Source of the DNA: Mucilaginibacter xinganensis
Lineage (GTDB): Bacteria > Bacteroidota > Bacteroidia > Sphingobacteriales > Sphingobacteriaceae
Length of the DNA stretch: 64,000 nt
Assembly: GCF_002257585.1 (NCBI RefSeq)
Contig: NZ_CP022743.1
Span: forward strand, 1,364,001-1,428,000
Direction of reading: 5' to 3'
How positions within the stretch are numbered: position 1 is the stretch's first letter; every line of letters starts with the position of its first letter. This document shows, piece after piece, positions 1 to 64,000 of this stretch. Under the pieces are notes generated by a model that was given only the letters and a program-made list of their open reading frames with translations, was not told the DNA's origin and searched no databases. Position numbers and translations under genes: made by a program.

Positions 1-205
1 TAAGTTTGCTGCGCGATCTGAAAAAAGTAGCCCTCGAAAGGTGCAGATCAGCCATTACTTTGGCGTTATTCCGTTTAAAGGGGTTTATCCAGTTGGTGCT
101 GTTACAAACTTCCAGCAGGTAAAAGTACAGGGCTGTATCGGTACTGTTTAAGGCGTGCTTATTGTGCAGCAGCCAAAAGCCTTTTATTTGTGCAATGTAG
201 TTCAT
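1..205 (-). CDS. Phage/plasmid-type helix-turn-helix replication protein, N-terminal part (runs off window)
   Basis: Reading leftward from the ATG at 205-203, 68 codons remain open to the window edge. The translation begins MNYIAQIKGFWLLHN and continues through ALYFYLLEVCNSTNW, NPFKR and LHLSRATFFRSR. This pattern is typical of Bacteroidota phage or mobile-element proteins with an N-terminal winged-helix domain related to DnaD-like replication initiators. It lies downstream of two other leftward genes and a divergent S24 repressor, which fits an early gene of an integrated element. The C-terminus, and any attached domain, is outside the window. Function is inferred from the pattern only. Confidence 0.7.
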   Translation of the reverse strand, partial: MNYIAQIKGFWLLHNKHALNSTDTALYFYLLEVCNSTNWINPFKRNNAKVMADLHLSRATFFRSRSKL

Positions 206-277
206 TTGATTTGGGATGTCAGATTTTCTAATTCGGATTTATGTATTATGTTTTTTATGCTAATTGGCATATATGGA

Positions 278-700
278 TCAATGTAAAACCATATCATCGC
301 CCAGGGTTTGGCTTTCAATTAACTGGGTAAGCAACAGCCTGAGCACGGTATCGCGGGTATGCTGCTGTTCGTATAGCGAGGCATCGTCCTGGTACCAGCG
401 GATAGGGGAATTGATCTCTATCCTGTCTTTATACACATAGTTTTTTGTTGGGTGCATTTGTGAGCCCTCGTAGCTGTTTAGCTGTTCCTCTTTTATAATT
501 TTAGCGAATTGTTTTGCCGGGATGTCCACCTGCAGGCATTCGTCAAGCGTGTTCTTAAAATCGTGCTTGTCTTCCAGCCAAAGGGTTAGTGTTTCTTCAG
601 TAAGGTCGTGGTCGGCAATGGTGATGCGGTTGTAATCGTAATCAACCGAGATGATGAGCCACCACAGTTTGTCTTTCAGTTTTTGAGAGATCTTTATCAT
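278..700 (-). CDS. Hypothetical protein in phage-like module
   Basis: A 140-residue protein I do not recognise. It has no signal peptide or membrane segment. The N-terminus is hydrophobic and aromatic (KLWWLIISVDYDYN), the middle acidic with alternating charge, and the C-terminus predicted helical. It runs in the same direction as the truncated gene at 1-205, with about 70 bases between. A copy of the ATGGTCGATGG repeat begins about 13 bases upstream of its start. The position suggests an early gene of an integrated element or a domesticated relic. Confidence 0.6.
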   Translation of the reverse strand: MIKISQKLKDKLWWLIISVDYDYNRITIADHDLTEETLTLWLEDKHDFKNTLDECLQVDIPAKQFAKIIKEEQLNSYEGSQMHPTKNYVYKDRIEINSPIRWYQDDASLYEQQHTRDTVLRLLLTQLIESQTLGDDMVLH

Positions 701-712
701 TGTTGTTGGGTT

Positions 713-800
713 AGTCCATGGTCGATGGTCAATAGACCATGGTATGTTATTGAATTTAGTTATGCATATTTAAGCTATGGACTATGGTCCGTCGACTATC
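713..800. repeat. ATGGTCGATGG-family repeat pair
   Basis: Two related copies in opposite orientation lie at about 713-742 (contains CCATGGTCGATGGTC) and 774-800 (contains CTATGGACTATGGTCC), with about 31 AT-rich bases between them. The same family flanks the four-helix-bundle gene at 35297-35776. It is a short interspersed repeat able to fold into hairpins. Confidence 0.65.
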
Positions 801-806
801 GTCTCT

Positions 807-995
807 TCAACGAAACTTCGGCATCCAGCCGGGCAGGTACTTTTGAATGGCTTCAATTTCATGGCTAAAATTAATGCACACTTGCTGGTAGGCCCGGTAG
901 CGCAGCAGCGCCTCGTTTTCGGGTTCCTGCTGGTGCGAGCGGCTTTGCTGAGGGTTGGTATGGGTTTTAGCGATAGCGGAGTAGGCGAGGTGCAT
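807..995 (-). CDS. Small hypothetical protein, start uncertain or lost
   Basis: The 62 residues from the ATG at 995 end in EIEAIQKYLPGWMPKFR, a pattern that looks protein-like. The frame stays open upstream for 33 more codons, to a stop at 1097-1095. That stretch also reads like protein (KNYAFKYFNLTGAPGHRK) but has no ATG, GTG or TTG. Either the true start is the ATG at 995, or a longer ancestor has lost its start. It sits divergent from the S24 repressor, where phage early or Cro-like genes usually lie, but no helix-turn-helix is evident. Confidence 0.45.
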   Translation of the reverse strand: MHLAYSAIAKTHTNPQQSRSHQQEPENEALLRYRAYQQVCINFSHEIEAIQKYLPGWMPKFR

Positions 996-1158
996 AAGCT
1001 GAAGTAGTTTGCGATGCCCGGGAGCACCTGTTAAATTAAAATATTTAAAAGCGTAATTTTTTTTGTGCCGGGTTATACCGCCGGCGGCCTTGGTTTATAT
1101 TCTGTATATTCTTTATGCATTGTTTGGATTTTTAATAAATTTAAAATATCTTAGTGAA

Positions 1159-1176
1159 ATATTGTGATACAAATAT
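1159..1176. promoter_or_regulatory. Candidate operator upstream of S24 repressor
   Basis: The imperfect palindrome ATATTGTGATACAAATAT lies in the very AT-rich divergent region, about 53 bases before the repressor start. TTGT and ACAA form the inner arms around GAT. A repressor operator here is an inference from position and symmetry. Confidence 0.3.
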
Positions 1177-1228
1177 AAAGAAATATCTGTATTTAAATAA
1201 AGAAAAAATAAAAATATTTTTTATTGTT

Positions 1229-1930
1229 ATGGATGAGCAGGCAAAACCCAATAAAATTAAAACCATAAGGCCCGAAACGCTGGAGTTTATTATACTTTAT
1301 AACCAGCTTCGTGGTAAGGCGTTCAATGGCAATGCGGAACTTGCCGAGGCGCTGGGGTTTAACTCGCCGAGTTCAATTACGGAGATAATAAAGAGCCGGC
1401 AAAACATTGATCCAGAAAAATTAAAGATATTTAAAGAAAAATACAGTGATTTCTTGCTCGCTAAGAAAAATACAGCTTATTCTGAGACTTCGGTAGCAAA
1501 ACGGGTATTTGAGGGCATCCCGATGTATGAAATAATTGCTACCGCATCGGGTGTTGAGGTTTATAACGATATTAATGACACGCGGCCGGTTGGGCACATG
1601 AACTTTCCGGGTATTGAGGAATGCGACTTTGCGCTGCCGGTGTGGGGCCACTCTATGTACCCTTACCTGGAGAATGGCTGCTGGGTGGCGCTCAAAATAA
1701 TTCATGATAAAAAGATCCTGCCCGGCGAGGTGTATTATATTGAATGGGGCGACTACCGCATGTACAAGCGCCTGCTGGTTGGCGATAATGACGACGAGGT
1801 GATTGCCCATTCAGACAATGTTACCGAAATGGTAGGCAGCCGCCTTAAATACGCGCCCTTCGTTATTAAAATTGAAGAAATTAAAAAGCTGTGCCTGGTG
1901 AAGGACATTCACAAGAAACATAATCATTAG
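1229..1930 (+). CDS. XRE/S24-type phage-like repressor (LexA/CI fold)
   Basis: A 233-residue repressor. Residues about 10-75 form a helix-turn-helix-like domain (AELAEALGF, SSITEIIKS). The C-terminal half is an S24 peptidase domain with the Ser-Lys pair characteristic of self-cleaving LexA/CI proteins: S142 in VWGHSMYPYL and K180 in YRMYKRLL. The ATG at 1229 is preferred over one 25 codons upstream, because the upstream part is AT-rich and low in complexity. It is divergent from the leftward phage-like genes and probably represses them. A DNA-damage trigger is known for the family but not shown here. Confidence 0.85.
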   Translation: MDEQAKPNKIKTIRPETLEFIILYNQLRGKAFNGNAELAEALGFNSPSSITEIIKSRQNIDPEKLKIFKEKYSDFLLAKKNTAYSETSVAKRVFEGIPMYEIIATASGVEVYNDINDTRPVGHMNFPGIEECDFALPVWGHSMYPYLENGCWVALKIIHDKKILPGEVYYIEWGDYRMYKRLLVGDNDDEVIAHSDNVTEMVGSRLKYAPFVIKIEEIKKLCLVKDIHKKHNH

Positions 1931-2249
1931 GAAAGGATTAGCGGCTGGGGATAATTACAACCTAAAACATTACATTTTAATCATTAGCCTCATTTATAAA
2001 TTCAATAAGCACATGGGCCACAAGCCAGGGACACTTGCGGCAGCGGAGGACAGTAGAGCAGCCCTGCCCCAAAGCTACAACACCTAAAGTTCAACTACTC
2101 AAAAGCAATATCCCCATATAATTAAAAAAAAATACTGCCCGGCAGATAACCTGCCGGGCAGTATTTTTAATTTGTAAGTGGAGTTTTTATTTGCTCTGCA
2201 ATTAGTTAAAACGCCAAAATAGGCGAATTATTAATCCATTATTGCAGAC
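1931..2249. other. Gene-poor intergenic region between convergent genes
   Basis: There is no supported gene in these 319 bases. The stretch holds a 16-base motif CTTGCGGCAGCGGAGG at 2034-2049, which recurs at 43814-43829, and the strong hairpin at 2128-2168. Confidence 0.6.
2128..2168. terminator. Bidirectional rho-independent terminator
   Basis: An 18-bp perfect stem (GC core ACTGCCCGGCAG) with a 5-base loop is flanked by A-rich sequence on the left and T-rich on the right. It lies between the converging repressor and DUF5777 genes, so it can end transcription in both directions. Confidence 0.85.
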
Positions 2250-3176
2250 CTAAAAATTCCATAGCCTTGAAATATTAAAGCCAATTAAAAACTGCCCTCT
2301 TTTGTAATCGTTCTGGTTATACAGGTTGTTGTTTTGCGGTATTAATGAGCTGTAGTTGCCAAAGAATATTTCAAAATCGTGACCGCTGGTCTTCATCTCA
2401 ATCCCGAAGCTGATACCCGGGTGCGGGTTGTCGGCGGGGTGTTGGGTAAGGGGCTGGTCGTAGTTTACAATAATTGCGCTGCCGTCAGATATTTTATACC
2501 GGCCTGCCACCGAAACAGCAAAGTGGTCATTTTTCCATTTCGGCTGCACTTTTCCGGCATCGTCCAGGTACCCTTCCAGGTTGTTGAAGTGCGACATGCT
2601 CGGGCTTACCTGTACCGAAAACTTTTCATTAACCTTTCGGGCAATAATGATCTGGTTGAAAAAGCTAAACCTGTCCGACGCGTTTACAAACAGCGTGGTA
2701 GCATCTTTTGCGCGGGTATCCATGGCTGCATTGCCGTAATAGGTAATACTAACGGGTATGGCACCATCTTTTGTTTGCTTTATGATGGCGTATTTAAGGT
2801 TCCCGTCAACTATCATGTTTTCATTAGTAACGCCGAAACCTACCTGCAGGTTATTTATTGGCGTGTAACTAAATCCAAGCCGCATGGTAGCGCCTCCAAA
2901 CAAACCGTACAGGTTTGAAATCCCCTTTTTTATGGTACCGAACCTGTGCTGAATATCAAACTCAAACGTTCCTTTTATGGGCACCATTACACTTTGGTTA
3001 TCTATCAGTAAGTTACCTTCAAAAGTGTTTTTTACGTATGATTTCTTTTTAACAGCAGTTGATACGGCTGTTGAATCCTGCGCCATTAAGCGGCCAAAAC
3101 TGCCGCAAAGCACAATCACCAGGCATATCGTTGCCAAACGGGTAATTGATGAAGGACATATATATTGTTTTTTCAT
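2250..3176 (-). CDS. DUF5777-like outer-membrane beta-barrel protein
   Basis: A 308-residue secreted protein with a signal peptide ending near LMAQD. The body has alternating amphipathic strands and ends in an aromatic residue (SRLWNF), as outer-membrane barrels do. Patterns such as FEFDIQHRFGTI, NLYGLFGGA and LQVGFGVTNEN resemble DUF5777. It is the last gene of a leftward three-gene operon, 11 bases after a heme-type lipoprotein gene. It may be the outer-membrane partner of the two upstream heme-type lipoproteins; that role is inferred from context. Confidence 0.75.
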   Translation of the reverse strand: MKKQYICPSSITRLATICLVIVLCGSFGRLMAQDSTAVSTAVKKKSYVKNTFEGNLLIDNQSVMVPIKGTFEFDIQHRFGTIKKGISNLYGLFGGATMRLGFSYTPINNLQVGFGVTNENMIVDGNLKYAIIKQTKDGAIPVSITYYGNAAMDTRAKDATTLFVNASDRFSFFNQIIIARKVNEKFSVQVSPSMSHFNNLEGYLDDAGKVQPKWKNDHFAVSVAGRYKISDGSAIIVNYDQPLTQHPADNPHPGISFGIEMKTSGHDFEIFFGNYSSLIPQNNNLYNQNDYKRGQFLIGFNISRLWNF

Positions 3177-3187
3177 GAGTTGGGTTT

Positions 3188-3586
3188 TTAATTGTTTTTA
3201 GCGCCCTGTTTGATCCATGCAAGCATTTTGGCGTTTAAATTTGATGGATTATTTGCACTGCCAAGTGGCATGGAAACTGCCTTTTTACCCGTGATCCATA
3301 AATACACATCACTTTTTTCGGGCGTGCTGGTATTGATCAGGCTGCCGCCGGTTAAAACAGTGTAAGCTGTTGCCGCAGATAAATTAGGGGCCACCGGACC
3401 GCTATGGCATCCGCTTATTGCACAGCTGCTGGTTAGTATAGGCTGAATGTCTTTTGAAAAACTTACGGGCGTGGTTATTGCGGGCGAATTGTCTTCAAGT
3501 ACAGTTGTAGTTTTAGTACAGCTATATATGGTGAACGTTAATTGCGCAGCCACTATAAACCCTATTATTTTTATTTTTTTTGACAT
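3188..3586 (-). CDS. Cytochrome c-like lipoprotein with CX4CH motif
   Basis: A 132-residue lipoprotein with lipobox cysteine C23 (TIYSC). The domain begins FSKDIQPILTSSC and resembles small planctomycete-type cytochrome c domains common in Bacteroidota. The heme-type motif is C55-AISG-C60-H61, with four residues between the cysteines instead of the canonical two. A likely distal methionine lies in VSMPLGS. It is translated with the gene at 3626 upstream and the barrel downstream. Covalent heme attachment is probable but unproven given the spacing. Confidence 0.75.
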   Translation of the reverse strand: MSKKIKIIGFIVAAQLTFTIYSCTKTTTVLEDNSPAITTPVSFSKDIQPILTSSCAISGCHSGPVAPNLSAATAYTVLTGGSLINTSTPEKSDVYLWITGKKAVSMPLGSANNPSNLNAKMLAWIKQGAKNN

Positions 3587-3625
3587 GATCTTTATTTTTT
3601 AGCTTATGAAAAGAACTGCCAGGTA

Positions 3626-4957
3626 TTACTTCTTAAAGGTTAAAGTAAGATTTGGTTGAATACCGTGTTGATTGTTTGATTTGTTCCATATAGCAAACCC
3701 AAATTGCTGATCTTTTAAGCCAGACATGTCAACGTCTTGTTTCAGGCCATCACTTGTTTTTAACAGGCGTTTGTATTCTACAATCCAGCCCGTGCCGGTG
3801 TAAATTGCGGCGCCTGTAATATCAGCCCTGGCGCCCAAAAGTGGTGAGGCAATATAACTTGGGAAACATTTAGGGCCATCGCCACCTAAAACGGCGTCGC
3901 CGGTACGCTGGTAATCAGTACCTGAGTTAGGGTCAATTGAACCACCGTTATAAGTTAATACCCCGGTTGAACTTACGCCGGTAATTTTTACAGCTTTGCC
4001 GCCTGCAAGGGTATCAGTAGCCAATACATAATAATAGTTATCGCCATTGGGCAGTATCCACATAGGTACGCTTACTTTACTGCCGGTACCGTCTAATTTT
4101 AAAGTTTGTTTGTTATTTAAAGCGCCTTGTGCCGGGGCCACTGTATAGGTTGGGGCATAAGGGAAATTTGCTGAGGTACCTGTTACCACAAGCCCGTCAA
4201 CATGGCGGCCATTTCCTGAACCACCCACCAAACCGGTTACGCCTGGTCCGCCGGCCCAATCCTGATAATCATCATCAATTTGTTTAAAAACAATGTCGCG
4301 GGATAAATGCCCCCACCACATATCAATTTTTTCGCTTGCGCCATTGGTATAGTGGTTGCCCTCGCCTGCATTTGATACTTGAACAGCGGGGTTAACAGAA
4401 TAATTGGTATAAGGGGTAAATATGTGGCAGCTTGCATAGCAGGTTTGCGTTAAAAACAATGGTGTTGAATTGTCAATGTTCCATAACATGGCAAATTTAT
4501 CTTCGCCAAAACCGTCTCTGGTAACGTTACCGTTCGAGTCGAATTTTTTGCTGGTAGGTTCCTGTGCCCAAAGCTGTGTTGCGGGGTCAAAATACCAGGT
4601 AGCAACAAAAACGCTTTTGTCGGCATCGGCCCATTCTGCTAAAAAGTAAACATATTTATCATCGTACATTGACCGTAAGGTTGCCGGGTATTGCTGCCCG
4701 TTATAACCCGTGAACAATCCATTACCCGGGTACGGAACCGCGGGCGTGAAATTCAATTTAGGCGCACTGTTCCACGCCGACTCAATACTGCCGTCGATAT
4801 TAGGCGCTGTTGAGGTTTTAACTGATACAAGGGTAGTTGTGCTGGCTCCGGAGGTAGGTATAATTACCTGGTCCTTTTTGGTACAGCTTACCAAGTAGCC
4901 CATTACACAGGTTAGTGTAGCTACTACCCAAAATTTTCTGCTTTGTAGAAATTTCAT
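3626..4957 (-). CDS. Ethylbenzene-dehydrogenase-type heme-binding lipoprotein
   Basis: A 443-residue lipoprotein with lipobox cysteine C25 (YLVSC). The order DGSIESAWNSAP, YDDKYVYFLAEWAD, DKFAMLWNID and TGWIVEYKR fits the beta-sandwich EB_dh/DOMON-like heme domain family. An extra heme-type motif, C173-YAS-C177-H178 (CX3CH), sits in an insertion near LTQTCYASCHIF. As the first gene of the operon it probably supplies a surface or periplasmic redox protein acting with the small cytochrome and barrel downstream. The substrate is unknown. Confidence 0.75.
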   Translation of the reverse strand: MKFLQSRKFWVVATLTCVMGYLVSCTKKDQVIIPTSGASTTTLVSVKTSTAPNIDGSIESAWNSAPKLNFTPAVPYPGNGLFTGYNGQQYPATLRSMYDDKYVYFLAEWADADKSVFVATWYFDPATQLWAQEPTSKKFDSNGNVTRDGFGEDKFAMLWNIDNSTPLFLTQTCYASCHIFTPYTNYSVNPAVQVSNAGEGNHYTNGASEKIDMWWGHLSRDIVFKQIDDDYQDWAGGPGVTGLVGGSGNGRHVDGLVVTGTSANFPYAPTYTVAPAQGALNNKQTLKLDGTGSKVSVPMWILPNGDNYYYVLATDTLAGGKAVKITGVSSTGVLTYNGGSIDPNSGTDYQRTGDAVLGGDGPKCFPSYIASPLLGARADITGAAIYTGTGWIVEYKRLLKTSDGLKQDVDMSGLKDQQFGFAIWNKSNNQHGIQPNLTLTFKK

Positions 4958-5372
4958 AATTGCTTTTTATTAGGTGACTTAGATAGTCCGTTAACTGCCG
5001 CAAGCTACAACTGTATTTTTGACATAAATATGACACTTGTCACTTATAAAAATGACCCTATGTAATAAAAGCACAGTGGATGCGTTTTTAAATGTTTTTT
5101 TGGCGGAACGCAGGCTTTTGGGGGATAATCCGGTATTTTTAATTTGCCTTGAGATTAGGGGGAGAAATAATATAAAATACTCTTTTTGATTTAAATTCCA
5201 TAAACGAATTCTTTAACATTGAGCCAAATGAGCTTTCGAAACTGGTTAAATTTATTTGTCAACCCCAACCTTAACAGCAAAAATAATCTTCCCAACTTTT
5301 CCAGCTCCCGCTCCACTTATTTCGTTAATTATCAGTAGTATTGGTAAACCAATTATCTAAATCACGTTTGTT
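4958..5372. other. Intergenic region with palindromic operator candidate
   Basis: This is 415 bases between divergent genes with no supported gene. The palindrome TGACACTTGTCA at 5031-5042 has five-base arms TGACA and TGTCA, and a further TGACA lies 10 bases to its left. It resembles Crp/Fnr-family sites and lies about 75 bases upstream of the heme-lipoprotein operon, suggesting redox control. Only a 36-codon unsupported open frame occurs in the rest. Confidence 0.35.
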
Positions 5373-5708
5373 ATGAAATACTACATTGAGGCATGGAGCG
5401 CCCGGCAGTTGTGGCTGGATCTGGCACAGGAAGAAAGAGGCGCTTACATGGCGCAGCTTGCCCCGGCAATACAACAACTCATTGACCAAGGAGTGGAAAT
5501 AATAAGCTGGGGTGCCAATGATGCCGATACAGATAAGCGGCTGAACTATGATTTTTTTGCCATCTGGAAGTTCCCGTCTGACGAGGTGGCCAAAGGCTTT
5601 GAAGCGATGGTTGGCGCCGCCGGCTGGCACAATTATTTTGAACAGCAAAACCTGAAAGGTGACCCGGCCAGTCCGCAGGACATTATAGGGAAGCTTATTA
5701 GTATGTAG
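5373..5708 (+). CDS. Small DUF6616-like protein
   Basis: A 111-residue soluble protein opening MKYYIEAWSARQLWLDL. WGANDAD and YDFFAIWKFP follow, a pattern I associate with DUF6616, which probably has a dimeric alpha/beta-barrel (ferredoxin-like) fold. It has no signal peptide. The start ATG follows a short AT-rich leader. No neighbour points to a pathway. The family assignment rests on recall of the sequence pattern. Confidence 0.6.
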   Translation: MKYYIEAWSARQLWLDLAQEERGAYMAQLAPAIQQLIDQGVEIISWGANDADTDKRLNYDFFAIWKFPSDEVAKGFEAMVGAAGWHNYFEQQNLKGDPASPQDIIGKLISM

Positions 5709-5712
5709 GTAG

Positions 5713-5774
5713 AAGTCCGGAAGAAAAATGGGAAATATAGGCTTTCAGCCGCTAATTACTTATCTTTCGGACTT
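5713..5774. repeat. AAGTCCGGAAG inverted-repeat element
   Basis: AAGTCCGGAAG at 5713-5723 pairs with CTTTCGGACTT at 5764-5774 (10 of 11 matching). The same short family occurs at 41849-41885 and at 49363-49489, each between genes. Confidence 0.5.
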
Positions 5775-5795
5775 GCTGACTTTACCCGCCAGGAT

Positions 5796-6254
5796 ATGAT
5801 CCCGACCAAATACCCATACAGCCTGAGTTTTAGCCTCGCCAGTTTTTTGGTGATGCTGGCATTAATGCTATTGTTGCTTACCAACGTGTTAGGCAGTAGC
5901 AGTAAGGCCGGCTGGCTGGTTTACGGCCTGTTTGTAATAGTTTTTATTTTGGTGGGCGCTTTGCTGATTGTAAAACGCATTGTACCGGCCATTAAAGGCA
6001 ACACGGCGCTGGAGCTGAACGAAACCTGCATTATTGACTACATCCGCAACATCACTATCGACTGGAAAGATATCAGCCAGATCAGTATGGTGCATGGCAG
6101 AAGCTCGGCACAGATCAGGGTCAGCCTGAAATGGGTGTCGGATCATGGCAGCGAAATAACCATTCCACTACGCTTTGTTAAAGGGAACGATAACGATATT
6201 TATAATACCGTAAACGCTTATTTTAACAGGGCAGCTGGCGATATCGTTTTATAA
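5796..6254 (+). CDS. Membrane protein with two TM segments and PH-like domain
   Basis: A 152-residue protein with two transmembrane helices (about 12-32 and 42-65). A soluble domain follows with ALELNETCIIDYIRNITIDWKDISQ, the strand pattern of STM3941-like or bacterial PH-like domains found in small inner-membrane proteins. The next gene, read from its preferred start at 6324, lies 70 bases downstream on the same strand, so the two may be co-transcribed. Function is unknown. Confidence 0.6.
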   Translation: MIPTKYPYSLSFSLASFLVMLALMLLLLTNVLGSSSKAGWLVYGLFVIVFILVGALLIVKRIVPAIKGNTALELNETCIIDYIRNITIDWKDISQISMVHGRSSAQIRVSLKWVSDHGSEITIPLRFVKGNDNDIYNTVNAYFNRAAGDIVL

Positions 6255-6323
6255 TATTATTTTTGGTTGGGCGACGGTAATTTGCTGCAGCTCAATAGTT
6301 ACCTGTACCTTAAAACACCTGTT

Positions 6324-7097
6324 ATGGCAGCCAGCACAATTGATGATGTACTTACCCAACTGGAAAGCGTTATTGCCGAAAGCATAAAAACCAACAGCCG
6401 GATGGGGTATTTTGCGGCCCTGTATTATAAGGTAACCGCCAGCGTAAAGGATGGGATTGCAAAGGGGCAGTTTGAAGACGGCGCCCGCATGGAGCAGTTT
6501 GATGTGGTGTTTGCCAGCCGTTACCTGGATGCTTTAAGCGCCTGGAAAAACAAGCAGCCGCTGTCGCTGTCGTGGCAGGTGGCGTTCCAGGCTACTGAAA
6601 GTTCGTCGGCGCTGTTGTTGCAGCAACTGCTGCTGGGTATGAATGCGCACATTAACCTTGACCTGGGCATTGCCGCGGCAGAGGTTTCGGGCGGGCAGAT
6701 GGACGGCGTAAAAAAAGATTTCGACGCCATAAATACCATCATCTCGGCCTTAACTTACCAGGTGATGAATGACATTGACCGGATGTCGCCCCTGCTATCA
6801 TTACTGGGGCTGCACTACAACAACCAAACTTCTATCCTGATCCAATTCAGTATTGATAACGCACGCGACGGCGCCTGGTGCTTTGCCGAAGACCTGATCA
6901 CCAGGCAAGGTGCAGCTTACGCAGCCTGTATTGGCCAGCGCGACCAAACCATAAGAAAACTTGCCGACGGACTGATCCACATGCAGGGTTTTATGCGCTT
7001 TACTGTTTGGGTGATCCACCTGTTTGAGTGGAAAAGCCCTTCGAGAATTACCAGGGCATTGCACGAAGATGGCAAGGCGAAAATTGTGGTGCGCTAA
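6324..7097 (+). CDS. DUF5995 family protein
   Basis: A 257-residue, mainly helical cytoplasmic protein starting MAASTIDDVLTQLE. Features typical of DUF5995 are ESIKTNSRMGYFAALYYKVT, FDVVFASRYLDAL, LLLGMNAHINLDLGIAA and the late SIDNARDGAWCFAEDL. I chose the ATG at 6324; a TTG at 6267 would add 19 residues that do not resemble the family start. The biochemical role is unknown. The conserved His/Asn/Asp cluster around GMNAHINLDL could be an active or metal site. Confidence 0.75.
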   Translation: MAASTIDDVLTQLESVIAESIKTNSRMGYFAALYYKVTASVKDGIAKGQFEDGARMEQFDVVFASRYLDALSAWKNKQPLSLSWQVAFQATESSSALLLQQLLLGMNAHINLDLGIAAAEVSGGQMDGVKKDFDAINTIISALTYQVMNDIDRMSPLLSLLGLHYNNQTSILIQFSIDNARDGAWCFAEDLITRQGAAYAACIGQRDQTIRKLADGLIHMQGFMRFTVWVIHLFEWKSPSRITRALHEDGKAKIVVR

Positions 7098-7144
7098 ATT
7101 GATTCCGCATTAAGAAAAGGGTTATTAAATATTAATTACACAAA

Positions 7145-7753
7145 ATGAATTGGATAAAAAAGTGGATGTTTTGCCTATTGCCATTTATGCTGACATTAAC
7201 TACGGGCTTCGGGCAAAAAACTGCTGATACAGTAGTAAATTACCTTGGCACAGGTGAAATAATAACCATTAATAAGCTGGAGTATAAGTTATCATGGAGC
7301 GCGCACCCGGTGGATAATTATTATAAGCAAGAGTATATTCCCGTTAGCGAGAAGCCGGATCAATATAAGAACATGGTGCTGGTTGAATTTTTATTGATAG
7401 ATACGCCTGCAAAAAATATAGTGAATTTAAAAGCCATTGAAATAGTTACACGAAAGAAAACCGACGCGGTGGCTAACTTTATGTTGCGGCAGAAACCTGA
7501 AACAGGTGAGTATTTACTTGACTTTATATTAAGCGCCGGCAGCGGTGATAAAGTGTCTGTAGTGGAGTTGAATGCTTATCGTTATAAAAACTATACAGAC
7601 AAAGCCGGGCATAAGGGTGTGCTGTTGTTTGCGTTAAGCAGAAGGGCTTACGGGGATGATGTAATGCCGTTTTTAAAAAATTTGAATAACGAACGGCATA
7701 ATATTACAAAGGACATTACTAAAGTAGATTTTCCAGAAGTAGCGGTAAAGTAA
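7145..7753 (+). CDS. Secreted hypothetical protein
   Basis: A 202-residue protein with a clear signal peptide (cleavage near GFGQ). The mature part is about 180 residues, mixed alpha/beta, with no cysteine and no motif I recognise (GEIITINKLEYKLSW, ILSAGSGDKVSVVELNAYRY, LLFALSRRAYG). It stands alone, 47 bases after the DUF5995 gene, in the same direction. It is probably periplasmic. Confidence 0.6.
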   Translation: MNWIKKWMFCLLPFMLTLTTGFGQKTADTVVNYLGTGEIITINKLEYKLSWSAHPVDNYYKQEYIPVSEKPDQYKNMVLVEFLLIDTPAKNIVNLKAIEIVTRKKTDAVANFMLRQKPETGEYLLDFILSAGSGDKVSVVELNAYRYKNYTDKAGHKGVLLFALSRRAYGDDVMPFLKNLNNERHNITKDITKVDFPEVAVK

Positions 7754-7824
7754 GGCGGCAATACCCGGCTTCTTATCAAACGTAATTGGGTTTAATTTTA
7801 AAATAAGTAACTATTTTTGGCGCT

Positions 7825-8325
7825 ATGATCATCCGCCTGGCTCAACTTGCCGATATTCCCCAGATCCTGAAACTTATTGCCGGCGTAGTGCCTGTTATGA
7901 ATGCTGCCGGTAATATGCAATGGGACGATACCTACCCCAATGCCGAAGTTTTTGAAAAAGATATTGCCCTTAAACAGCTTTGGGTTGCCGAACTGGAAGG
8001 CAGCGTTGCGGGTATCACCGCCATTACTACAGATCAGGAACCGGAATACGCCGAAGTTGGCTGGGATATTACCGAACCTGCAATTGTTACCCACCGGCTG
8101 GCCGTTAGCCCCAAATGCCAGGGCAGGGGAGTTGCCGCAGCGTTGCTGGTGCAGGCAGAGGTGGTAGCCATTAACCGCGGCATTAAAATATTAAGGGTTG
8201 ATACCAATACCAATAACCAGGCCACACAAAAGCTTTTCCCTAAGCTGGGTTACCAATATTCGGGCGAGATTGGCCTCGGTTTCAGGCCCGGGATGCGGTT
8301 TTTGTGCTATCAGAAGGTTTTGTAG
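7825..8325 (+). CDS. GNAT family N-acetyltransferase
   Basis: A 166-residue acetyl-CoA-dependent acyltransferase. The acetyl-CoA loop is in LAVSPKCQGRGVAAALL (Q-x-R-G-x-A type), preceded by EVGWDI and followed by RVDTNTNNQATQKLFPKLGY, the usual GNAT motif B region. The substrate cannot be read from sequence. A TATTTTTG box at 7812-7819 lies only 5 bases before the ATG, so the transcript could be nearly leaderless. Confidence 0.85.
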   Translation: MIIRLAQLADIPQILKLIAGVVPVMNAAGNMQWDDTYPNAEVFEKDIALKQLWVAELEGSVAGITAITTDQEPEYAEVGWDITEPAIVTHRLAVSPKCQGRGVAAALLVQAEVVAINRGIKILRVDTNTNNQATQKLFPKLGYQYSGEIGLGFRPGMRFLCYQKVL

Positions 8326-8466
8326 TTAACCGGTTGATGGCCGGGATCTTAAATGCTTCACCGGCAAAAAAAATCTAAAAATAACGTAACTACTTAGCAA
8401 CCACTAACGTAAAAGTATATCAATAATCATAAATGTTTGATTTAGGTATTGGTAATCTTTAAAACG

Positions 8467-8865
8467 ATGGATGTTTTCTTTTTCTTTTTGGTAGCCGGGG
8501 TAACCATCATAGTATTGATATTAAAGTTTGATAAAAAGCAGACGGTAAAGGTTAATTCAGTTTTAAAAGAAAGCAGGCAAACGCCTCCGATGTTTTTATT
8601 GAAATCAACAGAGCAAAAAATAGCCACGCTTAAAAGTATGCTGCGCTTTGATGATGCGCCGCAAAATATGGCAGCTGCAGCAACCATGGCGGGACTTTAC
8701 AATAATAAAAGCGAAAATTTAAGGCTTTCAAAAGTGCAGGAGCTTAAATTACTTTCGTCAAAATATAATAATGGCCAGATGTCTATCGAGGCTTACAATG
8801 TAAGGCTTGATGAACTGATGGATCAGGTACAGCAGCACAGCAATGAATTTGTGCTGGCCAGTTAA
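8467..8865 (+). CDS. Small membrane-anchored protein with SHOCT-like C-terminus
   Basis: A 132-residue protein from the ATG at 8467; a TTG 18 bases earlier is less likely. One N-terminal transmembrane helix (FFFFLVAGVTIIVLILKF) is followed by a basic linker. The C-terminal segment LKLLSSKYNNGQMSIEAYN resembles a SHOCT domain, a short oligomerisation module. No enzymatic motif is seen. A hairpin followed by nine T residues lies just downstream. Confidence 0.6.
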   Translation: MDVFFFFLVAGVTIIVLILKFDKKQTVKVNSVLKESRQTPPMFLLKSTEQKIATLKSMLRFDDAPQNMAAAATMAGLYNNKSENLRLSKVQELKLLSSKYNNGQMSIEAYNVRLDELMDQVQQHSNEFVLAS

Positions 8866-8904
8866 GTTTTTTTAGTTAGTTTATAGTTGGTTGTAATGGG
8901 TTGT

Positions 8905-8939
8905 AAAGGTTGGGCATAACTTTTATAACCTTTTTTTTT
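8905..8939 (+). terminator. Rho-independent terminator
   Basis: AAAGGTT (8905-8911) pairs with AACCTTT (8927-8933) and is followed by a run of T. The stem is AT-rich, so strength is moderate. Just before it, GTTGTAA-type 9-base motifs resemble the array at 15554-15624. Confidence 0.5.
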
Positions 8940-9026
8940 GCATTTTATGCAGACGACTGCCTTTGCCATGCTCTTAAAAACTAACTATTGACAATCCCGC
9001 TACTTTGCTTAATATTGCAATCGAAA

Positions 9027-9389
9027 ATGTCAGACGAAGCATTAGTAAAACGGTTAAAAGTAATTGTTAAGGAGCATGGCGGCCAGCTTGCACTTGCAGG
9101 TGCCATTGGTGTAGACCAGGGGTTCATCAGCAAGGTAATTAACAAGAAGCAGGACGTTAGCTATTACCTTATCCGCAAGCTGTGTTTTCAACTCAAATAC
9201 TCGCCAGAGTGGCTGATACTGGGCACCGGCGACAAAAAGATCAACAAGCCTGAATCGGCCAAGCTGATTACCGAAATCCAGATGATGCGTACCGAAATGG
9301 ACATTCTGCACGCCCGTATGCGAGCCTATGAAATGGAAATTAAGGAATTGAAAGACCAATTACTGCTGGGCGAGCGAAAAACAGGTTGA
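9027..9389 (+). CDS. XRE-like helix-turn-helix protein with coiled-coil tail
   Basis: A 120-residue protein. Residues about 5-65 form a lambda-repressor-like DNA-binding domain (GGQLALAGAIGVDQGFISKV, recognition helix around QGFISKVINK). Residues about 75-115 form a heptad-patterned helix (IQMMRTEMDILHARMRAYEM) that probably dimerises. The ATG at 9027 is preferred over an ATT/TTG-type extension 13 codons upstream. No peptidase domain is present. Its targets are unknown. Confidence 0.75.
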   Translation: MSDEALVKRLKVIVKEHGGQLALAGAIGVDQGFISKVINKKQDVSYYLIRKLCFQLKYSPEWLILGTGDKKINKPESAKLITEIQMMRTEMDILHARMRAYEMEIKELKDQLLLGERKTG

Positions 9390-9430
9390 TATTTTAAGGC
9401 AGCGCTGTAATGTTGAGCACCCGCGGCCGG

Positions 9431-10069
9431 CTACCTGTTAATCAGGATAACTTCCAGCACATCTGCAGTGCTTTTGCATTTATTTAACGTACTTTCTAAC
9501 GATTGCAGGATCTCGCGGTACTTGATCAGGTTTATAGGGTCCTTATCGGTTAAAAAAAGATCGGCTAAGGCGTTATAGTAAAGGCGGTCTGCATGGCGCT
9601 CATATTCCTTTATCTTGCGGCAGGCTATTAGTATGGCATCTTCCTGGCGGTGTACCTTTAGCAGGCCAACGGCTGTTTGTATTTCGGCACAAGCCTTTTT
9701 TATTAATAGGGCAAGTTCTATAAGCGGGCTTATGAAGATGCTTATATTATAAAGGTTAATCCGGCTGGCTGCTTCTTTAATCATGTCGGCAACATCATCA
9801 ATAGCGCCTGCCAATGAGTGGATATCATTGCGGTTTAAGGGGGTAAACATAATCTTGTCAAGCGCCAGGTATATTTTGTGGGTAATTCCGTCGCCCGTAT
9901 GTTCCATTTTATCAATTTGTTTAAACAGCTCACCGCTTTCGGCGGTAATACCATCGCCCGTAATCCGGGTAAGTAAACCTGCCATATCAGTCATATTTCG
10001 GGCCGCATGGTCAAACTGATTGAAGAATAATGCTTTGTTGGTAAAGAAATCCTGGAATAACGCCTTCAT
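9431..10069 (-). CDS. DUF47 (PhoU-like) phosphate transport accessory protein
   Basis: A 212-residue all-helical protein of the DUF47/PF01865 family (FNQFDHAARNMTDMAGLL, DKMEHTGDGITHKIY, IDDVADMIKEAASRI, KEYERHADRLYY). Members usually sit beside a Pit-type phosphate transporter and modulate it. Here no Pit gene is visible and the gene is divergent from the pst operon. The conserved acidic E/D clusters fit the PhoU-like metal-binding fold. The upstream region holds a clear promoter and 11-12-base-spaced TGTTAA-type repeats. Confidence 0.85.
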   Translation of the reverse strand: MKALFQDFFTNKALFFNQFDHAARNMTDMAGLLTRITGDGITAESGELFKQIDKMEHTGDGITHKIYLALDKIMFTPLNRNDIHSLAGAIDDVADMIKEAASRINLYNISIFISPLIELALLIKKACAEIQTAVGLLKVHRQEDAILIACRKIKEYERHADRLYYNALADLFLTDKDPINLIKYREILQSLESTLNKCKSTADVLEVILINR

Positions 10070-10093
10070 ATTCGGTTTTTAATAGGGGACGCC

Positions 10094-10121
10094 CAAAAAT
10101 AGCGTCGGCATGTTAAGCCAA
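10094..10121 (-). promoter_or_regulatory. Promoter of the DUF47 gene
   Basis: On the minus strand TTG (10121-10119), 17 bases, then TATTTTTG (10101-10094) match the Bacteroidota -33/-7 consensus. Transcription would begin about 18 bases before the start codon. Confidence 0.55.
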
Positions 10122-10160
10122 CATTAATCATGTTTTGAGTAATGTTAAGTTTATGTTATC
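10111..10160. promoter_or_regulatory. Pho-box-like direct repeats
   Basis: TGTTAA (10111), TGTTTT (10131), TGTTAA (10143) and TGTTAT (10154) lie in one orientation. The last three are spaced 12 and 11 bases apart, one helical turn, as in known PhoB/PhoP boxes (TTAACA read on the other strand). They sit directly upstream of the DUF47 -33 element. Another TGTTAAG at 10313 lies about 15 bases upstream of a CACCTTTG box before the porin gene. Binding by a PhoB-like regulator is inferred. Confidence 0.45.
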
Positions 10161-10369
10161 AATTTCGCATGTCCGGGTTTTTATTAAAAAAACTGTTTTT
10201 ATAGCTAAATGTGCCTTTTTTGGCGTCGAAACAAGGCTCCTGATTATTCCGGATAGTTATTTTTTATAACCATATATAGCGTATTTATTATTAAAAATTA
10301 ATTATTTCTTAATGTTAAGATAATGATGGCAACGCACCTTTGAACCAAAATTTATTAATCTTTAACAAC

Positions 10370-11746
10370 ATGAAAAAAACCATTACAAAACTTTTCAGTA
10401 CTGCTTTATTAATAGCAATAACGCTGACTGGTTTGGCGGTAAATGCGCAAACAACTTCATTAGTTGATGCCAATGCACCGGTTGCAAAAACTAATACTAC
10501 CCAGGCAGCTACAACCCAGGCTGAAGCGAAAGCTGAAACAAAAGCGGCTGCCGATACTAAAGCCGAAGCAAAAGCCCCGGTAAAAGCTGCAGAAGATACT
10601 TCATTTAAACCTGTTAGAAGGTTATGGGGTTACGCTTTTGGCGACTTATATTACAAAAGCCATGGCGATGCGTTAAACCGCGGCGGATCAAACCAGTACA
10701 CCGGCATTGCTCAAAACCGTAACGGTTTTCAAATGCGCCGTATTTACTTAGGCTATGATTATGATATCAACAAAAAATTCTCGGCCGAAGTATTGTTAGC
10801 TGCTGAAGACAATGAAACTTCAAGCATCATCAACGGATCAACTTCAACTACAACAGGCGATCTTTTGGCTGATAACAAGTTAACTTTCTACATTAAGTTA
10901 ATGAACTTAAGGATCCATGACCTTTGGAAAGGTACTGACCTGGTAATTGGTCAGGTATCTACACCTGCGTTCCCTTTATTATCAGAAAAAGTTTGGGGTT
11001 ACCGCTCAATCGAAAGAACTGTAGCTGATATCCGTCGTACGCCTTCATTTGATTTGGGTGCTACATTACAAGGTTCATTTGACCCGGCTACCAAAAACTT
11101 TGGTTATGATGTTATGGTTGGTAACGGTACCAGCGCAAAACCTGAAACCGATATTTACAAATGGTTTTATGGCGATATCTGGGCAAAATTCTTCGACAAG
11201 AAGTTAGTATTTGACCTGTATGCTGATTATGAGCAATTAAGCCCTAATGTTGGCGCTACACCAATGGTATCACGTAACATGTTAAAAGGTTACATTGCTT
11301 ACACCACTCCTGAGTTTACTTTTGGTGTTGAGGCATTTACAAACAAACTTAAAAATGGCGCTGCTGTAACCAACGCATCTGTAGTACATTTTGAAGATCA
11401 AACCGCACAGGCGATCTCTCTTTATGCACACGGCCGTTTAATTAAAGATCCAAACTCAAAAGGCGACCTGTTAGGTTTCTTCGCCCGTTTTGATACTTAC
11501 AATCCTGATACCAAATTTAACCTGAACAACGGTACTTATAAAGGACAGGTTGGCAACTATGATCCAAACACAAAAGAGCAGTTTATTACTGCAGGTTTAG
11601 ATTACCAGCCAACTAAAAACATCCACTTTATGCCAAACATCTGGTATAACTCATACAAATCACAAAATACAACTTTAACCGGTACTGCATTGAAAGACCA
11701 TGACGTGGTTTATCGTGCTACCTTCTACTTTACTTTTGGTAAATAA
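10370..11746 (+). CDS. OprP/OprO-like phosphate-selective porin
   Basis: A 458-residue outer-membrane porin. The signal peptide ends near AVNAQ. An Ala/Glu/Lys-rich linker (about 30-75) follows, then the porin O/P-type barrel (GFQMRRIYLGYDYDINKKFSAEVLLA, FDLYADYEQLSP, GLDYQPTKNIHFMPNIWYNS) ending in an aromatic strand (YRATFYFTFGK). The ATG at 10370 starts the signal peptide; a TTG 30 bases upstream is rejected. It stands directly before pstS, so it probably admits phosphate or other anions to the periplasm under phosphate limitation. Confidence 0.85.
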   Translation: MKKTITKLFSTALLIAITLTGLAVNAQTTSLVDANAPVAKTNTTQAATTQAEAKAETKAAADTKAEAKAPVKAAEDTSFKPVRRLWGYAFGDLYYKSHGDALNRGGSNQYTGIAQNRNGFQMRRIYLGYDYDINKKFSAEVLLAAEDNETSSIINGSTSTTTGDLLADNKLTFYIKLMNLRIHDLWKGTDLVIGQVSTPAFPLLSEKVWGYRSIERTVADIRRTPSFDLGATLQGSFDPATKNFGYDVMVGNGTSAKPETDIYKWFYGDIWAKFFDKKLVFDLYADYEQLSPNVGATPMVSRNMLKGYIAYTTPEFTFGVEAFTNKLKNGAAVTNASVVHFEDQTAQAISLYAHGRLIKDPNSKGDLLGFFARFDTYNPDTKFNLNNGTYKGQVGNYDPNTKEQFITAGLDYQPTKNIHFMPNIWYNSYKSQNTTLTGTALKDHDVVYRATFYFTFGK

Positions 11747-11857
11747 TAATATATCCTGAATTGCTATGCTCATTTGCTGATAGGGGCAGGTAAGCATAGC
11801 AAAACAGGTAATAAACGTTAACAGGAAACAAGCTAAAAACTCACACAAAACAAAAAA

Positions 11858-12907
11858 ATGAAAGTAATTAAAAGTTTAAAGGTAGCCGCAGTAGCCATTG
11901 CTGCAAGCGCACTATCATTATCAGCATCGGCGCAGGATAACACCCTGCTGGGCGCAGGCAGTACATTTGTGTACCCGCTGTTCTCAAAAATATTTGCCGA
12001 GTATGCTACAAAAACCAATGTTAAAGTTAATTACCAGTCAATTGGTTCAGGCGGTGGTATTTTACAGCTAACCAATAAAACTGTTGACTTTGGCGGATCA
12101 GATGCTCCTTTAAACGCTGACCAGGCTAAAAAGATAGGTGCACCGGTTTTGCATATTCCAATGGCTTCAGGCGCAGTTGTAGTTACTTATAACGTACCGG
12201 GCCTTACTACAGGTTTAAATTTAAATGGTGCTGTTTTGGGTGATATCTACTTAGGTAAAATCACCAGCTGGAACGATCCTAAAATTGCTGCACTGAACAA
12301 AGGCACCAAATTGCCTGAAACACCGATAGTAGTTATCCACCGTTCAGACGGTAGCGGTACCTCTTTCATCTTTACTGATTATTTAACAAAAGTAAATGCT
12401 GACTGGGCTGCAAAAGTTGGTAAAGCATCAGCAGTTAACTGGCCTGCCGGTTTAGGCGGTAAAGGTAACGAAGGTGTTGCCGGTTTGGTTAAACAAACTC
12501 CGGGTGCTATTGGCTACAATGAGTTAGCTTACGCTATCCAAAACAAAATGGCTTATGCTGATATCGCTAACAAGACAGGTAAATTTATTACCCCAACGCT
12601 TGAATCAACTACATTGTCAAGCAACGTTGAGCTGCCTGCAAATGCAGAAGTGTCATTAACCAATACTGATAACCCTAAAGGTTACCCTATTACCAGCTTT
12701 ACCTGGGCTTTAATTTACAAAGAGCAAAAATATAGCGACCGCAGCGCTGCAAGAGCTAAAGAGCTTTTGAAGTTATTATGGTTCAATATTCACGACGGAC
12801 AGAAAAATTGTGCGCCGTTAAATTATGCGCCGCTTTCAAAATCAGCCGTAAAGGTTGCTGAAAAGATATTAAAATCAGCTACTTATGATGGTAAAGCCAT
12901 TTTATAA
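11858..12907 (+). CDS. pstS: Phosphate ABC transporter, substrate-binding protein
   Basis: A 349-residue periplasmic protein with a signal peptide (cleavage near ASAQD). The phosphate-binding motifs of PstS are present: GAGSTFVYPLFSKIF at the N-terminus, SIGSGGG, and HRSDGSGTSFIF in the middle. It lies 111 bases after the porin gene and upstream of pstC, pstA, pstB and phoU. The gap to pstC contains a long imperfect hairpin that could protect the pstS transcript, giving more binding protein than permease. Confidence 0.95.
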   Translation: MKVIKSLKVAAVAIAASALSLSASAQDNTLLGAGSTFVYPLFSKIFAEYATKTNVKVNYQSIGSGGGILQLTNKTVDFGGSDAPLNADQAKKIGAPVLHIPMASGAVVVTYNVPGLTTGLNLNGAVLGDIYLGKITSWNDPKIAALNKGTKLPETPIVVIHRSDGSGTSFIFTDYLTKVNADWAAKVGKASAVNWPAGLGGKGNEGVAGLVKQTPGAIGYNELAYAIQNKMAYADIANKTGKFITPTLESTTLSSNVELPANAEVSLTNTDNPKGYPITSFTWALIYKEQKYSDRSAARAKELLKLLWFNIHDGQKNCAPLNYAPLSKSAVKVAEKILKSATYDGKAIL

Positions 12908-12932
12908 GTTATAGATTTAAGAATCACGATAT

Positions 12933-12988
12933 AAGAGTCAGGATGCAAGAAAAGGAGAGCTAAATCTTTATCTTGCATGCTGGCTCTT
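12933..12988 (+). repeat. Intercistronic stem-loop between pstS and pstC
   Basis: The arms 12933-12950 and 12971-12988 match at 16 of 18 positions (core GATGCAAGA / TCTTGCAT) around a 20-base loop. There is no run of T after it, so mRNA protection or processing is more likely than full termination. Confidence 0.55.
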
Positions 12989-13023
12989 TACTCATGAATA
13001 AAGAATAACAAAACCCGAATTTT

Positions 13024-13938
13024 GTGAAAAATAAAAGATTAGACCTTTCTTACAGCCAAATGAAATGGGAAACCATTTTCAGGCGGATCCTGATCTGTAT
13101 GAGTGTTATTTTGGTGCTGATAGTTATCGGCATACTAATAACGCTTATAAAAGAATCAATGCCTTCCATCAAATCATTAGGGATAGGATATTTATGGGGC
13201 AAGGTATGGGACCCGGTATCAAATATTTACGGAGCGTATCCGTTTTTAATAGGTACCCTGCTTACCTCATTTATTGCGCTTATCCTTTCAGTACCTTTTT
13301 CATACGCCATCTCTATTTACCTGGGCGAGTATAATCCTAAAGGCTGGCTTTCAAACCTGCTGAAAAACGCTATTGAGCTTATTGCTGCCGTTCCTTCAAT
13401 TATTTATGGTTTTTGGGGGCTATTTGTTTTAGTGCCGGTTATCCGCACGTTTGAAGCAAAAATTGGGGTTGCCCCTTACGGCATTGGTGTTTTCACGGCA
13501 TCATTGGTACTGGCTGTAATGATAATTCCTTATGCTGCATCACTGGGTATCACACTTATCCGCATGGTGCCTTCGCCCTTAAAAGAAGGAGCCTATGCTT
13601 TAGGCGCTACCCGTTATGAGGTTATCCGCAGTGTAATTATGCCATTTACACGGTCAGGTTTATTTGCAGGCGTACTTTTGTCGCTGGGCCGCGCCCTGGG
13701 CGAAACCATGGCTGTAACCATGCTGATAGGTAATACCAGCTCGCTTGCCCATACCTTTAAGGATGCAATTTTTGGCCCGAGCAATACCATGGCCAGCGTT
13801 ATAGCCAATGAGTTTACCGAGGCCGACCATACTGTTTACCTTTCGGCATTGATTGAGCTGGGCCTGGTGCTGTTTTTTGTTACCGTGATCATTAACCTGA
13901 TAGGTAAAAGGATAATTACAAAATTCACTAACAATTAA
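13024..13938 (+). CDS. pstC: Phosphate ABC transporter permease PstC
   Basis: A 304-residue inner-membrane permease with six predicted transmembrane helices. The binding-protein-dependent transport (EAA) loop is in LKEGAYALGATRYEVI, and SLGRALGETMAVTMLIGNT is typical of PstC. The GTG start at 13024 gives 304 residues; an ATG at 13060 would remove 12 N-terminal residues, and either is possible. It forms the phosphate channel together with PstA, encoded 4 bases downstream. Confidence 0.95.
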   Translation: MKNKRLDLSYSQMKWETIFRRILICMSVILVLIVIGILITLIKESMPSIKSLGIGYLWGKVWDPVSNIYGAYPFLIGTLLTSFIALILSVPFSYAISIYLGEYNPKGWLSNLLKNAIELIAAVPSIIYGFWGLFVLVPVIRTFEAKIGVAPYGIGVFTASLVLAVMIIPYAASLGITLIRMVPSPLKEGAYALGATRYEVIRSVIMPFTRSGLFAGVLLSLGRALGETMAVTMLIGNTSSLAHTFKDAIFGPSNTMASVIANEFTEADHTVYLSALIELGLVLFFVTVIINLIGKRIITKFTNN

Positions 13939-13942
13939 CGAT

Positions 13943-14788
13943 ATGGACGTACGTATAGGAATTAGAAATACCAAGAGTATTTTATTTAAAGGTGTTATCG
14001 TCTTTTTTGCTTTCTTAATTACTATCCCGCTTATTATAGTTTTACTTTATATAATAAAACAAGGGGTTACACAGGTAAACTGGCATTTTTTAACCCATGT
14101 GCCTGCGCCCGTGGGCGAGAGCGGTGGCGGTATCAGCAATGCGCTGATAGGCAGCTTTTTAATGGTGCTGATGTCTTCTGTACTGGCTATCCCGGTTGGT
14201 ATGTTTGCAGGGATTTACCTGAGCGAGAACCCAACTACCAAGCTTGCTTATTACAGCGGTTTGTGTGTTGATATTTTGCAGGGGGTGCCATCAATTGTAG
14301 TAGGTATAGTAATATACTTCTGGCTGGTAAAACCGCTGGGTACCTTCAGTGCCCTATCGGGTAGTGTGGCCCTTGCAATTATGATGCTGCCCATCGTGAT
14401 CCGGTCAACAGAACAAACGCTGCGGTTGCTGCCGGCATCGTTAAAAGAAGCTGCGCTTTCATTAGGTGTGCCTTATCACCGGGTAATTTTAAAAGTTATT
14501 GTGCCCTGCGGCTTTGCAGGGATCTTATCAGGTATCATGCTTTCAATAGCGCGTATTATTGGCGAAACTGCGCCTTTATTGTTCACCGCCTTTGGTAACC
14601 CTTATTTATCGGTGTCAGTTACCAAGCCGATGGAAAGCTTGCCGCACCTGATATTTACTTATGCTACCAGCCCGTATGACGAATGGCACAACCTGGCCTG
14701 GGGCGCATCATTTATATTATTAATGTTTGTATTAATTTTAAACATAGTTACAAAACTGATTACAAGAAAATGGAACATACAGTTGTAA
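13943..14788 (+). CDS. pstA: Phosphate ABC transporter permease PstA
   Basis: A 281-residue inner-membrane permease, the partner of PstC, with about six transmembrane helices. The EAA loop is [20 protein letters not shown], and [19 protein letters not shown] is the PstA signature. It begins 4 bases after pstC and its last 19 bases overlap the start of pstB, indicating translational coupling. Confidence 0.95.
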
Positions 14789-15528
14789 GCGCTAATAAAT
14801 TTAATGCCTGGTTTGGCGATAATCATGTGGTAAAAGATGTAACCATAGGGATTGAAAAAAACCAGGTTATCGCAGTGATGGGTCCGTCGGGCTGCGGTAA
14901 AACAACCTTTTTGCGCTGCATAAACCGCATGCACGAGTTAATACCCGGTGCTACAGCCAAAGGAAGTTTAAAGTTGTATGACGATGAGGTTTACACCATG
15001 AACCCTATTTATGTAAGGTATAAGATCGGGATGGTTTTTCAAAGGCCAAACCCTTTCCCAAACCTTAGTATCTATGATAACGTGGTAGCCGGCTACAAGC
15101 TTAACGGGCTTAAAATGGCCAAAGCGGATATGGATAACATTGTAGAAAAATCATTAACATCAGCCGCGTTGTGGAAAGAGGTTAAAGATTCACTGCACAA
15201 AAAAGGGACCTTCCTTTCTGGTGGCCAGCAGCAGCGCTTGTGTATTGCACGTGCCATTGCCATGGAGCCTGAAGTGATTTTGTTTGATGAGCCTACCTCG
15301 GCGCTTGACCCGATCTCTACTTCGAGCGTTGAGCAGCTGTTTCATGAGCTTAAGGAAAATTACACGCTTATTATTGTAACACACAATATGCAGCAGGCGG
15401 CCCGCGTAAGCGATAAAACAGCCTTTTTTTACATGGGCGAGCTGGTGGAGTTTGACGAAACCAAGCAAATGTTTACCGCACCAAGCGATGTAAGGACACA
15501 AAATTATATTACTGGAAGGTTCAGTTAA
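14770..15528 (+). CDS. pstB: Phosphate ABC transporter ATP-binding protein PstB
   Basis: A 252-residue ATPase that powers PstCA. Walker A is GPSGCGKTT, the Q-loop is in [19 protein letters not shown], the signature is [16 protein letters not shown] and Walker B is [13 protein letters not shown]. The switch histidine is in [15 protein letters not shown]. The ATG at 14770 gives the usual PstB length and overlaps pstA; a start 87 bases upstream would add a non-family extension. Confidence 0.95.
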
Positions 15529-15553
15529 GGTTAGGTTGAAGCGGTTTAAAAAA

Positions 15554-15624
15554 GTTGTGGTTGTTGTAAAAGTTAAAAGCTTTCCAACTCCTGCAACACC
15601 TACAACTGTTACAACAATTACAAC
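15554..15624. repeat. 9-base GTTGTAA-type repeats arranged as a hairpin before phoU
   Basis: The left arm 15554-15569 (GTTGTGGTTGTTGTAA) pairs with 15609-15624 at 14 of 16 positions. The right arm is itself a run of about five 9-base units (GTTGTAANN read on the minus strand). It lies between pstB and phoU and could be an mRNA processing or attenuation element. Confidence 0.5.
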
Positions 15625-15643
15625 ATTTTAAACTAAAACAGAA

Positions 15644-16336
15644 ATGACACCATTAGAAAACGAAATTACCGCGCTAAAGAAAGAGCTTGTTAGCATGTGG
15701 ATATTGGTTCAGTCGCAGCTGAACAAAGCTAAGGACGCGATGGTCCGCTTTGATAAGGACCTTGCCCGCGAGGTTTTGATCAAAGAAAAAAGGGTAAACT
15801 CCTTTGAGCTTAAAATTGACAGGGACTGCGAGAATATTTTTGCATTATACTGCCCCGTGGCGGTAGACCTGCGTTTTTTGCTTGCCGCACTTAAAATAAA
15901 TACCAACCTGGAGCGGATTGGCGATATTGCTGCTGGTATTGCACTGTACATTGTAGAGTCGTCAGTAAATTTTGAAGTAAGCGTAATGGAAAGCACTTCG
16001 CTGCTGCGCATGTACGAAGAGGCAATAAATATATTAATTGATGCCCGCACCGCTTTTGAAAAAGAAGACACCGTACTGGCCCGCAGTATCTTTAAAAGAG
16101 ATGATGTGCTTGATGCTATTAACGAAAATGCACCGATTGTTATAGGCGAAGTGATTCGTGCCAACCCGAACACCATACCTGAAGCACTTTACATGCTGTC
16201 GGTTATCCGCAAGCTGGAGCGCGTGGGCGATCAGTCAAAAAATATAGCCGAAGAGATTATATTTTATGTGGAGGCTAAAATTATGAAGCACCTGGAAAGC
16301 AGCCAAAAGAGATTTGAAGGCGAAGAAGAGGATTAG
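15644..16336 (+). CDS. phoU: Phosphate-specific transport regulator PhoU
   Basis: A 230-residue protein of two three-helix PhoU repeats (LNKAKDAMVRFDKDLA; VDLRFLLAALKINTNLERIGDIA; MLSVIRKLERVGDQSKNIAEE). The conserved E/D-rich metal motifs (NLERIGD, KLERVGDQ) are intact. PhoU links PstSCAB to a PhoR-type sensor and dampens phosphate signalling and uptake. No phoR or phoB is present in the window. It is the last gene of the pst operon and is followed by a strong hairpin. Confidence 0.93.
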   Translation: MTPLENEITALKKELVSMWILVQSQLNKAKDAMVRFDKDLAREVLIKEKRVNSFELKIDRDCENIFALYCPVAVDLRFLLAALKINTNLERIGDIAAGIALYIVESSVNFEVSVMESTSLLRMYEEAINILIDARTAFEKEDTVLARSIFKRDDVLDAINENAPIVIGEVIRANPNTIPEALYMLSVIRKLERVGDQSKNIAEEIIFYVEAKIMKHLESSQKRFEGEEED

Positions 16337-16403
16337 GGAATTTAGATGTCGATTTCGAAATTTAAAGAGATTAATTAGGTTGATTGATTAATAAATTGAG
16401 GGC

Positions 16404-16436
16404 AAGGCGGATAGTGATATCCGCCTTTGTTGTTTT
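16404..16436. terminator. Terminator after phoU
   Basis: A perfect 10-bp stem, AAGGCGGATA (16404-16413) with TATCCGCCTT (16418-16427), and a GTGA loop, followed by TGTTGTTTT. It lies between convergent phoU and the DoxX-like gene. Confidence 0.8.
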
Positions 16437-16452
16437 AAGCTAAAATCAAACA

Positions 16453-17742
16453 TTACCTGTTAAACGGCTCCTCGTTAATAAAATGAAAACCACGTTTTAA
16501 AAGCAGGAAGTTGCCAAGATCCACCTTGTGCAGGCGGATCTGTACAGAATCTTTTTTCCAATTGCCCTTAAGCAGCATAACGTCTGGTTTTTGCAGTGTG
16601 TAGTCAAACACAAATTTATGCAGTGTATCTTTAAAGGTATTCAAGGTGATTTTATGCTTGATGGTGTCAAGGGCGAAGTTGTAATTCTTCATAGTATCGT
16701 TCATGTATTTAACCTGCGAATAGCGATTGCCGATCACCAGTTTGTTCCAGCGGGTGGTATCGGTGGTAAGCGGTGGCAGGGTATCATTGTTTTTTACAAA
16801 GCTTTCTACATTATAAAGGCCATATAAAGGTGGTTTTTTGGCGTTATCGCCATATTGCGCACCGGCCTGCACCGCGCTGATCATGTACCCAATAACCACG
16901 TAGGCTACTATAAGGTATTTTACGGTGATGAGGGAAATATTTTTCCACCTGGCCTTAAACCTGTGCGGCGACAGGTTTGATGGCTGTGCATCCCTGTTCA
17001 AAAAGAAAAAGTTGACCAGTCGCCTAAAATCACGCACCAGGATAAAAAGACTCATTAAAACCAAAAAGGTTGAAAGCAGCTTTACCGGTACATCAAAGCA
17101 ATAATTTATGGCCATAATATTGCCGGCAACCACCAGCCCCACTATGGCGCCCAGCGTGGTTGTTTTACGGAAAAACAGCAACAGGCCGCAGGTAAGTTCG
17201 GCCATGCCCGTAAATATATTAAACCCGGTGGAGTAACCCATATACGTCCACGCTAAACCCATTGGCGACATGGTGCCCAGCGGCTGGATGAGCCTGCCCG
17301 GGCCCGGCGCCGGAAACTGCAACTTAATTATTTTGATACTGCCGTACAATACCATGGTAATTGCCACATAATACCTTATTACCACGGTGAGCCAATAAAG
17401 CAGTTTGTTATAATTGCGGGTGTTGCGGCCGGTTATTGACCATATAACAGTTACCACAACTGATATTACCGTCATAAAAAGGATGATCACATAATCATAA
17501 GTGGTATCGCCGCTGCCGCCGGTAAATTCTGTTATAGGCTTAGCCAGGTGCAGCACATGTGCGCCAAGCCAGGGGATAAGCTTGTGAAACGGCTCGATAT
17601 ATAAATTATAAATGCCATCGTAAAAAGGAATGACCCCGTTGGGATTGAAAAATATGAAAAGGATAAAGAATAAAAAGAAAAAGCGAAAAGCAATTTTTTG
17701 CAGGGCAGACCAATACGGTGATTCGGCGGTTAAGGTTGTCAT
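16453..17742 (-). CDS. DoxX-like multi-pass membrane protein
   Basis: A 429-residue inner-membrane protein with about seven to eight hydrophobic helices (FFFLFFILFIFFNP, DYVIILFMTVISVVVTVIW, GAIVGLVVAGNIMAINYCF) and a soluble C-terminal part of about 130 residues (NKLVIGNRYSQVKYMND). The helix pattern with YGSIKIIKLQFPAPGPGRLIQP and FTGMAELTCGLLLFF fits the DoxX/DoxD-like superfamily. The physiological role is unknown. It is convergent with phoU and divergent from the histidine kinase gene. Confidence 0.7.
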   Translation of the reverse strand: MTTLTAESPYWSALQKIAFRFFFLFFILFIFFNPNGVIPFYDGIYNLYIEPFHKLIPWLGAHVLHLAKPITEFTGGSGDTTYDYVIILFMTVISVVVTVIWSITGRNTRNYNKLLYWLTVVIRYYVAITMVLYGSIKIIKLQFPAPGPGRLIQPLGTMSPMGLAWTYMGYSTGFNIFTGMAELTCGLLLFFRKTTTLGAIVGLVVAGNIMAINYCFDVPVKLLSTFLVLMSLFILVRDFRRLVNFFFLNRDAQPSNLSPHRFKARWKNISLITVKYLIVAYVVIGYMISAVQAGAQYGDNAKKPPLYGLYNVESFVKNNDTLPPLTTDTTRWNKLVIGNRYSQVKYMNDTMKNYNFALDTIKHKITLNTFKDTLHKFVFDYTLQKPDVMLLKGNWKKDSVQIRLHKVDLGNFLLLKRGFHFINEEPFNR

Positions 17743-17930
17743 ATGGGTTGTTAAGGCGGTTGACTTGTGATTATCCGCCTCTAAAATAGTGAATTACCAT
17801 TTAATAGTGAATGGTGTAGCATATATTTATAATAGAAATTAAAAAAAATAATGAGAAACAAACGTCTTGTTTTTTTGGGTTTGAGCCCAGTTTTTGACGC
17901 TAACAAGATACCATCTTTCACCGCATAAGT

Positions 17931-17960
17931 TTGTAATTAGTTTAGGTGTGTTTATCTTTA
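17931..17960 (+). promoter_or_regulatory. Promoter of the PAS histidine kinase gene
   Basis: TTG at 17931-17933, exactly 19 bases, then TATCTTTA at 17953-17960, one mismatch from TAnnTTTG. The start codon follows 24 bases downstream. Confidence 0.5.
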
Positions 17961-17983
17961 CTAATTATAAATATATTTATTTA

Positions 17984-20704
17984 ATGAATACGCAATCGCA
18001 TCGTTTCAGCAACGAAAAGCTATTAGAAATACTCGCCCTATCTCAAAATGCGACCGCTATTTATACCGGTGAAGAAATCACTATACAAGCCGCCAACAAT
18101 GTGATGATAGGTTTTTGGGGCAAGGACCGCAGCGTGATTGGCAAACCCCTGGCAGAGGCGGTACCTGAACTGGTTGGCCAGCCTTTCCTGGACATACTGA
18201 GAGAGGTATGGCGCACCGGCATTACTTACGAAGCCAAAGACGCTGAAGCTTTATTGCTGGTTGATGGAAAGCTTCAAACTTTTTACTTTGATTTTGTTTA
18301 CCGGGCGATCAATAATGAGGCAGGCGAAATTGATTGTATTTTACATACGGCAACGGATGTTACAGAATTAAACCTGGGGCGCAACCTGGTTGCCCATGCT
18401 AAGGAGCAGCAGGAGGCTTTGGAGCGCGAGCAGGTACTAAATCAAGAGTTGGGCACATCAAACGAAGAATTGAGCGCCGCCAACGAAGAACTGGCAGCCG
18501 CTATGGAGGAATTAAGCGCAACCAATGACGAGCTTCAGCTAACAAAGGACAGTCTTCAGGCATTGAATGACGAATTGGAACGCAGGGTAGCAGAACGAAC
18601 AAAAAAAGTTGAAGATCTATACCAGGAATTGGAAACCCTTAACAAGGAACTCCGTGCCTCAAACGAGGAACTCGTGAACGCCAACGAAGAATTATCTGTG
18701 AGCAGGGAAAGCCTGGAAAAACTGGTGGTTGAACTGGCGGGCAGCGAAAATAGAACAAGGAGCATTATAGAGGCTGCACCGTTCCCTATTGGTGTTTATA
18801 CCGGCAGGGAAATGCGGATTACTTTTGTCAACAAGGCTATTACCGATGTTTGGGGAAAGGGAGATAACCTGACGGGCCGGCTATATGCGGAAGTGTTGCC
18901 TGAACTTGATAACCAGGAAGTTTTTAAACAGCTGGATGACGTATATACAAGCGGGATTTCTTTCGAGGCGCGCAACCAGCGTATTGATCTGGCAGTAGAA
19001 GGCGAATTAAAAACTTTTTATTTCAATTACAATTTTACCGCCCTGCGCAACGAGGCTGGAGAGGTTTATGGGGTGATGAATACAGCCGCGGATGTAACAG
19101 ATGTGGTAGTAGCTAAACAGCAGCTGGAAAAGTATGCTTATGAACTGGCAAGTTTAAATGAGGAACTGACCGCATCCAATGAAGAACAGGTGGCGGTTAA
19201 TCTTGAACTGAAATTACTTTATGAAAAGCTAAAAATAAGCCAGGACGAACAACATGAACTCATCAATGAGCTGTCAGCAAGCGAGCGAAAATTCCGTACC
19301 CTGATCAAAAAGGCCCCTGTGGCCATTAATGTGTTCCGCACCCGGGAACTGATTATAGAAAGCGTTAATGACAAAATGCTGGAAATATGGGGAAAAACGG
19401 ACGGGGTGGAGGGCAAGACCTTTACCGAAGCTTTACCCGAAATTGCTAACCAGCCCTTTATTGAAATTTTAAGAGCAGTATTTGAAACAGGTGAACCTTA
19501 TTACGGATTGGAAAATAAAGCCGTTATTATTAAAGACGGCATACCCGAAGACCGTTATTTTAATTTCATTTATCAGCCGATAGCTGAAAAAGACGGCAGC
19601 GTTGGCAGTGTTTTACAGGTAGTTACCGAGGTTACCGACCAGGTTAATTCCAAACGGGAAATTGCCGAAGTAAATACCCGGCTTAATATAGCCATTGAAG
19701 CAGGGGGGCTCGGATCAACAGAAGTAGATCTGGCTACCGGTAAAATGGAATGCAACGAACAATTTAAAAAATACTTTGGCCGTACCAGTGATCAGCCGTT
19801 TACATATACCGACCTTTTTGAAGCCATGCTGCCGCAATATCGAAAAAAGGTAAAAGCGCTGGTTGCCACTGCTATCGAAAAAAATAGCCTTTACGAATCT
19901 CAATACGAAGTTGCGTGGCCGGACGGATCTATCCATTGGATCAGCGCGCATGGCAGGGCCCGCTACGATAACAATGGTAATGCGATAAAAATGGTGGGTA
20001 TCATTTCAGATATAACAGAGGCCAAGGCAGATGAACAACGCAAAAATGATTTTATTGGGATGGTGAGCCATGAGTTGAAAACCCCATTAACCTCGTTAAC
20101 CGCATATATGCAGATACTGCAGGCGAAAGCCAGGAAAAATAGCGACAATTTTGCCTCGGGCGCTTTAGATATGGCCAATAAGCAGGTGAAAAAAATGACG
20201 ACGATGATCAACGGATTTCTGAATGTGTCAAGGCTCGAATCCGGGAAGATCCATATCGACAGCCAGCGTTTTGACATGGCCGGGCTGGTGAAAGAGATTG
20301 AGGAAGAATCTGCTGTTACCATCACCAGCCACAATGTAATATTTGCGCCGGTTGAAGAAACCCCGGTTTACGCGGATCGTGATAAGATTGGACAGGTTAT
20401 CAATAATTTCATAAGTAATGCAGTAAAATATTCACCGATGGGCTCTACCATCCATATTGCCTGCCTATCTGGTGACGGTTCGGTACAGGTATCGGTACAG
20501 GACGAAGGAAGAGGGATTTCGCCTGAAGATCAGCAAAAACTGTTTGAGCGTTATTACCGGGTGAAAGACCAGCCGGCAACTATTTCAGGATTTGGCATTG
20601 GTTTGTATGTATGTGCCGAAATAATAAACCGGCATAACGGTAACATCTGGCTGGAGAGCGAGCCGGATAAAGGTTCAACATTCTATTTTAGCCTGCCTGT
20701 GTAA
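17984..20704 (+). CDS. Four-PAS sensor histidine kinase
   Basis: A 906-residue soluble kinase. PAS-like domains lie at about 15-125, 250-365, 430-545 and 560-675, the last of PAS_3 type (WPDGSIHWISAHGRARYD). Long coiled coils (NEELSAANEELAAAMEEL) link the first domains. The HisKA box has H696 in MVSHELKTPLTSL. The ATPase domain has N-box VINNFISNAVKYSP, G1 DEGRGIS and G2 GFGIGLYV. It lacks a transmembrane segment, so it should sense a cytoplasmic signal. There is no adjacent response regulator. The ATG at 17984 is preferred to a TTG/ATG-type extension 30 codons upstream. Confidence 0.9.
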   Translation: MNTQSHRFSNEKLLEILALSQNATAIYTGEEITIQAANNVMIGFWGKDRSVIGKPLAEAVPELVGQPFLDILREVWRTGITYEAKDAEALLLVDGKLQTFYFDFVYRAINNEAGEIDCILHTATDVTELNLGRNLVAHAKEQQEALEREQVLNQELGTSNEELSAANEELAAAMEELSATNDELQLTKDSLQALNDELERRVAERTKKVEDLYQELETLNKELRASNEELVNANEELSVSRESLEKLVVELAGSENRTRSIIEAAPFPIGVYTGREMRITFVNKAITDVWGKGDNLTGRLYAEVLPELDNQEVFKQLDDVYTSGISFEARNQRIDLAVEGELKTFYFNYNFTALRNEAGEVYGVMNTAADVTDVVVAKQQLEKYAYELASLNEELTASNEEQVAVNLELKLLYEKLKISQDEQHELINELSASERKFRTLIKKAPVAINVFRTRELIIESVNDKMLEIWGKTDGVEGKTFTEALPEIANQPFIEILRAVFETGEPYYGLENKAVIIKDGIPEDRYFNFIYQPIAEKDGSVGSVLQVVTEVTDQVNSKREIAEVNTRLNIAIEAGGLGSTEVDLATGKMECNEQFKKYFGRTSDQPFTYTDLFEAMLPQYRKKVKALVATAIEKNSLYESQYEVAWPDGSIHWISAHGRARYDNNGNAIKMVGIISDITEAKADEQRKNDFIGMVSHELKTPLTSLTAYMQILQAKARKNSDNFASGALDMANKQVKKMTTMINGFLNVSRLESGKIHIDSQRFDMAGLVKEIEEESAVTITSHNVIFAPVEETPVYADRDKIGQVINNFISNAVKYSPMGSTIHIACLSGDGSVQVSVQDEGRGISPEDQQKLFERYYRVKDQPATISGFGIGLYVCAEIINRHNGNIWLESEPDKGSTFYFSLPV

Positions 20705-20886
20705 TACTGCAAAGCGGAGACGTTTTACAGGTTTGATAAGCGCCCCCCCCCATGATAGGAAATTACTGAAAACGCGCTGCACAATGATGTGTTTAACCCG
20801 TATTAATATTGTATTGATTATAAGTATAATACGTAATTTTTTATCTATTTTTAAGTCGATTTTTTTATCAAGCTATACCTTTAAAT

Positions 20887-21291
20887 ATGAAAAAAGTAAC
20901 CGGCCTTGGCGGCGTATTTTTTAAATGCGATGACCCTAAAGGCATGAACGAATGGTATGCCAAAAACCTGGGATTGGGAACCAGCGAATACGGAACAACG
21001 TTTGAGTGGCGGCAGGATGATGATCCGTCAAAAAAAGGATCTACATCGTGGTGCACGTTTCCGAAGGATACCAAATATTTTGATCCATCGGCCAAGCCGT
21101 TTATGATTAATTACCGGGTAGAAAACATTGTTGAGTTGCTGGAAGAACTAAAAAAAGAAAACGTGACCATTGTTGACGAGATTGCGGAATATGATTATGG
21201 CAAATTTGTGCATGTGCTTGATCCGGAAGGAAACGTTATTGAGCTTTGGGAGCCGGCGGATGAGTCGGATGAGGCGGACGCAGCAGGATAG
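20887..21291 (+). CDS. VOC (glyoxalase/bleomycin-resistance) family protein
   Basis: A 134-residue protein with two beta-alpha-beta-beta-beta modules. The N-terminal module has GLGGVFFKCDDPKGMNEWYAKNLG and the C-terminal module ends in KFVHVLDPEGNVIELWEPA, the usual metal-site region. These small proteins act on metal-chelated substrates. The particular reaction cannot be told. The acidic tail (ADESDEADAAG) is unusual. It stands alone, about 180 bases after the histidine kinase gene. Confidence 0.85.
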   Translation: MKKVTGLGGVFFKCDDPKGMNEWYAKNLGLGTSEYGTTFEWRQDDDPSKKGSTSWCTFPKDTKYFDPSAKPFMINYRVENIVELLEELKKENVTIVDEIAEYDYGKFVHVLDPEGNVIELWEPADESDEADAAG

Positions 21292-21387
21292 AACAGGGCT
21301 GCCATCGTATTAAATTTACCTGCTATGGGATAATACCAGTTGCGTTGCGGGAACGCCCTGCGGGGATATAGTTTAAATAAACTTCCG

Positions 21388-21519
21388 CGTTTCAATGATA
21401 CTTTCCTGCTTTTAACCAAAGCCTGTAATGCCTGCCACCAAACTACACATCACCAGTTTAATGTGATCAGGGTGCCCGATACCCCACCTTTTAACAACCA
21501 GGAATTTAAAGTTAAGTAA
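21388..21519 (+). pseudogene. Remnant of a c-type cytochrome domain protein
   Basis: In one frame the bases encode RFNDTFLLLTKACNACH, then QTTHHQFNVIRVPDTPPFNN and QEFKVK with a stop at 21517-21519. CNACH is a perfect CXXCH heme motif, and the following proline-rich end is typical of Bacteroidota cytochrome c-like tails. Upstream the frame meets a stop at 21331-21333 with no start or signal peptide, so the 5' part has been lost. It lies between the VOC gene and a lipoprotein gene. Confidence 0.6.
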
Positions 21520-21640
21520 GCGAATAAGGCGCCATTAAATAGGGGGTAATGATTATCTGGCTGAATGATAAAGCACTGTAGCGAAATGTTTAGTGCTTCC
21601 GTATTGATAATAAACACAACCGGATCTAAATTATCATCAA

Positions 21641-22060
21641 ATGAAAACCCTAATCCGCATCATCATAATAGGCAGCTTTATTGCTTTTTTAAATGCCTGT
21701 AAAAAGGATAATAATGGCGGCAATAATCAAATTACCGGTAAATGGAACATTGTAAAAGATTCAACTTATGTTGGTGTCGGTACTTCAAACCAACTGGTTG
21801 TTTACAACGGGCAACCAGGCGACTACTTTGATTTTAGAACCAATGGGAATGTTTATACCAAAGAAGGCGCGGTTTTAGATACTTTAAGCTACACTGTTAA
21901 AACGCCGGGCCAAATTATCATCAGTAAATTTGGTATTGTGTCCAACGGTGTACCCCCAGTGAGTAGTTTTTTGCTTACGGCGCATACTGCAAGTATTATT
22001 GCTCCCAGTTTTCTTACTCCCGGCGGGCAGTTCGGCAGGGAGGTGAATTTAACGCGTTAG
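21641..22060 (+). CDS. Lipocalin-like lipoprotein
   Basis: A 139-residue lipoprotein with lipobox cysteine C20 (FLNAC). The mature part begins a calycin-like pattern (ITGKWNIVKDSTYVG, YFDFRTNGNVYTKEG, LDTLSYTV) found in many small Bacteroidota lipocalin-like lipoproteins. Ligand unknown. It probably faces the periplasm. No operon partner is apparent. Confidence 0.7.
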   Translation: MKTLIRIIIIGSFIAFLNACKKDNNGGNNQITGKWNIVKDSTYVGVGTSNQLVVYNGQPGDYFDFRTNGNVYTKEGAVLDTLSYTVKTPGQIIISKFGIVSNGVPPVSSFLLTAHTASIIAPSFLTPGGQFGREVNLTR

Positions 22061-22101
22061 CAATAACAAAGCACCGTAATCACAAGGCATTAGTTGATAC
22101 T

Positions 22102-22515
22102 TTATAAATTAGCGATTACAAAAGCATGGGCATAGGTTTTTATCAGCTCGCGTACCCACCTGAATTCGTCTAAAACCTGTTCGGCGCTGCCAGTTGCCTT
22201 TGCCGGATCTGGAAAGTTGTGGTGAAACCGCTTAACATTGCCTGGGAAAAACGGGCAGGCTTCATTCGCATTATCGCACACAGTTATTACATAATCAAAG
22301 GGAATATCGATGTATTCGTCAACATGGTTTGAGGTATGCAGGCTAATATCTATCCCGTCTTCGGCCATTACCTGTATAGCTTTGGGGTTTACGCCGTGTG
22401 TTTCAATACCGGCGCTGTAAATGTTTGCTTTATTGGCTGCAAAATGTCTCAAATATCCTTCTGCAATCTGGCTGCGGCAACTGTTGCCGGTGCATAATAC
22501 CAGTACGTTTTTCAT
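22102..22515 (-). CDS. arsC: Thioredoxin-coupled arsenate reductase
   Basis: A 137-residue enzyme of the low-molecular-weight phosphatase fold. The P-loop is [15 protein letters not shown] with the nucleophilic cysteine C8. The two resolving cysteines are in [15 protein letters not shown]. It reduces arsenate to arsenite for export. Its start overlaps the end of acr3 by 4 bases, and it is the last gene of the ars operon. Confidence 0.93.
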
Positions 22516-23597
22516 GAAATAGCTGTTTTTGTTTTTGTTGGATAATATTTTTTACGCAGCCAAAAAGCCACATTCACCAATGCTATTAGTGCGGGCACTT
22601 CTACCAGCGGGCCTATCACCCCCGCAAAAGCCTCACCAGAGTTAATGCCGAATACCCCGATGGCGACCGCGATGGCCAGTTCAAAATTATTACCTGTGGC
22701 TGTAAATGCAATGGAAGTGCTGCGCGAATAGTCGGCACCGAATGATTTACCGATGAAAAAGCTGAGCAGGAACATAATGGTAAAGTACACCACTAACGGA
22801 ATTGCAATTCGTACCACATCCAAAGGAATGTGAACGATCAGGTTTCCCTTAAGGCTAAACATTACCACAATAGTAAACAACAGGGCGACAAGGGTAATTG
22901 GGGAAATGAACGGAACATATTTATTTTGGAACCATTCTTCGCCTTTAAGTTTTATCAGCGTATAACGGCTGATGATTCCCGCTGCAAACGGAATGCCTAA
23001 ATAAATGCCTACGCTTTTTGCTATTTCCAATATGGTAATATTTACCACCAGGCCCTTAAACCCGAAGAACGGCGGCAATACGGTGATAAATACGTAAGCA
23101 TAAACGCTGTATAGCAGTACCTGGAAAATGCTGTTCAGTGCAATTAAGCCTGCCGCATACTCCCGGTTTCCTTCGGCAAGCTCATTCCAAACCACTACCA
23201 TTGCAATACACCTTGCCAGCCCAATTAAAATAAGCCCCACCATGTAAGCGGGATAGGCATGCAGGAAAATAAGCGCTAAAAAGAACATCAGGATGGGACC
23301 GACCACCCAGTTTAATACCAGTGATGCACTTAATACTTTGGTGTCTTTAAATACTTCGTGCATATTTTCGTACTTAACTTTGGCCAGTGGCGGGTACATC
23401 ATCAGGATGAGGCCTATTGCCAGCGGGATATTGGTAGTGCCACTTGAATAAGAATTTATAAAGGCCGATGAAGCCGGGATAAAGTACCCCACGGCTACGC
23501 CAATGGCCATGGCCAGAAAGATCCAAAGGGTTAAATATCGATCCAGAAACCCTAACTTTTTACGTTCGGCCACGGGGGCACAGTTGTTTGCACTCAT
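22512..23597 (-). CDS. acr3: Arsenite efflux transporter, ACR3 family
   Basis: A 361-residue inner-membrane protein with ten predicted helices. The family's essential cysteine is present in [17 protein letters not shown], and [16 protein letters not shown] is the second conserved signature. It exports arsenite (and possibly antimonite). Its start codon overlaps the arsN2 stop by one base and its end overlaps arsC by four, showing tight coupling. Confidence 0.95.
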
Positions 23598-24031
23598 TAT
23601 TGTTTGTTAACTAATTTCTGCATCACGATAGCCGACTGCGGGCATACATGGCTAAACTCTGATGATTGTTGTATTGCTGCCGGCACACCTGCACGGGTAA
23701 TGGCCTCATAACCTTTACGGGCAAAGTATGCGGGAGCGGTTTCTGTAAGCAGGTAAATGGCCTTTATGTTTTTTGAAGCCGCAAGGGCTTCTGCCTGTTT
23801 CAGCAAATCATCTGCAATACCACGGTTTCGGAATGCCTTATCTACAGCAAGCGAGCGCAGCAAGCCATAATCGCCATAAATTTCAAGTCCGGCCACGCCT
23901 GTCAGGTTACCGTTCTGCGTGGAAACGACAAAGTTCTCCAATGAGTGGGGCAGATCCGCAACCGGTAGCTTTTCTGCAGTTAATAATGCAATGATATGCC
24001 CGCGGTAGTTTTCAGCTTGTTCTGTTTTCAT
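23597..24031 (-). CDS. arsN2: ArsN2-like GNAT acetyltransferase
   Basis: A 144-residue GNAT protein with acetyl-CoA loop [18 protein letters not shown] and a C-terminal half ([19 protein letters not shown]) typical of ArsN2. It has been linked to acetylation of arsenic-containing compounds, with the precise substrate still inferred. The ATG at 24031 is preferred to an upstream start that would run into the DUF6428 gene. It is co-directional with and coupled to acr3. Confidence 0.85.
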
Positions 24032-24041
24032 TATTTTATTA

Positions 24042-24608
24042 TTAGCAGCAGCCACCACCTGGCGTGCAGCAACTTTCTGCCGCCGAGGCAAGGTTCTTTA
24101 ACTGAACTTTAGGTTTCTCAACAGCGGGGGTACAGCATTCGTCTCCGCTGGCGGTTGTGCCGCAGCTGCCACCGCGCTCAATGGCTTTGCATTGTACCGT
24201 ATCCGGGCGAAGATCAACCAGCAGGTTATTGCCACTAACGGTAATTTCATTAGGATACATTTGGCGGGTATCAAATTCTGAGTTGCCGAATTCAATTTTT
24301 ACAGTGGCGTTTGTATCCAGCGGCAACATTTTTTCAACCACGTTAATTATAGACAATGCTTTATCAACCTGCATTGCCCGGTCCTGCTGGCCGCCGGCCG
24401 GTTCCCAAAGCTGCACAATTACTTCGGTCCATTTATTCATAACGCCGCCGCAATCAACTGAAGTAATGGGGGCTAGTTTAATTTCGGTGATATGGTAGGA
24501 GGCATCAACCCATTTATTTTCGGCATACTGAAATTGCAGCTCCAGTCCGGGATTTTGTACCAGGGCTGCTTTGAAAGTTCCCCAGGTTAGTGATGATGTA
24601 TTGTTCAT
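24042..24608 (-). CDS. DUF6428 family protein with Cys-rich tail
   Basis: A 188-residue soluble protein matching DUF6428 (SLTWGTFKAALVQ, FQYAENKWVDASYHITEIKL, CGGVMNKWTEVIVQLWEP). The C-terminal 50 residues hold several vicinal cysteine pairs (GDECCTPA, SCCTPGGGCC) suited to binding arsenite or other soft metals. It lies second in the ars operon, with an operator-like palindrome 17 bases upstream of its start. A metal-buffering or chaperone role is inferred. Confidence 0.8.
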   Translation of the reverse strand: MNNTSSLTWGTFKAALVQNPGLELQFQYAENKWVDASYHITEIKLAPITSVDCGGVMNKWTEVIVQLWEPAGGQQDRAMQVDKALSIINVVEKMLPLDTNATVKIEFGNSEFDTRQMYPNEITVSGNNLLVDLRPDTVQCKAIERGGSCGTTASGDECCTPAVEKPKVQLKNLASAAESCCTPGGGCC

Positions 24609-24624
24609 GATATTTACTGTTTAA

Positions 24625-24645
24625 TTGTAATATTACGATGAATGG
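24625..24645. promoter_or_regulatory. ArsR operator copy 2
   Basis: The stretch carries TTGTAATATTACGATGAATGG-type sequence matching the copy at 24994-25014 at 18 of 21 positions. Its core is the imperfect palindrome ATCGTAATATTACAAT (minus strand). It lies between arsR and the DUF6428 gene, so it probably forms an internal ArsR-controlled promoter. Confidence 0.65.
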
Positions 24646-24657
24646 TTTCAAATTTTT

Positions 24658-24987
24658 TTAACAGCAGTTAGGTTTGGTATCAGCTAAATTTAAAAAGTTG
24701 TTCAACTGTGTTTTTAGCAGGCCCCATGCTTTGGGTTCAATACAATAACAAACACTTACCCCTTCAATAGTTCCCTGGATGAGCCCTGCAGACTTTAACT
24801 CTTTTAAATGCTGTGATATAGTGGCCTGTGCCAGTCCAAGTTCAATAGAAAGATCACCGCAGATACAGGCATTAGCAGCCATTATTTGCTGTAAAATAGC
24901 AATGCGGGCCGGGTGCGCCAGGGCCTTTAGCATAATGGCCAGCCTGTTTTGCTCGTCGGTAAATATTTCTGTTTTAGTTAAGCCCAT
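24658..24987 (-). CDS. arsR: ArsR/SmtB family arsenic-responsive repressor
   Basis: A 109-residue winged-helix repressor. The metal-site motif CICGDL (CxCxxL) in the third helix matches type-1 arsenite sensors. The recognition helix is ATISQHLKELKSAG. Extra cysteines (VCYCIE, NCC at the end) may help metal capture. The ATG at 24987 is preferred; a TTG 12 bases upstream lies inside the operator. Confidence 0.92.
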   Translation of the reverse strand: MGLTKTEIFTDEQNRLAIMLKALAHPARIAILQQIMAANACICGDLSIELGLAQATISQHLKELKSAGLIQGTIEGVSVCYCIEPKAWGLLKTQLNNFLNLADTKPNCC

Positions 24988-24993
24988 ATTATA

Positions 24994-25014
24994 TTGCAAT
25001 ATTACGATGGATTG
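24994..25014. promoter_or_regulatory. ArsR operator copy 1
   Basis: The imperfect palindrome ATCGTAATATTGCAAT (minus strand) lies immediately before arsR. Its near-identical repeat is at 24625-24645. Autoregulation by ArsR is inferred. Confidence 0.7.
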
Positions 25015-25131
25015 CTGAGATTAGCAAGCGTTCAGTGATAAATAATTACTGGATTTATTATGGTAGTTTTAAGTCTATAGTGTTAATTAAAATTTGTTTT
25101 TTAATATTATAAGCTTAACGAAATGAATTGA

Positions 25132-25446
25132 GGTGTCATAATTTGTGATACCCGCCAATAATATATAAAAGGCAACGGCGGGATATCACAACAAAGCCGA
25201 TGTATAAATTATGTATAGCTTCTGCAAAACAAAGAGGTATTAACCAAGCCGAAGCAGGGGTTCTCTGCTTGTACCAGTGGAAATGATGGATTGTAGCTAA
25301 TTTTTGTCACATAGTAAATAATTTACTGTTTTATACTTTTAGGTAGTCGCAAATTGCGACCGCTTTAATTTTTAAGATCACAATTTGGGATATCCGATTT
25401 CTGACGATTTTATTTGGTGGAGTTAGGTATCACAATTTGTGATACC
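25132..25446. promoter_or_regulatory. Cluster of TCxCAA-x-TTGxGA palindromes upstream of ORF6N gene
   Basis: At least five related sites are present: 25132-25152; a half site at 25182-25191 (GATATCACAA); 25346-25360 (GTCGCAAATTGCGAC, perfect); 25376-25395; and 25426-25446 (perfect 10-base arms GGTATCACAA around one T). A sixth match is inside the gene at 25705-25725. The arms around 25143-25189 also form a CCCGCC/GGCGGG hairpin. There is no other supported gene in the 505 bases between arsR and the ORF6N gene. Confidence 0.6.
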
Positions 25447-25492
25447 TTTAAATATTGCTGCAAGACCTATCGTTACAACATAATACACATAT

Positions 25493-26038
25493 ATGGCTAA
25501 AAAGGAAATAAACACGCTAATACCCCAGGAAAGCATCATCCACAAAATAGTGATATTACGCCGGGAAAAAGTAATGCTTGATCTTCACCTTGCGGAAATT
25601 TATGGAGTAGAAACGCGGGCACTAAAGCAAGCTGTGCGTAGGAACATCGACTTATTTCCGGATGATTTTATGTTTGAATTAAACGCCATGGAAATAGAAA
25701 CGGTGGTGTCACAAAATGTGATACCTTCGAAACAATACTTAGGGGGCTCTGCACCTTTTGCATTTACCGAAGCGGGCGTAGCTATGCTCTCCAGCGTATT
25801 GAAAAGTAAAAGAGCAAAGGAAATGAATATTGCAATTATGCGTGCTTTTATAGCTCTTCGGCAAATGCTTTTAAATAACACCGAACTCCGTTTAGAAATA
25901 GAATACATTAAAAAGAAAGTAGATAATCACGATAAAAATATTGAATTGGTTTTCCATTACCTTGATGAGCTGCTCGAGAAAAAAGACCAACCTGAACCAC
26001 CCAGAAAACGAATAGGCTACAAGCCTGACAGCGATTAA
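25493..26038 (+). CDS. ORF6N domain protein
   Basis: A 181-residue protein with an N-terminal ORF6N domain of the phage KilA/antirepressor superfamily (ILRREKVMLDLHLAEIYGVE, RNIDLFPDDFMFEL, FAFTEAGVAMLSSVLKSKRA, NIAIMRAFIALRQML). A helical coiled-coil tail (KKKVDNHDKNIELVFHY) follows. The domain is thought to bind DNA. The codons for SQNVIP (25709-25726) lie within a near-copy of the palindromes upstream. It has no phage neighbours, so it is a solitary, possibly mobile gene. Confidence 0.85.
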   Translation: MAKKEINTLIPQESIIHKIVILRREKVMLDLHLAEIYGVETRALKQAVRRNIDLFPDDFMFELNAMEIETVVSQNVIPSKQYLGGSAPFAFTEAGVAMLSSVLKSKRAKEMNIAIMRAFIALRQMLLNNTELRLEIEYIKKKVDNHDKNIELVFHYLDELLEKKDQPEPPRKRIGYKPDSD

Positions 26039-26044
26039 TTACTA

Positions 26045-26260
26045 TTATCCGCAACATGAGGTGCCGGCTTGTATCGGTGGGCATTTAACCGTGCCGTAAC
26101 TGCAAAACACACAACAGTGACCGGCCAACGGTTTTAAATGCGCCTGGCAGCTTTCACAAACATAAAAATACGAGCAGGCATCAACCGGCATTGTTTCGGC
26201 TTTCTGATAGCCACATAAAGGGCAGGTAATTGTTGACTGCAGCTGAATTTCTTTCGCCAT
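26045..26260 (-). CDS. GDCCVxC domain small Cys-rich protein
   Basis: A 71-residue protein with paired zinc-binding cysteines (TCPLCGYQKAETMP, VCESCQAH) and the hallmark GHCCVFCSYGTVKCPP, then GTSCCG. This family often sits near mercury, arsenic or other metal-resistance genes; here it lies 1.1 kb from the ars operon. It ends 6 bases from the convergent ORF6N gene. The function is unknown, probably metal binding. Confidence 0.85.
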   Translation of the reverse strand: MAKEIQLQSTITCPLCGYQKAETMPVDACSYFYVCESCQAHLKPLAGHCCVFCSYGTVKCPPIQAGTSCCG

Positions 26261-26296
26261 ATATTACCGGTGTTTATTACAATTTAAATCGCTTTG

Positions 26297-26953
26297 TTAT
26301 TTCTCAAAAATAGTGGGGGTTTGTTTAACGTACAAGTCGTTTTTCAATATATCCAGCATAAACCTTGCTGTATTTTGCCTGCTGATGGTTAGGCGGGGTT
26401 TGGGTATGTTATTAAAGCTCACCGCTACTGCTTTGTGGTTTAAAGCATTTGTTAGGCCGACGGGCCGTACTGCCGTCCAGTTCAAGGCTGAGTTTTTGAG
26501 TTGGTCCTCCTGTATTTGGTGATCTTTGTAGGCGTAACTGATATTGCTGTGATCAATGATCCAGCTAAACCACCAGGGCAGATCCTTTTTAGTTTCGTTT
26601 ACGCCCCAGGCGCTGGTAATAATAACGCGTTTTATTTTAAGCTGTTCTGCAACATTAATTATATGCCCCATCACCAGGGAAAGAAAATTCCGGGGCGTGC
26701 GCAATGGTGCCCATGGAAAATCAGACGTGCGGGAAATATTTAAAGCGCTAAGCACGGCCCCGCAGCCCTGCATGGCTTTGGTTAAATCGCCAGCATCAGC
26801 GGGGTTGCCGTTGAATATTTTAATTGCGGCAGACCTAACCATTAGCTTACCCTCATCGCGCAGCAATACATTAATGTCATACCCGCGCTTGATAGCTTCT
26901 TCCACTAAAAGCCTCCCGGTTCTGCCTGTTGCGCCTAATATTAAAATTCGCAT
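26297..26953 (-). CDS. NAD(P)-binding oxidoreductase, NmrA/SDR-like
   Basis: A 218-residue atypical short-chain dehydrogenase. It starts with the Rossmann motif ILGATGRTGRLLVEEA and has the NmrA-like pattern AVLSALNISRTSDFPW, RVIITSAWGVNETKKDLPWW and LNWTAVRPVGL. It lacks the classic YxxxK dyad, so it may be an NAD(P)H sensor or reductase. Substrate unknown. Confidence 0.8.
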   Translation of the reverse strand: MRILILGATGRTGRLLVEEAIKRGYDINVLLRDEGKLMVRSAAIKIFNGNPADAGDLTKAMQGCGAVLSALNISRTSDFPWAPLRTPRNFLSLVMGHIINVAEQLKIKRVIITSAWGVNETKKDLPWWFSWIIDHSNISYAYKDHQIQEDQLKNSALNWTAVRPVGLTNALNHKAVAVSFNNIPKPRLTISRQNTARFMLDILKNDLYVKQTPTIFEK

Positions 26954-27048
26954 GGTTGCTTTTTTTAGCCGGTAACTACCTTTACATCAGCGGCGTTAAG
27001 TTACTTATAATTAGCGCTAATTTTAAAAGGACATTATCATAAAACAAA

Positions 27049-27074
27049 AAAACCAACCCCTAAGGATTGGTTTT
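27049..27074 (-). terminator. Terminator after DUF2723 gene
   Basis: AAAACCAA (27049-27056) pairs with TTGGTTTT (27067-27074). On the minus strand the stem is followed by a run of T. It ends the leftward transcript of the 27105 gene before the oxidoreductase gene. Confidence 0.65.
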
Positions 27075-27104
27075 ATAATATTTAACAGCTTTTCAGTTTT
27101 CGGC

Positions 27105-30100
27105 TTATTGCTGCTGCCGTTGTAAAACAGGAGCAAACTTATTGCTGTAATCCTTTAACTCGGCGCTAAGCTTGGCGCTTAAGGCTGTTTGATGATTATC
27201 GGCAGTGATACCAACCATTGCGTTAATGAACGATACACCGTACTGTACATTCCGCAGATCGAGCGCACTATTGTTGTCTTTCAGTAAATAGTAATTGTAA
27301 TCAAGCTGATCAACAATATAATTGTTTACGCTGTTAATAAACTTGTTTGCCAAAACATTATCGTGCAGGCCGTAGGCAGTTTGCGCCATAAAGATTTTAC
27401 GGTCGGCAACCTCAAGGCCCGGGTTAATATCAGGCATTACATCATCAAATTTATGCAGGGCTTTTATAGCCAGGTCAGGATGACCGTCTTTTACTAAACC
27501 ATCAGCTAAATCAAGGAAAGTAGTAACCATTACCGGGTAAAACATAGTGGTTGATTCATGATCTAAAAATTTGGCAGTTTTAAAGTTGCCGTATTTAAAC
27601 TTGTTCATCATGTTATCATACATCACCAGGCTGTTAATTTTGCCTAACTGATCGTGGGTGGCGGTGTCAGGTTTAAACGGAATCAGGTGGTAAGTAAACC
27701 CTTCTTTATAAAGGTAAGGCTGCAAGCCCACAAGGTTTTCGTTACCAATGGTGGTGGTAAAGCAAATAGGCCTTTTCCAGTTATTGTGGGCCAATATATC
27801 AAACAGTGCAAGGTTTTCCTTGGTCACATAATTCGAGGTGTATTTCCACTCCATAACAGATGCCAGTCTATCTTTCTGATCAGGGGTTATTACGTGGTTC
27901 TTTAATACATCATCAGCATTAATGGTGATCTTAAAGTTTTTAGTAGGCAAATAATTTCCGAAATCACCGCTCTGGTATTGCACTTGTGCAGCTTTATCGT
28001 CAGATGAAATGAAATCAAAAACTTCTTTAATATCTACTGATCCGGGGATCTTTTTATCATCAAAATAGATCACGTCGCGCACGCCTTCTTTATATTTATC
28101 ATAAGGCATAGTAATGGGCAATGGTTCAGAAGCATTCATTTTACCCTGCATCTGGCGGATGTACCAATCACCTGTAAACAAGCTCAGGTTAACAATACGC
28201 ACATCAGGGCGGATGCCTTCAACTTCCTGGTCATACCACAAAGAATAAGTATCATTATCGCCGTAAGTGAACAAAATAGCATTGGGCGGGCACGAGATCA
28301 GGTAATTATAAGCCATATCATGCGGCGTCATTTTAGTTGAGCGGTCATGTGCTTTCCACTCTTGTTTCGCCATAATTACCGGGGCGGCCAACAGGCAAAC
28401 GCCGGTTGCCAAAATAGCGGCAACTTTAGGGCTCAGCTTAACGCGGATAAGTTCAGCCAGGGCAATAACCCCCAGTCCTATCCAAATGGCAAAGGCATAA
28501 AAGGAACCAACGTACGAGTAATCACGCTCGCGCGGTTGAATGCTTGGCTGGTTAACGTATAATACAATGGCTATACCGGTAAAAAAGAATAGCAGCAATA
28601 CAACCAGGGCATCGCGTTTTTTACGCTGAAAATGGTAAATGGCGCCCAATAAACCGATGATTAACGGCAGCGCATATAATGGGGTATAAGTAGTACCGTC
28701 AACAACAGATTTAGGGAGGTGTTTACCGCCATCTAAAATACCGCTGGTCCAGTTACCATCAATAGAGGCAGTGCTCTGTTGTCCGTCGGCATCATTGTAG
28801 CGGCCAACAAAGTTCCATAAAAAGTAACGCACATACATCTGGTAAATCTGCCAGCTGCCCAGCCATTTAAGGTTATCGGAAAATGTTGGTGCGGCGCCAT
28901 CGCTCATTTGCAGCCATTGGCGGTAAAATTGCGGGTCCTGCCCCTCTGCGCTGTACATACGCGGCAAAAAGGTAGTATGGTCATACACATAGTTTGTTTT
29001 TTTACCGGCATTTTCATAGCTGTTTTTGCCTTTGCGGTAAAGGGTGTTGCCTTCGGTTTGATCAATCACCTTGGCATCAAAGTACTGGCCAAACAGCAGC
29101 GGGTTTTCGCCATACTGAATCCGGTTTAAATAGCCGTAAAGGGTAAATGCATTATCAGGGTGCGAGTTATTGAGATCGGGATTAGCTGTTGCCCTGATAG
29201 GGATATAAGCAAATGAGCTGTAACCTAAATAAATAAAAGAGATACAAAGGAACGCCAGGTTCATTAAAGGCTTTCTATTGCGGATGCTGTAGATAATGCC
29301 ACCAACCAATACTGCTGCTATAATAAGGAACCAAACAAAAGCGCCGCTCCAGAAACCTGTACCCAGTGAGTTTACAAAGAAAAGGTCAAAATAAGCTGCA
29401 ATTTTTATAGTGTAGCCCCTAATTCCGTATTGTACAAACACCAATATAAGCACACCTATTAAAAATGTACCAATGGCGCCACTAACGCTGATGTTTTTGC
29501 CACGGCGGAAATAATAAACCATGGCAATGGCAGGGATAGTTAACAGGTTTAACAGGTGGATGCCGATGGACAGGCCTATTACATACGCTATAAATACAAT
29601 CCATTTATCTGCGCCGGGCTCATCAGCATGGGCGTCCCATTTTAATATTGCCCAAAAAACTATGGCGGTGCAAAGCATTGATAATGCGAATACAATGGTT
29701 TCAACAGCCGAAAACCAGAAGGTATCAGTATAAGTAAACGCAAGCGCGCCAACCAAACCTGCACCCATAATCAGTATGGTACGGTTTTGATCTTCGGGCT
29801 CGCCGGGTTTGCCTGCCAGCATTTTTTTAGCAATGGCAGTAATGCTCCAAAACAGGAACATAATGGTTGCGCCGCTGGCAATTGCCGAACCCATGTTGGT
29901 AAAGTAAGGCACCTTGGTATTATCGCCGAATGATAAAAGTGAAAACATTTTACCCAGCATTGCAAACATAGGATAGCCCGGCTGGTGTGCAACCTGTAAC
30001 CGGTAGGCGCATGAAATGAACTCGCCGCAGTCCCAAAAGCTTACAGAAGGCTCTAACGTTAGTATGTAGGTAAGTGATGCTATGGCAAAACAAAGCCAGC

Positions 30101-30131
30101 CTAAAAGATTATTTATTTTTTTGTATTGCAT
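27105..30131 (-). CDS. DUF2723 membrane protein, GT-C-type glycosyltransferase-like
   Basis: A 1008-residue protein. The N-terminal half has about ten to twelve transmembrane helices and the DUF2723 signature LEPSVSFWDCGEFISCAYRL with VAHQPGYPMF. The acidic residues in the first loop correspond to the catalytic region of GT-C glycosyltransferases (protein O-mannosyltransferase-like). A soluble C-terminal half of about 400 residues (ICFTTTIGNENLVGLQPYLY) follows. It probably transfers a lipid-linked sugar to a periplasmic acceptor. Monocistronic, with its own terminator. Confidence 0.85.
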   Translation of the reverse strand: MQYKKINNLLGWLCFAIASLTYILTLEPSVSFWDCGEFISCAYRLQVAHQPGYPMFAMLGKMFSLLSFGDNTKVPYFTNMGSAIASGATIMFLFWSITAIAKKMLAGKPGEPEDQNRTILIMGAGLVGALAFTYTDTFWFSAVETIVFALSMLCTAIVFWAILKWDAHADEPGADKWIVFIAYVIGLSIGIHLLNLLTIPAIAMVYYFRRGKNISVSGAIGTFLIGVLILVFVQYGIRGYTIKIAAYFDLFFVNSLGTGFWSGAFVWFLIIAAVLVGGIIYSIRNRKPLMNLAFLCISFIYLGYSSFAYIPIRATANPDLNNSHPDNAFTLYGYLNRIQYGENPLLFGQYFDAKVIDQTEGNTLYRKGKNSYENAGKKTNYVYDHTTFLPRMYSAEGQDPQFYRQWLQMSDGAAPTFSDNLKWLGSWQIYQMYVRYFLWNFVGRYNDADGQQSTASIDGNWTSGILDGGKHLPKSVVDGTTYTPLYALPLIIGLLGAIYHFQRKKRDALVVLLLFFFTGIAIVLYVNQPSIQPRERDYSYVGSFYAFAIWIGLGVIALAELIRVKLSPKVAAILATGVCLLAAPVIMAKQEWKAHDRSTKMTPHDMAYNYLISCPPNAILFTYGDNDTYSLWYDQEVEGIRPDVRIVNLSLFTGDWYIRQMQGKMNASEPLPITMPYDKYKEGVRDVIYFDDKKIPGSVDIKEVFDFISSDDKAAQVQYQSGDFGNYLPTKNFKITINADDVLKNHVITPDQKDRLASVMEWKYTSNYVTKENLALFDILAHNNWKRPICFTTTIGNENLVGLQPYLYKEGFTYHLIPFKPDTATHDQLGKINSLVMYDNMMNKFKYGNFKTAKFLDHESTTMFYPVMVTTFLDLADGLVKDGHPDLAIKALHKFDDVMPDINPGLEVADRKIFMAQTAYGLHDNVLANKFINSVNNYIVDQLDYNYYLLKDNNSALDLRNVQYGVSFINAMVGITADNHQTALSAKLSAELKDYSNKFAPVLQRQQQ

Positions 30132-30422
30132 GGATTACAAATAATGGTTTATTGCAGGGTAAATATCAGGTTTTTTAACACTTTTTTTACTAAAACAAGT
30201 TCAGCTTAACATCTTTTAACATAATAATAAACGGTGTTGCCTTAAAAGGTGCAAATATGGTAAAAAAGTCGGGAAAGTACGTATGGTGCGCAATACTGTA
30301 AAGTGCTAAAGAAGAACGACGGGAGATGGCGCTCACGAAAAATATGTTCGCAAAAATCAAATTTTTATTTCATCGCAAATAATGGTTAATTTGTTGGCAC
30401 AAAAAATATTGACCGTTTACCT

Positions 30423-32024
30423 ATGAGGAAACTAATACTTCTTATTACATTCATAACGTTTTCGGTCGGTTTAAGCAAAGCACAGTCTGTTTACATCCCA
30501 TATTCTTACCAGCTTGATCAAAAGTTTAACTCAAGCGTTTACTCCATACAAAACAATATCCATACTTCGCTCAAGCCATTTTTGCTGGATAGCAGCTTAA
30601 TGCCCACTTATAACGCCGTGATGAACCGCGGCGTTGACAGCAGCCGCCATACCTGGATAGTGCGCAAAATATTTAATGAGCATGTGTTTGACGTTAAAAC
30701 CAAAGAGTACACATTTTATGCTGATTATTTACCCGATTTGCAGATAGGCCGTGATTTTAACGATAAAATAACTACCAACCTTAATACCCGCGGTTACCAG
30801 CTGGGCGGTACCATTGGCAGCAAGTTTTCGTTTTACAGCAGCGGTTTTGAAAATTCGGCCAGGTTTCCAGGCTATTACAATGATATTGTGAACAGGTATG
30901 CTTTTATACCTGGCCAGGCTTATAACCGCAGTTACCACGGGCAGCCTACAGGCACACAAGATTGGTCGTACGCAACGGCAATTATATCATACACACCTAT
31001 TAAACAGCTAAACATAACCCTGGGTACCGATAAAACATTTATAGGCGATGGTTACCGTTCATTGCTGCTGTCAGATTTTTCTGCAAACTATCCCTTGCTG
31101 CGCCTAACCGCTAATTTGGGAAAAGTGCAGTATATGATGATGTGGGCTTACCTGGAAGATATTAACCAGCACAAGTTTGACACGTTTGTTAACAACCGCC
31201 GCAAGTGGGCGGCTTTTCATTACCTGGACTGGAACATAAATAACCGGCTGTCATTAGGCTTTTTTAACGCCCTAATAGCGCAGGAGGCTGACGATAACGG
31301 AAATTATCATGGCTTTGATGTAAATTATGTAAACCCGTTATTCTTTTCGAGTGCGCTGGGGCCAAAAGGGCAGCCAGATAATGTGCTGGTGGGCTTTACC
31401 GGTAAGTACAAAATATTTGATAAAACAGCGGTTTACGGACAGTTGGTGCTGGATGATTTTAAAGCCAGCGATTTCTTTTCGGGCAGTAACAATACAGACA
31501 ATACCAATGGGGTTCAACTGGGGATCCGCGGTGCCGACCTTTTTAAGGTTACCGGTTTTAACTACCTGTTTGAATATAACAGCGTTAAGCCATACACTTA
31601 TGCAAGCCCGCAAGCCATTACCAGCTATACCGATTACAGCCTGCCGCTGGCCCACCCGCTGGGGGCAAACTTCAGGGAGTTTATGGGCATCCTGAATTAT
31701 TCAATCGGTAATTTTGATTTTATGGGGCAGGCCAGTTATTCCAAATATGGTTCTGATCCTGATTTTATGAATTTTGGCCACGATCCGTTTAAGGCTACCA
31801 GCTCAGCATCCGCATCAACAACAAGTATAGGGCAGGGCATTACAACCAGTTTGCATTATGTAGAAGGAACAGTAGCCTACCTCATAAACCCGAAATACAA
31901 CCTTAGGTTTGAACTTGGGGCGGTGTACCGCAATGAAAAGGTTAGCAACCTGGGTAACCGGGAAACGGCATTAGTTACGTTTGGCCTGCGCAGCACATTC
32001 AGAAGCCTTTACCACGATTTTTAA
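30423..32024 (+). CDS. RemB/Wzi-like outer-membrane protein
   Basis: A 533-residue outer-membrane protein with a signal peptide (cleavage near SKAQS). The beta-barrel includes LNITLGTDKTFIGDGYRSLLLSD, VNYVNPLFFSSALGPKGQPDN and a terminal aromatic strand (FRSLYHDF). The pattern matches flavobacterial RemB and the capsule-assembly Wzi family. In gliding bacteria RemB is a motility protein; in others the family helps attach surface polysaccharide. No gliding gene lies nearby, so the polysaccharide role is as likely. Confidence 0.7.
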   Translation: MRKLILLITFITFSVGLSKAQSVYIPYSYQLDQKFNSSVYSIQNNIHTSLKPFLLDSSLMPTYNAVMNRGVDSSRHTWIVRKIFNEHVFDVKTKEYTFYADYLPDLQIGRDFNDKITTNLNTRGYQLGGTIGSKFSFYSSGFENSARFPGYYNDIVNRYAFIPGQAYNRSYHGQPTGTQDWSYATAIISYTPIKQLNITLGTDKTFIGDGYRSLLLSDFSANYPLLRLTANLGKVQYMMMWAYLEDINQHKFDTFVNNRRKWAAFHYLDWNINNRLSLGFFNALIAQEADDNGNYHGFDVNYVNPLFFSSALGPKGQPDNVLVGFTGKYKIFDKTAVYGQLVLDDFKASDFFSGSNNTDNTNGVQLGIRGADLFKVTGFNYLFEYNSVKPYTYASPQAITSYTDYSLPLAHPLGANFREFMGILNYSIGNFDFMGQASYSKYGSDPDFMNFGHDPFKATSSASASTTSIGQGITTSLHYVEGTVAYLINPKYNLRFELGAVYRNEKVSNLGNRETALVTFGLRSTFRSLYHDF

Positions 32025-32104
32025 TTTCGGAGGCAGCGTCAGAATGCTACAACCATTCCGCGGCGACGGGTTAGTTAGTGTGTTTTTATCTTTTCCTTCT
32101 TTAA

Positions 32105-33016
32105 TCAAAACTTCAAAAATACCCCTGTTTCAAAGTAGAATACGGACGTGTGCGTTGATAGGGCGGCAGCTATTTGTTTAGGTAGCTGGTTTTCAACAAT
32201 GGCGTAAGTTGGGGTAAACTGGAATATAAAGTGCCCGGTTTTATACTCCAGCGGTGCGGATAGCTCATAGTCCAGTAAACTGAACCGCCCAAGCGTTGCA
32301 CTGTATTGCGCCACCAGGGCATTTTGTGCGGCTGTACGCTTCGCGCTTTTAAAGTTTTTCTTTATTAAATAGCCGTCGTAAAAATTCTGACTTCCGGCAT
32401 TGCCCGCTACCGTTGGCGAAATAAGAAAAATGTCATCGTCGCCAAATACCCCGGTTATAGAAAAATCATGGGTAATGCCTGCATTCAAAAAAACATCGTT
32501 ATTAATCCCTTTTTTGTTAAGGTTATAATCTGCATTTAGTAAAGCGCTGATGATATCACCAAGATCGTAGTTCAGGTTCACGTTAAAAGTGCTGGTTACT
32601 GACGATGCAATTTGTGTACTGTTTGAATTATAAAACAGTTTGGAGTACGACGCACCTGCAGAAAGGTCGTCCGTTATGTCCATATCATAACCGGCAGACA
32701 GATCGCCACCGTCCAGCTTTTTCTTCTTTTTGCCGGGGATGAGATCCAGGCTGCCTGAAAAGTAGATGCCTGATTTTAACGTATATTTTATTTGAGGGAT
32801 AATAGCCGGCGTGCGCACCGTATCTGAGCGGCCCATAAAAACATTGTTGCTGGAATAGTTTACGCCAAACTTAAATGATGATGTTCCGTCGTTGGTTTTA
32901 TTGTCGGGCTTGGTTTTGTCTGTGGCGCCGGGCATTGTACCCGATTGCGCAAAAGCCGCGTAAGATGCAAGGATTAGCAGCAATGCTAAGCCGTGCTGAA
33001 GTATGTTTTTTATCAT
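32105..33016 (-). CDS. Outer-membrane beta-barrel protein, unknown
   Basis: A 303-residue protein with a signal peptide (cleavage near AFAQS). A Lys/Asp/Thr-rich linker precedes beta strands (FKFGVNYSSNNVFMGRSDT, LSAGASYSKLFYNSN, FNVNLNYDLGDI) and a C-terminal Phe (TGVFLKF), the insertion signal of outer-membrane barrels. The transported or bound substance is unknown. Convergent with the RemB-like gene. Confidence 0.7.
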   Translation of the reverse strand: MIKNILQHGLALLLILASYAAFAQSGTMPGATDKTKPDNKTNDGTSSFKFGVNYSSNNVFMGRSDTVRTPAIIPQIKYTLKSGIYFSGSLDLIPGKKKKKLDGGDLSAGYDMDITDDLSAGASYSKLFYNSNSTQIASSVTSTFNVNLNYDLGDIISALLNADYNLNKKGINNDVFLNAGITHDFSITGVFGDDDIFLISPTVAGNAGSQNFYDGYLIKKNFKSAKRTAAQNALVAQYSATLGRFSLLDYELSAPLEYKTGHFIFQFTPTYAIVENQLPKQIAAALSTHTSVFYFETGVFLKF

Positions 33017-33140
33017 TTAAGGGGGTGTGATAAATTATAATATTTAAAAGGCAATATTATAATTTAATCTGTTAAAATAATAATTACTGTTAAACCATTT
33101 ATTGAAAAGTAAGTCTATCAAAAAAAACAATCAAAAAAAC

Positions 33141-33659
33141 ATGAAGAAATTAGCAATTACCCCATTTTTAATGCTCTTTGCAGCAGTAACATTTGCGCAA
33201 ACTGCCACTCCTGCCGCCGCAACCGCACCCGCGCCTGAAGTTAAAACACAAATGAAGGACCTGCGTAAGGATATTCGCGCTTACGACAAAAGCAAAGCCG
33301 AAGCCAAACACGATATTAACAAAGGCGATATAGCTGCGGCAAAGACTGAGCTGGCTGTTGCCAAAACCGATAAACAGGATATTAAAGCCGATGCTAAAGT
33401 ATTAAAATCAGAAGGCGTTGATCATCCTGTTAAACTGGCCGATAAACAAGTGAAAAAACTTGATGTTGAAGCGGTGAAAACAGATGTGAAGGATATTAAG
33501 GCAGACAAGGTTGCAAAAGAAAATGCGGTTAAAGCCGGTGATATTGCAGCGGTTAAAGCCGATAACAAAGATTTGAAAGCGGACCGGAAAGACTTGAAAA
33601 AGGATATCCGCGCTGCACGCCGCGATGGTGTAGCCCGCCACGCGCACAGGATTAGATAA
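33141..33659 (+). CDS. Secreted Lys/Asp/Ala-rich repeat protein
   Basis: A 172-residue protein with a signal peptide (LMLFAAVTFAQ). The mature part is nearly all repeats of the form DIKADxK, KTDVKDIKADK and GDIAAVKAD, a charged helical or disordered chain. No cysteine or known motif is present. A Pro/Ala linker follows the signal peptide. The role may be stress protection or envelope packing; that is a guess from composition. The ATG at 33141 starts a proper signal peptide. Confidence 0.65.
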   Translation: MKKLAITPFLMLFAAVTFAQTATPAAATAPAPEVKTQMKDLRKDIRAYDKSKAEAKHDINKGDIAAAKTELAVAKTDKQDIKADAKVLKSEGVDHPVKLADKQVKKLDVEAVKTDVKDIKADKVAKENAVKAGDIAAVKADNKDLKADRKDLKKDIRAARRDGVARHAHRIR

Positions 33660-33671
33660 TAATGTTATTAA

Positions 33672-33702
33672 TGGGGCGCCTTTAATGGGCGTCCCTTTTT
33701 TT
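33672..33702 (+). terminator. Terminator after repeat-protein gene
   Basis: GGGGCGCC (33673-33680) pairs with GGGCGTCCC (33687-33695, one G-U wobble and one extra base) and is followed by seven T. Confidence 0.75.
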
Positions 33703-33923
33703 GCTGCCTGGCCAACTATGTTTCAGGTAAATAAAGCGAGTTTTTTTTCGGATTATTTATCAACATGGCTTTTTTACCAAAAGCGGCAAAATGCTAAATA
33801 ATGGCTTTTAAATCAAATAAAAAGCAATACCCGGCGTTTTAAAAACGTCGAGGGTCAGTTTTTTCATCAATAAAATCAATCCAATTTTGAATAGTATTTT
33901 TACAAAACCTAACTGATTTAACT

Positions 33924-34286
33924 ATGCTTAAGCGGATCTTAATGCTTGACGATAACCAGGATATACTGGATGTTGTTAAAGAGGCCCTTTTATATGAGCG
34001 GTTTGAGGTTACCATAACCTCGGAAACTGAAAATATTATTGAGGCCATACAGGCTTACAAGGCCGACCTGGTAATGCTTGACTATAAAATGGCAGGCACG
34101 CGGGGCGATGAGATCTGCCGCCGCATTAAAGCCCACCCCCAGCTCAATAACATCCCGGTAATTATTTGCTCTGCTTACTTAAATAAAGATGATTTGCTAG
34201 CCTGCGGCTGCGATGCCATTATTACCAAGCCCTTTGGTTTAGACGAATTGGTGGACACAGTGAAAGGGCTGGTGTACTGCCAATAA
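33924..34286 (+). CDS. Single-domain response regulator
   Basis: A 120-residue CheY-like receiver with no output domain. The acidic pocket is D9/D10, the phosphorylation site D53 (VMLDYKM), the switch S83 (ICSAYL) and K102 (TKPFG). It should act by protein-protein contact downstream of a kinase. No kinase is adjacent; the soluble four-PAS kinase at 17984 is a possible but unproven partner. Confidence 0.9.
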   Translation: MLKRILMLDDNQDILDVVKEALLYERFEVTITSETENIIEAIQAYKADLVMLDYKMAGTRGDEICRRIKAHPQLNNIPVIICSAYLNKDDLLACGCDAIITKPFGLDELVDTVKGLVYCQ

Positions 34287-34374
34287 CAAGGCAAAAGTGC
34301 GACTAGTGTTGACTGCTTTTTTATCATCCTAACATTTGTTTATTGTAATATTCGGTTTTCACTGTTGCGGTGTC

Positions 34375-34405
34375 TCCTCAATTTCGGACTAAAACCGTAT
34401 TTTTG
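34375..34405 (+). promoter_or_regulatory. Promoter of aguB
   Basis: TTG at 34375-34377, 20 bases, then TATTTTTG at 34398-34405 match the Bacteroidota consensus exactly. The ATG lies 17 bases downstream. Confidence 0.65.
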
Positions 34406-34422
34406 CGCAAATTTTTAGCGGG

Positions 34423-35292
34423 ATGAGTAAAGTAAACGTAGGTATTGTACAAATGACCTGTACGGCCAACAAACAGGAAAATTTAGATAAGGCAATTGTT
34501 AAAGTTAGGGAAGCAGCCAAAAGGGGTGCGCAGATAGTTTGCTTACAGGAACTATTTACCTCGCTTTATTTTTGCGATGTTGAAGATTACGACAACTTTA
34601 AGCTGGCCGAGGCTATTCCCGGGCCGTCAACCGATGCGCTGTCTGCAGTGGCAAAAGAGTTGGGCGTAGTGATCATAGCATCCCTTTTTGAAAAACGTGC
34701 CCAGGGCCTTTACCATAATACAACCGCTGTACTGGATGCTGATGGTGCTTATTTAGGTAAGTATCGCAAAATGCACATTCCTGACGATCCGGGTTTTTAC
34801 GAAAAATTTTATTTTACCCCCGGCGATCTTGGCTATAAGGTATTTAAAACCAAATTTGCTACCATAGGTGTACTCATCTGCTGGGATCAGTGGTATCCCG
34901 AAGCATCGCGCATTACTGCGCTAATGGGTGCCGAGATCTTGTTTTACCCAACTGCTATTGGCTGGGCTACCACGCAGGATGAAGCAACTAATGTTGAACA
35001 ATATAACGCCTGGCAAACTATCCAGCGTTCCCACGCGGTAGCTAATGGTGTGCACGTGGTAAGTGTGAACAGGGTAGGCGAAGAAGCCGGCGTTAAGTTT
35101 TGGGGCGGATCGTTCTTTGCCAATCCGTTCGGGGCATTGATCCACCAAACTTCAACTGATGATGAAGAAGTGGTGGTGCAGGAATTGGATTTGGCAAAAT
35201 CAGATTATTACCGCAGCCACTGGCCGTTTATGCGCGACAGGAGAATAGATTCATACCAGCCGATTACCAAGAGATTTTTGGACGAGGAATAA
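34423..35292 (+). CDS. aguB: N-carbamoylputrescine amidase
   Basis: A 289-residue nitrilase-superfamily enzyme with catalytic triad E43 (LQELF), K116 (YRKMHIPDD) and C153 (LICWDQWYPE). Several family signatures (HIPDDPGFYEKFYFTPGD, FYPTAIGW) match the AguB branch. It hydrolyses N-carbamoylputrescine to putrescine, carbon dioxide and ammonia. aguA follows after an interposed small gene, so the two make the arginine-decarboxylase-derived putrescine route from agmatine. Confidence 0.92.
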   Translation: MSKVNVGIVQMTCTANKQENLDKAIVKVREAAKRGAQIVCLQELFTSLYFCDVEDYDNFKLAEAIPGPSTDALSAVAKELGVVIIASLFEKRAQGLYHNTTAVLDADGAYLGKYRKMHIPDDPGFYEKFYFTPGDLGYKVFKTKFATIGVLICWDQWYPEASRITALMGAEILFYPTAIGWATTQDEATNVEQYNAWQTIQRSHAVANGVHVVSVNRVGEEAGVKFWGGSFFANPFGALIHQTSTDDEEVVVQELDLAKSDYYRSHWPFMRDRRIDSYQPITKRFLDEE

Positions 35293-35296
35293 TTTT

Positions 35297-35776
35297 AGTC
35301 CATGGTCGATGGTCCATAGACCATGACAGGAAAAAGCAAAAATGAGTCCATGTTGATAGTCAATAGAAAGAAAACCGAATAATGGCTTTTAAATTTGAAA
35401 ACCTTCAGGTGTGGCAAAAAGCATTGGACCTAACGGATGAAATTAACCTGTTAACCAAAAATAATTTCCCGAAGGATGAGCTATTCATTTTAACAGCTCA
35501 AATAAAAAGAGCTGCAGATTCAGTGGTGCTTAATATAGCCGAGGGATGTACTGGTCAAACCAATTTGGTTTTCAAAAATTTTCTTAGTTATGCATTAAGA
35601 TCTGCAATTGAGGTAGTTGCTTGCTTATTTATTGCTAAAAGAAGAGACATAATCAACAATGATGATTTTCAAAAGCTATATGATGAATATCAATCCCTAA
35701 CGAAAATGATTACTGCATTAAGAAATACACTATAGCCCCAAAAACTACTATGGACCATCGACCATCGACTATGGAC
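35297..35776. repeat. Inverted ATGGTCGATGG-family repeats flanking the four-helix gene
   Basis: The left copies are at 35297-35326 (contains CCATGGTCGATGGTCC) and a decayed one at 35345-35369. The right copy at 35748-35776 is inverted and contains GACCATCGACCATCGAC. The right copy ends in ATGGAC, which serves as the aguA start codon. Related copies lie at 713-800. Confidence 0.65.
35382..35735 (+). CDS. Four-helix-bundle protein (23S rRNA intervening-sequence type)
   Basis: A 117-residue protein of the TIGR02436/S23 group (FENLQVWQKALDLTDEI, IKRAADSVVLNIAEGCTG, FLSYALRSAIEVVACLFIA). The family includes proteins encoded in 23S rRNA intervening sequences and homologues of the Avd accessory of diversity-generating retroelements. 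No reverse transcriptase or rRNA lies nearby. The gene is AT-richer than aguA and aguB and is bracketed by inverted repeats, suggesting an inserted cassette. Confidence 0.88.
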   Translation: MAFKFENLQVWQKALDLTDEINLLTKNNFPKDELFILTAQIKRAADSVVLNIAEGCTGQTNLVFKNFLSYALRSAIEVVACLFIAKRRDIINNDDFQKLYDEYQSLTKMITALRNTL

Positions 35777-36793
35777 AATTTTTACTTCCCCGCCGAATGG
35801 GCAAGACATACTGCTACCTGGTTAAGCTGGCCGCATAAGGAGGCTTCATGGCCCGGTAAGATAGACCTGATATACCCTAAGTACTGCGAGTTTATTAAAG
35901 TGGTGAGCACGGGCGAGCTGGTGCGCATTAATGTAAAGGACGAGGAAATGGCCGCCTTTGCCAAACAACAGCTAATGGTTGCCGGTGTTGATCTGAAGCG
36001 TATTGAGTTTTTTGAGTTTGAAACTAATGATGCCTGGTGCCGGGATCATGGTCCGGCGTTTTTGATAAACCCTGATGCTAAGCAGAAGGCCATTGTTGAC
36101 TGGGGTTATAATGCCTGGGGCGGCAAATATCCGCCGTTTGACCTGGACGATGTGATCCCCACAAAAATAGGAGCGCATTTTGGCTTGCAGGTGTACCATC
36201 CCGGTATTGTGATGGAAGGCGGATCGGTTGATTTTAACGGTAAGGGTACTTTAATAACCACTACTGCCTGCCTGCTGAACAAAAACCGCAACCCGCATTT
36301 AAACCAGCAGCAAATAGAAGAATACCTGCAAAACTACTATGGGGTTGAGCAGGTTTTATGGTTGGGCGATGGCATTGTGGGTGACGATACCGATGGACAT
36401 ATTGATGATATTACCCGCTTTGTGAATGAGGACACTGTAGTTACTGTAGTTGAAGAAAACAAGAACGACGAAAACTATCGCCTGTTGCAGGAAAATCTTA
36501 ACGAGTTAAAAACCATGCGCCTGCTGAATGGCAAACAGCTTAACGTTGTTGAGCTGCCAATGCCTGATGCTGTGGTATATGAGGATCAGCGTTTGCCGGC
36601 GTCGTACGCTAATTTTTATGTTGCCAATGCCGCTGTTGTTGTGCCTACTTACCGCTGTGCCAGTGACGATAAGGCACTTGATATTTTACAGAATTGTTTC
36701 CCCGACAGAAAGGTTGTGGGTATTGATTCAACCGATATTATATGGGGGCTGGGCAGCTTTCACTGCTTAAGTCAGCAGGAACCGGAGGTGTAG
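35771..36793 (+). CDS. aguA: Agmatine deiminase
   Basis: A 340-residue enzyme of the peptidylarginine-deiminase fold. Signatures are NDAWCRDHGPAFLI, MEGGSVDFNGKGTLI, GDDTDGHIDDITRF and the catalytic cysteine C332 in GSFHCLSQQEP. It converts agmatine to N-carbamoylputrescine, the substrate of AguB. The ATG at 35771 is chosen over 35750, because the seven extra codons are pure repeat sequence. The start codon itself is the last part of that repeat. Confidence 0.93.
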   Translation: MDNFYFPAEWARHTATWLSWPHKEASWPGKIDLIYPKYCEFIKVVSTGELVRINVKDEEMAAFAKQQLMVAGVDLKRIEFFEFETNDAWCRDHGPAFLINPDAKQKAIVDWGYNAWGGKYPPFDLDDVIPTKIGAHFGLQVYHPGIVMEGGSVDFNGKGTLITTTACLLNKNRNPHLNQQQIEEYLQNYYGVEQVLWLGDGIVGDDTDGHIDDITRFVNEDTVVTVVEENKNDENYRLLQENLNELKTMRLLNGKQLNVVELPMPDAVVYEDQRLPASYANFYVANAAVVVPTYRCASDDKALDILQNCFPDRKVVGIDSTDIIWGLGSFHCLSQQEPEV

Positions 36794-36815
36794 GAAGAAG
36801 GATGTAAGAAAAACG

Positions 36816-36852
36816 GGCCTGTCATGGTTCGACCAGCTCACCATGACAGGCC
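36816..36852. repeat. REP-like hairpin after aguA
   Basis: A perfect 13-bp stem: GGCCTGTCATGGT (36816-36828) with ACCATGACAGGCC (36840-36852) around an 11-base loop containing TCGACCAGCTC. It has the shape of a repetitive extragenic palindrome and may also protect the agu mRNA. Confidence 0.65.
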
Positions 36853-36904
36853 GACCCAAATTTCGCTATAACATCCTCTACGCTTCCATCTTTTTCTTTT
36901 CTGC

Positions 36905-37000
36905 CCCACTTTTTCACCGACACTTTTTCCCTCCTTACCGACATCTGTAAACACCTTGCCAATATTCCATTGCCGGGCCTTAAATACTGCCGTACTTTTA
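36905..37000 (+). promoter_or_regulatory. LytTR-type operator and promoter of first liaF-like gene
   Basis: ACCGAC direct repeats at 36916-36921 and 36937-36942 have a period of 21 bases, as required for LytTR dimers. A -33 TTG at 36970-36972 and TACTTTTA at 36993-37000 (one mismatch) are separated by 20 bases. The layout is the same as at 40814-40909. Confidence 0.65.
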
Positions 37001-37023
37001 GGTAAGATTTAAAACTAAAAACA

Positions 37024-37392
37024 ATGGAAACTATCATAAATACCCCCGGCAAAATCAGCGGCAAAACAATGGCCGGAATCATCATTGTCATTATAGGTGG
37101 TTTGTTACTTATCGATCAACTCGACCTGTTCTTTGTTCCAAATTGGTTATTGAGCTGGCCAATGGCAATTATAGCGTATGGCCTTTATATGGGTGCCAAA
37201 TATAATTTCAAAAAACCGGTTTATATCTGGTTACTGGTTATTGGAACAGCCTTTTTGCTAACCGATAATATTGACAATGCCGACCGCATGGTTTGGCCGA
37301 TAGCCATTATTGGAACAGGCGCCTGGATGGTAATGAAACATACCAAACATGACGAAGCCCATGCACAGGACGCCTCTTATAAAGAGATCTAA
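37024..37392 (+). CDS. LiaF-like membrane domain protein, short
   Basis: A 122-residue protein with four transmembrane helices. It matches the N-terminal domain of the larger protein at 40936 almost helix for helix (LFFVPNWLLSWPM against FFFVPGWLFSWPM; RMVWPIAIIG against RIVWPIAIIG). It lacks the C-terminal LiaF domain, so it may be a duplicate that kept only the membrane part. It may modulate the LytS kinase or respond to envelope stress. Confidence 0.75.
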   Translation: METIINTPGKISGKTMAGIIIVIIGGLLLIDQLDLFFVPNWLLSWPMAIIAYGLYMGAKYNFKKPVYIWLLVIGTAFLLTDNIDNADRMVWPIAIIGTGAWMVMKHTKHDEAHAQDASYKEI

Positions 37393-37419
37393 TTCAATAC
37401 ATTTTTCATAGCGGTTGAG

Positions 37420-37455
37420 AGCTGCCCTGGTTATCCGGGGTGGCTTTCTTTGTTT
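37420..37455. terminator. Terminator between convergent genes
   Basis: AGCTGCCCTGG (37420-37430) pairs with CCGGGGTGGCT (37435-37445), with wobble pairs, and is followed by TTCTTTGTTT. Confidence 0.5.
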
Positions 37456-38605
37456 AGCGTGAAAGGGTGTACCATGGAATATTTAGGAATCCTTTTCTTA
37501 AATAAACCTCTATTCCATCGCCTTCCAAATACCTGTTAAATCTGGCTTGTGAAACTTCAATATCTTTTGGTGCGGGATCATCATCCCATGACACCAGTTT
37601 GAAATGATAATGGGTACGTTTATTGTATTCAGTGTACTTATTATAAACTTTGGTATGAATTAAGGTTGGCGGCGCTTTATCCATTTCGCAATTTACTTGT
37701 ATGGTGCTGCCATAACCATAAAAGCAGGATAATACTATCATAAAAATTACCTGACCTTTTACCGCATCCGTATTTTTGTTGAAACCGGTTGCATACAACA
37801 GAAAAAAAACAATCACTCCAATTGGAACAGCAATTATCCAAACATGCCCATATCTTAAAATATCGAACTCTAATAACCCTTTAATAAACAATGTTAACGC
37901 AGGAATATAAAAGCCAAACATTACCCAAGGATATACGCTTCTTTTCTTGTTAGAGATGAATTTTATCAGTCCGCCGCTGAACTTCATAACAACAATACCC
38001 AGCAGTGGATATATCAACGATAAAGCTGTTAACACAGGGCTTTCAAAAATAATCATTGGAAGGCCAATTACAGCACCTGCCACATTGTAAATTATAGCTA
38101 CTTGCCGAGCTCTTTTCAATTTCTCATCGTGTTCATTCTCTGTTGATCCAAAATCAGGGTCTTTCAGGAATAGCAACTTTTCTTCCGCGAGATCTGCCTT
38201 ATCTAAATTCGTAAAATTTTCTATTAGCCAGTCAACTACTTGTTCAGAACCTGCAAACTCGCTATAGTTTTTTATACTGAGTTTATATTCTGTAAAGGAT
38301 TCAATTAAGATCAATTTGCTTCCGACTCTAATGCCTTTTACATCACTGAATAGCAACTCCTTGTTTGTAAAGACGTTCACTTTTCTAATACGGTCATCGT
38401 AAATAACTATTTTAGCTTTAAACTGATTGATAAGAATTAATATTCCACCAACCAGCAATAAAATAGGAAGTATGAATATTAGTTGTTGAGCCCCGGCCTG
38501 CAGATTAGAAATTTTAAAAAGAAATAATGAAAAGAAAATCATTAAAGTTCCTAAAATTGAATTAAATATTTTTGAGCCCGTTGATATTGTATACTCTGTC
38601 TCCAT
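37454..38605 (-). CDS. Multi-pass membrane protein, unknown
   Basis: A 383-residue protein. There are two N-terminal helices, then a PH-like soluble segment (KIVIYDDRIRKVNVFTNKE) at about 65-120, then five to six more helices and a C-terminal domain of about 85 residues (HYHFKLVSWDDDPAPKDIE). No enzymatic motif. It has lower GC than the genes around it. Function unknown. Confidence 0.6.
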   Translation of the reverse strand: METEYTISTGSKIFNSILGTLMIFFSLFLFKISNLQAGAQQLIFILPILLLVGGILILINQFKAKIVIYDDRIRKVNVFTNKELLFSDVKGIRVGSKLILIESFTEYKLSIKNYSEFAGSEQVVDWLIENFTNLDKADLAEEKLLFLKDPDFGSTENEHDEKLKRARQVAIIYNVAGAVIGLPMIIFESPVLTALSLIYPLLGIVVMKFSGGLIKFISNKKRSVYPWVMFGFYIPALTLFIKGLLEFDILRYGHVWIIAVPIGVIVFFLLYATGFNKNTDAVKGQVIFMIVLSCFYGYGSTIQVNCEMDKAPPTLIHTKVYNKYTEYNKRTHYHFKLVSWDDDPAPKDIEVSQARFNRYLEGDGIEVYLRKGFLNIPWYTLSR

Positions 38606-38675
38606 TTATATAATTGTGATGCATTAAATATATAAAAATGCATTAATTTACAGCAGTTATTAAATTTATCCCCTT

Positions 38676-39581
38676 ATGAACAAGACTTTACGAACACTTA
38701 CATTTCTGTTCTTGCTGTTGTTATCAGCAAAACTCTCATCGGCACAAAATAAAATAGTTGTCTTCCAGTCGGATTTTGGGTTGAAAGATGGGGCTGTTTC
38801 AGCAATGAAAGGTGTAGCCATGGGCGTATCGACCGATTTAAAGCTTTACGACCTTACACATGAAATTCCGGCTTACAATATTTGGGAGGCCTCTTATCGC
38901 CTGGAGCAAACTGTGAGGTATTGGCCCGCCGGCACCGTGTTTGTTTCGGTAGTTGACCCGGGTGTGGGTACCACGCGCAAATCGGTGGTGCTTAAAACAA
39001 AATCGGGCCAATACATTGTGACACCCAATAACGGCACCTTAACGCTGGTGGCGCAATCATTAGGTATTGATGAGATCAGGGAAATTAACGAGGCGGTGAA
39101 CCGCCGTAAGGATTCGCAAAAATCTTACACCTTTCATGGCAGGGACGTGTATGCCTATACGGCCGCACGCCTGGCTGCCGGGGCCATTACCTTTGAGCAG
39201 GTAGGGCCGCTGCTGCCCAAGCAGGTGGTAAGCATTCCCTACCAGCAAGCAGTGATGGACGGCAAGATACTAAAGGGCAACATCCCCGTGCTTGATGTGC
39301 AATACGGCAACGTGTGGACAAACATACCCGATACTTTATTTAAGCAGCTTGGCCCCAAATATGGAGATGTTGTTCACGTTAGCATTTTTCATAAAAATAA
39401 ACAGGTTTACAAAGGCGATATGCCCTACACCCAAACTTTTGGCGCTGTTGCGGAAGGGAAGCCACTGGCCTATTTGAACAGCCTTTTACAGGTTTCATTT
39501 GCCCTGAATATGGGTGACTTTGCCAAAACGTACGACGTGGCTAGTGGTGGCGAATGGAGCGTGGAAGTAAGTGTTAATTAG
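38676..39581 (+). CDS. Exported DUF62 (SAM hydroxide adenosyltransferase-like) protein
   Basis: A 301-residue protein with an N-terminal signal peptide (LLLLSAKLSSAQ) before a DUF62 domain. QSDFGLKDGAVSAMKGVAMG contains the active-site Asp, VDPGVGT is the next conserved loop and TPNNGTLT and TFHGRDVYAYTAARLA follow. DUF62 proteins normally split S-adenosylmethionine to adenosine and methionine in the cytoplasm. A secreted form is unusual, because SAM is cytoplasmic. Periplasmic substrate unknown. Confidence 0.82.
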   Translation: MNKTLRTLTFLFLLLLSAKLSSAQNKIVVFQSDFGLKDGAVSAMKGVAMGVSTDLKLYDLTHEIPAYNIWEASYRLEQTVRYWPAGTVFVSVVDPGVGTTRKSVVLKTKSGQYIVTPNNGTLTLVAQSLGIDEIREINEAVNRRKDSQKSYTFHGRDVYAYTAARLAAGAITFEQVGPLLPKQVVSIPYQQAVMDGKILKGNIPVLDVQYGNVWTNIPDTLFKQLGPKYGDVVHVSIFHKNKQVYKGDMPYTQTFGAVAEGKPLAYLNSLLQVSFALNMGDFAKTYDVASGGEWSVEVSVN

Positions 39582-39603
39582 GAAAGCTGCAATTGGCTTT
39601 CAA

Positions 39604-40780
39604 CGATTGCATGGCGTACAGTTAACTCACCCCGATATCGCTTCGCTCGCCGACCCTCTCTTCGCCTGCGGCGGAAAGAGGTGAGGGGGAAAGATAAATG
39701 GGATTTCTTGGGCCCTCTTTCCCGCTTGCGGAAGATAGGGCAGGTTTGGCGAAGCGAAGACCGGGTGAGTAAACTCTGCGAGCGATATCACCGGTGGTTG
39801 CATGGCGTATAATTAACTCACCCGACTACGCTACGCTGGTCGACCTCTCTTCGCCTGCGGCGGAAAGAGGTGAGGGAAACAAATAAAAGATTAAATGAAT
39901 TTCTTGAGCCCTCTTTACCGCTTGCGGAAGAGAGGGCAGGTCGGGCGCAGCGAAGACGGGGTGAGTAAACTCTGCTAGCGATATTACCGGCGGCGTTGCA
40001 TGACGTATAATTAACTCACCCGACTACGCTACGCTGGTCGACCTTCTTCGCCTGCGGCGGAAAGAGGTTGGGGAAAGGTTTTATTTTTATCTTTAGTCAT
40101 GCCTTCTATAATTGAATTATGTCGCGAATTACGGCAACGTGAAACAGCCGCTGAAAAGGCCTTATGGTATCATCTCAGGAATAGAAAATTATTTGAGCAT
40201 AAATTCTTGAGGCAATATCCAATTTGTGTTGAGTCTGGGTTTGGCAAGAGACTATATTATATTCCCGATTTTTATTGTCATAAAGGGAAATTGGTCATTG
40301 AGGCTGACGGTCCTATTCATGATTTTAAAAAAGAATATGATAAAAACAGGGAGGATGTATTAATTTCTTTAGGCTTAAAAATACTCCGGTTTGATAATTC
40401 AGGAATACTTAATAATATGCCAGCAGTATTAGAAAAGATCAGGGAAAGTTTATCATAAAAACATTTTCCACGCCCTCTTTACCGCTTGCGGAAGAGAGGG
40501 CAGGTCGGGCGCAGCGAAGACGGGGTGAGTAAACTCTGCAAGCGATATTACCGGTGGTTGCATGGCGTACAGTTAACTCACCCGACTACGCTTCGCTGGT
40601 CGACCTTTCTTCGCCTGCGGCGGAAAGAGGTGAGGGAAAAAAGATTAAATGAATTTCTTGAGCCCTCTTTCCCGCTTGCGGAAGAGAGGGCAGGTCGGGC
40701 GAAGCAAAGACCGGGTGAGTAAACTCTGCTAGCGATATTGCATGGCTATTCTGCACTTGTCACTAACTCAGCCCCGACCA
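39604..40780. repeat. Tandem array of inverted repeats carrying a DUF559 gene
   Basis: About 195-base units alternate two arms that are inverted copies of one consensus. A arms: 39621-39688, 39812-39875, 40010-40072, 40572-40636 (contain TTAACTCACCCGACTACG and GCCTGCGGCGGAAAGAGG). B arms: 39712-39774, 39909-39970, 40473-40534, 40663-40724 (contain CCGCTTGCGGAAGAGAGGG). B-to-A linkers share GCGATATTACCGG and TTGCATGGCGTA; A-to-B linkers share AAATGAATTTCTTGAG. The nuclease gene occupies one A-to-B linker. The last linker ends in a truncated A arm near 40780. Confidence 0.8.
40099..40458 (+). CDS. DUF559 domain (Vsr-like) endonuclease
   Basis: A 119-residue protein of the DUF559/PD-(D/E)XK superfamily, related to the very-short-patch-repair nuclease fold. 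Features: ELRQRETAAEKALWYHLRNR at the N-terminus, YYIPDFYCHKGKLVIEADG with the catalytic D and E-x-D, and DVLISLGLKILRFDN. It is AT-rich and sits exactly between an A arm and a B arm of the repeat array. Similar genes in this phylum are often found alone or in repeats. Nuclease activity is inferred. Confidence 0.88.
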   Translation: MPSIIELCRELRQRETAAEKALWYHLRNRKLFEHKFLRQYPICVESGFGKRLYYIPDFYCHKGKLVIEADGPIHDFKKEYDKNREDVLISLGLKILRFDNSGILNNMPAVLEKIRESLS

Positions 40781-40813
40781 AACTGTGAAAAAAGAAAAAC
40801 TTAGATCAGGCAT

Positions 40814-40909
40814 CCAACTTTTTCACCGACACTTTATATTATCTTACCGACTTCTTTAAATATACTGCCAGTTTTTGTTTGGCACACTTATAATGTTACC
40901 TTAGTTTTG
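40814..40909 (+). promoter_or_regulatory. LytTR-type operator and promoter of second liaF-like gene
   Basis: ACCGAC direct repeats at 40825-40830 and 40846-40851 (period 21). TTG at 40879-40881, 20 bases, then TAGTTTTG at 40902-40909, a perfect -7 box. The distances between operator, promoter and start match the 36905-37024 region within 3 bases. Confidence 0.7.
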
Positions 40910-40935
40910 GATAAGATTAAAATGCTGATAATATA

Positions 40936-41760
40936 ATGAACAACGATATAGTACACCCTAATAATCCCCGCAATGGTAAGGCCCTGGCCGGGATAGTTTT
41001 GCTGGCGATAGGCGCCATACTGCTGGTGAAGCAGTTTGATTTCTTTTTTGTGCCGGGATGGTTGTTCAGCTGGCCAATGTGGCTTGTTGGTTGGGGGCTT
41101 TTTATAGGAGCCAAAACCAATTTTCATAAACCTTCCTCATTTTTGCTGATCCTGTTAGGTATTGTGTTTTTAATAAATGAAAACTTTGACCGCGCCGACA
41201 GGATAGTATGGCCAATAGCGATTATAGGCCTTGGTTTGTGGTTGATATTAAGGCGTCACAGTCATTTTGACAAAACCCAGTGGAATAAAGATAACAAATG
41301 GGGCAGCGCCGCTTATACGCCGCCGGTAACTGAAGAGCCGGTAGTTGATTACACTATTACCCAGGATTATACCAATATGAAAGAGCCGGTAAATCCTTCG
41401 GCATCGTACAAACCAACCGGTGATGATTACCTTGATACTGTTTCGGTTTTTGGCTCGGTAAAGAAAACCGTGCTTTCCAAACACTTTAAGGGCGGCGAAA
41501 TTGTAAATATTTTTGGTGGTGCCGAGCTGGATTTTACCCAGGCCGACATCCAGGGGAAAGTGATTATTGATATTACCCAGATCTTCGGCGGGGTGAAAAT
41601 GATTGTTCCGCCGCACTGGCAGGTAGTGCCCGACATCGCCGCAGTATTTGCGGGTATTGAAGATAAAAGAATGAAAAGCACCGCTGCTGTGGGAAGTGAA
41701 AAGATCCTGGTTTTAAAAGGAGTTTCAATTTTTGCAGGAGTGGACGTACGGAGTTTCTAA
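40936..41760 (+). CDS. LiaF-like envelope-stress membrane protein
   Basis: A 274-residue protein. Residues 1-105 form four transmembrane helices (LFSWPMWLVGWGLFIGAKTN, IVWPIAIIGLGLWLIL). Residues about 160-270 form a LiaF-type beta-helical cell-wall-active-antibiotic response domain (DYLDTVSVFGSVKKTVLSK, GGEIVNIFGGAELDFTQADI, KILVLKGVSIFAGVDV). LiaF restrains its sensor kinase in Firmicutes. Here it stands upstream of a LytS/LytTR pair. The control role is inferred. Confidence 0.85.
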   Translation: MNNDIVHPNNPRNGKALAGIVLLAIGAILLVKQFDFFFVPGWLFSWPMWLVGWGLFIGAKTNFHKPSSFLLILLGIVFLINENFDRADRIVWPIAIIGLGLWLILRRHSHFDKTQWNKDNKWGSAAYTPPVTEEPVVDYTITQDYTNMKEPVNPSASYKPTGDDYLDTVSVFGSVKKTVLSKHFKGGEIVNIFGGAELDFTQADIQGKVIIDITQIFGGVKMIVPPHWQVVPDIAAVFAGIEDKRMKSTAAVGSEKILVLKGVSIFAGVDVRSF

Positions 41761-41848
41761 GATTGATCTGTATAAACAACGCCAGGGGATTTTAGCTATA
41801 CGAAGATTACCCTGCACTACATTCAAAACTCAACAACACTAAAAACAT

Positions 41849-41885
41849 CTTCCGGACTTTCGGCCTTTCCCGACTTTCCGGACTT
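41849..41885. repeat. AGTCCGGAAG-family repeat cluster
   Basis: Consecutive units TTCCGGACTTTCGG and CCCGACTTTCCGGACTT lie just before the kinase gene. The family also occurs at 5713-5774 and 49363-49489. Confidence 0.5.
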
Positions 41886-41891
41886 AAAGAA

Positions 41892-42929
41892 ATGGCCTTA
41901 CCATTAAACCACACCTCATCAAAACTGTACGCAGCTTTTATAGCATGCGGGCTGGCCTGGACCGGCTTGCAAAGCTATGTAGTGCATAGTTTTGACTTTA
42001 ATTGGTACATTGCCTTTACTGATGGGTTGATTTGTTCAATTTTGCTGGCTTCGGCATGCTGGCTCATCAACAATAATTTACGTTATTACCAGCCCGAAAA
42101 AGGCAATTACCTGAATATCCTGATCTGGATAGGTGCGCTGGCTGCCATTTGTACTTTCGGCAGCAGGTGGATCCTTCCTTTTTTGGCTACCGGCCCCACC
42201 TATACCAGGTTCCTGGTGAACTCATTAACCATTAGGTTTTTTACCAGCTTTTTGGCGATAGGGTGGATGGCTATGATCAGTATGATCTACTACTCGCAGC
42301 TGGACCAGAAAGATAACGAAAAACGCAAGGCCGAAGCCGAGCAGCTGGCCCGCGATGCCGAGCTTTACAACTTAAGGCAACAGCTGCAGCCGCACTTTTT
42401 ATTCAATAGCCTTAACTCTATAAACGCCCTGATAGGCTTTAAGCCCGATGAGGCCCGGCGGATGATCCACCAGCTGTCGGACTTTTTACGCGGTACCTTA
42501 AAGAAGGATGACCAGCAGCAGGTGCCGTTAACTGAAGAGCTGGCACACCTTAACCTTTACCTTGATATTGAAAAGGTACGCTTCGGGCACCGCTTGCAAA
42601 CGGAGATCAGTTGCGATGAAAGATCTGGACAGGCGGTGCTGCCATCCATGTTATTGCAGCCCCTTGTTGAAAATGCTATAAAATTTGGTTTGTACGATAC
42701 CATAGGCGATGTAGTGGTAAGCATTCGCGCCGAAATGGAGGGTAACTACCTGATAATAATGGTGCAAAACCCCTACGATCCGCAAACATCAAGGCCTAAA
42801 AAGGGTACTGGTTTTGGGCTTAGAGGGGTACAACGCAGATTATATTTACTTTTTGCACGTAATGATTTGATGGAAACTCATGCAAATGATAATATATTTA
42901 CAACTATTATTAAAGTACCGCAGTTATAA
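41892..42929 (+). CDS. LytS-family sensor histidine kinase
   Basis: A 345-residue membrane kinase. Four transmembrane helices (about 15-140) carry no large extracytoplasmic loop, so it may sense membrane state or a partner such as LiaF. The His_kinase motif LQPHFLFNSLNSINALIG has H168. The ATPase domain has LLQPLVENAIKFGLYD and GTGFGLRGVQRRLYLL. The response regulator gene starts 3 bases downstream. Confidence 0.92.
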   Translation: MALPLNHTSSKLYAAFIACGLAWTGLQSYVVHSFDFNWYIAFTDGLICSILLASACWLINNNLRYYQPEKGNYLNILIWIGALAAICTFGSRWILPFLATGPTYTRFLVNSLTIRFFTSFLAIGWMAMISMIYYSQLDQKDNEKRKAEAEQLARDAELYNLRQQLQPHFLFNSLNSINALIGFKPDEARRMIHQLSDFLRGTLKKDDQQQVPLTEELAHLNLYLDIEKVRFGHRLQTEISCDERSGQAVLPSMLLQPLVENAIKFGLYDTIGDVVVSIRAEMEGNYLIIMVQNPYDPQTSRPKKGTGFGLRGVQRRLYLLFARNDLMETHANDNIFTTIIKVPQL

Positions 42930-42931
42930 AT

Positions 42932-43678
42932 ATGAAACGTGCCTTAATTATTGACGATGAGCCTTTGGCCCGGATGGTTGTATTGGAGTATCTGCAGGCT
43001 TTTCCGCAGATAGAAGTAATGCAGGAATGCAATGATGGTTTTGAAGGCCTCAAGGCTATTCAGCAGTACCAGCCCGACCTTCTTTTTTTGGATGTGCAGA
43101 TGCCCAAAATCAACGGTTTTGAAATGCTGGAGCTGGTTGAAAGCCCGCCTGCGGTTATCTTTACCACCGCCTTTGACGAATATGCCATTAAAGCTTTTGA
43201 GGCCCATGCGGTTGATTACCTGTTAAAACCTTTTAATAAAGACAGGTTTAACAAGGCTATTGAAAAATACCTGGCCCAGGCGCCCGAAGCCCCGGCTGCT
43301 AAAAAGCATACGGAAGATCTGTTGGAAACCGCCTCACATTCGCCTGCCCAGCATGAGCGGATTGTGGTGAAAACAGGAACTAAAGTGAAAATAATCCCTG
43401 TGCAGGATGTGCAGTACCTTGCCGCAGATGACGACTACGTTAGCGTTTATACCGCCGAGGGATCGTTCCTGAAAAATAAGACCATGAACTTTTTTGAGCA
43501 AATGCTGGACCCAAGGCAGTTTGTAAGGGTACACCGCTCATACATCATAGCTATCCAGCAAATAACCCGGATTGACCCTTACGAAAAAGATGCCCACCTC
43601 GCTATCCTTAAATCAGGCGCTAAAGTGCCGGTTAGTAAAACGGGTTATGTGAAGCTGAAGCAGGTGCTGGGGATATAG
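42932..43678 (+). CDS. LytTR-family response regulator
   Basis: A 248-residue regulator. The receiver domain has D8/D9, phosphorylation site D54 (LLFLDVQMP) and K99 (LLKPFN). The LytTR DNA-binding domain lies at about 145-248 (RIVVKTGTKVKIIPVQDVQY, FVRVHRSYIIAIQQITRI). LytTR proteins bind two direct repeats of about 9 bases with a period of 21-22. The ACCGAC pairs before both liaF-like genes are therefore the leading candidate targets. Confidence 0.93.
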   Translation: MKRALIIDDEPLARMVVLEYLQAFPQIEVMQECNDGFEGLKAIQQYQPDLLFLDVQMPKINGFEMLELVESPPAVIFTTAFDEYAIKAFEAHAVDYLLKPFNKDRFNKAIEKYLAQAPEAPAAKKHTEDLLETASHSPAQHERIVVKTGTKVKIIPVQDVQYLAADDDYVSVYTAEGSFLKNKTMNFFEQMLDPRQFVRVHRSYIIAIQQITRIDPYEKDAHLAILKSGAKVPVSKTGYVKLKQVLGI

Positions 43679-44063
43679 GGGGATTTCGGAATTTGGATGT
43701 TCTATTTTCAGTACGCTCGGTTTTTGTACTTTTTAAAAGTGAACCTTACAAAAAGCTTTTCCATCGGTTACTCGTCAATTGGCTACATAGCACGCGGCAA
43801 TAAGCCGGTGATGCTTGCGGCAGCGGAGGGGCATTAATGTCGAATTATGGAAGCCAAATGATCTGGAATATGCAAAAATGAGCTCCATTACCACTAAATT
43901 AACGCCGTCTATGGCTATTAAACTTTGGCCAGTGTATTAGGCACCAGCCTAAACTGAAAACGCTTCTCATTTTCACGAGAAGCGTTGCGACATAAATAAC
44001 AGTGTCGGATCAAAGCCATTTGATAAATCGCAATGATTGTACTTGCGTCATCACTGGTTTTTG
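43679..44063. other. Gene-poor region between convergent genes
   Basis: There is no supported gene in these 385 bases. The stretch holds a second copy of CTTGCGGCAGCGGAGG (43814-43829), shared with 2034-2049, and the hairpin at 43959-43986. Confidence 0.55.
43959..43986 (-). terminator. Terminator for the lipoprotein gene
   Basis: A perfect 10-bp stem AACGCTTCTC / GAGAAGCGTT around an 8-base loop. On the minus strand it is followed by TTTTCAG. It lies downstream of the leftward lipoprotein gene at 44064. Confidence 0.65.
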
Positions 44064-44636
44064 TTAGTTAGCTATTTTGGTAAACGTAACATGCGCATTT
44101 TCCGCAGGGTTAATGCTCGACAAGAAAAAATTAGTTGTGGTTTTTTTACTGATAAATAATTTTTTGCTTAATAAGCCTAATGGCTTTGTTACGCCAAAAC
44201 TAATGTCAAAGCCATCAGGGCTTGATCCATAAATTGGGATTCCATAATAAAATATGGCATTTTGATACAGCCATGAGCCAACTGTTAATTTCCCATTTTG
44301 ATTGGCCGTTACTTTACCTGACTGGTCAAAAACAAATGTATAGGTAGAAAATTTATCTGTTGCGCTTGAGGTGCCTTCCAGATAAGAAGTAACTTTCCAT
44401 GTACCTACCGAAATGATCTGGCCAATTGCCAGATGAGAGGTAACGGTATCGGTAGGTGGAATGCTGGTAACCGGGTTAGTAGGTGAACTTGATGAACCGC
44501 CGCCTGATTTAGAATTTACACTCCCTGACAACGGATTGGATGACGCTGTCGGTTTTAAGTTGAGATCCTTTTGGCAAGCGAAGAAGAATGTTGATGATAG
44601 CACTGTTAATAATGCAAGTTTAAGTCCTGGTTTCAT
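44064..44636 (-). CDS. Lipoprotein, unknown
   Basis: A 190-residue lipoprotein with lipobox cysteine C21 (FFFAC). A Ser/Gly/Pro-rich linker spans about 30-65, then there is a beta-rich domain (GTWKVTSYLEGTSSATDKFS, TYTFVFDQSGKVTANQNG) resembling lipocalin-like domains of the phylum. Probably periplasmic or surface-exposed. No partner gene is evident. Confidence 0.65.
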   Translation of the reverse strand: MKPGLKLALLTVLSSTFFFACQKDLNLKPTASSNPLSGSVNSKSGGGSSSSPTNPVTSIPPTDTVTSHLAIGQIISVGTWKVTSYLEGTSSATDKFSTYTFVFDQSGKVTANQNGKLTVGSWLYQNAIFYYGIPIYGSSPDGFDISFGVTKPLGLLSKKLFISKKTTTNFFLSSINPAENAHVTFTKIAN

Positions 44637-45128
44637 TTTTTTGTTATTTTAAGTTTAATAAATATGTTTTAATATTATTTAGTAAACATTGGATACCAGG
44701 ACGTAACCTGCTAATTGATTTTTCTTTTTGAACCGATGAAAGCCATCAGAATATTTATTTATCCGATTTTGGATTGATAATTTATTTGACCATAACCAAC
44801 TGCTTATGCTGCCGCATACGTCCCATACTTGTGGTCTGGCTGTTGCAACAATATTTACATTTTGAATAAAGGGACTTAAAATCTTGTTTCATTTGTTCCA
44901 CCTGTTCCACTTGTTCCATGTTGTTTCAAACTGTTTTTTTTGTTCCATTTGTTTCCAGTGTGCACGTTGTTCCGCGGAACAAGCGGGAGGATTGATGAAA
45001 ACAATAACCCCGTCTGTTACAAAAGGTATTTTGTGGAGTAGCGTGCGGCTCATCATCCCCCGGTAAAAATCACCATAAACTATAAAAGCTAATCTGTTCC
45101 TCCGCATCTTTGCGAAAACAAATTTGTT
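44637..45128. other. Intergenic region with TTGTTCC repeats and palindrome
   Basis: This is 492 bases between divergent genes. A 9-base tandem array (TTGTTCCAC units) occupies about 44884-44919, a further pair of units 44949-44966, and a perfect 16-base palindrome TTGTTCCGCGGAACAA lies at 44967-44982. A 55-codon minus-strand frame (45056-44889) crosses the array; I do not treat it as a gene. Confidence 0.5.
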
Positions 45129-46199
45129 ATGCCACATCTTTTTTCTCCTATAAAAATAAAAGACATTGAGTTTAAGAACCGTTTGGTAGTATCGCCGATG
45201 TGCGAATACAGCGCCGAAGATGGTTTTGCCAATAACTGGCACCTGGTACATTTGGGCAGCCGTGCCGTTGGCGGTGCTGCGCTGATCATTACCGAAGCTA
45301 CAGCGGTATCTCCCGAAGGAAGGATTTCGTATGGTGACCTCGGCATTTACAAAGACGAACACATTGAAAAGCTGAAAGAAATAACTGATTTTATCCATGC
45401 GAACGGTTCTGTTGCGGGCATGCAGCTGGCACACGCCGGGCGCAAGGCCAGCCATGAGCTGCCGTGGAAGGGCAACGCACAGATCGCGTCTGACCACCCA
45501 AACGGATGGAAATCATTTGCGCCAAGTGCAATTCCATTTGTCCCGGAAGAAGAAGCACCCGTTGAACTGGATAAAGCCGGGATTGAAAAGATAAAAGCAG
45601 ATTTTAAAGATGCTGCGGCACGTGCATTGGCTGCCGGTTTTAAGGTAATTGAGCTGCATGGCGCACACGGCTATCTGATCCATGAGTTTTTATCGCCGTT
45701 AAGTAACCACCGTACCGATGAATATGGAGGGTCGTTTGAAAACCGCATCCGGTTTTTACTGGAAATAATTGAAACGGTGAAAGAAGTATGGCCGGCGCAG
45801 CACCCTTTGTTTGTGCGCATCTCGGCGAGCGACTGGACCGAAGGCGGCTGGACAGCAGATGACTCATCAGCCCTTGCAAAAGTGCTGCTTAACAAAGGCA
45901 TCGACCTGGTTGATTGCTCTTCTGGCGGTAACGTGCTGGCCCGAATTCCATTGAAGCCGGGCTACCAGGTTGAGTTTGCCGAAAAGGTGAAGAAGGAAAC
46001 CGGAATGTTAACCGGAGCCGTAGGTTTGATCACCGAGCCGAAGCAGGCCGACGAGATCATCCAAACCGGCCAGGCCGACCTGGTAATTATGGCCCGCGAG
46101 TTTTTACGCGATCCGCATTTCCCGTTGCGTGCTGCATTTGAATTAGGGCATGAAGTAAAATGGCCGGTGCAATATGAACGGGCAAAGTGGAGTAAATAA
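45129..46199 (+). CDS. NADH:flavin oxidoreductase, old yellow enzyme (YqjM class)
   Basis: A 356-residue FMN-dependent ene-reductase. The YqjM-type redox cysteine is C25 in VSPMCEYSAEDG. Other signatures are QLAHAGRKAS, ELHGAHGYLIHEFLSPLSN, RTDEYGGSFENR and GAVGLITEPKQADEI. It reduces activated C=C bonds using NAD(P)H, often in response to electrophiles. A TTGTTCC palindrome lies about 150 bases upstream. Confidence 0.92.
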   Translation: MPHLFSPIKIKDIEFKNRLVVSPMCEYSAEDGFANNWHLVHLGSRAVGGAALIITEATAVSPEGRISYGDLGIYKDEHIEKLKEITDFIHANGSVAGMQLAHAGRKASHELPWKGNAQIASDHPNGWKSFAPSAIPFVPEEEAPVELDKAGIEKIKADFKDAAARALAAGFKVIELHGAHGYLIHEFLSPLSNHRTDEYGGSFENRIRFLLEIIETVKEVWPAQHPLFVRISASDWTEGGWTADDSSALAKVLLNKGIDLVDCSSGGNVLARIPLKPGYQVEFAEKVKKETGMLTGAVGLITEPKQADEIIQTGQADLVIMAREFLRDPHFPLRAAFELGHEVKWPVQYERAKWSK

Positions 46200-46274
46200 T
46201 TATTAATTTTACACTGTTAATTTGCGATTGCTTCATATCTCACAATCACAAATTGGGTTTTATATAAATTGTAA

Positions 46275-47129
46275 ATGAAAAAGTACCTTTCGTTAGTAAC
46301 CTTTGCGCATACCATTTTCGCCATGCCGTTTGCCTTTATAGGCTTCTTCCTGGCAGTTACTACTACCGATTACCGTTTCGACTGGGTAAAGCTGGTGCTA
46401 ATGGTGCTGTGCATGGTGTTTGCACGTAACGCCGCTATGGCATTTAACAGGTACCTTGACAGGCACATCGATTCAAAAAATCCGCGTACCAAACAGCGCG
46501 ACATTCCATCAGGCAGGATCAGCCCTGCGTCGGCCCTTACATTTACTATCGCTAACTGCCTGCTGTTTGTTGCAACGGCATGGTGTTTAAATAATCTTTG
46601 CTTTTACCTTTCGCCGGTGGCATTGCTGGTGGTGCTGGGTTACAGCGCAACTAAAAGATTTACGGCTCTTTGTCACATGGTGCTGGGTCTTGGCCTTTCG
46701 CTGGCGCCAATAGGAGCATACCTTGCGGTAACCGGTCAGTTTGCCTTAACCCCGCTGTTTTTCTCGTTGGCGGTACTGTGCTGGGTGAGTGGTTTTGATA
46801 TTATATACGCCCTGCAGGATGAGGACTTTGACCGCGGCGAAAACCTGCATTCTATCCCTGCGTGGTTAGGTAAAGTAAATGCGTTAAGGTTATCTACCTT
46901 TTTACATGTGCTGTCGGCAGCATTTGTGGTAATGCCGGTGTTTTTTACACAGGTGGGTGTGCTTTATTATGTTGGGATCCTGTTTTTTTGCGGGATGCTG
47001 ATTTACCAGCACCTGCTGGTAAAACCAAACGACCTGAGCCGGGTAAACTTTGCTTTTATGACCACCAATGGCATTGCCAGCGTAGTGTTTGCCGTTTTCT
47101 TCTTGCTGGACAGGCTTTGGATCAGGTAA
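46275..47129 (+). CDS. UbiA-family polyprenyltransferase
   Basis: A 284-residue inner-membrane enzyme with eight or nine helices. Two Asp-rich motifs are present: NRYLDRHIDSKNPRTKQRD and LQDEDFDRGENLHSIP. The pattern matches the UbiA-like branch that prenylates 4-hydroxybenzoate or, in the futalosine menaquinone route, its equivalent (MqnP). Bacteroidota use menaquinone, so the MqnP role is favoured, though other mqn genes are not in the window. Confidence 0.85.
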   Translation: MKKYLSLVTFAHTIFAMPFAFIGFFLAVTTTDYRFDWVKLVLMVLCMVFARNAAMAFNRYLDRHIDSKNPRTKQRDIPSGRISPASALTFTIANCLLFVATAWCLNNLCFYLSPVALLVVLGYSATKRFTALCHMVLGLGLSLAPIGAYLAVTGQFALTPLFFSLAVLCWVSGFDIIYALQDEDFDRGENLHSIPAWLGKVNALRLSTFLHVLSAAFVVMPVFFTQVGVLYYVGILFFCGMLIYQHLLVKPNDLSRVNFAFMTTNGIASVVFAVFFLLDRLWIR

Positions 47130-47206
47130 GGAAATCCCAAAGTTAGTAAAGTACAGAAGGTGGGATTTTGTATATTTACTTATTAAAACAGTCGCACATC
47201 AATAAA

Positions 47207-47812
47207 ATGGACCAATTAAAAGTGCAGGGCATTTTCAGGGAGCAGCTTAAAAAGTACGTTGAGTTTAACGAGGCGGAATGGATAGTTTTTGCACAGCATC
47301 TTGACTTTCGCACGCTGAAAAAGAAGAAACACTTTGCAGAGCCTGGCGTTGTTTGTAAGGATATCGGCTTTATTGCTAAAGGGGCGGTCCGTTATTATCA
47401 TATTAAGGATGGCGAGGAAATTACCGGATATTTCAGCTTTGAAAATGAATATGTAAGCTCCTATAAAAGCTATCTTACCCAAACACCGGCTTTAAGCTTC
47501 ATCCAGGCGCTGGAGGATACCGACCTGATTACCATCACCCATAAAAACATGCAGTTAATGCTGGCCAACCCGATGCTTGCCTACAAGATGGAACGGTTTG
47601 GCAGGTTAGTAGCTGAACATTACCTGATCTGCTACGAAGACAGGGTAGCATCCTTTGTAACCAAAACACCCGAAGAACGCTATGTTGATTTGCTGAGTAC
47701 CGGCCGCGAAATATTGCAGCGCATGCCCCAGCATTACATTGCCCATTTTTTAGGAATAACCCCGGTGTCACTCTCGCGGATCCGGAGGAGGATACTGGTT
47801 GAAACGAAATAG
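47207..47812 (+). CDS. Crp/Fnr-family transcriptional regulator
   Basis: A 201-residue protein with a cyclic-nucleotide-binding-like beta-roll (about 20-120, RTLKKKKHFAEPGVVCKDIG, GYFSFENEYVSSYKSYLTQT) and a C-terminal helical region ending AHFLGITPVSLSRIRRRI, the HTH recognition helix. No Fe-S or heme cysteines are evident. The ATG at 47207 is chosen over a TTG 13 codons upstream. Targets unknown; it lies downstream of the UbiA-like gene. Confidence 0.85.
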   Translation: MDQLKVQGIFREQLKKYVEFNEAEWIVFAQHLDFRTLKKKKHFAEPGVVCKDIGFIAKGAVRYYHIKDGEEITGYFSFENEYVSSYKSYLTQTPALSFIQALEDTDLITITHKNMQLMLANPMLAYKMERFGRLVAEHYLICYEDRVASFVTKTPEERYVDLLSTGREILQRMPQHYIAHFLGITPVSLSRIRRRILVETK

Positions 47813-47818
47813 GTAAAT

Positions 47819-48163
47819 TTACTTTGAAACCTGCTGATCCAGTTCTGAAATGTCAAATTCTTTTTTGAAATAAATTACTTCTGTTGCGGTGTACAACCCT
47901 CCCGCGTGAATATCAACCAGCTTCCATCCTAAGCCTGTCATGTAATTTAATACATCGGTTTCTGTAGTTAACTGATTTACATAATTTAATTTTTGAATAA
48001 CTGTGGTATCTTTCGGTGCAAAGAGCTCCTTTTTTAAGCCAAAGGAAATCTTAGCTTTTTTGGAAACTGAAACTCTGCAATATTTGTCAACTTTGTTTTG
48101 GGCAAATGCAAAGTAACCTGAAGTGAAAAACATTACCGTTAAAAGGAAGAGATGCTTGTTCAT
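47819..48163 (-). CDS. Small secreted protein, unknown
   Basis: A 114-residue protein with a signal peptide (cleavage near AFAQN). The mature part has a pattern (LNYMTGLGWKLVDIHAGG) reminiscent of DUF4177 and similar small domains, and one cysteine. Convergent with the Crp-like gene, 6 bases away. Function unknown. Confidence 0.6.
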   Translation of the reverse strand: MNKHLFLLTVMFFTSGYFAFAQNKVDKYCRVSVSKKAKISFGLKKELFAPKDTTVIQKLNYVNQLTTETDVLNYMTGLGWKLVDIHAGGLYTATEVIYFKKEFDISELDQQVSK

Positions 48164-48427
48164 GATTTAAGTTTGATGTTATAAAGTTACCCCCAAATCT
48201 TATTAAAAAAACATAACAGGTATTAGAATTGTATTAGAGTTACATATCAATATCTGATTACAAAATTTAAGTTTTAGAGCAGGGTGGTTTTGCCTAATTG
48301 GCCGCCTATCCAAGCAATGCAGGCCTAGTCTCTAATCTCCAGCCGCTAACCCCCAAATTCTTATCTTTTGTTAACGTTTTGAATGTGAGGATGCCTGTAC
48401 CTTTGATTAAATCAAAAACGAAACATT

Positions 48428-49357
48428 ATGCACACTATATTAGGAGCCGGCGGCGCAGTAGCAAATGCACTAACCCGCGAACTTGAAAACAACAATGAAA
48501 CCATCCGCCTGGTTAGCCGTAAACCCATTGTAAGCGCCAACAAAAATGTAAGCTGGAAAAAGGCCGATCTGCTAAACTATGCAGAGGTGCTGGAAGCCGT
48601 ACAGGGCTCAACTGTAATTTATCTTACCGCAGGGCTGGTTTATGATAAAAATATCTGGGCAGCGCAATGGCCCGTTATTATGCAAAACTTTATTAACTTG
48701 GGCAAAGCAACGGGCGCCCGGCTTATATTTTTTGATAACGTTTATATGTATGGCCTGGTTGATGGCCCCATGAAAGAAGATACGCCTTACAAACCGTCAA
48801 GTGTAAAGGGCGGCATCCGCGCTAAAATTGCAAACATGCTGATGGATGAGGCAAAGGCAGGAACTATCCGTGCCAGCATAGCCCGCGGAGCTGATTTTTA
48901 CGGAACCGACAACAATAATAGTTTTGTTGATATGATGGTTTTAACCAACTATGCCAAAAAACAAAAGGCGCAATGGATAGGCAACCCCAACAAACTCCAC
49001 AACTTTAGCTATATCCCGGATATGGGGAAGGGAATGTTTCTGCTGGGGCAACACCCCGAAAGTGATAACCAAATTTGGCACATGCCTACTGCGCCCGCCA
49101 TTACCGGCAAAAAGTTTATGGAAATTGCCTCCCGGGTTTATGGTGTAAAACCTGGCTATTTTGCGGTGAATAAGTTTATGCTGTGGGCCTACGGCTTATT
49201 TAACAAAGTAGTGATGGGAGCGGTAGAGATGTATTACCAGTACAACCACGATTATATTTTTGATTCGTCGAAATTTGAGAAGGCTTTTAATTTTAAACCT
49301 ACAAGTTATGAAGACGGGTTGAAACTGATGTCGGAAACGTTGTATGCGAAGAAGTAG
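48428..49357 (+). CDS. NAD-dependent epimerase/dehydratase family protein
   Basis: A 309-residue extended SDR-like protein beginning with a Rossmann motif (MHTILGAGGAVANALTREL, one glycine fewer than classic). Other signals are FFDNVYMYGL in the place of the catalytic region and RASIARGADFYG. It probably acts on a nucleotide-linked or small carbonyl substrate; the reaction cannot be assigned. A TACCTTTG box lies at 48398-48405, with TTG 16 bases upstream. Confidence 0.8.
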   Translation: MHTILGAGGAVANALTRELENNNETIRLVSRKPIVSANKNVSWKKADLLNYAEVLEAVQGSTVIYLTAGLVYDKNIWAAQWPVIMQNFINLGKATGARLIFFDNVYMYGLVDGPMKEDTPYKPSSVKGGIRAKIANMLMDEAKAGTIRASIARGADFYGTDNNNSFVDMMVLTNYAKKQKAQWIGNPNKLHNFSYIPDMGKGMFLLGQHPESDNQIWHMPTAPAITGKKFMEIASRVYGVKPGYFAVNKFMLWAYGLFNKVVMGAVEMYYQYNHDYIFDSSKFEKAFNFKPTSYEDGLKLMSETLYAKK

Positions 49358-49362
49358 TGAGG

Positions 49363-49489
49363 AAGTCCGAAAGTCGGGAGAGTTAGTAAAGACCGAAAGA
49401 AAAGAGTTTTATTAAAACAGCATCAGATTTTTCATTTTGAAGTAATACTTAAAATCATTCACACTTTCCGGCTCCCGGTCTTTCGGACT
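49363..49489. repeat. Inverted-repeat element between epimerase and oligopeptidase genes
   Basis: AAGTCCGAAAGTCGGGAG (49363-49380) and an inverted copy CTCCCGGTCTTTCGGACT (49472-49489) flank about 90 bases. It looks like a small non-coding mobile element (MITE-like) and may carry part of the oligopeptidase promoter. Confidence 0.55.
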
Positions 49490-49523
49490 AATTCTGCATA
49501 TTTGCATATAAGACATCATAAAA

Positions 49524-51224
49524 ATGATCCACAAAAAAACAAGAACATATATACCTGCCGGGTTCGAAATTAAATGGGAAAGCCTGGAACCGCTTTATGT
49601 AGAATTACGCGACCGCAGCATCAACTCCGTTGCCGAACTTGAAAAATGGCTGCACGATCGCAGCGAGGTTGAAGCCGCTTTGGAAGAGGATTTTGCCTGG
49701 CGCTATATCCGCATGACCTGCGATACCGCCAGCGAAGAGTTGCTGCAAAATTTTCAATATTTTGCTACTGAAATTGAACCCAAAATTGCCCCTTTTAGCA
49801 ACGATTTAAATAAAAAGCTGGTTGACAGCCCCTGGGTTGATCAACTGGATCATCAAAAATATTTCATCTACCTGCGCGGGATAAAAAAATCACTGGAGTT
49901 GTTCAGGGATGAGAATATTCCGCTGCAAACCGAGATCCAGGTTGAGCAGCAAAAATACCAGTCTATAACAGGTGCTATGTCGGTTCATATTGGCGATAAG
50001 GAATTTACTTTGGAGCAGGCATCTGTATTTTTAAAGGATACTGACCGCGCCAAAAGACAGGAAGTTTGGGAGAAAATAACCGCGCGCCGCCTGCAGGACA
50101 AAGGCCAGCTGGATAAATTGTTTGATCACCTGCGGGAATTAAGACACAAGGTAGCATTGAATGCCGAGTTTGAAAACTTTAGGGACTATATGTTCCAGGC
50201 GCTGGGCCGTTTTGATTATACGCCACAGGACTGTTACGCTTTTCACGAAGCTATTGAAAAGGAGATTGTACCTATATTGCGTGAGCAGGCCGAAAAACGC
50301 AAAGCGGCCTTAAAGCTCGACGCGCTGAAGCCATGGGATATGGACGTAGATGTATCAGGCAAGCCGGCATTAAAGCCCTTTAACGGTGGTGATGAGCTGA
50401 TAGAGAAGTCTATCCAGTGCTTTAGCAATATCAACCGCTATTTAGGTGAGCGTTTGGAGATAATGAAGGATAACAACTTGTTTGATGTGGAAAGCCGTAA
50501 AGGCAAAGCACCGGGCGGTTATAATTATCCGCTGTCAGAAACAGGTGCGCCGTTCATCTTCATGAACTCGGCCAATACCTTCCGCGATTTGACTACCATG
50601 GTTCACGAGGGCGGCCATGCGGTACATACCTTTTTAACTGCCGACCTGGAGCTGAACGATTTTAAACATTGCCCAAGCGAAGTTGCTGAGCTGGCTTCCA
50701 TGAGTATGGAGCTGATCTCGATGGATAACTGGGATGTTTATTTTGATAACGAGGAAGATTTGAAACGCGCCAAACGCGACCAGCTTTTTGATGTATTGAA
50801 AACCCTGCCATGGGTAGCCGTGGTTGATCAGTTTCAGCACTGGATCTATACCAATCCTGGCCATACCGATGCGCAGCGTACGGAGGCCTGGATAGAGATC
50901 TACGAGCCCTTTGGCGCCGGCTTTGTTGACTGGAGCGATCACAAAGAAGCTGAAGAAAACCTTTGGCAAAAACAGCTGCACATTTTTGAGGTGCCTTTTT
51001 ACTATATTGAATATGGAATGGCCCAGCTTGGTGCAATAGCCGTTTGGAAAAACTATAAGGAAAACCCGGAGAAAGGTTTAAAGCAATATCTTGAGGCTTT
51101 AAAGCTTGGCTATACCAAAACCATTAAAGAGATTTACGAAACAGCCGGGATCAAGTTTGATTTTAGTGCTGCTTATGTAAAGGAACTTGCTGCCTTTGTG
51201 AAGACGGAGATGGATAAGTTGTAA
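49524..51224 (+). CDS. pepF: M3 family oligoendopeptidase
   Basis: A 566-residue cytoplasmic zinc metallopeptidase. The HExxH motif is H361-E362-G-G-H365 (MVHEGGHAVHTFL), followed by FKHCPSEVAELASMSMEL with the third zinc ligand Glu. The oligoendopeptidase-F N-terminal domain spans about 20-330. It cleaves short peptides in peptide turnover. The gene is followed by a strong terminator. Confidence 0.92.
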   Translation: MIHKKTRTYIPAGFEIKWESLEPLYVELRDRSINSVAELEKWLHDRSEVEAALEEDFAWRYIRMTCDTASEELLQNFQYFATEIEPKIAPFSNDLNKKLVDSPWVDQLDHQKYFIYLRGIKKSLELFRDENIPLQTEIQVEQQKYQSITGAMSVHIGDKEFTLEQASVFLKDTDRAKRQEVWEKITARRLQDKGQLDKLFDHLRELRHKVALNAEFENFRDYMFQALGRFDYTPQDCYAFHEAIEKEIVPILREQAEKRKAALKLDALKPWDMDVDVSGKPALKPFNGGDELIEKSIQCFSNINRYLGERLEIMKDNNLFDVESRKGKAPGGYNYPLSETGAPFIFMNSANTFRDLTTMVHEGGHAVHTFLTADLELNDFKHCPSEVAELASMSMELISMDNWDVYFDNEEDLKRAKRDQLFDVLKTLPWVAVVDQFQHWIYTNPGHTDAQRTEAWIEIYEPFGAGFVDWSDHKEAEENLWQKQLHIFEVPFYYIEYGMAQLGAIAVWKNYKENPEKGLKQYLEALKLGYTKTIKEIYETAGIKFDFSAAYVKELAAFVKTEMDKL

Positions 51225-51245
51225 TAAGAATTTAAATAAGAATTT

Positions 51246-51280
51246 AAAAGCGGGAGTATTAAAACACTGCCCGCTTTTTT
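51246..51280 (+). terminator. Terminator after pepF
   Basis: AAAGCGGGAGT (about 51247-51257) pairs with ACTGCCCGCTTT with one mispair, followed by six T. Confidence 0.75.
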
Positions 51281-51286
51281 ATGAAC

Positions 51287-54200
51287 TTACTTAGCGATTT
51301 CTTTATAGGCATCTATCAGCGGCGCTATCAATTTTATAGCCTGTAAGCGCCAGTTGGTATTCACAGCTTCATAATCGGTATAGACATAGTATTTTTCAAA
51401 ATTCAATTTTGTTGCGCCCGGTTTATAAGGCCCGGTTAAGGCGATGAGCGCATTTTTATCGTCCCTATCTGGCAATGAAAATTTAAACGCATAATAAACC
51501 GAGCCATTTTTTATAACGCTGCCCAATAAAACCATTTTTTTGGGGCTGCCATAATCATCCTGCGAAACATACTGGTAAAGGCACAGCCTGGCATATTCAG
51601 ATTGGCTCCTGTATTTTAGCGGGATCATTGTGAGCTGATTTTGCTTGCTGAAGGCTTCCATCACATCATAACGGGTGCCAATGCTATCCAGGTATTTGTT
51701 AACCAGCTGCTGGTTGTTTGGCAAGCGGTTTTTGATGCGTGCAATTATGGCGTCGGGTGCATATATGCCGTTCGGGTCCCGTTTTAAATAGCTGGCGGTT
51801 AATTTGTCGTTAAACTCGCCGGTTTTTATTTGCCCTATCAGCTGCATATAATTATACATTTCGGTATTGTACAAATTATTGCTGCTATCGCGATGGCTGA
51901 TATAATTGTCAAAATCTGCCTGTGCGTAGGTCATAATGGCGTTGTAGCTGGCTTTTAACTGGTTTGCATACGGCGCGTCCTTTTTGTTTGCCATTTGCTG
52001 TGCAGTACGCAAAACGTAACTGCGCAGGTTGTCGTACTTGGTAAGCGGCAGTAATTGGTCAAAATGGGCTGCCGCAAATTCCAGCGAATCATTCAAAGGA
52101 CTAAAAATTTGATATCCCTCTTTAACAGTTACCGGCGGATCGGTTGTGAGCAGCCTTAAGTAATTGTCATAGCCGTTCTTTTTATCAACGGTGGTTATTA
52201 TACTTAAAACAGCGCCTTTCAGGATGTCTTTCCCTTTTAGCTTAGGGTATAAGTTTACCAGGAAAGTTGCCGTTGTATCATTGCTCACGTCCCTGAATAT
52301 TTTGATGAGTTTTGCCCTTACGCCGGTTGCTGATGAATCATCGGGATAGCTTTTTTGCAGCGCTTCATAAACAGCGGGATACTCATCCGGCTTAAAATCA
52401 TAATAGGAAAGCGCCCCCAATGCGGTTGCATAAACGCTAGTATCGCTTGATTGAAGCGCTTTAAATATTTGTGTGGCTTTTGAAGTAGCAAGGTAATTAT
52501 TGGAGCGGTTTGGATTGGTAATCTTTAAGGAATTGTAGAAAGTGTTGCTGGTTTTGCTAAACAATTCTGAGTTGTCCAAATGGCACACAAAATAATAAAC
52601 ATCGCTGCCATTAACCAGCATCCTTACGCGGCTTTTATCATTGCTTCCCTTTATTTGGGTAAGCAGTTCGCGGCCTTTTACACCATCAACCGTAATGGTA
52701 TCAACCTTTAGCAGAGTATCCTGGTAACCTATCAGGCTCTTGATCATGCTGGTGTATAAAGAATCAGTGCTGCTGATGCGGAAGTAGGGGCGGATTGTTG
52801 AATGCTCAAAACCATACAGGCCGCCTGAGTTTGCATCGGTAGAATAATAAGTAACGATGTTGGTCAGATAGCTGGTGTATTTTGTAATACTGGCGGTATC
52901 TATCAAAATCCTTGGGTTGGCCAGCATCTGCAACTGGTACTTGTTGCTGTCGTCCTTAAAGCTATAATAGGAAGGGTCAGCATAGGGCAGGTACTTAAAC
53001 GAATCAAAAAATGCATCCTTGCCGAAGTCTTTTTGATCGGGCTGGGTAATTTCTTTCAGCAGCAGGTAAATCCGGTTCCCCCTTGCATAAAGCCTTATAG
53101 TAGTATAAAACCCTCCTGTCAATATAACCCGGTATTCCCGTCCGTCGTAATCGCCTTTGGAGATATCAACAGGGCCGCTGATAACTTTTCCTTTGTTTTT
53201 AAAATCCGTAAAAATGCTGTTGAATAAAGCAGTCTTGTCTTTAAGATAAGTGCCCGCCGGATAGTCGTTATACCTAACCAGGTACGATTTTGAATTAAGG
53301 CTGTCTGTGCTTACATACATATTAAGTGACATCGTGTATTTATGCGTTTGTATCTGGGTAGGTAGTTCTTTGGTTATTACCTGTGGCTGTCCGGGTAATT
53401 TAACAGAAAATGCCGCAGCCGGGTTGGTGAAAGTTATCCATGATGCAGGCGCCTTGGGTACAACCGGAAAGCTTATAAACGAGTTCAGGAACCGGTTTAT
53501 ATAAGGCAGGTTTAAGCGGTTAATTTTTGCACCGGCATAAAAAACATAAAACCGGTTTTCAATCAATATCAGGCGCATCCGCGAATAACCAGTGGCGGTT
53601 TTCAGCGATATTTCGGTACAAGGTAATTTGTTAAAGTCAAAGCTTTTGCGGCTTATTACCTGGGTTTTGTTACCAGCTGTTATATTGCTTACAAACTTAT
53701 TGACTACCTGCTCCCTGTTCGCGGCTTTATCCTGTGTTCCGCGTTGAACGGCATAGATGCCGTAATAAACATCATTCGCCATGTCGGGATAAATAAGTGT
53801 AGTTACTCCCCCAGTATTGTATTTGATAGGCGTACCGGGGAAATTGATTGCATAGCCGGCATTTTCATCGCGGTGTGCCGGCCAGTTCATTTTCATATAG
53901 TCAATATGATAACTATCTGAAACGCCTGTAAATGAAGCTTTCACTTTGGTTACCATGTAACCTGCCTTCCTCAGCAATGCAATTACACCGTCGGGCCCGG
54001 GCAAATGGGCGGCACCCACTGCGGTAAACAATGTTCCATCGGCCATAAATTTGATCATACTGCCTGCCATAACCTTGTTGCGGGCTATTATGGATGAATC
54101 AATCATCCCCACGCGTAGTGCATAGTTATAGATCTCGTCAAGGTTTCCGGTGCTGTAAATATTTATCATTTCCTCCTTGCTTTCGTCCTTCGCTTCAGTA

Positions 54201-54817
54201 ACATCATCGTCAAGCAGTTCAAGAATCCGTTCCTTAATTGCATCTTTTGAGCCGTAATATTCATCAAACTGGGCAGCTGCATCTTCCAGGCCCGATATGT
54301 TTTTATTCAGCGTGCGGGCAATGCCATACAGGTAAGCATCAATAAATGAAACCTGGTCGTCGGCCTTATGGTCATCCGGTTCCATCATTGATTCCAGCAC
54401 CATAGGGTCAGTTTTATCCATTTCGTAACCGTTTTTTGTCTTGAACTTTTTGGTAAGCATGGCATACTGCTCCTTGCTCAAAAGTTTATCAACGTTACGG
54501 GTGCTGTCGCCGTTTTGCATTACAGCGAACATTTTTATCAGCAGGGTATCAGGGTGCACCTCCATAGCGAACCTGGAGCTGCTTTGCAGAGCCAGCATAA
54601 CAGAGTCGCTGAAATTAAACACGCGCCTGTCCTTAACATGCATGGTGCCAAAAAGGTATGACGGCTGGGTAAGGCCTTTGCCGGTTATTTTCCAGAGCAG
54701 GCTGTAGTTTGGTTTTTGCTTTATCGCGTTTTTTTGCTGCGCGTTAACATTTAACGCAAAAAGGGAAATTGCAAGCACGGCAATAACTGTACGAAAAGGT
54801 GATAGGTTATTAGTCAC
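51287..54817 (-). CDS. Very large TraB/GumN-type protein
   Basis: A 1176-residue secreted protein with a signal peptide (NVNAQ). Residues about 35-300 match the TraB/GumN (Tiki-like metallopeptidase) family: SYLFGTMHVKDRRVF, and near the end FTAVGAAHLPGPDGVIALLRKAGY. The remaining 870 residues contain repeated modules with AGAKINRLNLPYINRFLNSF and GNRIYLLLKEITQPDQKDF, and HEAT-like helices. The usual family is about 300 residues, so this is a large fusion. Enzymatic activity unknown. Confidence 0.75.
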   Translation of the reverse strand: MTNNLSPFRTVIAVLAISLFALNVNAQQKNAIKQKPNYSLLWKITGKGLTQPSYLFGTMHVKDRRVFNFSDSVMLALQSSSRFAMEVHPDTLLIKMFAVMQNGDSTRNVDKLLSKEQYAMLTKKFKTKNGYEMDKTDPMVLESMMEPDDHKADDQVSFIDAYLYGIARTLNKNISGLEDAAAQFDEYYGSKDAIKERILELLDDDVTEAKDESKEEMINIYSTGNLDEIYNYALRVGMIDSSIIARNKVMAGSMIKFMADGTLFTAVGAAHLPGPDGVIALLRKAGYMVTKVKASFTGVSDSYHIDYMKMNWPAHRDENAGYAINFPGTPIKYNTGGVTTLIYPDMANDVYYGIYAVQRGTQDKAANREQVVNKFVSNITAGNKTQVISRKSFDFNKLPCTEISLKTATGYSRMRLILIENRFYVFYAGAKINRLNLPYINRFLNSFISFPVVPKAPASWITFTNPAAAFSVKLPGQPQVITKELPTQIQTHKYTMSLNMYVSTDSLNSKSYLVRYNDYPAGTYLKDKTALFNSIFTDFKNKGKVISGPVDISKGDYDGREYRVILTGGFYTTIRLYARGNRIYLLLKEITQPDQKDFGKDAFFDSFKYLPYADPSYYSFKDDSNKYQLQMLANPRILIDTASITKYTSYLTNIVTYYSTDANSGGLYGFEHSTIRPYFRISSTDSLYTSMIKSLIGYQDTLLKVDTITVDGVKGRELLTQIKGSNDKSRVRMLVNGSDVYYFVCHLDNSELFSKTSNTFYNSLKITNPNRSNNYLATSKATQIFKALQSSDTSVYATALGALSYYDFKPDEYPAVYEALQKSYPDDSSATGVRAKLIKIFRDVSNDTTATFLVNLYPKLKGKDILKGAVLSIITTVDKKNGYDNYLRLLTTDPPVTVKEGYQIFSPLNDSLEFAAAHFDQLLPLTKYDNLRSYVLRTAQQMANKKDAPYANQLKASYNAIMTYAQADFDNYISHRDSSNNLYNTEMYNYMQLIGQIKTGEFNDKLTASYLKRDPNGIYAPDAIIARIKNRLPNNQQLVNKYLDSIGTRYDVMEAFSKQNQLTMIPLKYRSQSEYARLCLYQYVSQDDYGSPKKMVLLGSVIKNGSVYYAFKFSLPDRDDKNALIALTGPYKPGATKLNFEKYYVYTDYEAVNTNWRLQAIKLIAPLIDAYKEIAK

Positions 54818-55095
54818 GAATGAGGTATTAGGGTGTTATAAAATAAATTTAAACCAGGTAGCAGGTAATTATTTTAAGTTAATTAATTACACATCCAATA
54901 TATAAAATTTATGCAAACTACAATGATGCCTGCTGTATATTAATGTTCTTATGAACAAAATTAATAGGAGTGATAAGGGTGGTTTATTTTCGTAATTAGT
55001 TGTAAAATAACCAAATATGTCATAAAAATATCATTTCATAGCAGTTAAAACGCTTTAAATTAAAACCAATTGCTGTTTTAACAGTTTAATAAAGT

Positions 55096-55755
55096 ATGAA
55101 AAAGATATTATTAAGTTTCGCCCTTATACTATACGTTATAACGGCGTTCAGCCAAACAGCACTTAAGCCCGTGAAGATAGATAGCTTAGTAACAGTTTCT
55201 TTACCACAGGGCTTTCAAAAGAAAGACACACTGGGTCAGCACATATATTCTGCTAATGCATTATATGGTTTTATGACCGTGATAGTGGCTCCTAACGAAA
55301 AAAACAATACGCCGTTAAAAAAGGAGAACGACCTTAACAATGTGTTAAAGAAGTATATCACCAGTATTGAAAATCAATCGGGTGCCAGCAGCAGCGCACA
55401 ACATGTTAGGGATACTACCATTGGCGCATTAAAGGCAAAAGTATTTACTTTAAGAAATGATGACGGAAATGGCGCTATCCAGTTAATTAACTTTACACTG
55501 CTTTACACCAAAGATGTAACTTACACTTTTGAATATGTGTATCCGGGCGAAAGAAAGGATTTTATAAAGCCGGAGTACATGGCATTTGCTTCATCTATCC
55601 GCCTTTCGCCGCAATTGCAGCGTAATGACCAGTACCTGTCAAACGCAAAGAGCTTCCCTGTTGCCAAGGTAGCCTTAATTGGCGGCAGCGCCCTTGTTAT
55701 CGTGTTCATCGTGATTGCGATGATCAGAAGAAAGAAGAGATTGGCTTTGAGCTAA
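55096..55755 (+). CDS. Exported protein with C-terminal transmembrane anchor
   Basis: A 219-residue protein with a signal peptide (VITAFSQ), a soluble middle of about 165 residues (KKDTLGQHIYSANALYGFMTV), one transmembrane helix near 190-212 (VALIGGSALVIVFIVIAMI) and a basic tail (RRKKR). It may be a periplasmic domain tethered to the inner membrane. The family is not recognised. Confidence 0.6.
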   Translation: MKKILLSFALILYVITAFSQTALKPVKIDSLVTVSLPQGFQKKDTLGQHIYSANALYGFMTVIVAPNEKNNTPLKKENDLNNVLKKYITSIENQSGASSSAQHVRDTTIGALKAKVFTLRNDDGNGAIQLINFTLLYTKDVTYTFEYVYPGERKDFIKPEYMAFASSIRLSPQLQRNDQYLSNAKSFPVAKVALIGGSALVIVFIVIAMIRRKKRLALS

Positions 55756-55774
55756 TATTTGTTAAAGTTTCCTG

Positions 55775-55815
55775 AAAATAGTCCCGGGTAAATTCTTTTT
55801 GCCGGGGACTATTTA
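55775..55815. terminator. Bidirectional terminator between convergent genes
   Basis: AAATAGTCCCGG (about 55776-55787) pairs with CCGGGGACTATTT (55802-55814), with one extra G in the right arm. Both flanks are A/T rich. Confidence 0.7.
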
Positions 55816-55817
55816 TT

Positions 55818-56477
55818 TTAATACCTTTTCAACAAGCCCCTGTTCCATGAAGGTTTATTTAAAAATTGCTTGCGGTCAATAAAACTTAGCCAGCAACCCG
55901 TAACCAATACGCCGATAACTGATCCCGCTACAACATCTTCAAAAAAGTGTTCGCTCAGGTACATGCGTGAGTAACCTACCGCTATGGCAACCAGTAATAA
56001 CAGGATGCTCCAATTTTTATTTTTTGCCAGATATACGGTTACTACCGCTGCGGAAAACGCGGTTACCGTATGGCCCGACGGAAAACTGTGATACTGGATC
56101 ATGTAAACGCCTTTTACCAGGTGCATCAGGCTTGCTTTATCTTTGTAAAGCAGTATGGGCCTTGGGGCATCAAAAATATACTTTACTGCCTGCGCCGTTA
56201 ACGATGTTAGCGCATAGCTGGTGATCATTAAAAACGAGGCGCGGTAATTGAAAAGCGATAAGATAGCCGATAAAATGATAATAGTAATACCGTCACCAAT
56301 ATCAGTTACGTAGGGGGCAATATAGTCCAGAAAGGGGGAGTAGCAGGCATTTACTGCAAAGTAAATCGCCTCTTTGGTAAACAGTACTTTAACCAGCAAA
56401 CAGCCGCAAAGCAGGATAAGATAAATGATAAAAAATAGCCTTATTTGTTTTAAAACATCATTTATTCCTATATTCAT
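55818..56477 (-). CDS. PAP2-family membrane phosphatase
   Basis: A 219-residue inner-membrane protein with six helices and all three acid-phosphatase motifs: KYIFDAPRP (KX6RP), FPSGHT (PSGH) and SRMYLSEHFFEDVVAG (SRX5HXXXD). It probably dephosphorylates undecaprenyl pyrophosphate or phosphatidic-acid-type lipids in the periplasm. The ATG at 56477 is preferred over an upstream start. A second PAP2 gene lies at 58616. Confidence 0.88.
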   Translation of the reverse strand: MNIGINDVLKQIRLFFIIYLILLCGCLLVKVLFTKEAIYFAVNACYSPFLDYIAPYVTDIGDGITIIILSAILSLFNYRASFLMITSYALTSLTAQAVKYIFDAPRPILLYKDKASLMHLVKGVYMIQYHSFPSGHTVTAFSAAVVTVYLAKNKNWSILLLLVAIAVGYSRMYLSEHFFEDVVAGSVIGVLVTGCWLSFIDRKQFLNKPSWNRGLLKRY

Positions 56478-56554
56478 CGTGCAAAATAAGCATATACTTA
56501 CTGAATCCAAAAAAATGGTTATGTTTACAATTGCTGATCAAATTATTCAAACGA

Positions 56555-58240
56555 ATGTCTAAGAGTATATTCCGAAAAAAAAATATTCATAAAATATTAG
56601 CTGACGTTGCCAGCGGCTTCAGTGATGCCGAACATTCAGGCTCACATCTTAAAAAAGAACTAAACGTAAAGGACCTTACCCTGATGGGGATTGCCGCTGT
56701 AGTAGGGGCAGGGATCTTTTCGACCATAGGCCTGGCCTCATTTAACGGCGGCCCCGGCGTAACCATCTTGTTTGTACTAACAGCTATTACCTGTGGCTTT
56801 TCGGCCTTATGCTATGCGGAATTTGCATCGCGTATCCCGGTTGCGGGCAGCGCCTACACTTATGCATACGCATCATTTGGCGAGCTGATAGCCTGGATAA
56901 TAGGTTGGGACCTGCTGATGGAGTACGCTATAGGTAATATTGCAGTGGCCATTTCCTGGAGTACCTATTTTGTGAACCTGATGGAAGGTTTTCATATTCA
57001 TATCCCGGAATACCTGACCATGGACTATTTTACCGCATTTAAGGCACATCAGGCTATTCAAAATCACACCGCTGAAATTACCGATACTATAAAGCAGGGA
57101 GCTTTGGCCTGGAGCCGGGCACCGGGTTTTGGCGGCGTTAAATTAATTGCCAATGTTCCCGCGCTGCTAATTGTAGTTATTATTACTTACCTGGTTTACA
57201 TCGGTATTCGCGAAACCAAGAAAGCTACCAACGCGATGGTGTTTTTAAAGATAGCCATTGTGATTGTAGTAATTGCTGTTGGCTTTTTTTACGTTACCCC
57301 TGCAAACTGGCATCCTTTTATGCCAAATGGTTTTGGTGGGGTAATGAAGGGGGTATCGGGTGTGTTTTTTGCTTATATCGGGTTTGATGCCATCTCAACC
57401 ACGGCCGAAGAATGCCAGAATCCACAACGCGATCTGCCGCGCGGGATGATCTATTCCCTTATTATTTGTACTGTACTTTACATATTGATTGCCCTGGTGC
57501 TTACCGGTATGGTAAGTTATAAGGAACTTGCAGTTGGCGATCCTTTAGCTTATGTATTTACCAAACTACATTTAAACGCACTGAGTGGTATTATATCTTT
57601 CAGTGCCGTTATTGCAACGGCCAGTGTGTTACTGATATTTCAGTTGGGGCAGCCCCGCATCTGGATGAGTATGAGCCGTGATGGTTTATTGCCAAAAGCA
57701 TTTTCACGGATCCATCCAAAATATCACACCCCATCATTTGCCACCATAGTAACCGGTTTTGTGGTTGCCATACCGGCTTTGTTCATGAACCTTACCGAGG
57801 TTACAGATTTAACCAGTATAGGCACCCTTTTTGCTTTTGTTTTAGTTTGCGGCGGTGTATTGCTGTTACCTCGCGAAGCTTCGCGGAAGGGCCGTTTCCA
57901 CTTGCCGTATATCAATTCAAAATGGATTATCCCGGTGGTATTTATAGTTGGAGCCTATTTTTTAAAGGATCATGTAGTAAACATGTTTACCGGTAAAGAT
58001 GCACATCAAAATTTCCCATTCTTCCTGTTCATTATTCTGTCGGCGGTGCTTGCGGTAATGTCATTTGTTAAGAATCTTTCACTAATACCTGTACTAGGTT
58101 TGTTAAGCTGCTTTTACTTAATGACGGAATTGGGATATACCAACTGGCTGCGGTTTTTGATCTGGCTGGTTATTGGCCTGGTGATATATTTTACTTACGG
58201 ATACAAACACAGTTTGCTCGGTAAAGAAAAGGCGGCATAG
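56555..58240 (+). CDS. APC-family amino-acid permease (cationic amino-acid transporter type)
   Basis: A 561-residue inner-membrane transporter with about twelve helices. The first core helix has the LeuT-fold signature (MGIAAVVGAGIFSTIG), followed by SRIPVAGSAYTYAYASFGELIAWIIGW. FFAYIGFDAISTTAEECQNPQ is typical of the CAT group, which carries cationic amino acids. The ATG at 56555 gives the usual N-terminus. The next gene starts 48 bases after its stop. Confidence 0.88.
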   Translation: MSKSIFRKKNIHKILADVASGFSDAEHSGSHLKKELNVKDLTLMGIAAVVGAGIFSTIGLASFNGGPGVTILFVLTAITCGFSALCYAEFASRIPVAGSAYTYAYASFGELIAWIIGWDLLMEYAIGNIAVAISWSTYFVNLMEGFHIHIPEYLTMDYFTAFKAHQAIQNHTAEITDTIKQGALAWSRAPGFGGVKLIANVPALLIVVIITYLVYIGIRETKKATNAMVFLKIAIVIVVIAVGFFYVTPANWHPFMPNGFGGVMKGVSGVFFAYIGFDAISTTAEECQNPQRDLPRGMIYSLIICTVLYILIALVLTGMVSYKELAVGDPLAYVFTKLHLNALSGIISFSAVIATASVLLIFQLGQPRIWMSMSRDGLLPKAFSRIHPKYHTPSFATIVTGFVVAIPALFMNLTEVTDLTSIGTLFAFVLVCGGVLLLPREASRKGRFHLPYINSKWIIPVVFIVGAYFLKDHVVNMFTGKDAHQNFPFFLFIILSAVLAVMSFVKNLSLIPVLGLLSCFYLMTELGYTNWLRFLIWLVIGLVIYFTYGYKHSLLGKEKAA

Positions 58241-58288
58241 TTGTTTTGCTATCTGATTGATTGTTTGCTTAATGCTAAAAAGGATATT

Positions 58289-58543
58289 ATGAATATAACT
58301 ACCATAATTGGCCTGCTGGCAGCGTTCGGTACCACAGTATCCTTTTTACCACAGGCTGTTAAAACTATCCAAACAAAAAACACCTCTGGTATATCACTGG
58401 CAATGTACGGGCTTTTTACTACAGGTACCTTGTTATGGCTCATCTATGGATTAATGAGCGGAAGCCTCCCTGTTACCATTGCCAATGCCATCACCTTTAT
58501 TTTTGCCAGTATTATACTGATATACAAAATGATTTATAAGTAA
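58289..58543 (+). CDS. SemiSWEET/PQ-loop small sugar transporter
   Basis: An 84-residue three-helix protein with a PQ-loop (VSFLPQAVKTIQTKNTSGIS) matching bacterial SemiSWEETs, which dimerise to carry sucrose or glucose. A start 16 codons upstream would fuse the permease end and is rejected. Probably co-transcribed with the amino-acid permease. Confidence 0.85.
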   Translation: MNITTIIGLLAAFGTTVSFLPQAVKTIQTKNTSGISLAMYGLFTTGTLLWLIYGLMSGSLPVTIANAITFIFASIILIYKMIYK

Positions 58544-58615
58544 GATGTTATAATTGGTCGTAAGTGTATTAACATCTGCAAAACTTACAATAATGGTACT
58601 CTTTAGCAGAACTCT

Positions 58616-59410
58616 CTACAACTCCATTGCAAAGGACAGCCCTTTTACACCGTCCTGATACATTGGCATAACCATGGTATGTTTCCCGGTCTTGTCCGTA
58701 TGAGTTAGTTTATTACGAAGGTAAGGATATACCAAATAAGCAGCTTTTGTAGAAAGGATGCCGAAGCCGGCACCTGCAATAACGTCGCTGAACCAATGGT
58801 CGCGATGATACATTCTGAAAACACCAGTTGTAACTGCAAAAGCATAGCCCACTATTCCATATACCGGTGATTTCCCTGAATACTCTTGCGCTAAAAACTC
58901 CGCCCCCATAAACGCATTGGCCGTATGCCCTGAAGGGAAGGACAAATAATCTCCCCTGTTGGGACGTAAACGATGGGTTGTGTTTTTTAAGCCGTAAACA
59001 GAAATACCGGCTATGCCTGCAGAAAGGCCAAGCAATGCCGTTCTGTCAATAAATGTGTTTTTGCCTGATACGCCAACCAGGTTTAGACCGTAAACCAGCG
59101 CAACAGGCGCAAACTGAAAGTAATTTTCAAGGCTTCCGCTGTAGCGCGGATAATATTTGTTGAAGTTATTGTTAACGTAATAATCAAACCGCCGCACCGG
59201 GTGAATAATGAAACTGGAAATTCCATAAACAACAAAAATAGCAGGAGGGATTAAAGCAGCTGTTTTGCTATGCAGCTTTTTTACAGTATCCGGAGCCGTT
59301 AAAAGATCTTTTTTTAATGTATCGGCAAGTTTCTTTTTGGCTGTATCGGTATCCTGGGCTGTGGCATTAAATGAAATAATACACAATAACGCAAATAATA
59401 TCTTTCTCAA
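58616..59410 (-). CDS. PAP2-family membrane phosphatase, second copy
   Basis: A 264-residue protein with a signal peptide (NATAQD) and PAP2 motifs KNTTHRLRP (KX6RP), PSGHTANAF (PSGH) and FRMYHRDHWFSDVIAG (RX5HXXXD). It differs from the 55818 gene in having a cleavable leader and a longer N-terminal region. It probably acts on lipid phosphates in the periplasm. Convergent with the SemiSWEET gene. Confidence 0.87.
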   Translation of the reverse strand: MRKILFALLCIISFNATAQDTDTAKKKLADTLKKDLLTAPDTVKKLHSKTAALIPPAIFVVYGISSFIIHPVRRFDYYVNNNFNKYYPRYSGSLENYFQFAPVALVYGLNLVGVSGKNTFIDRTALLGLSAGIAGISVYGLKNTTHRLRPNRGDYLSFPSGHTANAFMGAEFLAQEYSGKSPVYGIVGYAFAVTTGVFRMYHRDHWFSDVIAGAGFGILSTKAAYLVYPYLRNKLTHTDKTGKHTMVMPMYQDGVKGLSFAMEL

Positions 59411-59663
59411 TGGCTATATTTTTTAGTACTTAACAATTTATTGATGGGTATGTTTTTTAAAATATATACACCAATAATATTAAAATAGATTTCACTAAAA
59501 CCTAAAAAAAATAAAAATATTGTTTAATTCTGTAGTAATTCTGAATTGGGTGGAGTTAACCCATTATGAAGTTTAGGTTAATAAAAGTAAAATTATCACA
59601 ATAAAATAACCGTTAAAGTCTTACAACCGGCTGGCGTAATGATTCTTCAATGTTGATTTTAAT

Positions 59664-61616
59664 TTAAATGATCCGGTGGATTTCCACGTTCTCCGGCGCG
59701 GCAAGCATTAGCGGCACTTTCTCAACCGTAACAAAGCTCAGGTCGAGCCCAAAGCCGCGCTCTTCTGATAAGCTAATCTTTTTCAGGATCTTATAGTAAC
59801 CCATAATAAAGCTTTCATAAAAAGAGAGGTTATGTGAACGTGAAAGTACTTTCTCAATCACAACAAACCTGAAATCGCCGACAATTTTATGGCGGTGTAA
59901 TGATTTGTAAGTACTGGTAATATCAACCTCGCCTTTTTTTACAAGATCCTCTACCACTTTTCTAAACAACAGGTTTATCTGCTGTTCAACCCTAAAACCC
60001 AGTTTAAAATCAATCCTGATCAATTTGTTGGGTACCAAAAAATCCACCTCGTATTCTCTTTTATAAGGTTCATCCACTACGTCAACGTGCACCAGCCAAT
60101 AAACATCTGCCCGCTTTGGCTGTTTCTGCAATATGGAATAAATGATCTTTGATTCTACCTCTGAATTGAAGTTGGCACTGGTTAAATAAACCAGCTGCGA
60201 GGCGTATTTAGGCACCGTTTCATCATCACTTAACTCTTTAAGAATGCTGAAGTAATCCTCAATCTCAATGAATTTAACGTAGCGGTTCCGTATTTTACGG
60301 GCCGTATGCCATGACCACATGATGGTGAAAAGAAACAAGCCAACTGAAAGCGTAAACCAGCCGCCGTGAACAAACTTAACCAGGTTACCGGCTAGGAACG
60401 TGCCTTCGATAAGTAAATAGACGGTTAAAAATATGCCCACTATATAGGTTGGCAGTTTCTTTCGCCTTAAAAAGTTTGCTACCAGCAGGGTAGTCATTAA
60501 CATAGCCACAGTGATACTTAAACCGTAGGCCGCTTCCATATTGGCCGACTCCTGGAATAACAGTACCACACCTACGCAGCCTGCACACAATAGCCAGTTC
60601 ACACTGGGTACATACAGTTGCCCTTTTTGTTCAGATGGATAATTGATGCGCACCTTTGGCCACAAGTTTAACCTCACGGCTTCGGCAATCAGCGTAAATG
60701 AACCTGATATCAAGGCCTGGCTTGCAATTACCGCAGCAACGGTGGCTATCCCAATGCCATAGATCAGGAACCATTGGGGCATAATTTTATAAAATGGATT
60801 ACTTAAATTAAGATCCATTTTGGTGCCTTCATGCTGTAACAGCCAAACTGCCTGGCCCAGATAATTAAGGATGAGGCAGGTTTTTACGTAAATCCAGCTG
60901 ATCTGGATATTTTTACGTCCGCAATGCCCAAGGTCTGAATACAAAGCTTCGGCACCTGTGGTACACAAAAACACAGCGCCAATAATTATCAGCGGGTGCG
61001 CGCCCGGTTCATGGCTGGTAAGTAATTTAAAAGCGTAATAAGGGTTTAAAGCCTTAAAAATAGCAGGCGACTGGATAATAAAACTGACGCCTAAAACCCC
61101 CATCATCGTAAACCAGATGAACATCATCGGCCCAAAAGCCTTACCCACCAGCGAGGTGCCAAATTGCTGTATAATGAAAAGTGAAATGATAATGGCTATA
61201 ACTATGGGCATGGTTTCCAGGTGCGGAAACTTGCTTTGCAAACCTTCAATTGCTGATGATATGGTGATGGGAGGGGTTATAATGCCATCGGCCAGCAGCG
61301 CACAGCCGCCAATAACAGCCGGTATAATGAGCCATTTAGCACGGCGCCGCACCAGCGAGAACAGCGAGAATATACCACCTTCGCCTTTGTTATCAGCGCG
61401 AAGAGTTATAACTACATATTTTAGTGTGGTTTGCAGGGTAAGCGTCCAGAAAATGAGCGAAACGCCGCCTAAAATTAATGTTTCTGTTATAGTTCGTTCA
61501 CCTACAATGGCTTTGAACACATACAGCGGAGAGGTACCGATATCTCCGTAAATTATTCCTAAGCTTATTAACAGCCCGGCGGCGGTTAGTTTCTGCAGAT
61601 CTTTATGATTCGACAC
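59664..61616 (-). CDS. kup: KUP-family potassium uptake transporter
   Basis: A 650-residue inner-membrane protein with twelve helices. The Kup signatures are IYGDIGTSPLYVFKAIVG and YVVITLRADNKGEGGIFSL. The C-terminal cytoplasmic tail of about 200 residues (KFIEIEDYFSILKELSDDE) is usual for the family. It imports K+ with protons. The gene is monocistronic. Confidence 0.95.
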   Translation of the reverse strand: MSNHKDLQKLTAAGLLISLGIIYGDIGTSPLYVFKAIVGERTITETLILGGVSLIFWTLTLQTTLKYVVITLRADNKGEGGIFSLFSLVRRRAKWLIIPAVIGGCALLADGIITPPITISSAIEGLQSKFPHLETMPIVIAIIISLFIIQQFGTSLVGKAFGPMMFIWFTMMGVLGVSFIIQSPAIFKALNPYYAFKLLTSHEPGAHPLIIIGAVFLCTTGAEALYSDLGHCGRKNIQISWIYVKTCLILNYLGQAVWLLQHEGTKMDLNLSNPFYKIMPQWFLIYGIGIATVAAVIASQALISGSFTLIAEAVRLNLWPKVRINYPSEQKGQLYVPSVNWLLCAGCVGVVLLFQESANMEAAYGLSITVAMLMTTLLVANFLRRKKLPTYIVGIFLTVYLLIEGTFLAGNLVKFVHGGWFTLSVGLFLFTIMWSWHTARKIRNRYVKFIEIEDYFSILKELSDDETVPKYASQLVYLTSANFNSEVESKIIYSILQKQPKRADVYWLVHVDVVDEPYKREYEVDFLVPNKLIRIDFKLGFRVEQQINLLFRKVVEDLVKKGEVDITSTYKSLHRHKIVGDFRFVVIEKVLSRSHNLSFYESFIMGYYKILKKISLSEERGFGLDLSFVTVEKVPLMLAAPENVEIHRII

Positions 61617-61762
61617 TATATACTTTCAAAAGCCCAAAAGTATTAAAAATTACAATTAAGTGATTAAATAATAAATATTAACGAAAGAAAAACTAAATTT
61701 ATGGCAGTATTAAACCTTTTACTGTTAAATTTTGTTAAAAAGAATGATAAATGTCATGTATA

Positions 61763-61795
61763 TTGAAACGGATGACGGGTTTATTTATACTTTTG
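61763..61795 (+). promoter_or_regulatory. Candidate promoter of the T9SS-sorted gene
   Basis: TTG at 61763-61765, 22 bases, then TACTTTTG at 61788-61795. The ATG is 15 bases downstream. Confidence 0.45.
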
Positions 61796-61810
61796 TAAAT
61801 AATATACAGC

Positions 61811-62314
61811 ATGAGGCGAAATTCTACTTATAATAAATCATGGTTCATAATAATTGCGATAGCGATATTTATGAATTTCGCCTTTTCCAGTGCTATGAGT
61901 TACCAGCGGACTGATACCAGTATCCTTCGCTACCTGAAGCCAAAAGCTACCAAAGGTTCTGCATTTAAAAATAGTTTGCACTTAGTGTTGCCTCCTATAA
62001 GGCCGGCTGTTATATCAACTACCAAGGTTAGCGTTGCAAAACCTGACGACAAGCTGTTGAGCAACGTATCGGTATATCCCAACCCGGTTACCGATCAAAT
62101 TAATTTAAAATACGAAATATCGCGTTCATCAAACGTTACCATAAAGGTAGTGGATGTTTTGGGCAATGAGATCATAACACTTTACAACCAACGCGTTGAA
62201 CCCGGTGAGAAAAATTTTACCTATCCGCTTAACAGCAAACTTGCCCGGGGCTTTTATTTTTTAAGGGTTGTTGCCGGTACAGAATCGGTAATTAAACGGA
62301 TCTCGGTACTTTAG
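61811..62314 (+). CDS. Small secreted protein with T9SS type A sorting domain
   Basis: A 167-residue protein with an N-terminal hydrophobic signal (FIIIAIAIFMNFAFS) and, from about residue 80, a C-terminal sorting domain (NVSVYPNPVTDQINLKYE, TIKVVDVLGNEI, GFYFLRVVAGTESVIKRISVL). The domain routes proteins through the type IX secretion system. The central cargo is only about 60 residues, which is very short, so it may be a small surface peptide. Confidence 0.85.
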   Translation: MRRNSTYNKSWFIIIAIAIFMNFAFSSAMSYQRTDTSILRYLKPKATKGSAFKNSLHLVLPPIRPAVISTTKVSVAKPDDKLLSNVSVYPNPVTDQINLKYEISRSSNVTIKVVDVLGNEIITLYNQRVEPGEKNFTYPLNSKLARGFYFLRVVAGTESVIKRISVL

Positions 62315-62430
62315 GCCTGATCTGTACGCATAGTTACCCATCAAGCCGGCTCAAACTTTTTGAGCTTTAATTTCAAAAAAAATATCCTGAAATCTTTTAA
62401 TCCTATAAATCTTAGTTTAATTTCGGCTTT

Positions 62431-63042
62431 ATGAAGATAATAGCCATTGGCCGCAATTACGCAGAGCATGCTAAAGAGCTGAATAACCCCGTTCCGGGCG
62501 TTCCGGTTATTTTTATGAAGCCCGATACGGCCTTGCTGAAAGATAACAAGCCTTTTTATCATCCTGATTTTTCGGAAGATATTCACCATGAGATTGAGAT
62601 CGTAATAAAGATCAGCAAAGAGGGGAAGCACATCAGCGAGCAATTTGCCAATAACTATTTTGAAGAAATTGCCCTGGGAGTTGACTTTACCGCCCGCGAC
62701 ATCCAATCGCGGCATAAAGAAAAAGGATTGCCCTGGGAGCTTGCCAAAGCCTTTGATAACTCGGCCCCGATAAGTGCTTTTGTGCCTAAGGCACAATTTG
62801 CCGACCTGAAGAACATCAACTTTAAACTGGATGTTAATGGCGGGGAACGACAGACGGGCAATACTTCGAACATGCTTTTTTCGTTCCAGTACATTATTGC
62901 ATTTGTTTCCAAATACATCACCCTTAAAAAGGGAGACCTCATTTTTACAGGTACACCTCAAGGGGTAGCTAAGGTAAATGTTGGCGACAGACTGGAAGGA
63001 TATCTTGAGGATGTAAAAATGCTCGATTTCCTGGTGAAGTAA
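62431..63042 (+). CDS. Fumarylacetoacetate hydrolase family protein
   Basis: A 203-residue enzyme with the FAH fold. Metal-binding residues lie in HHEIEIVIKISKEGK and in LGVDFTARDIQSRHKE. The C-terminal part has FTGTPQGVAKVNVGDRLEGYLE. Members hydrolyse C-C bonds of fumarylacetoacetate, acylpyruvates or oxaloacetate analogues. The start is ATG at 62431. Confidence 0.88.
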   Translation: MKIIAIGRNYAEHAKELNNPVPGVPVIFMKPDTALLKDNKPFYHPDFSEDIHHEIEIVIKISKEGKHISEQFANNYFEEIALGVDFTARDIQSRHKEKGLPWELAKAFDNSAPISAFVPKAQFADLKNINFKLDVNGGERQTGNTSNMLFSFQYIIAFVSKYITLKKGDLIFTGTPQGVAKVNVGDRLEGYLEDVKMLDFLVK

Positions 63043-63118
63043 CAGGGACTATCATTAATCAAAACGTTTAAACTTTGCAATCTTACCACCTTTCAACAAA
63101 ATAGCGTTGAAGATAAGT

Positions 63119-64000
63119 ATGAGTAAAAAATATTTTAGTGCTTTTTTTATTATATCCTGCTGTTGTTTTAACCTGTTTGCACAGGGGCCCATTCAAAGCA
63201 GGCAATACCCGCAAAACTTTTTCCGATACCCGCTTGATCTGCCGCCGTCAACTGCCGGCTCTTTTGGTGAGCTAAGGGGGGCACACTTTCACTCGGGGCT
63301 CGATTTTAAAACCAACCAGCAAACCGGCTACCCGGTACATGCTGCTTATGATGGGTACGTATCCCGTTTGCGCATCCAGTTTGGCGGTTTCGGTCATGCT
63401 ATTTATATCACCCATCCTAACGGCTTTACCACTGTTTACGGGCATGTTAAAACGTTTACCCCGGCCATGGCTAAAATCATCAGGGATGAACAATACAGAC
63501 AGCACAGCTTTGAGGTTGATATAAAACTTGACCCATTACAGCTAATGGTTTGCCAGGGCGAAGTTATTGCCATGTCGGGCAATGAGGGGGCCTCAGCTGG
63601 TCCGCACCTGCATTTTGAGATCAGGGACACGCAAACGGAAGAAACAATTAACCCGCAGTTGTTTGGCTTAACTATTCCTGACAGGGTGCCGCCGTCAATT
63701 ACGGCTATCGGCATATACCACCTTGACGGGAATCCGTTTAGCGAAAATACCCGGCGGCAGTTTTTTGGGGTTACCGGCAGCAATGGCAATTATCATTTAA
63801 TCAGTCCGCAGGTAGTTAATTTAACCGGGCAAATTGGTTTCGGCATCAGTACCAATGATATGACCAGCGTATCGCCAAACCATAATGGCATTTATTCGTG
63901 CGAGTTAAAGCTTGACGGTAAAACCGTTTATACTTTTGCAGTTGAACGCTTCGCATTTGATCAAACCCATGCCATAAACGCTTATATCGACTATCCCGAG
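63119..64000 (+). CDS. M23-family (LytM) peptidase, runs off window
   Basis: 294 codons remain open from ATG 63119 to the window end. A signal peptide (CCCFNLFAQ) precedes an M23 domain with the zinc ligands of GAHFHSGLDF (H and D) and HLHFE. After about 180 residues there is a beta-rich extension (PDRVPPSITAIGIYHLDG). It likely cuts peptidoglycan cross-bridges or helps cell division. The 3' end lies outside the window. Confidence 0.9.
   Translation, partial: MSKKYFSAFFIISCCCFNLFAQGPIQSRQYPQNFFRYPLDLPPSTAGSFGELRGAHFHSGLDFKTNQQTGYPVHAAYDGYVSRLRIQFGGFGHAIYITHPNGFTTVYGHVKTFTPAMAKIIRDEQYRQHSFEVDIKLDPLQLMVCQGEVIAMSGNEGASAGPHLHFEIRDTQTEETINPQLFGLTIPDRVPPSITAIGIYHLDGNPFSENTRRQFFGVTGSNGNYHLISPQVVNLTGQIGFGISTNDMTSVSPNHNGIYSCELKLDGKTVYTFAVERFAFDQTHAINAYIDYPE

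Follow-up and report, generated by a model that had tools for sequence, protein, structure and literature searches.

A DUF559 nuclease gene and its cognate inverted hairpin repeats: a probable small mobile unit in Mucilaginibacter

The 64-kb stretch of Mucilaginibacter xinganensis DNA analysed here (the window) contains eight full-length copies of a repeat arm, all inside a single array, as identified with a covariance model, R1, at E ≤ 0.1 (individual E-values from 6.6e-18 to 1.9e-24). R1 was built from 52 arm sequences, two of them from the window, and five extra partial matches correspond to the opposite strand of the same eight arms. The alternately inverted arms form four A-B units of ~195 nt each, the third of which carries an intact DUF559 gene. 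Both the alternating array and the placement of a 119-residue gene inside one A-to-B linker had been proposed in a first-pass annotation, and both are borne out, the arm coordinates given there being correct to within a few bases. The features are, in order:

38676..39581, + strand: left neighbour gene, 301 aa, outside the element (ORF list; served the orthologous-site test), presumably an S-adenosyl-L-methionine hydrolase/fluorinase-like protein
39620..39684, + strand: arm A of unit 1, consisting of tag ACTCACCC, hairpin 1 and hairpin 2 (R1, 64.9 bits)
39711..39775, - strand: arm B of unit 1, an inverted copy (R1, 58.3 bits)
39776..39810, no strand: B-to-A spacer, 35 nt, conserved between units (spacer comparison and direct-repeat families)
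39811..39873, + strand: arm A of unit 2 (R1, 70.1 bits)
39907..39971, - strand: arm B of unit 2 (R1, 76.6 bits)
39972..40008, no strand: B-to-A spacer, 37 nt
40009..40070, + strand: arm A of unit 3, the gene-bearing unit (R1, 57.4 bits)
40099..40458, + strand: DUF559 nuclease gene, 119 aa (PF04480, 103.7 bits, E 6.5e-30)
40471..40535, - strand: arm B of unit 3 (R1, 76.4 bits)
40536..40570, no strand: B-to-A spacer, 35 nt
40571..40633, + strand: arm A of unit 4 (R1, 65.9 bits)
40661..40725, - strand: arm B of unit 4 (R1, 74.7 bits)
40936..41760, + strand: right neighbour gene, 274 aa, outside the element (ORF list; orthologous-site test), which we take to encode a LiaF-like membrane protein

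The A-to-B linkers of units 1 to 4 are 26, 33, 400 (with the gene) and 27 nt long. The B-to-A spacers, at 35-37 nt, are conserved, and it is therefore likely that the array grew by tandem copying of a unit together with its spacer. The gene is AT-rich against GC-rich arms, as first described (34% GC compared with 56-63% in the arms and 43% in the window). A 17-nt arm motif has five matches in the window at up to two mismatches, where shuffled sequence gives an expectation of 0.11, and four mismatch-free matches lie in the array. DUF559 is the sole ORF of at least 80 aa in the gene-bearing unit, and among ORFs of this size the unit contains no DDE, HUH, Ser or Tyr transposase. A defence system, an Rfam family and a phage origin were each considered as explanations and dropped: there was no PADLOC match, the Rfam search of the window returned one chance match far below the gathering score, and matches were present in 3 of 50,697 phage records.

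Each arm is ~64 nt long and consists of the tag followed by hairpin 1 (GNC...GNC) and hairpin 2 (CCCTCT...AGAGGG). Alignment of 52 arms with RNAalifold predicts 14 base pairs, 9 of which show double-sided changes; one covarying pair occurs as A-T in 22 arms, T-A in 15, G-C in 9 and C-G in 3. The second stem contains a conserved mismatch. Among 149 distinct arms from 39 loci, collected by matching a fixed outer stem, CTCT/AGAG, the position immediately inside it reads C.A in 117, C.T in 13, G.A in 4 and A.A and A.G in 1 each, with pairing restored in 13 (C-G 7, T-A 3, T-G 3), while the following pair is T-A in 138 of the 149. On the complementary strand the C.A mismatch reads T.G, the type of mismatch on which Vsr acts. 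The arm mismatch may represent a substrate of this class, a proposal with which the 13 C.T arms are out of line.

Structurally, the DUF559 protein is predicted with confidence (pLDDT 91.7), and a structure search with the predicted model found its nearest solved fold in 3hrl, an endonuclease-like protein of Neisseria gonorrhoeae (Z 13.0), with further matches to the catalytic domain of the homing endonuclease I-Bth0305I (PDB 3r3p, Z 8.7) and to Vsr (1cw0, Z 7.8, where a Z under 8 may mean only a common arrangement). The sequence profile of the protein also reaches I-Bth0305I (E 0.0015). Residues D57, E68, D70, H74, D81 and R84 are invariant in 27 aligned homologues, and the conserved acidic and histidine residues presumably constitute the EDxHD motif. 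On sequence and model together, the window nuclease is of the Vsr/EDxHD type. It is under purifying selection, with a median pN/pS of 0.25 over 153 pairs of 18 homologues and a median dN/dS of 0.10 over 19 unsaturated homologue pairs. At one related locus (L061, 3001-3353) the reading frame of the arm-flanked DUF559 gene is disrupted, as a decaying element would show. The family has precedents in the literature. In the available part of PMC1189080, YcjD was placed in the PD-(D/E)XK superfamily with a profile match to Vsr, and that of PMC12907096 presents Caulobacter VsrA, which has a DUF559 domain, as a candidate mismatch nuclease, this DUF559-domain protein being required for a DNA damage response in a methylase mutant, with T:G repair modelled. 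Neither source, in the parts available, links a DUF559 protein to such repeats, and a literature search, mostly outside the subscription journals, found no paper tying DUF559 to them.

A search with tblastn of the species-genome collection, reaching close relatives only, yielded 21 loci of the window clade, all from Mucilaginibacter or Bacteroidetes bacterium. Arms lie on both sides of the DUF559 gene, within ~100 nt, in 20 of these, so the converse expectation, that DUF559 genes of this clade adjoin the arms, is largely upheld. The matches are partly obtained by construction, since many of these arms were used to build R1, and the flank sequences themselves show the arms directly, apart from the model. 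The sole exception, L060, is 55% identical and bears another repeat. In 13 of the 20 loci the gene has an A arm as its nearest upstream and a B arm as its nearest downstream neighbour; other arm orders, always within an arm cluster, occur at L044, L048, L049, L052, L055, L058 and L059.

The association was quantified by a flank score, defined as the best alignment of the upstream 250 nt to the inverted downstream 250 nt, with a threshold of 25. Removal of duplicates reduced 136 loci to 117 distinct ones, 103 of them with usable flanks, and these include 84 single-domain DUF559 genes (44 from Mucilaginibacter, 25 from other Bacteroidota and 15 from plasmid-collection records) and 19 fused ones. 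The threshold is reached at 46 of the 84 single-domain genes (Mucilaginibacter 31, other Bacteroidota 8, plasmid-collection 7), the remaining 38 lying under it, compared with 4 of 251 control ORFs from the same loci (Fisher p 1.5e-28), where a control is any frame of at least 100 aa and some are therefore not real genes. None of the 19 fused DUF559 genes reaches it. In the window the DUF559 gene scores 47 and the remaining 60 of 61 ORFs at most 24. The 40 genus loci were drawn from those listed matches that have a short open frame, chiefly the highest-ranking ones, and the gene start was estimated in two ways, so single scores vary (L124 gives 31 or 11).

Several Mucilaginibacter DUF559 groups bear repeats that differ from the ACTCACCC-tagged arms of the window clade. 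A group 35-38% identical to the window protein carries CCCCTCTTGAGAGGGG with GGGGTGTG (L099, L114, L120, L124, L127 and L129). In a group at 50-56% identity, L060 has TACCCCTTATG...GATAAGGGGTA and L130 part thereof, with no inverted repeat at L116 of the same group or at L100. L091 and L092 share a third kind of palindrome and L126 has a fourth; the flank score of L130 is at shuffle level, and those of L092 and L094 are under the shuffle maximum. Further families of the same design occur in other Bacteroidota; at L194, for example, ACTCATCC is combined with CCCTTCTCTT hairpins. Repeat similarity tracks nuclease identity across 57 loci with a flank score of at least 20 (Mantel rho 0.57, 0 of 500 permutations), rising abruptly near 55% protein identity, and does so within Mucilaginibacter alone (36 loci, rho 0.55, 0 of 500 permutations). 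Shared descent of whole loci contributes to this correlation, as expected if gene and arms travel together. At four loci from four genomes (L268-L270 and L273), a doublet of GGGGTGTG...CACACCCC plus CCCCTCTCAAGAGGGG, a repeat type that accompanies the 35-38% identical group, adjoins the clade I doublet site described below, and the part of the query containing this doublet matches at many places in the six genomes searched.

Comparison of insertion sites between relatives, which the first-pass annotation had suggested, shows that the units come, go and invert at orthologous positions. For one site, a 3.3-kb region that includes a DUF559 unit (569-576 nt) was set against ten genomes, one of them its source. 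The unit (~570 nt) occupies the same site in G117, G017, G071 and G013 and is absent from G116 and G091, where 27 and 37 nt, respectively, separate flanks that are 84-90% identical to the query; G027, G081, G103 and G049 gave partial matches to the region. The flanks of empty G091 are 95-99% identical to those of filled G013, and the flanks of empty G116 91-93% identical to those of filled G071. Filled-site junctions read roughly GAGTTNACTC-ACCCC...GGGGT-GAGTNAACTC, and the empty sites keep one such copy in changed form. A GAGTNNACTC-like copy is present once at empty sites and twice at filled ones, where it is part of the inverted ends; the outer bases vary at other loci, and no clean target duplication is seen at the sites compared. 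Since the four filled species have the unit at a single site and differ from one another roughly as vertical descent would predict, the two empty sites may be plain deletions, and ancestral presence with two losses fits the data, as does repeated gain at one site.

At a second site G017 and G116 have a gene-less doublet that G091 and G013 lack; in G117 and G071 it is inverted together with ~20 nt of flank, and there are further changes beside it. Gene-bearing and gene-less units share the same kind of ends, namely terminal inverted repeats. The window site was approached through the left-neighbour orthologue of nine other genomes. It is empty in G018, G005 and G003, where the neighbour genes are consecutive with no arm tag between them, and holds one gene-less A-B doublet in G023. 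G012 (L152) has a different insert without the tag, its right neighbour lying further on; judged by eye from an HVHLI motif, this insert presumably encodes a Y1-transposase-like protein. For the other four genomes (L153-L156), the 1500 nt beyond the left-neighbour orthologue did not include the right neighbour.

The M. xinganensis genome itself has two DUF559 matches, the window gene and a domain within a 1330-aa frame (L001/L040, C1:4277941-4278255); such long frames are common in the genus, and of the 19 tested none has flanking inverted repeats. Several other places in this genome have arm copies but no DUF559 gene, and R1 matches 40 of its 44 scored candidates; as only 44 candidates were scored in every genome, these counts saturate and are not copy numbers. 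At one such place (L036, C1:3261500-3266500, ~2056-2979) eight tandem ~120-nt units related to the arms lie with no DUF559 gene adjoining, given the two matches genome-wide. Across 120 Mucilaginibacter genomes, a clade I gene (at least 55% identity to the window protein) is present in 43, all of which have at least 16 arms; G022, G047 and G089 among them match only as partial copies, and the gene of G085 has an internal stop. The 77 genomes lacking a clade I gene divide into 53 with at least 8 arms and 24 with 0-4 (Fisher p 6.6e-6 for gene versus arms), and of the 16 genomes that gave no DUF559 match, 9 still have at least 8 arms. With all 43 gene-bearing genomes arm-rich and 53 of 77 gene-less ones too, the gene implies the arms and not the reverse. 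The expectation that arms would occur only in genomes with DUF559 thus fails, and we rejected the arms as a signature exclusive to gene-bearing genomes. Arms without the gene fit non-autonomous copies that have outlived their enzyme.

In REP/REPIN systems a short tag and an imperfect hairpin form inverted pairs and tandem clusters mobilised by RAYT transposases of the Y1 (HUH) type; one or few enzyme genes are flanked by their own repeat family, with many orphan copies and cognate pairing, and the GTAG tag is a defining feature of the repeats. The arms resemble these in tag and imperfect hairpin, REPIN-like inverted pairs, tandem clusters, orphan copies and a cognate enzyme. They differ in that the enzyme is a Vsr/EDxHD-type nuclease and not an HUH transposase, the tag is ACTCACCC instead of GTAG, each arm has two hairpins, and the flanked gene is PF04480, with arms within 500 nt at 0 of 20 fetched Y1_Tnp loci (one locus shortened by a contig end). 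Because the enzyme differs, REP/RAYT-style cognate pairing applies by analogy only. The nuclease-repeat pairing first proposed on that model therefore stands as regards association, cognate type and polymorphic units, and falls as regards co-occurrence of arms with the gene alone. Since, in addition, no Y1 gene is attached, the system would work like REP/RAYT, by a putative mechanism, yet is not a member. A MITE with its autonomous transposon offers another parallel, in terminal inverted repeats common to gene-bearing and gene-less copies, although that arrangement would call for one of the transposases absent from the window unit. The likeness to Vsr lies in a similar fold (a middling match) and in the DUF559 domain of VsrA, for which T:G action is proposed; E. 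coli Vsr is associated with a cytosine methylase and VsrA has a functional connection to one, and in the available part of PMC12907096 neither is tied to repeats. Finally, I-Bth0305I, an EDxHD homing endonuclease, shares the catalytic domain family and the invariant D, E, D, H and D; the DUF559 unit differs in having inverted hairpin arms of its own at its borders, and no intron or intein was seen in the DUF559 flanks read. Either the arm or the empty site could be the cleavage site of the nuclease.

These observations give good support to a unit that consists of the gene and its cognate arms and has derivatives lacking the gene. We consider it probable that the DUF559 gene and its flanking arms constitute an autonomous small mobile element, of which the gene-less A-B doublets are non-autonomous copies. 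In the proposed action, an arm that becomes single-stranded or extruded would be recognised by the Vsr/EDxHD-type nuclease through its tag and the hairpin with the conserved mismatch, and the nuclease would nick or cut near the tag. Repair or replication could then copy, delete or invert the unit between its tags, and neighbouring doublets would multiply in tandem with their spacer, each nuclease clade acting with its own repeat family. Action on the arms, the position of the cut and the route of copying are all putative.

Alternatively, the arms could spread by themselves, through slippage, recombination or cruciform-induced breaks, with DUF559 a selfish, homing-like gene that inserts into such repeats and is copied along. 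The persistence of arms in genomes without the gene, the resemblance of the enzyme to a homing endonuclease catalytic domain and the replication and repair routes proposed for E. coli repeat instability in the available part of PMC4666352 would all agree with such a passenger. It is nonetheless unlikely, given that repeat sequence tracks nuclease identity across genera, that other ORFs are seldom so flanked (4 of 251) and that units end in the same way whether or not they carry the gene. A housekeeping role, with DUF559 a Vsr-like mismatch nuclease and the arms incidental or by-products, would draw on the DNA damage response and T:G repair model of the Caulobacter protein and on the fold match to Vsr; the gene is patchy, however (49 of 120 genomes at E 1e-20), lies among arms at 20 of 21 loci and goes with a particular repeat, which makes this reading quite improbable.

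The arms might also be RNA-level signals, bidirectional terminators or processing sites that insulate a small gene. They are indeed covarying hairpins, for which alignment alone gives no distinction between RNA-level and DNA-level readings; yet gene-less doublets are numerous, and are polymorphic and inverted at the one site compared, and the available part of PMC4666352, citing earlier work, reports the E. coli relative to be without promoter or terminator activity, so that we hold such a role to be highly improbable. Equally, the arms could be REPs moved by a Y1 transposase (RAYT) encoded elsewhere. Y1_Tnp matches occur in 109 of the 120 genomes, in 91 of 96 arm-rich as against 18 of 24 arm-poor ones (p 0.008), but the arms lack the GTAG tag, the Y1_Tnp loci fetched lack arms, and five arm-rich genomes (G023, G084, G085, G110 and G118) have no Y1_Tnp match, leaving this explanation scarcely credible.

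DUF559 genes with flanking repeats extend beyond the Bacteroidota. Thirty-two plasmid-collection records contain DUF559 by tblastn, and 17 single-domain loci were analysed, 16 from this collection and one from an E. coli genome, with some gene ends set by eye; their taxa are Cyanobacteria, Deinococcus and Alpha-, Beta- and Gammaproteobacteria, besides the E. coli genome. Perfect GC-rich hairpins occur on both sides of the gene at 8 of the 17, on one side at 7 and on neither at 2, compared with 0.01-0.39 sides per locus in shuffles. E. coli ycjD has no perfect hairpin in this strict scan, its repeats having imperfect stems. By inverted-repeat score (16 loci), Pseudanabaena, Sinorhizobium and Deinococcus are well above shuffles, L133 (16 against a shuffle score of 15) and E. 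coli ycjD (L134, 19 against a shuffle maximum of 17) are marginal, and L132, L136, L141, L143 and L146 are not above shuffles. At L135, L138, L140 and L143 DUF559 genes are placed among functionally related genes, as insertions would be; those of Deinococcus lie inside catabolic clusters (paaD/paaZ, hpa genes), and that of Sphingomonas between transhydrogenase genes. On a Pseudanabaena plasmid (L145, ~1501-1818), repeats scoring 56 surround a DUF559 domain within an annotated long frame.

In E. coli, where the sapF-ycjD-fabI stretch is found at 80% coverage or more in 3363 of 5426 genomes, imperfect hairpin repeats lie downstream of ycjD, and this region has matches in 5348 of the 5426 genomes, at a median of 13 places. 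The repeat is the BoxC/PIT/TMECO motif, also described as an intrastrand triplex motif, its string occurring in PMC4666352. This 2015 source, in the part available, counts 23 BoxC/PIT/triplex copies in MG1655, five inverted pairs among them, and describes the motif in over 260 other prokaryotes, with raised variability between strains and no transposase or integrase remnants around its sites. According to this source, E. coli BoxC dates back to the 1990s and has neither an enzyme attached to it nor a mobility gene nearby, and the word ycjD is missing from the main text (PMC4666352). Like the arms, the motif combines a tag, C(T)CACCC, with a CCCTCTC...GAGGG hairpin, is intergenic, sometimes paired in inversion and variable between strains according to the same partial source, and has a copy adjoining a DUF559 gene; unlike them, it has no hairpin 1 between tag and stem.

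This adjacency and shared design suggest a wider link between DUF559 and BoxC. It is quite possible, if short of probable, that DUF559 proteins are the missing enzymes of widespread tag-plus-hairpin repeats, including BoxC/PIT/triplex (E. coli, Neisseria, cyanobacteria), which they would move or remodel as RAYTs do REPs, only by a Vsr-like nick at a structured, mismatch-bearing hairpin. If so, a cognate nuclease would supply a common class of intergenic repeats with an agent, a history and a means of testing, E. coli K-12 itself included; DUF559, so far a family without an assigned function, would gain a role; and a REP-like system based on an unrelated enzyme fold would join those known. Copy numbers give no more than a hint: the 37 E. 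coli rows with the full stretch after ycjD have a median of 13 other places, against 3 in the 21 rows without it (p 2e-8), where ycjD presence is read from the downstream stretch, lineage is ignored, and the partial H280 and plasmid H302 are excluded.

Two E. coli genomes lacking ycjD at this position (L207 and L210) have, upstream of fabI, genes for a TetR regulator and RND efflux in its place; a clean empty site for ycjD was accordingly dropped, both genomes opened being replacements by this RND efflux/TetR cassette. Of the other repeat sites inspected, gcvP-ygfF differs by gene content, and the tldD-aaeR region can be aligned from end to end in the 29 listed chromosome rows. The yhjE-yhjG site varies, giving no exact junction, with an inverted pair in S21 and partly in TUM1223, another repeat in the MG1655 record and little in E04.
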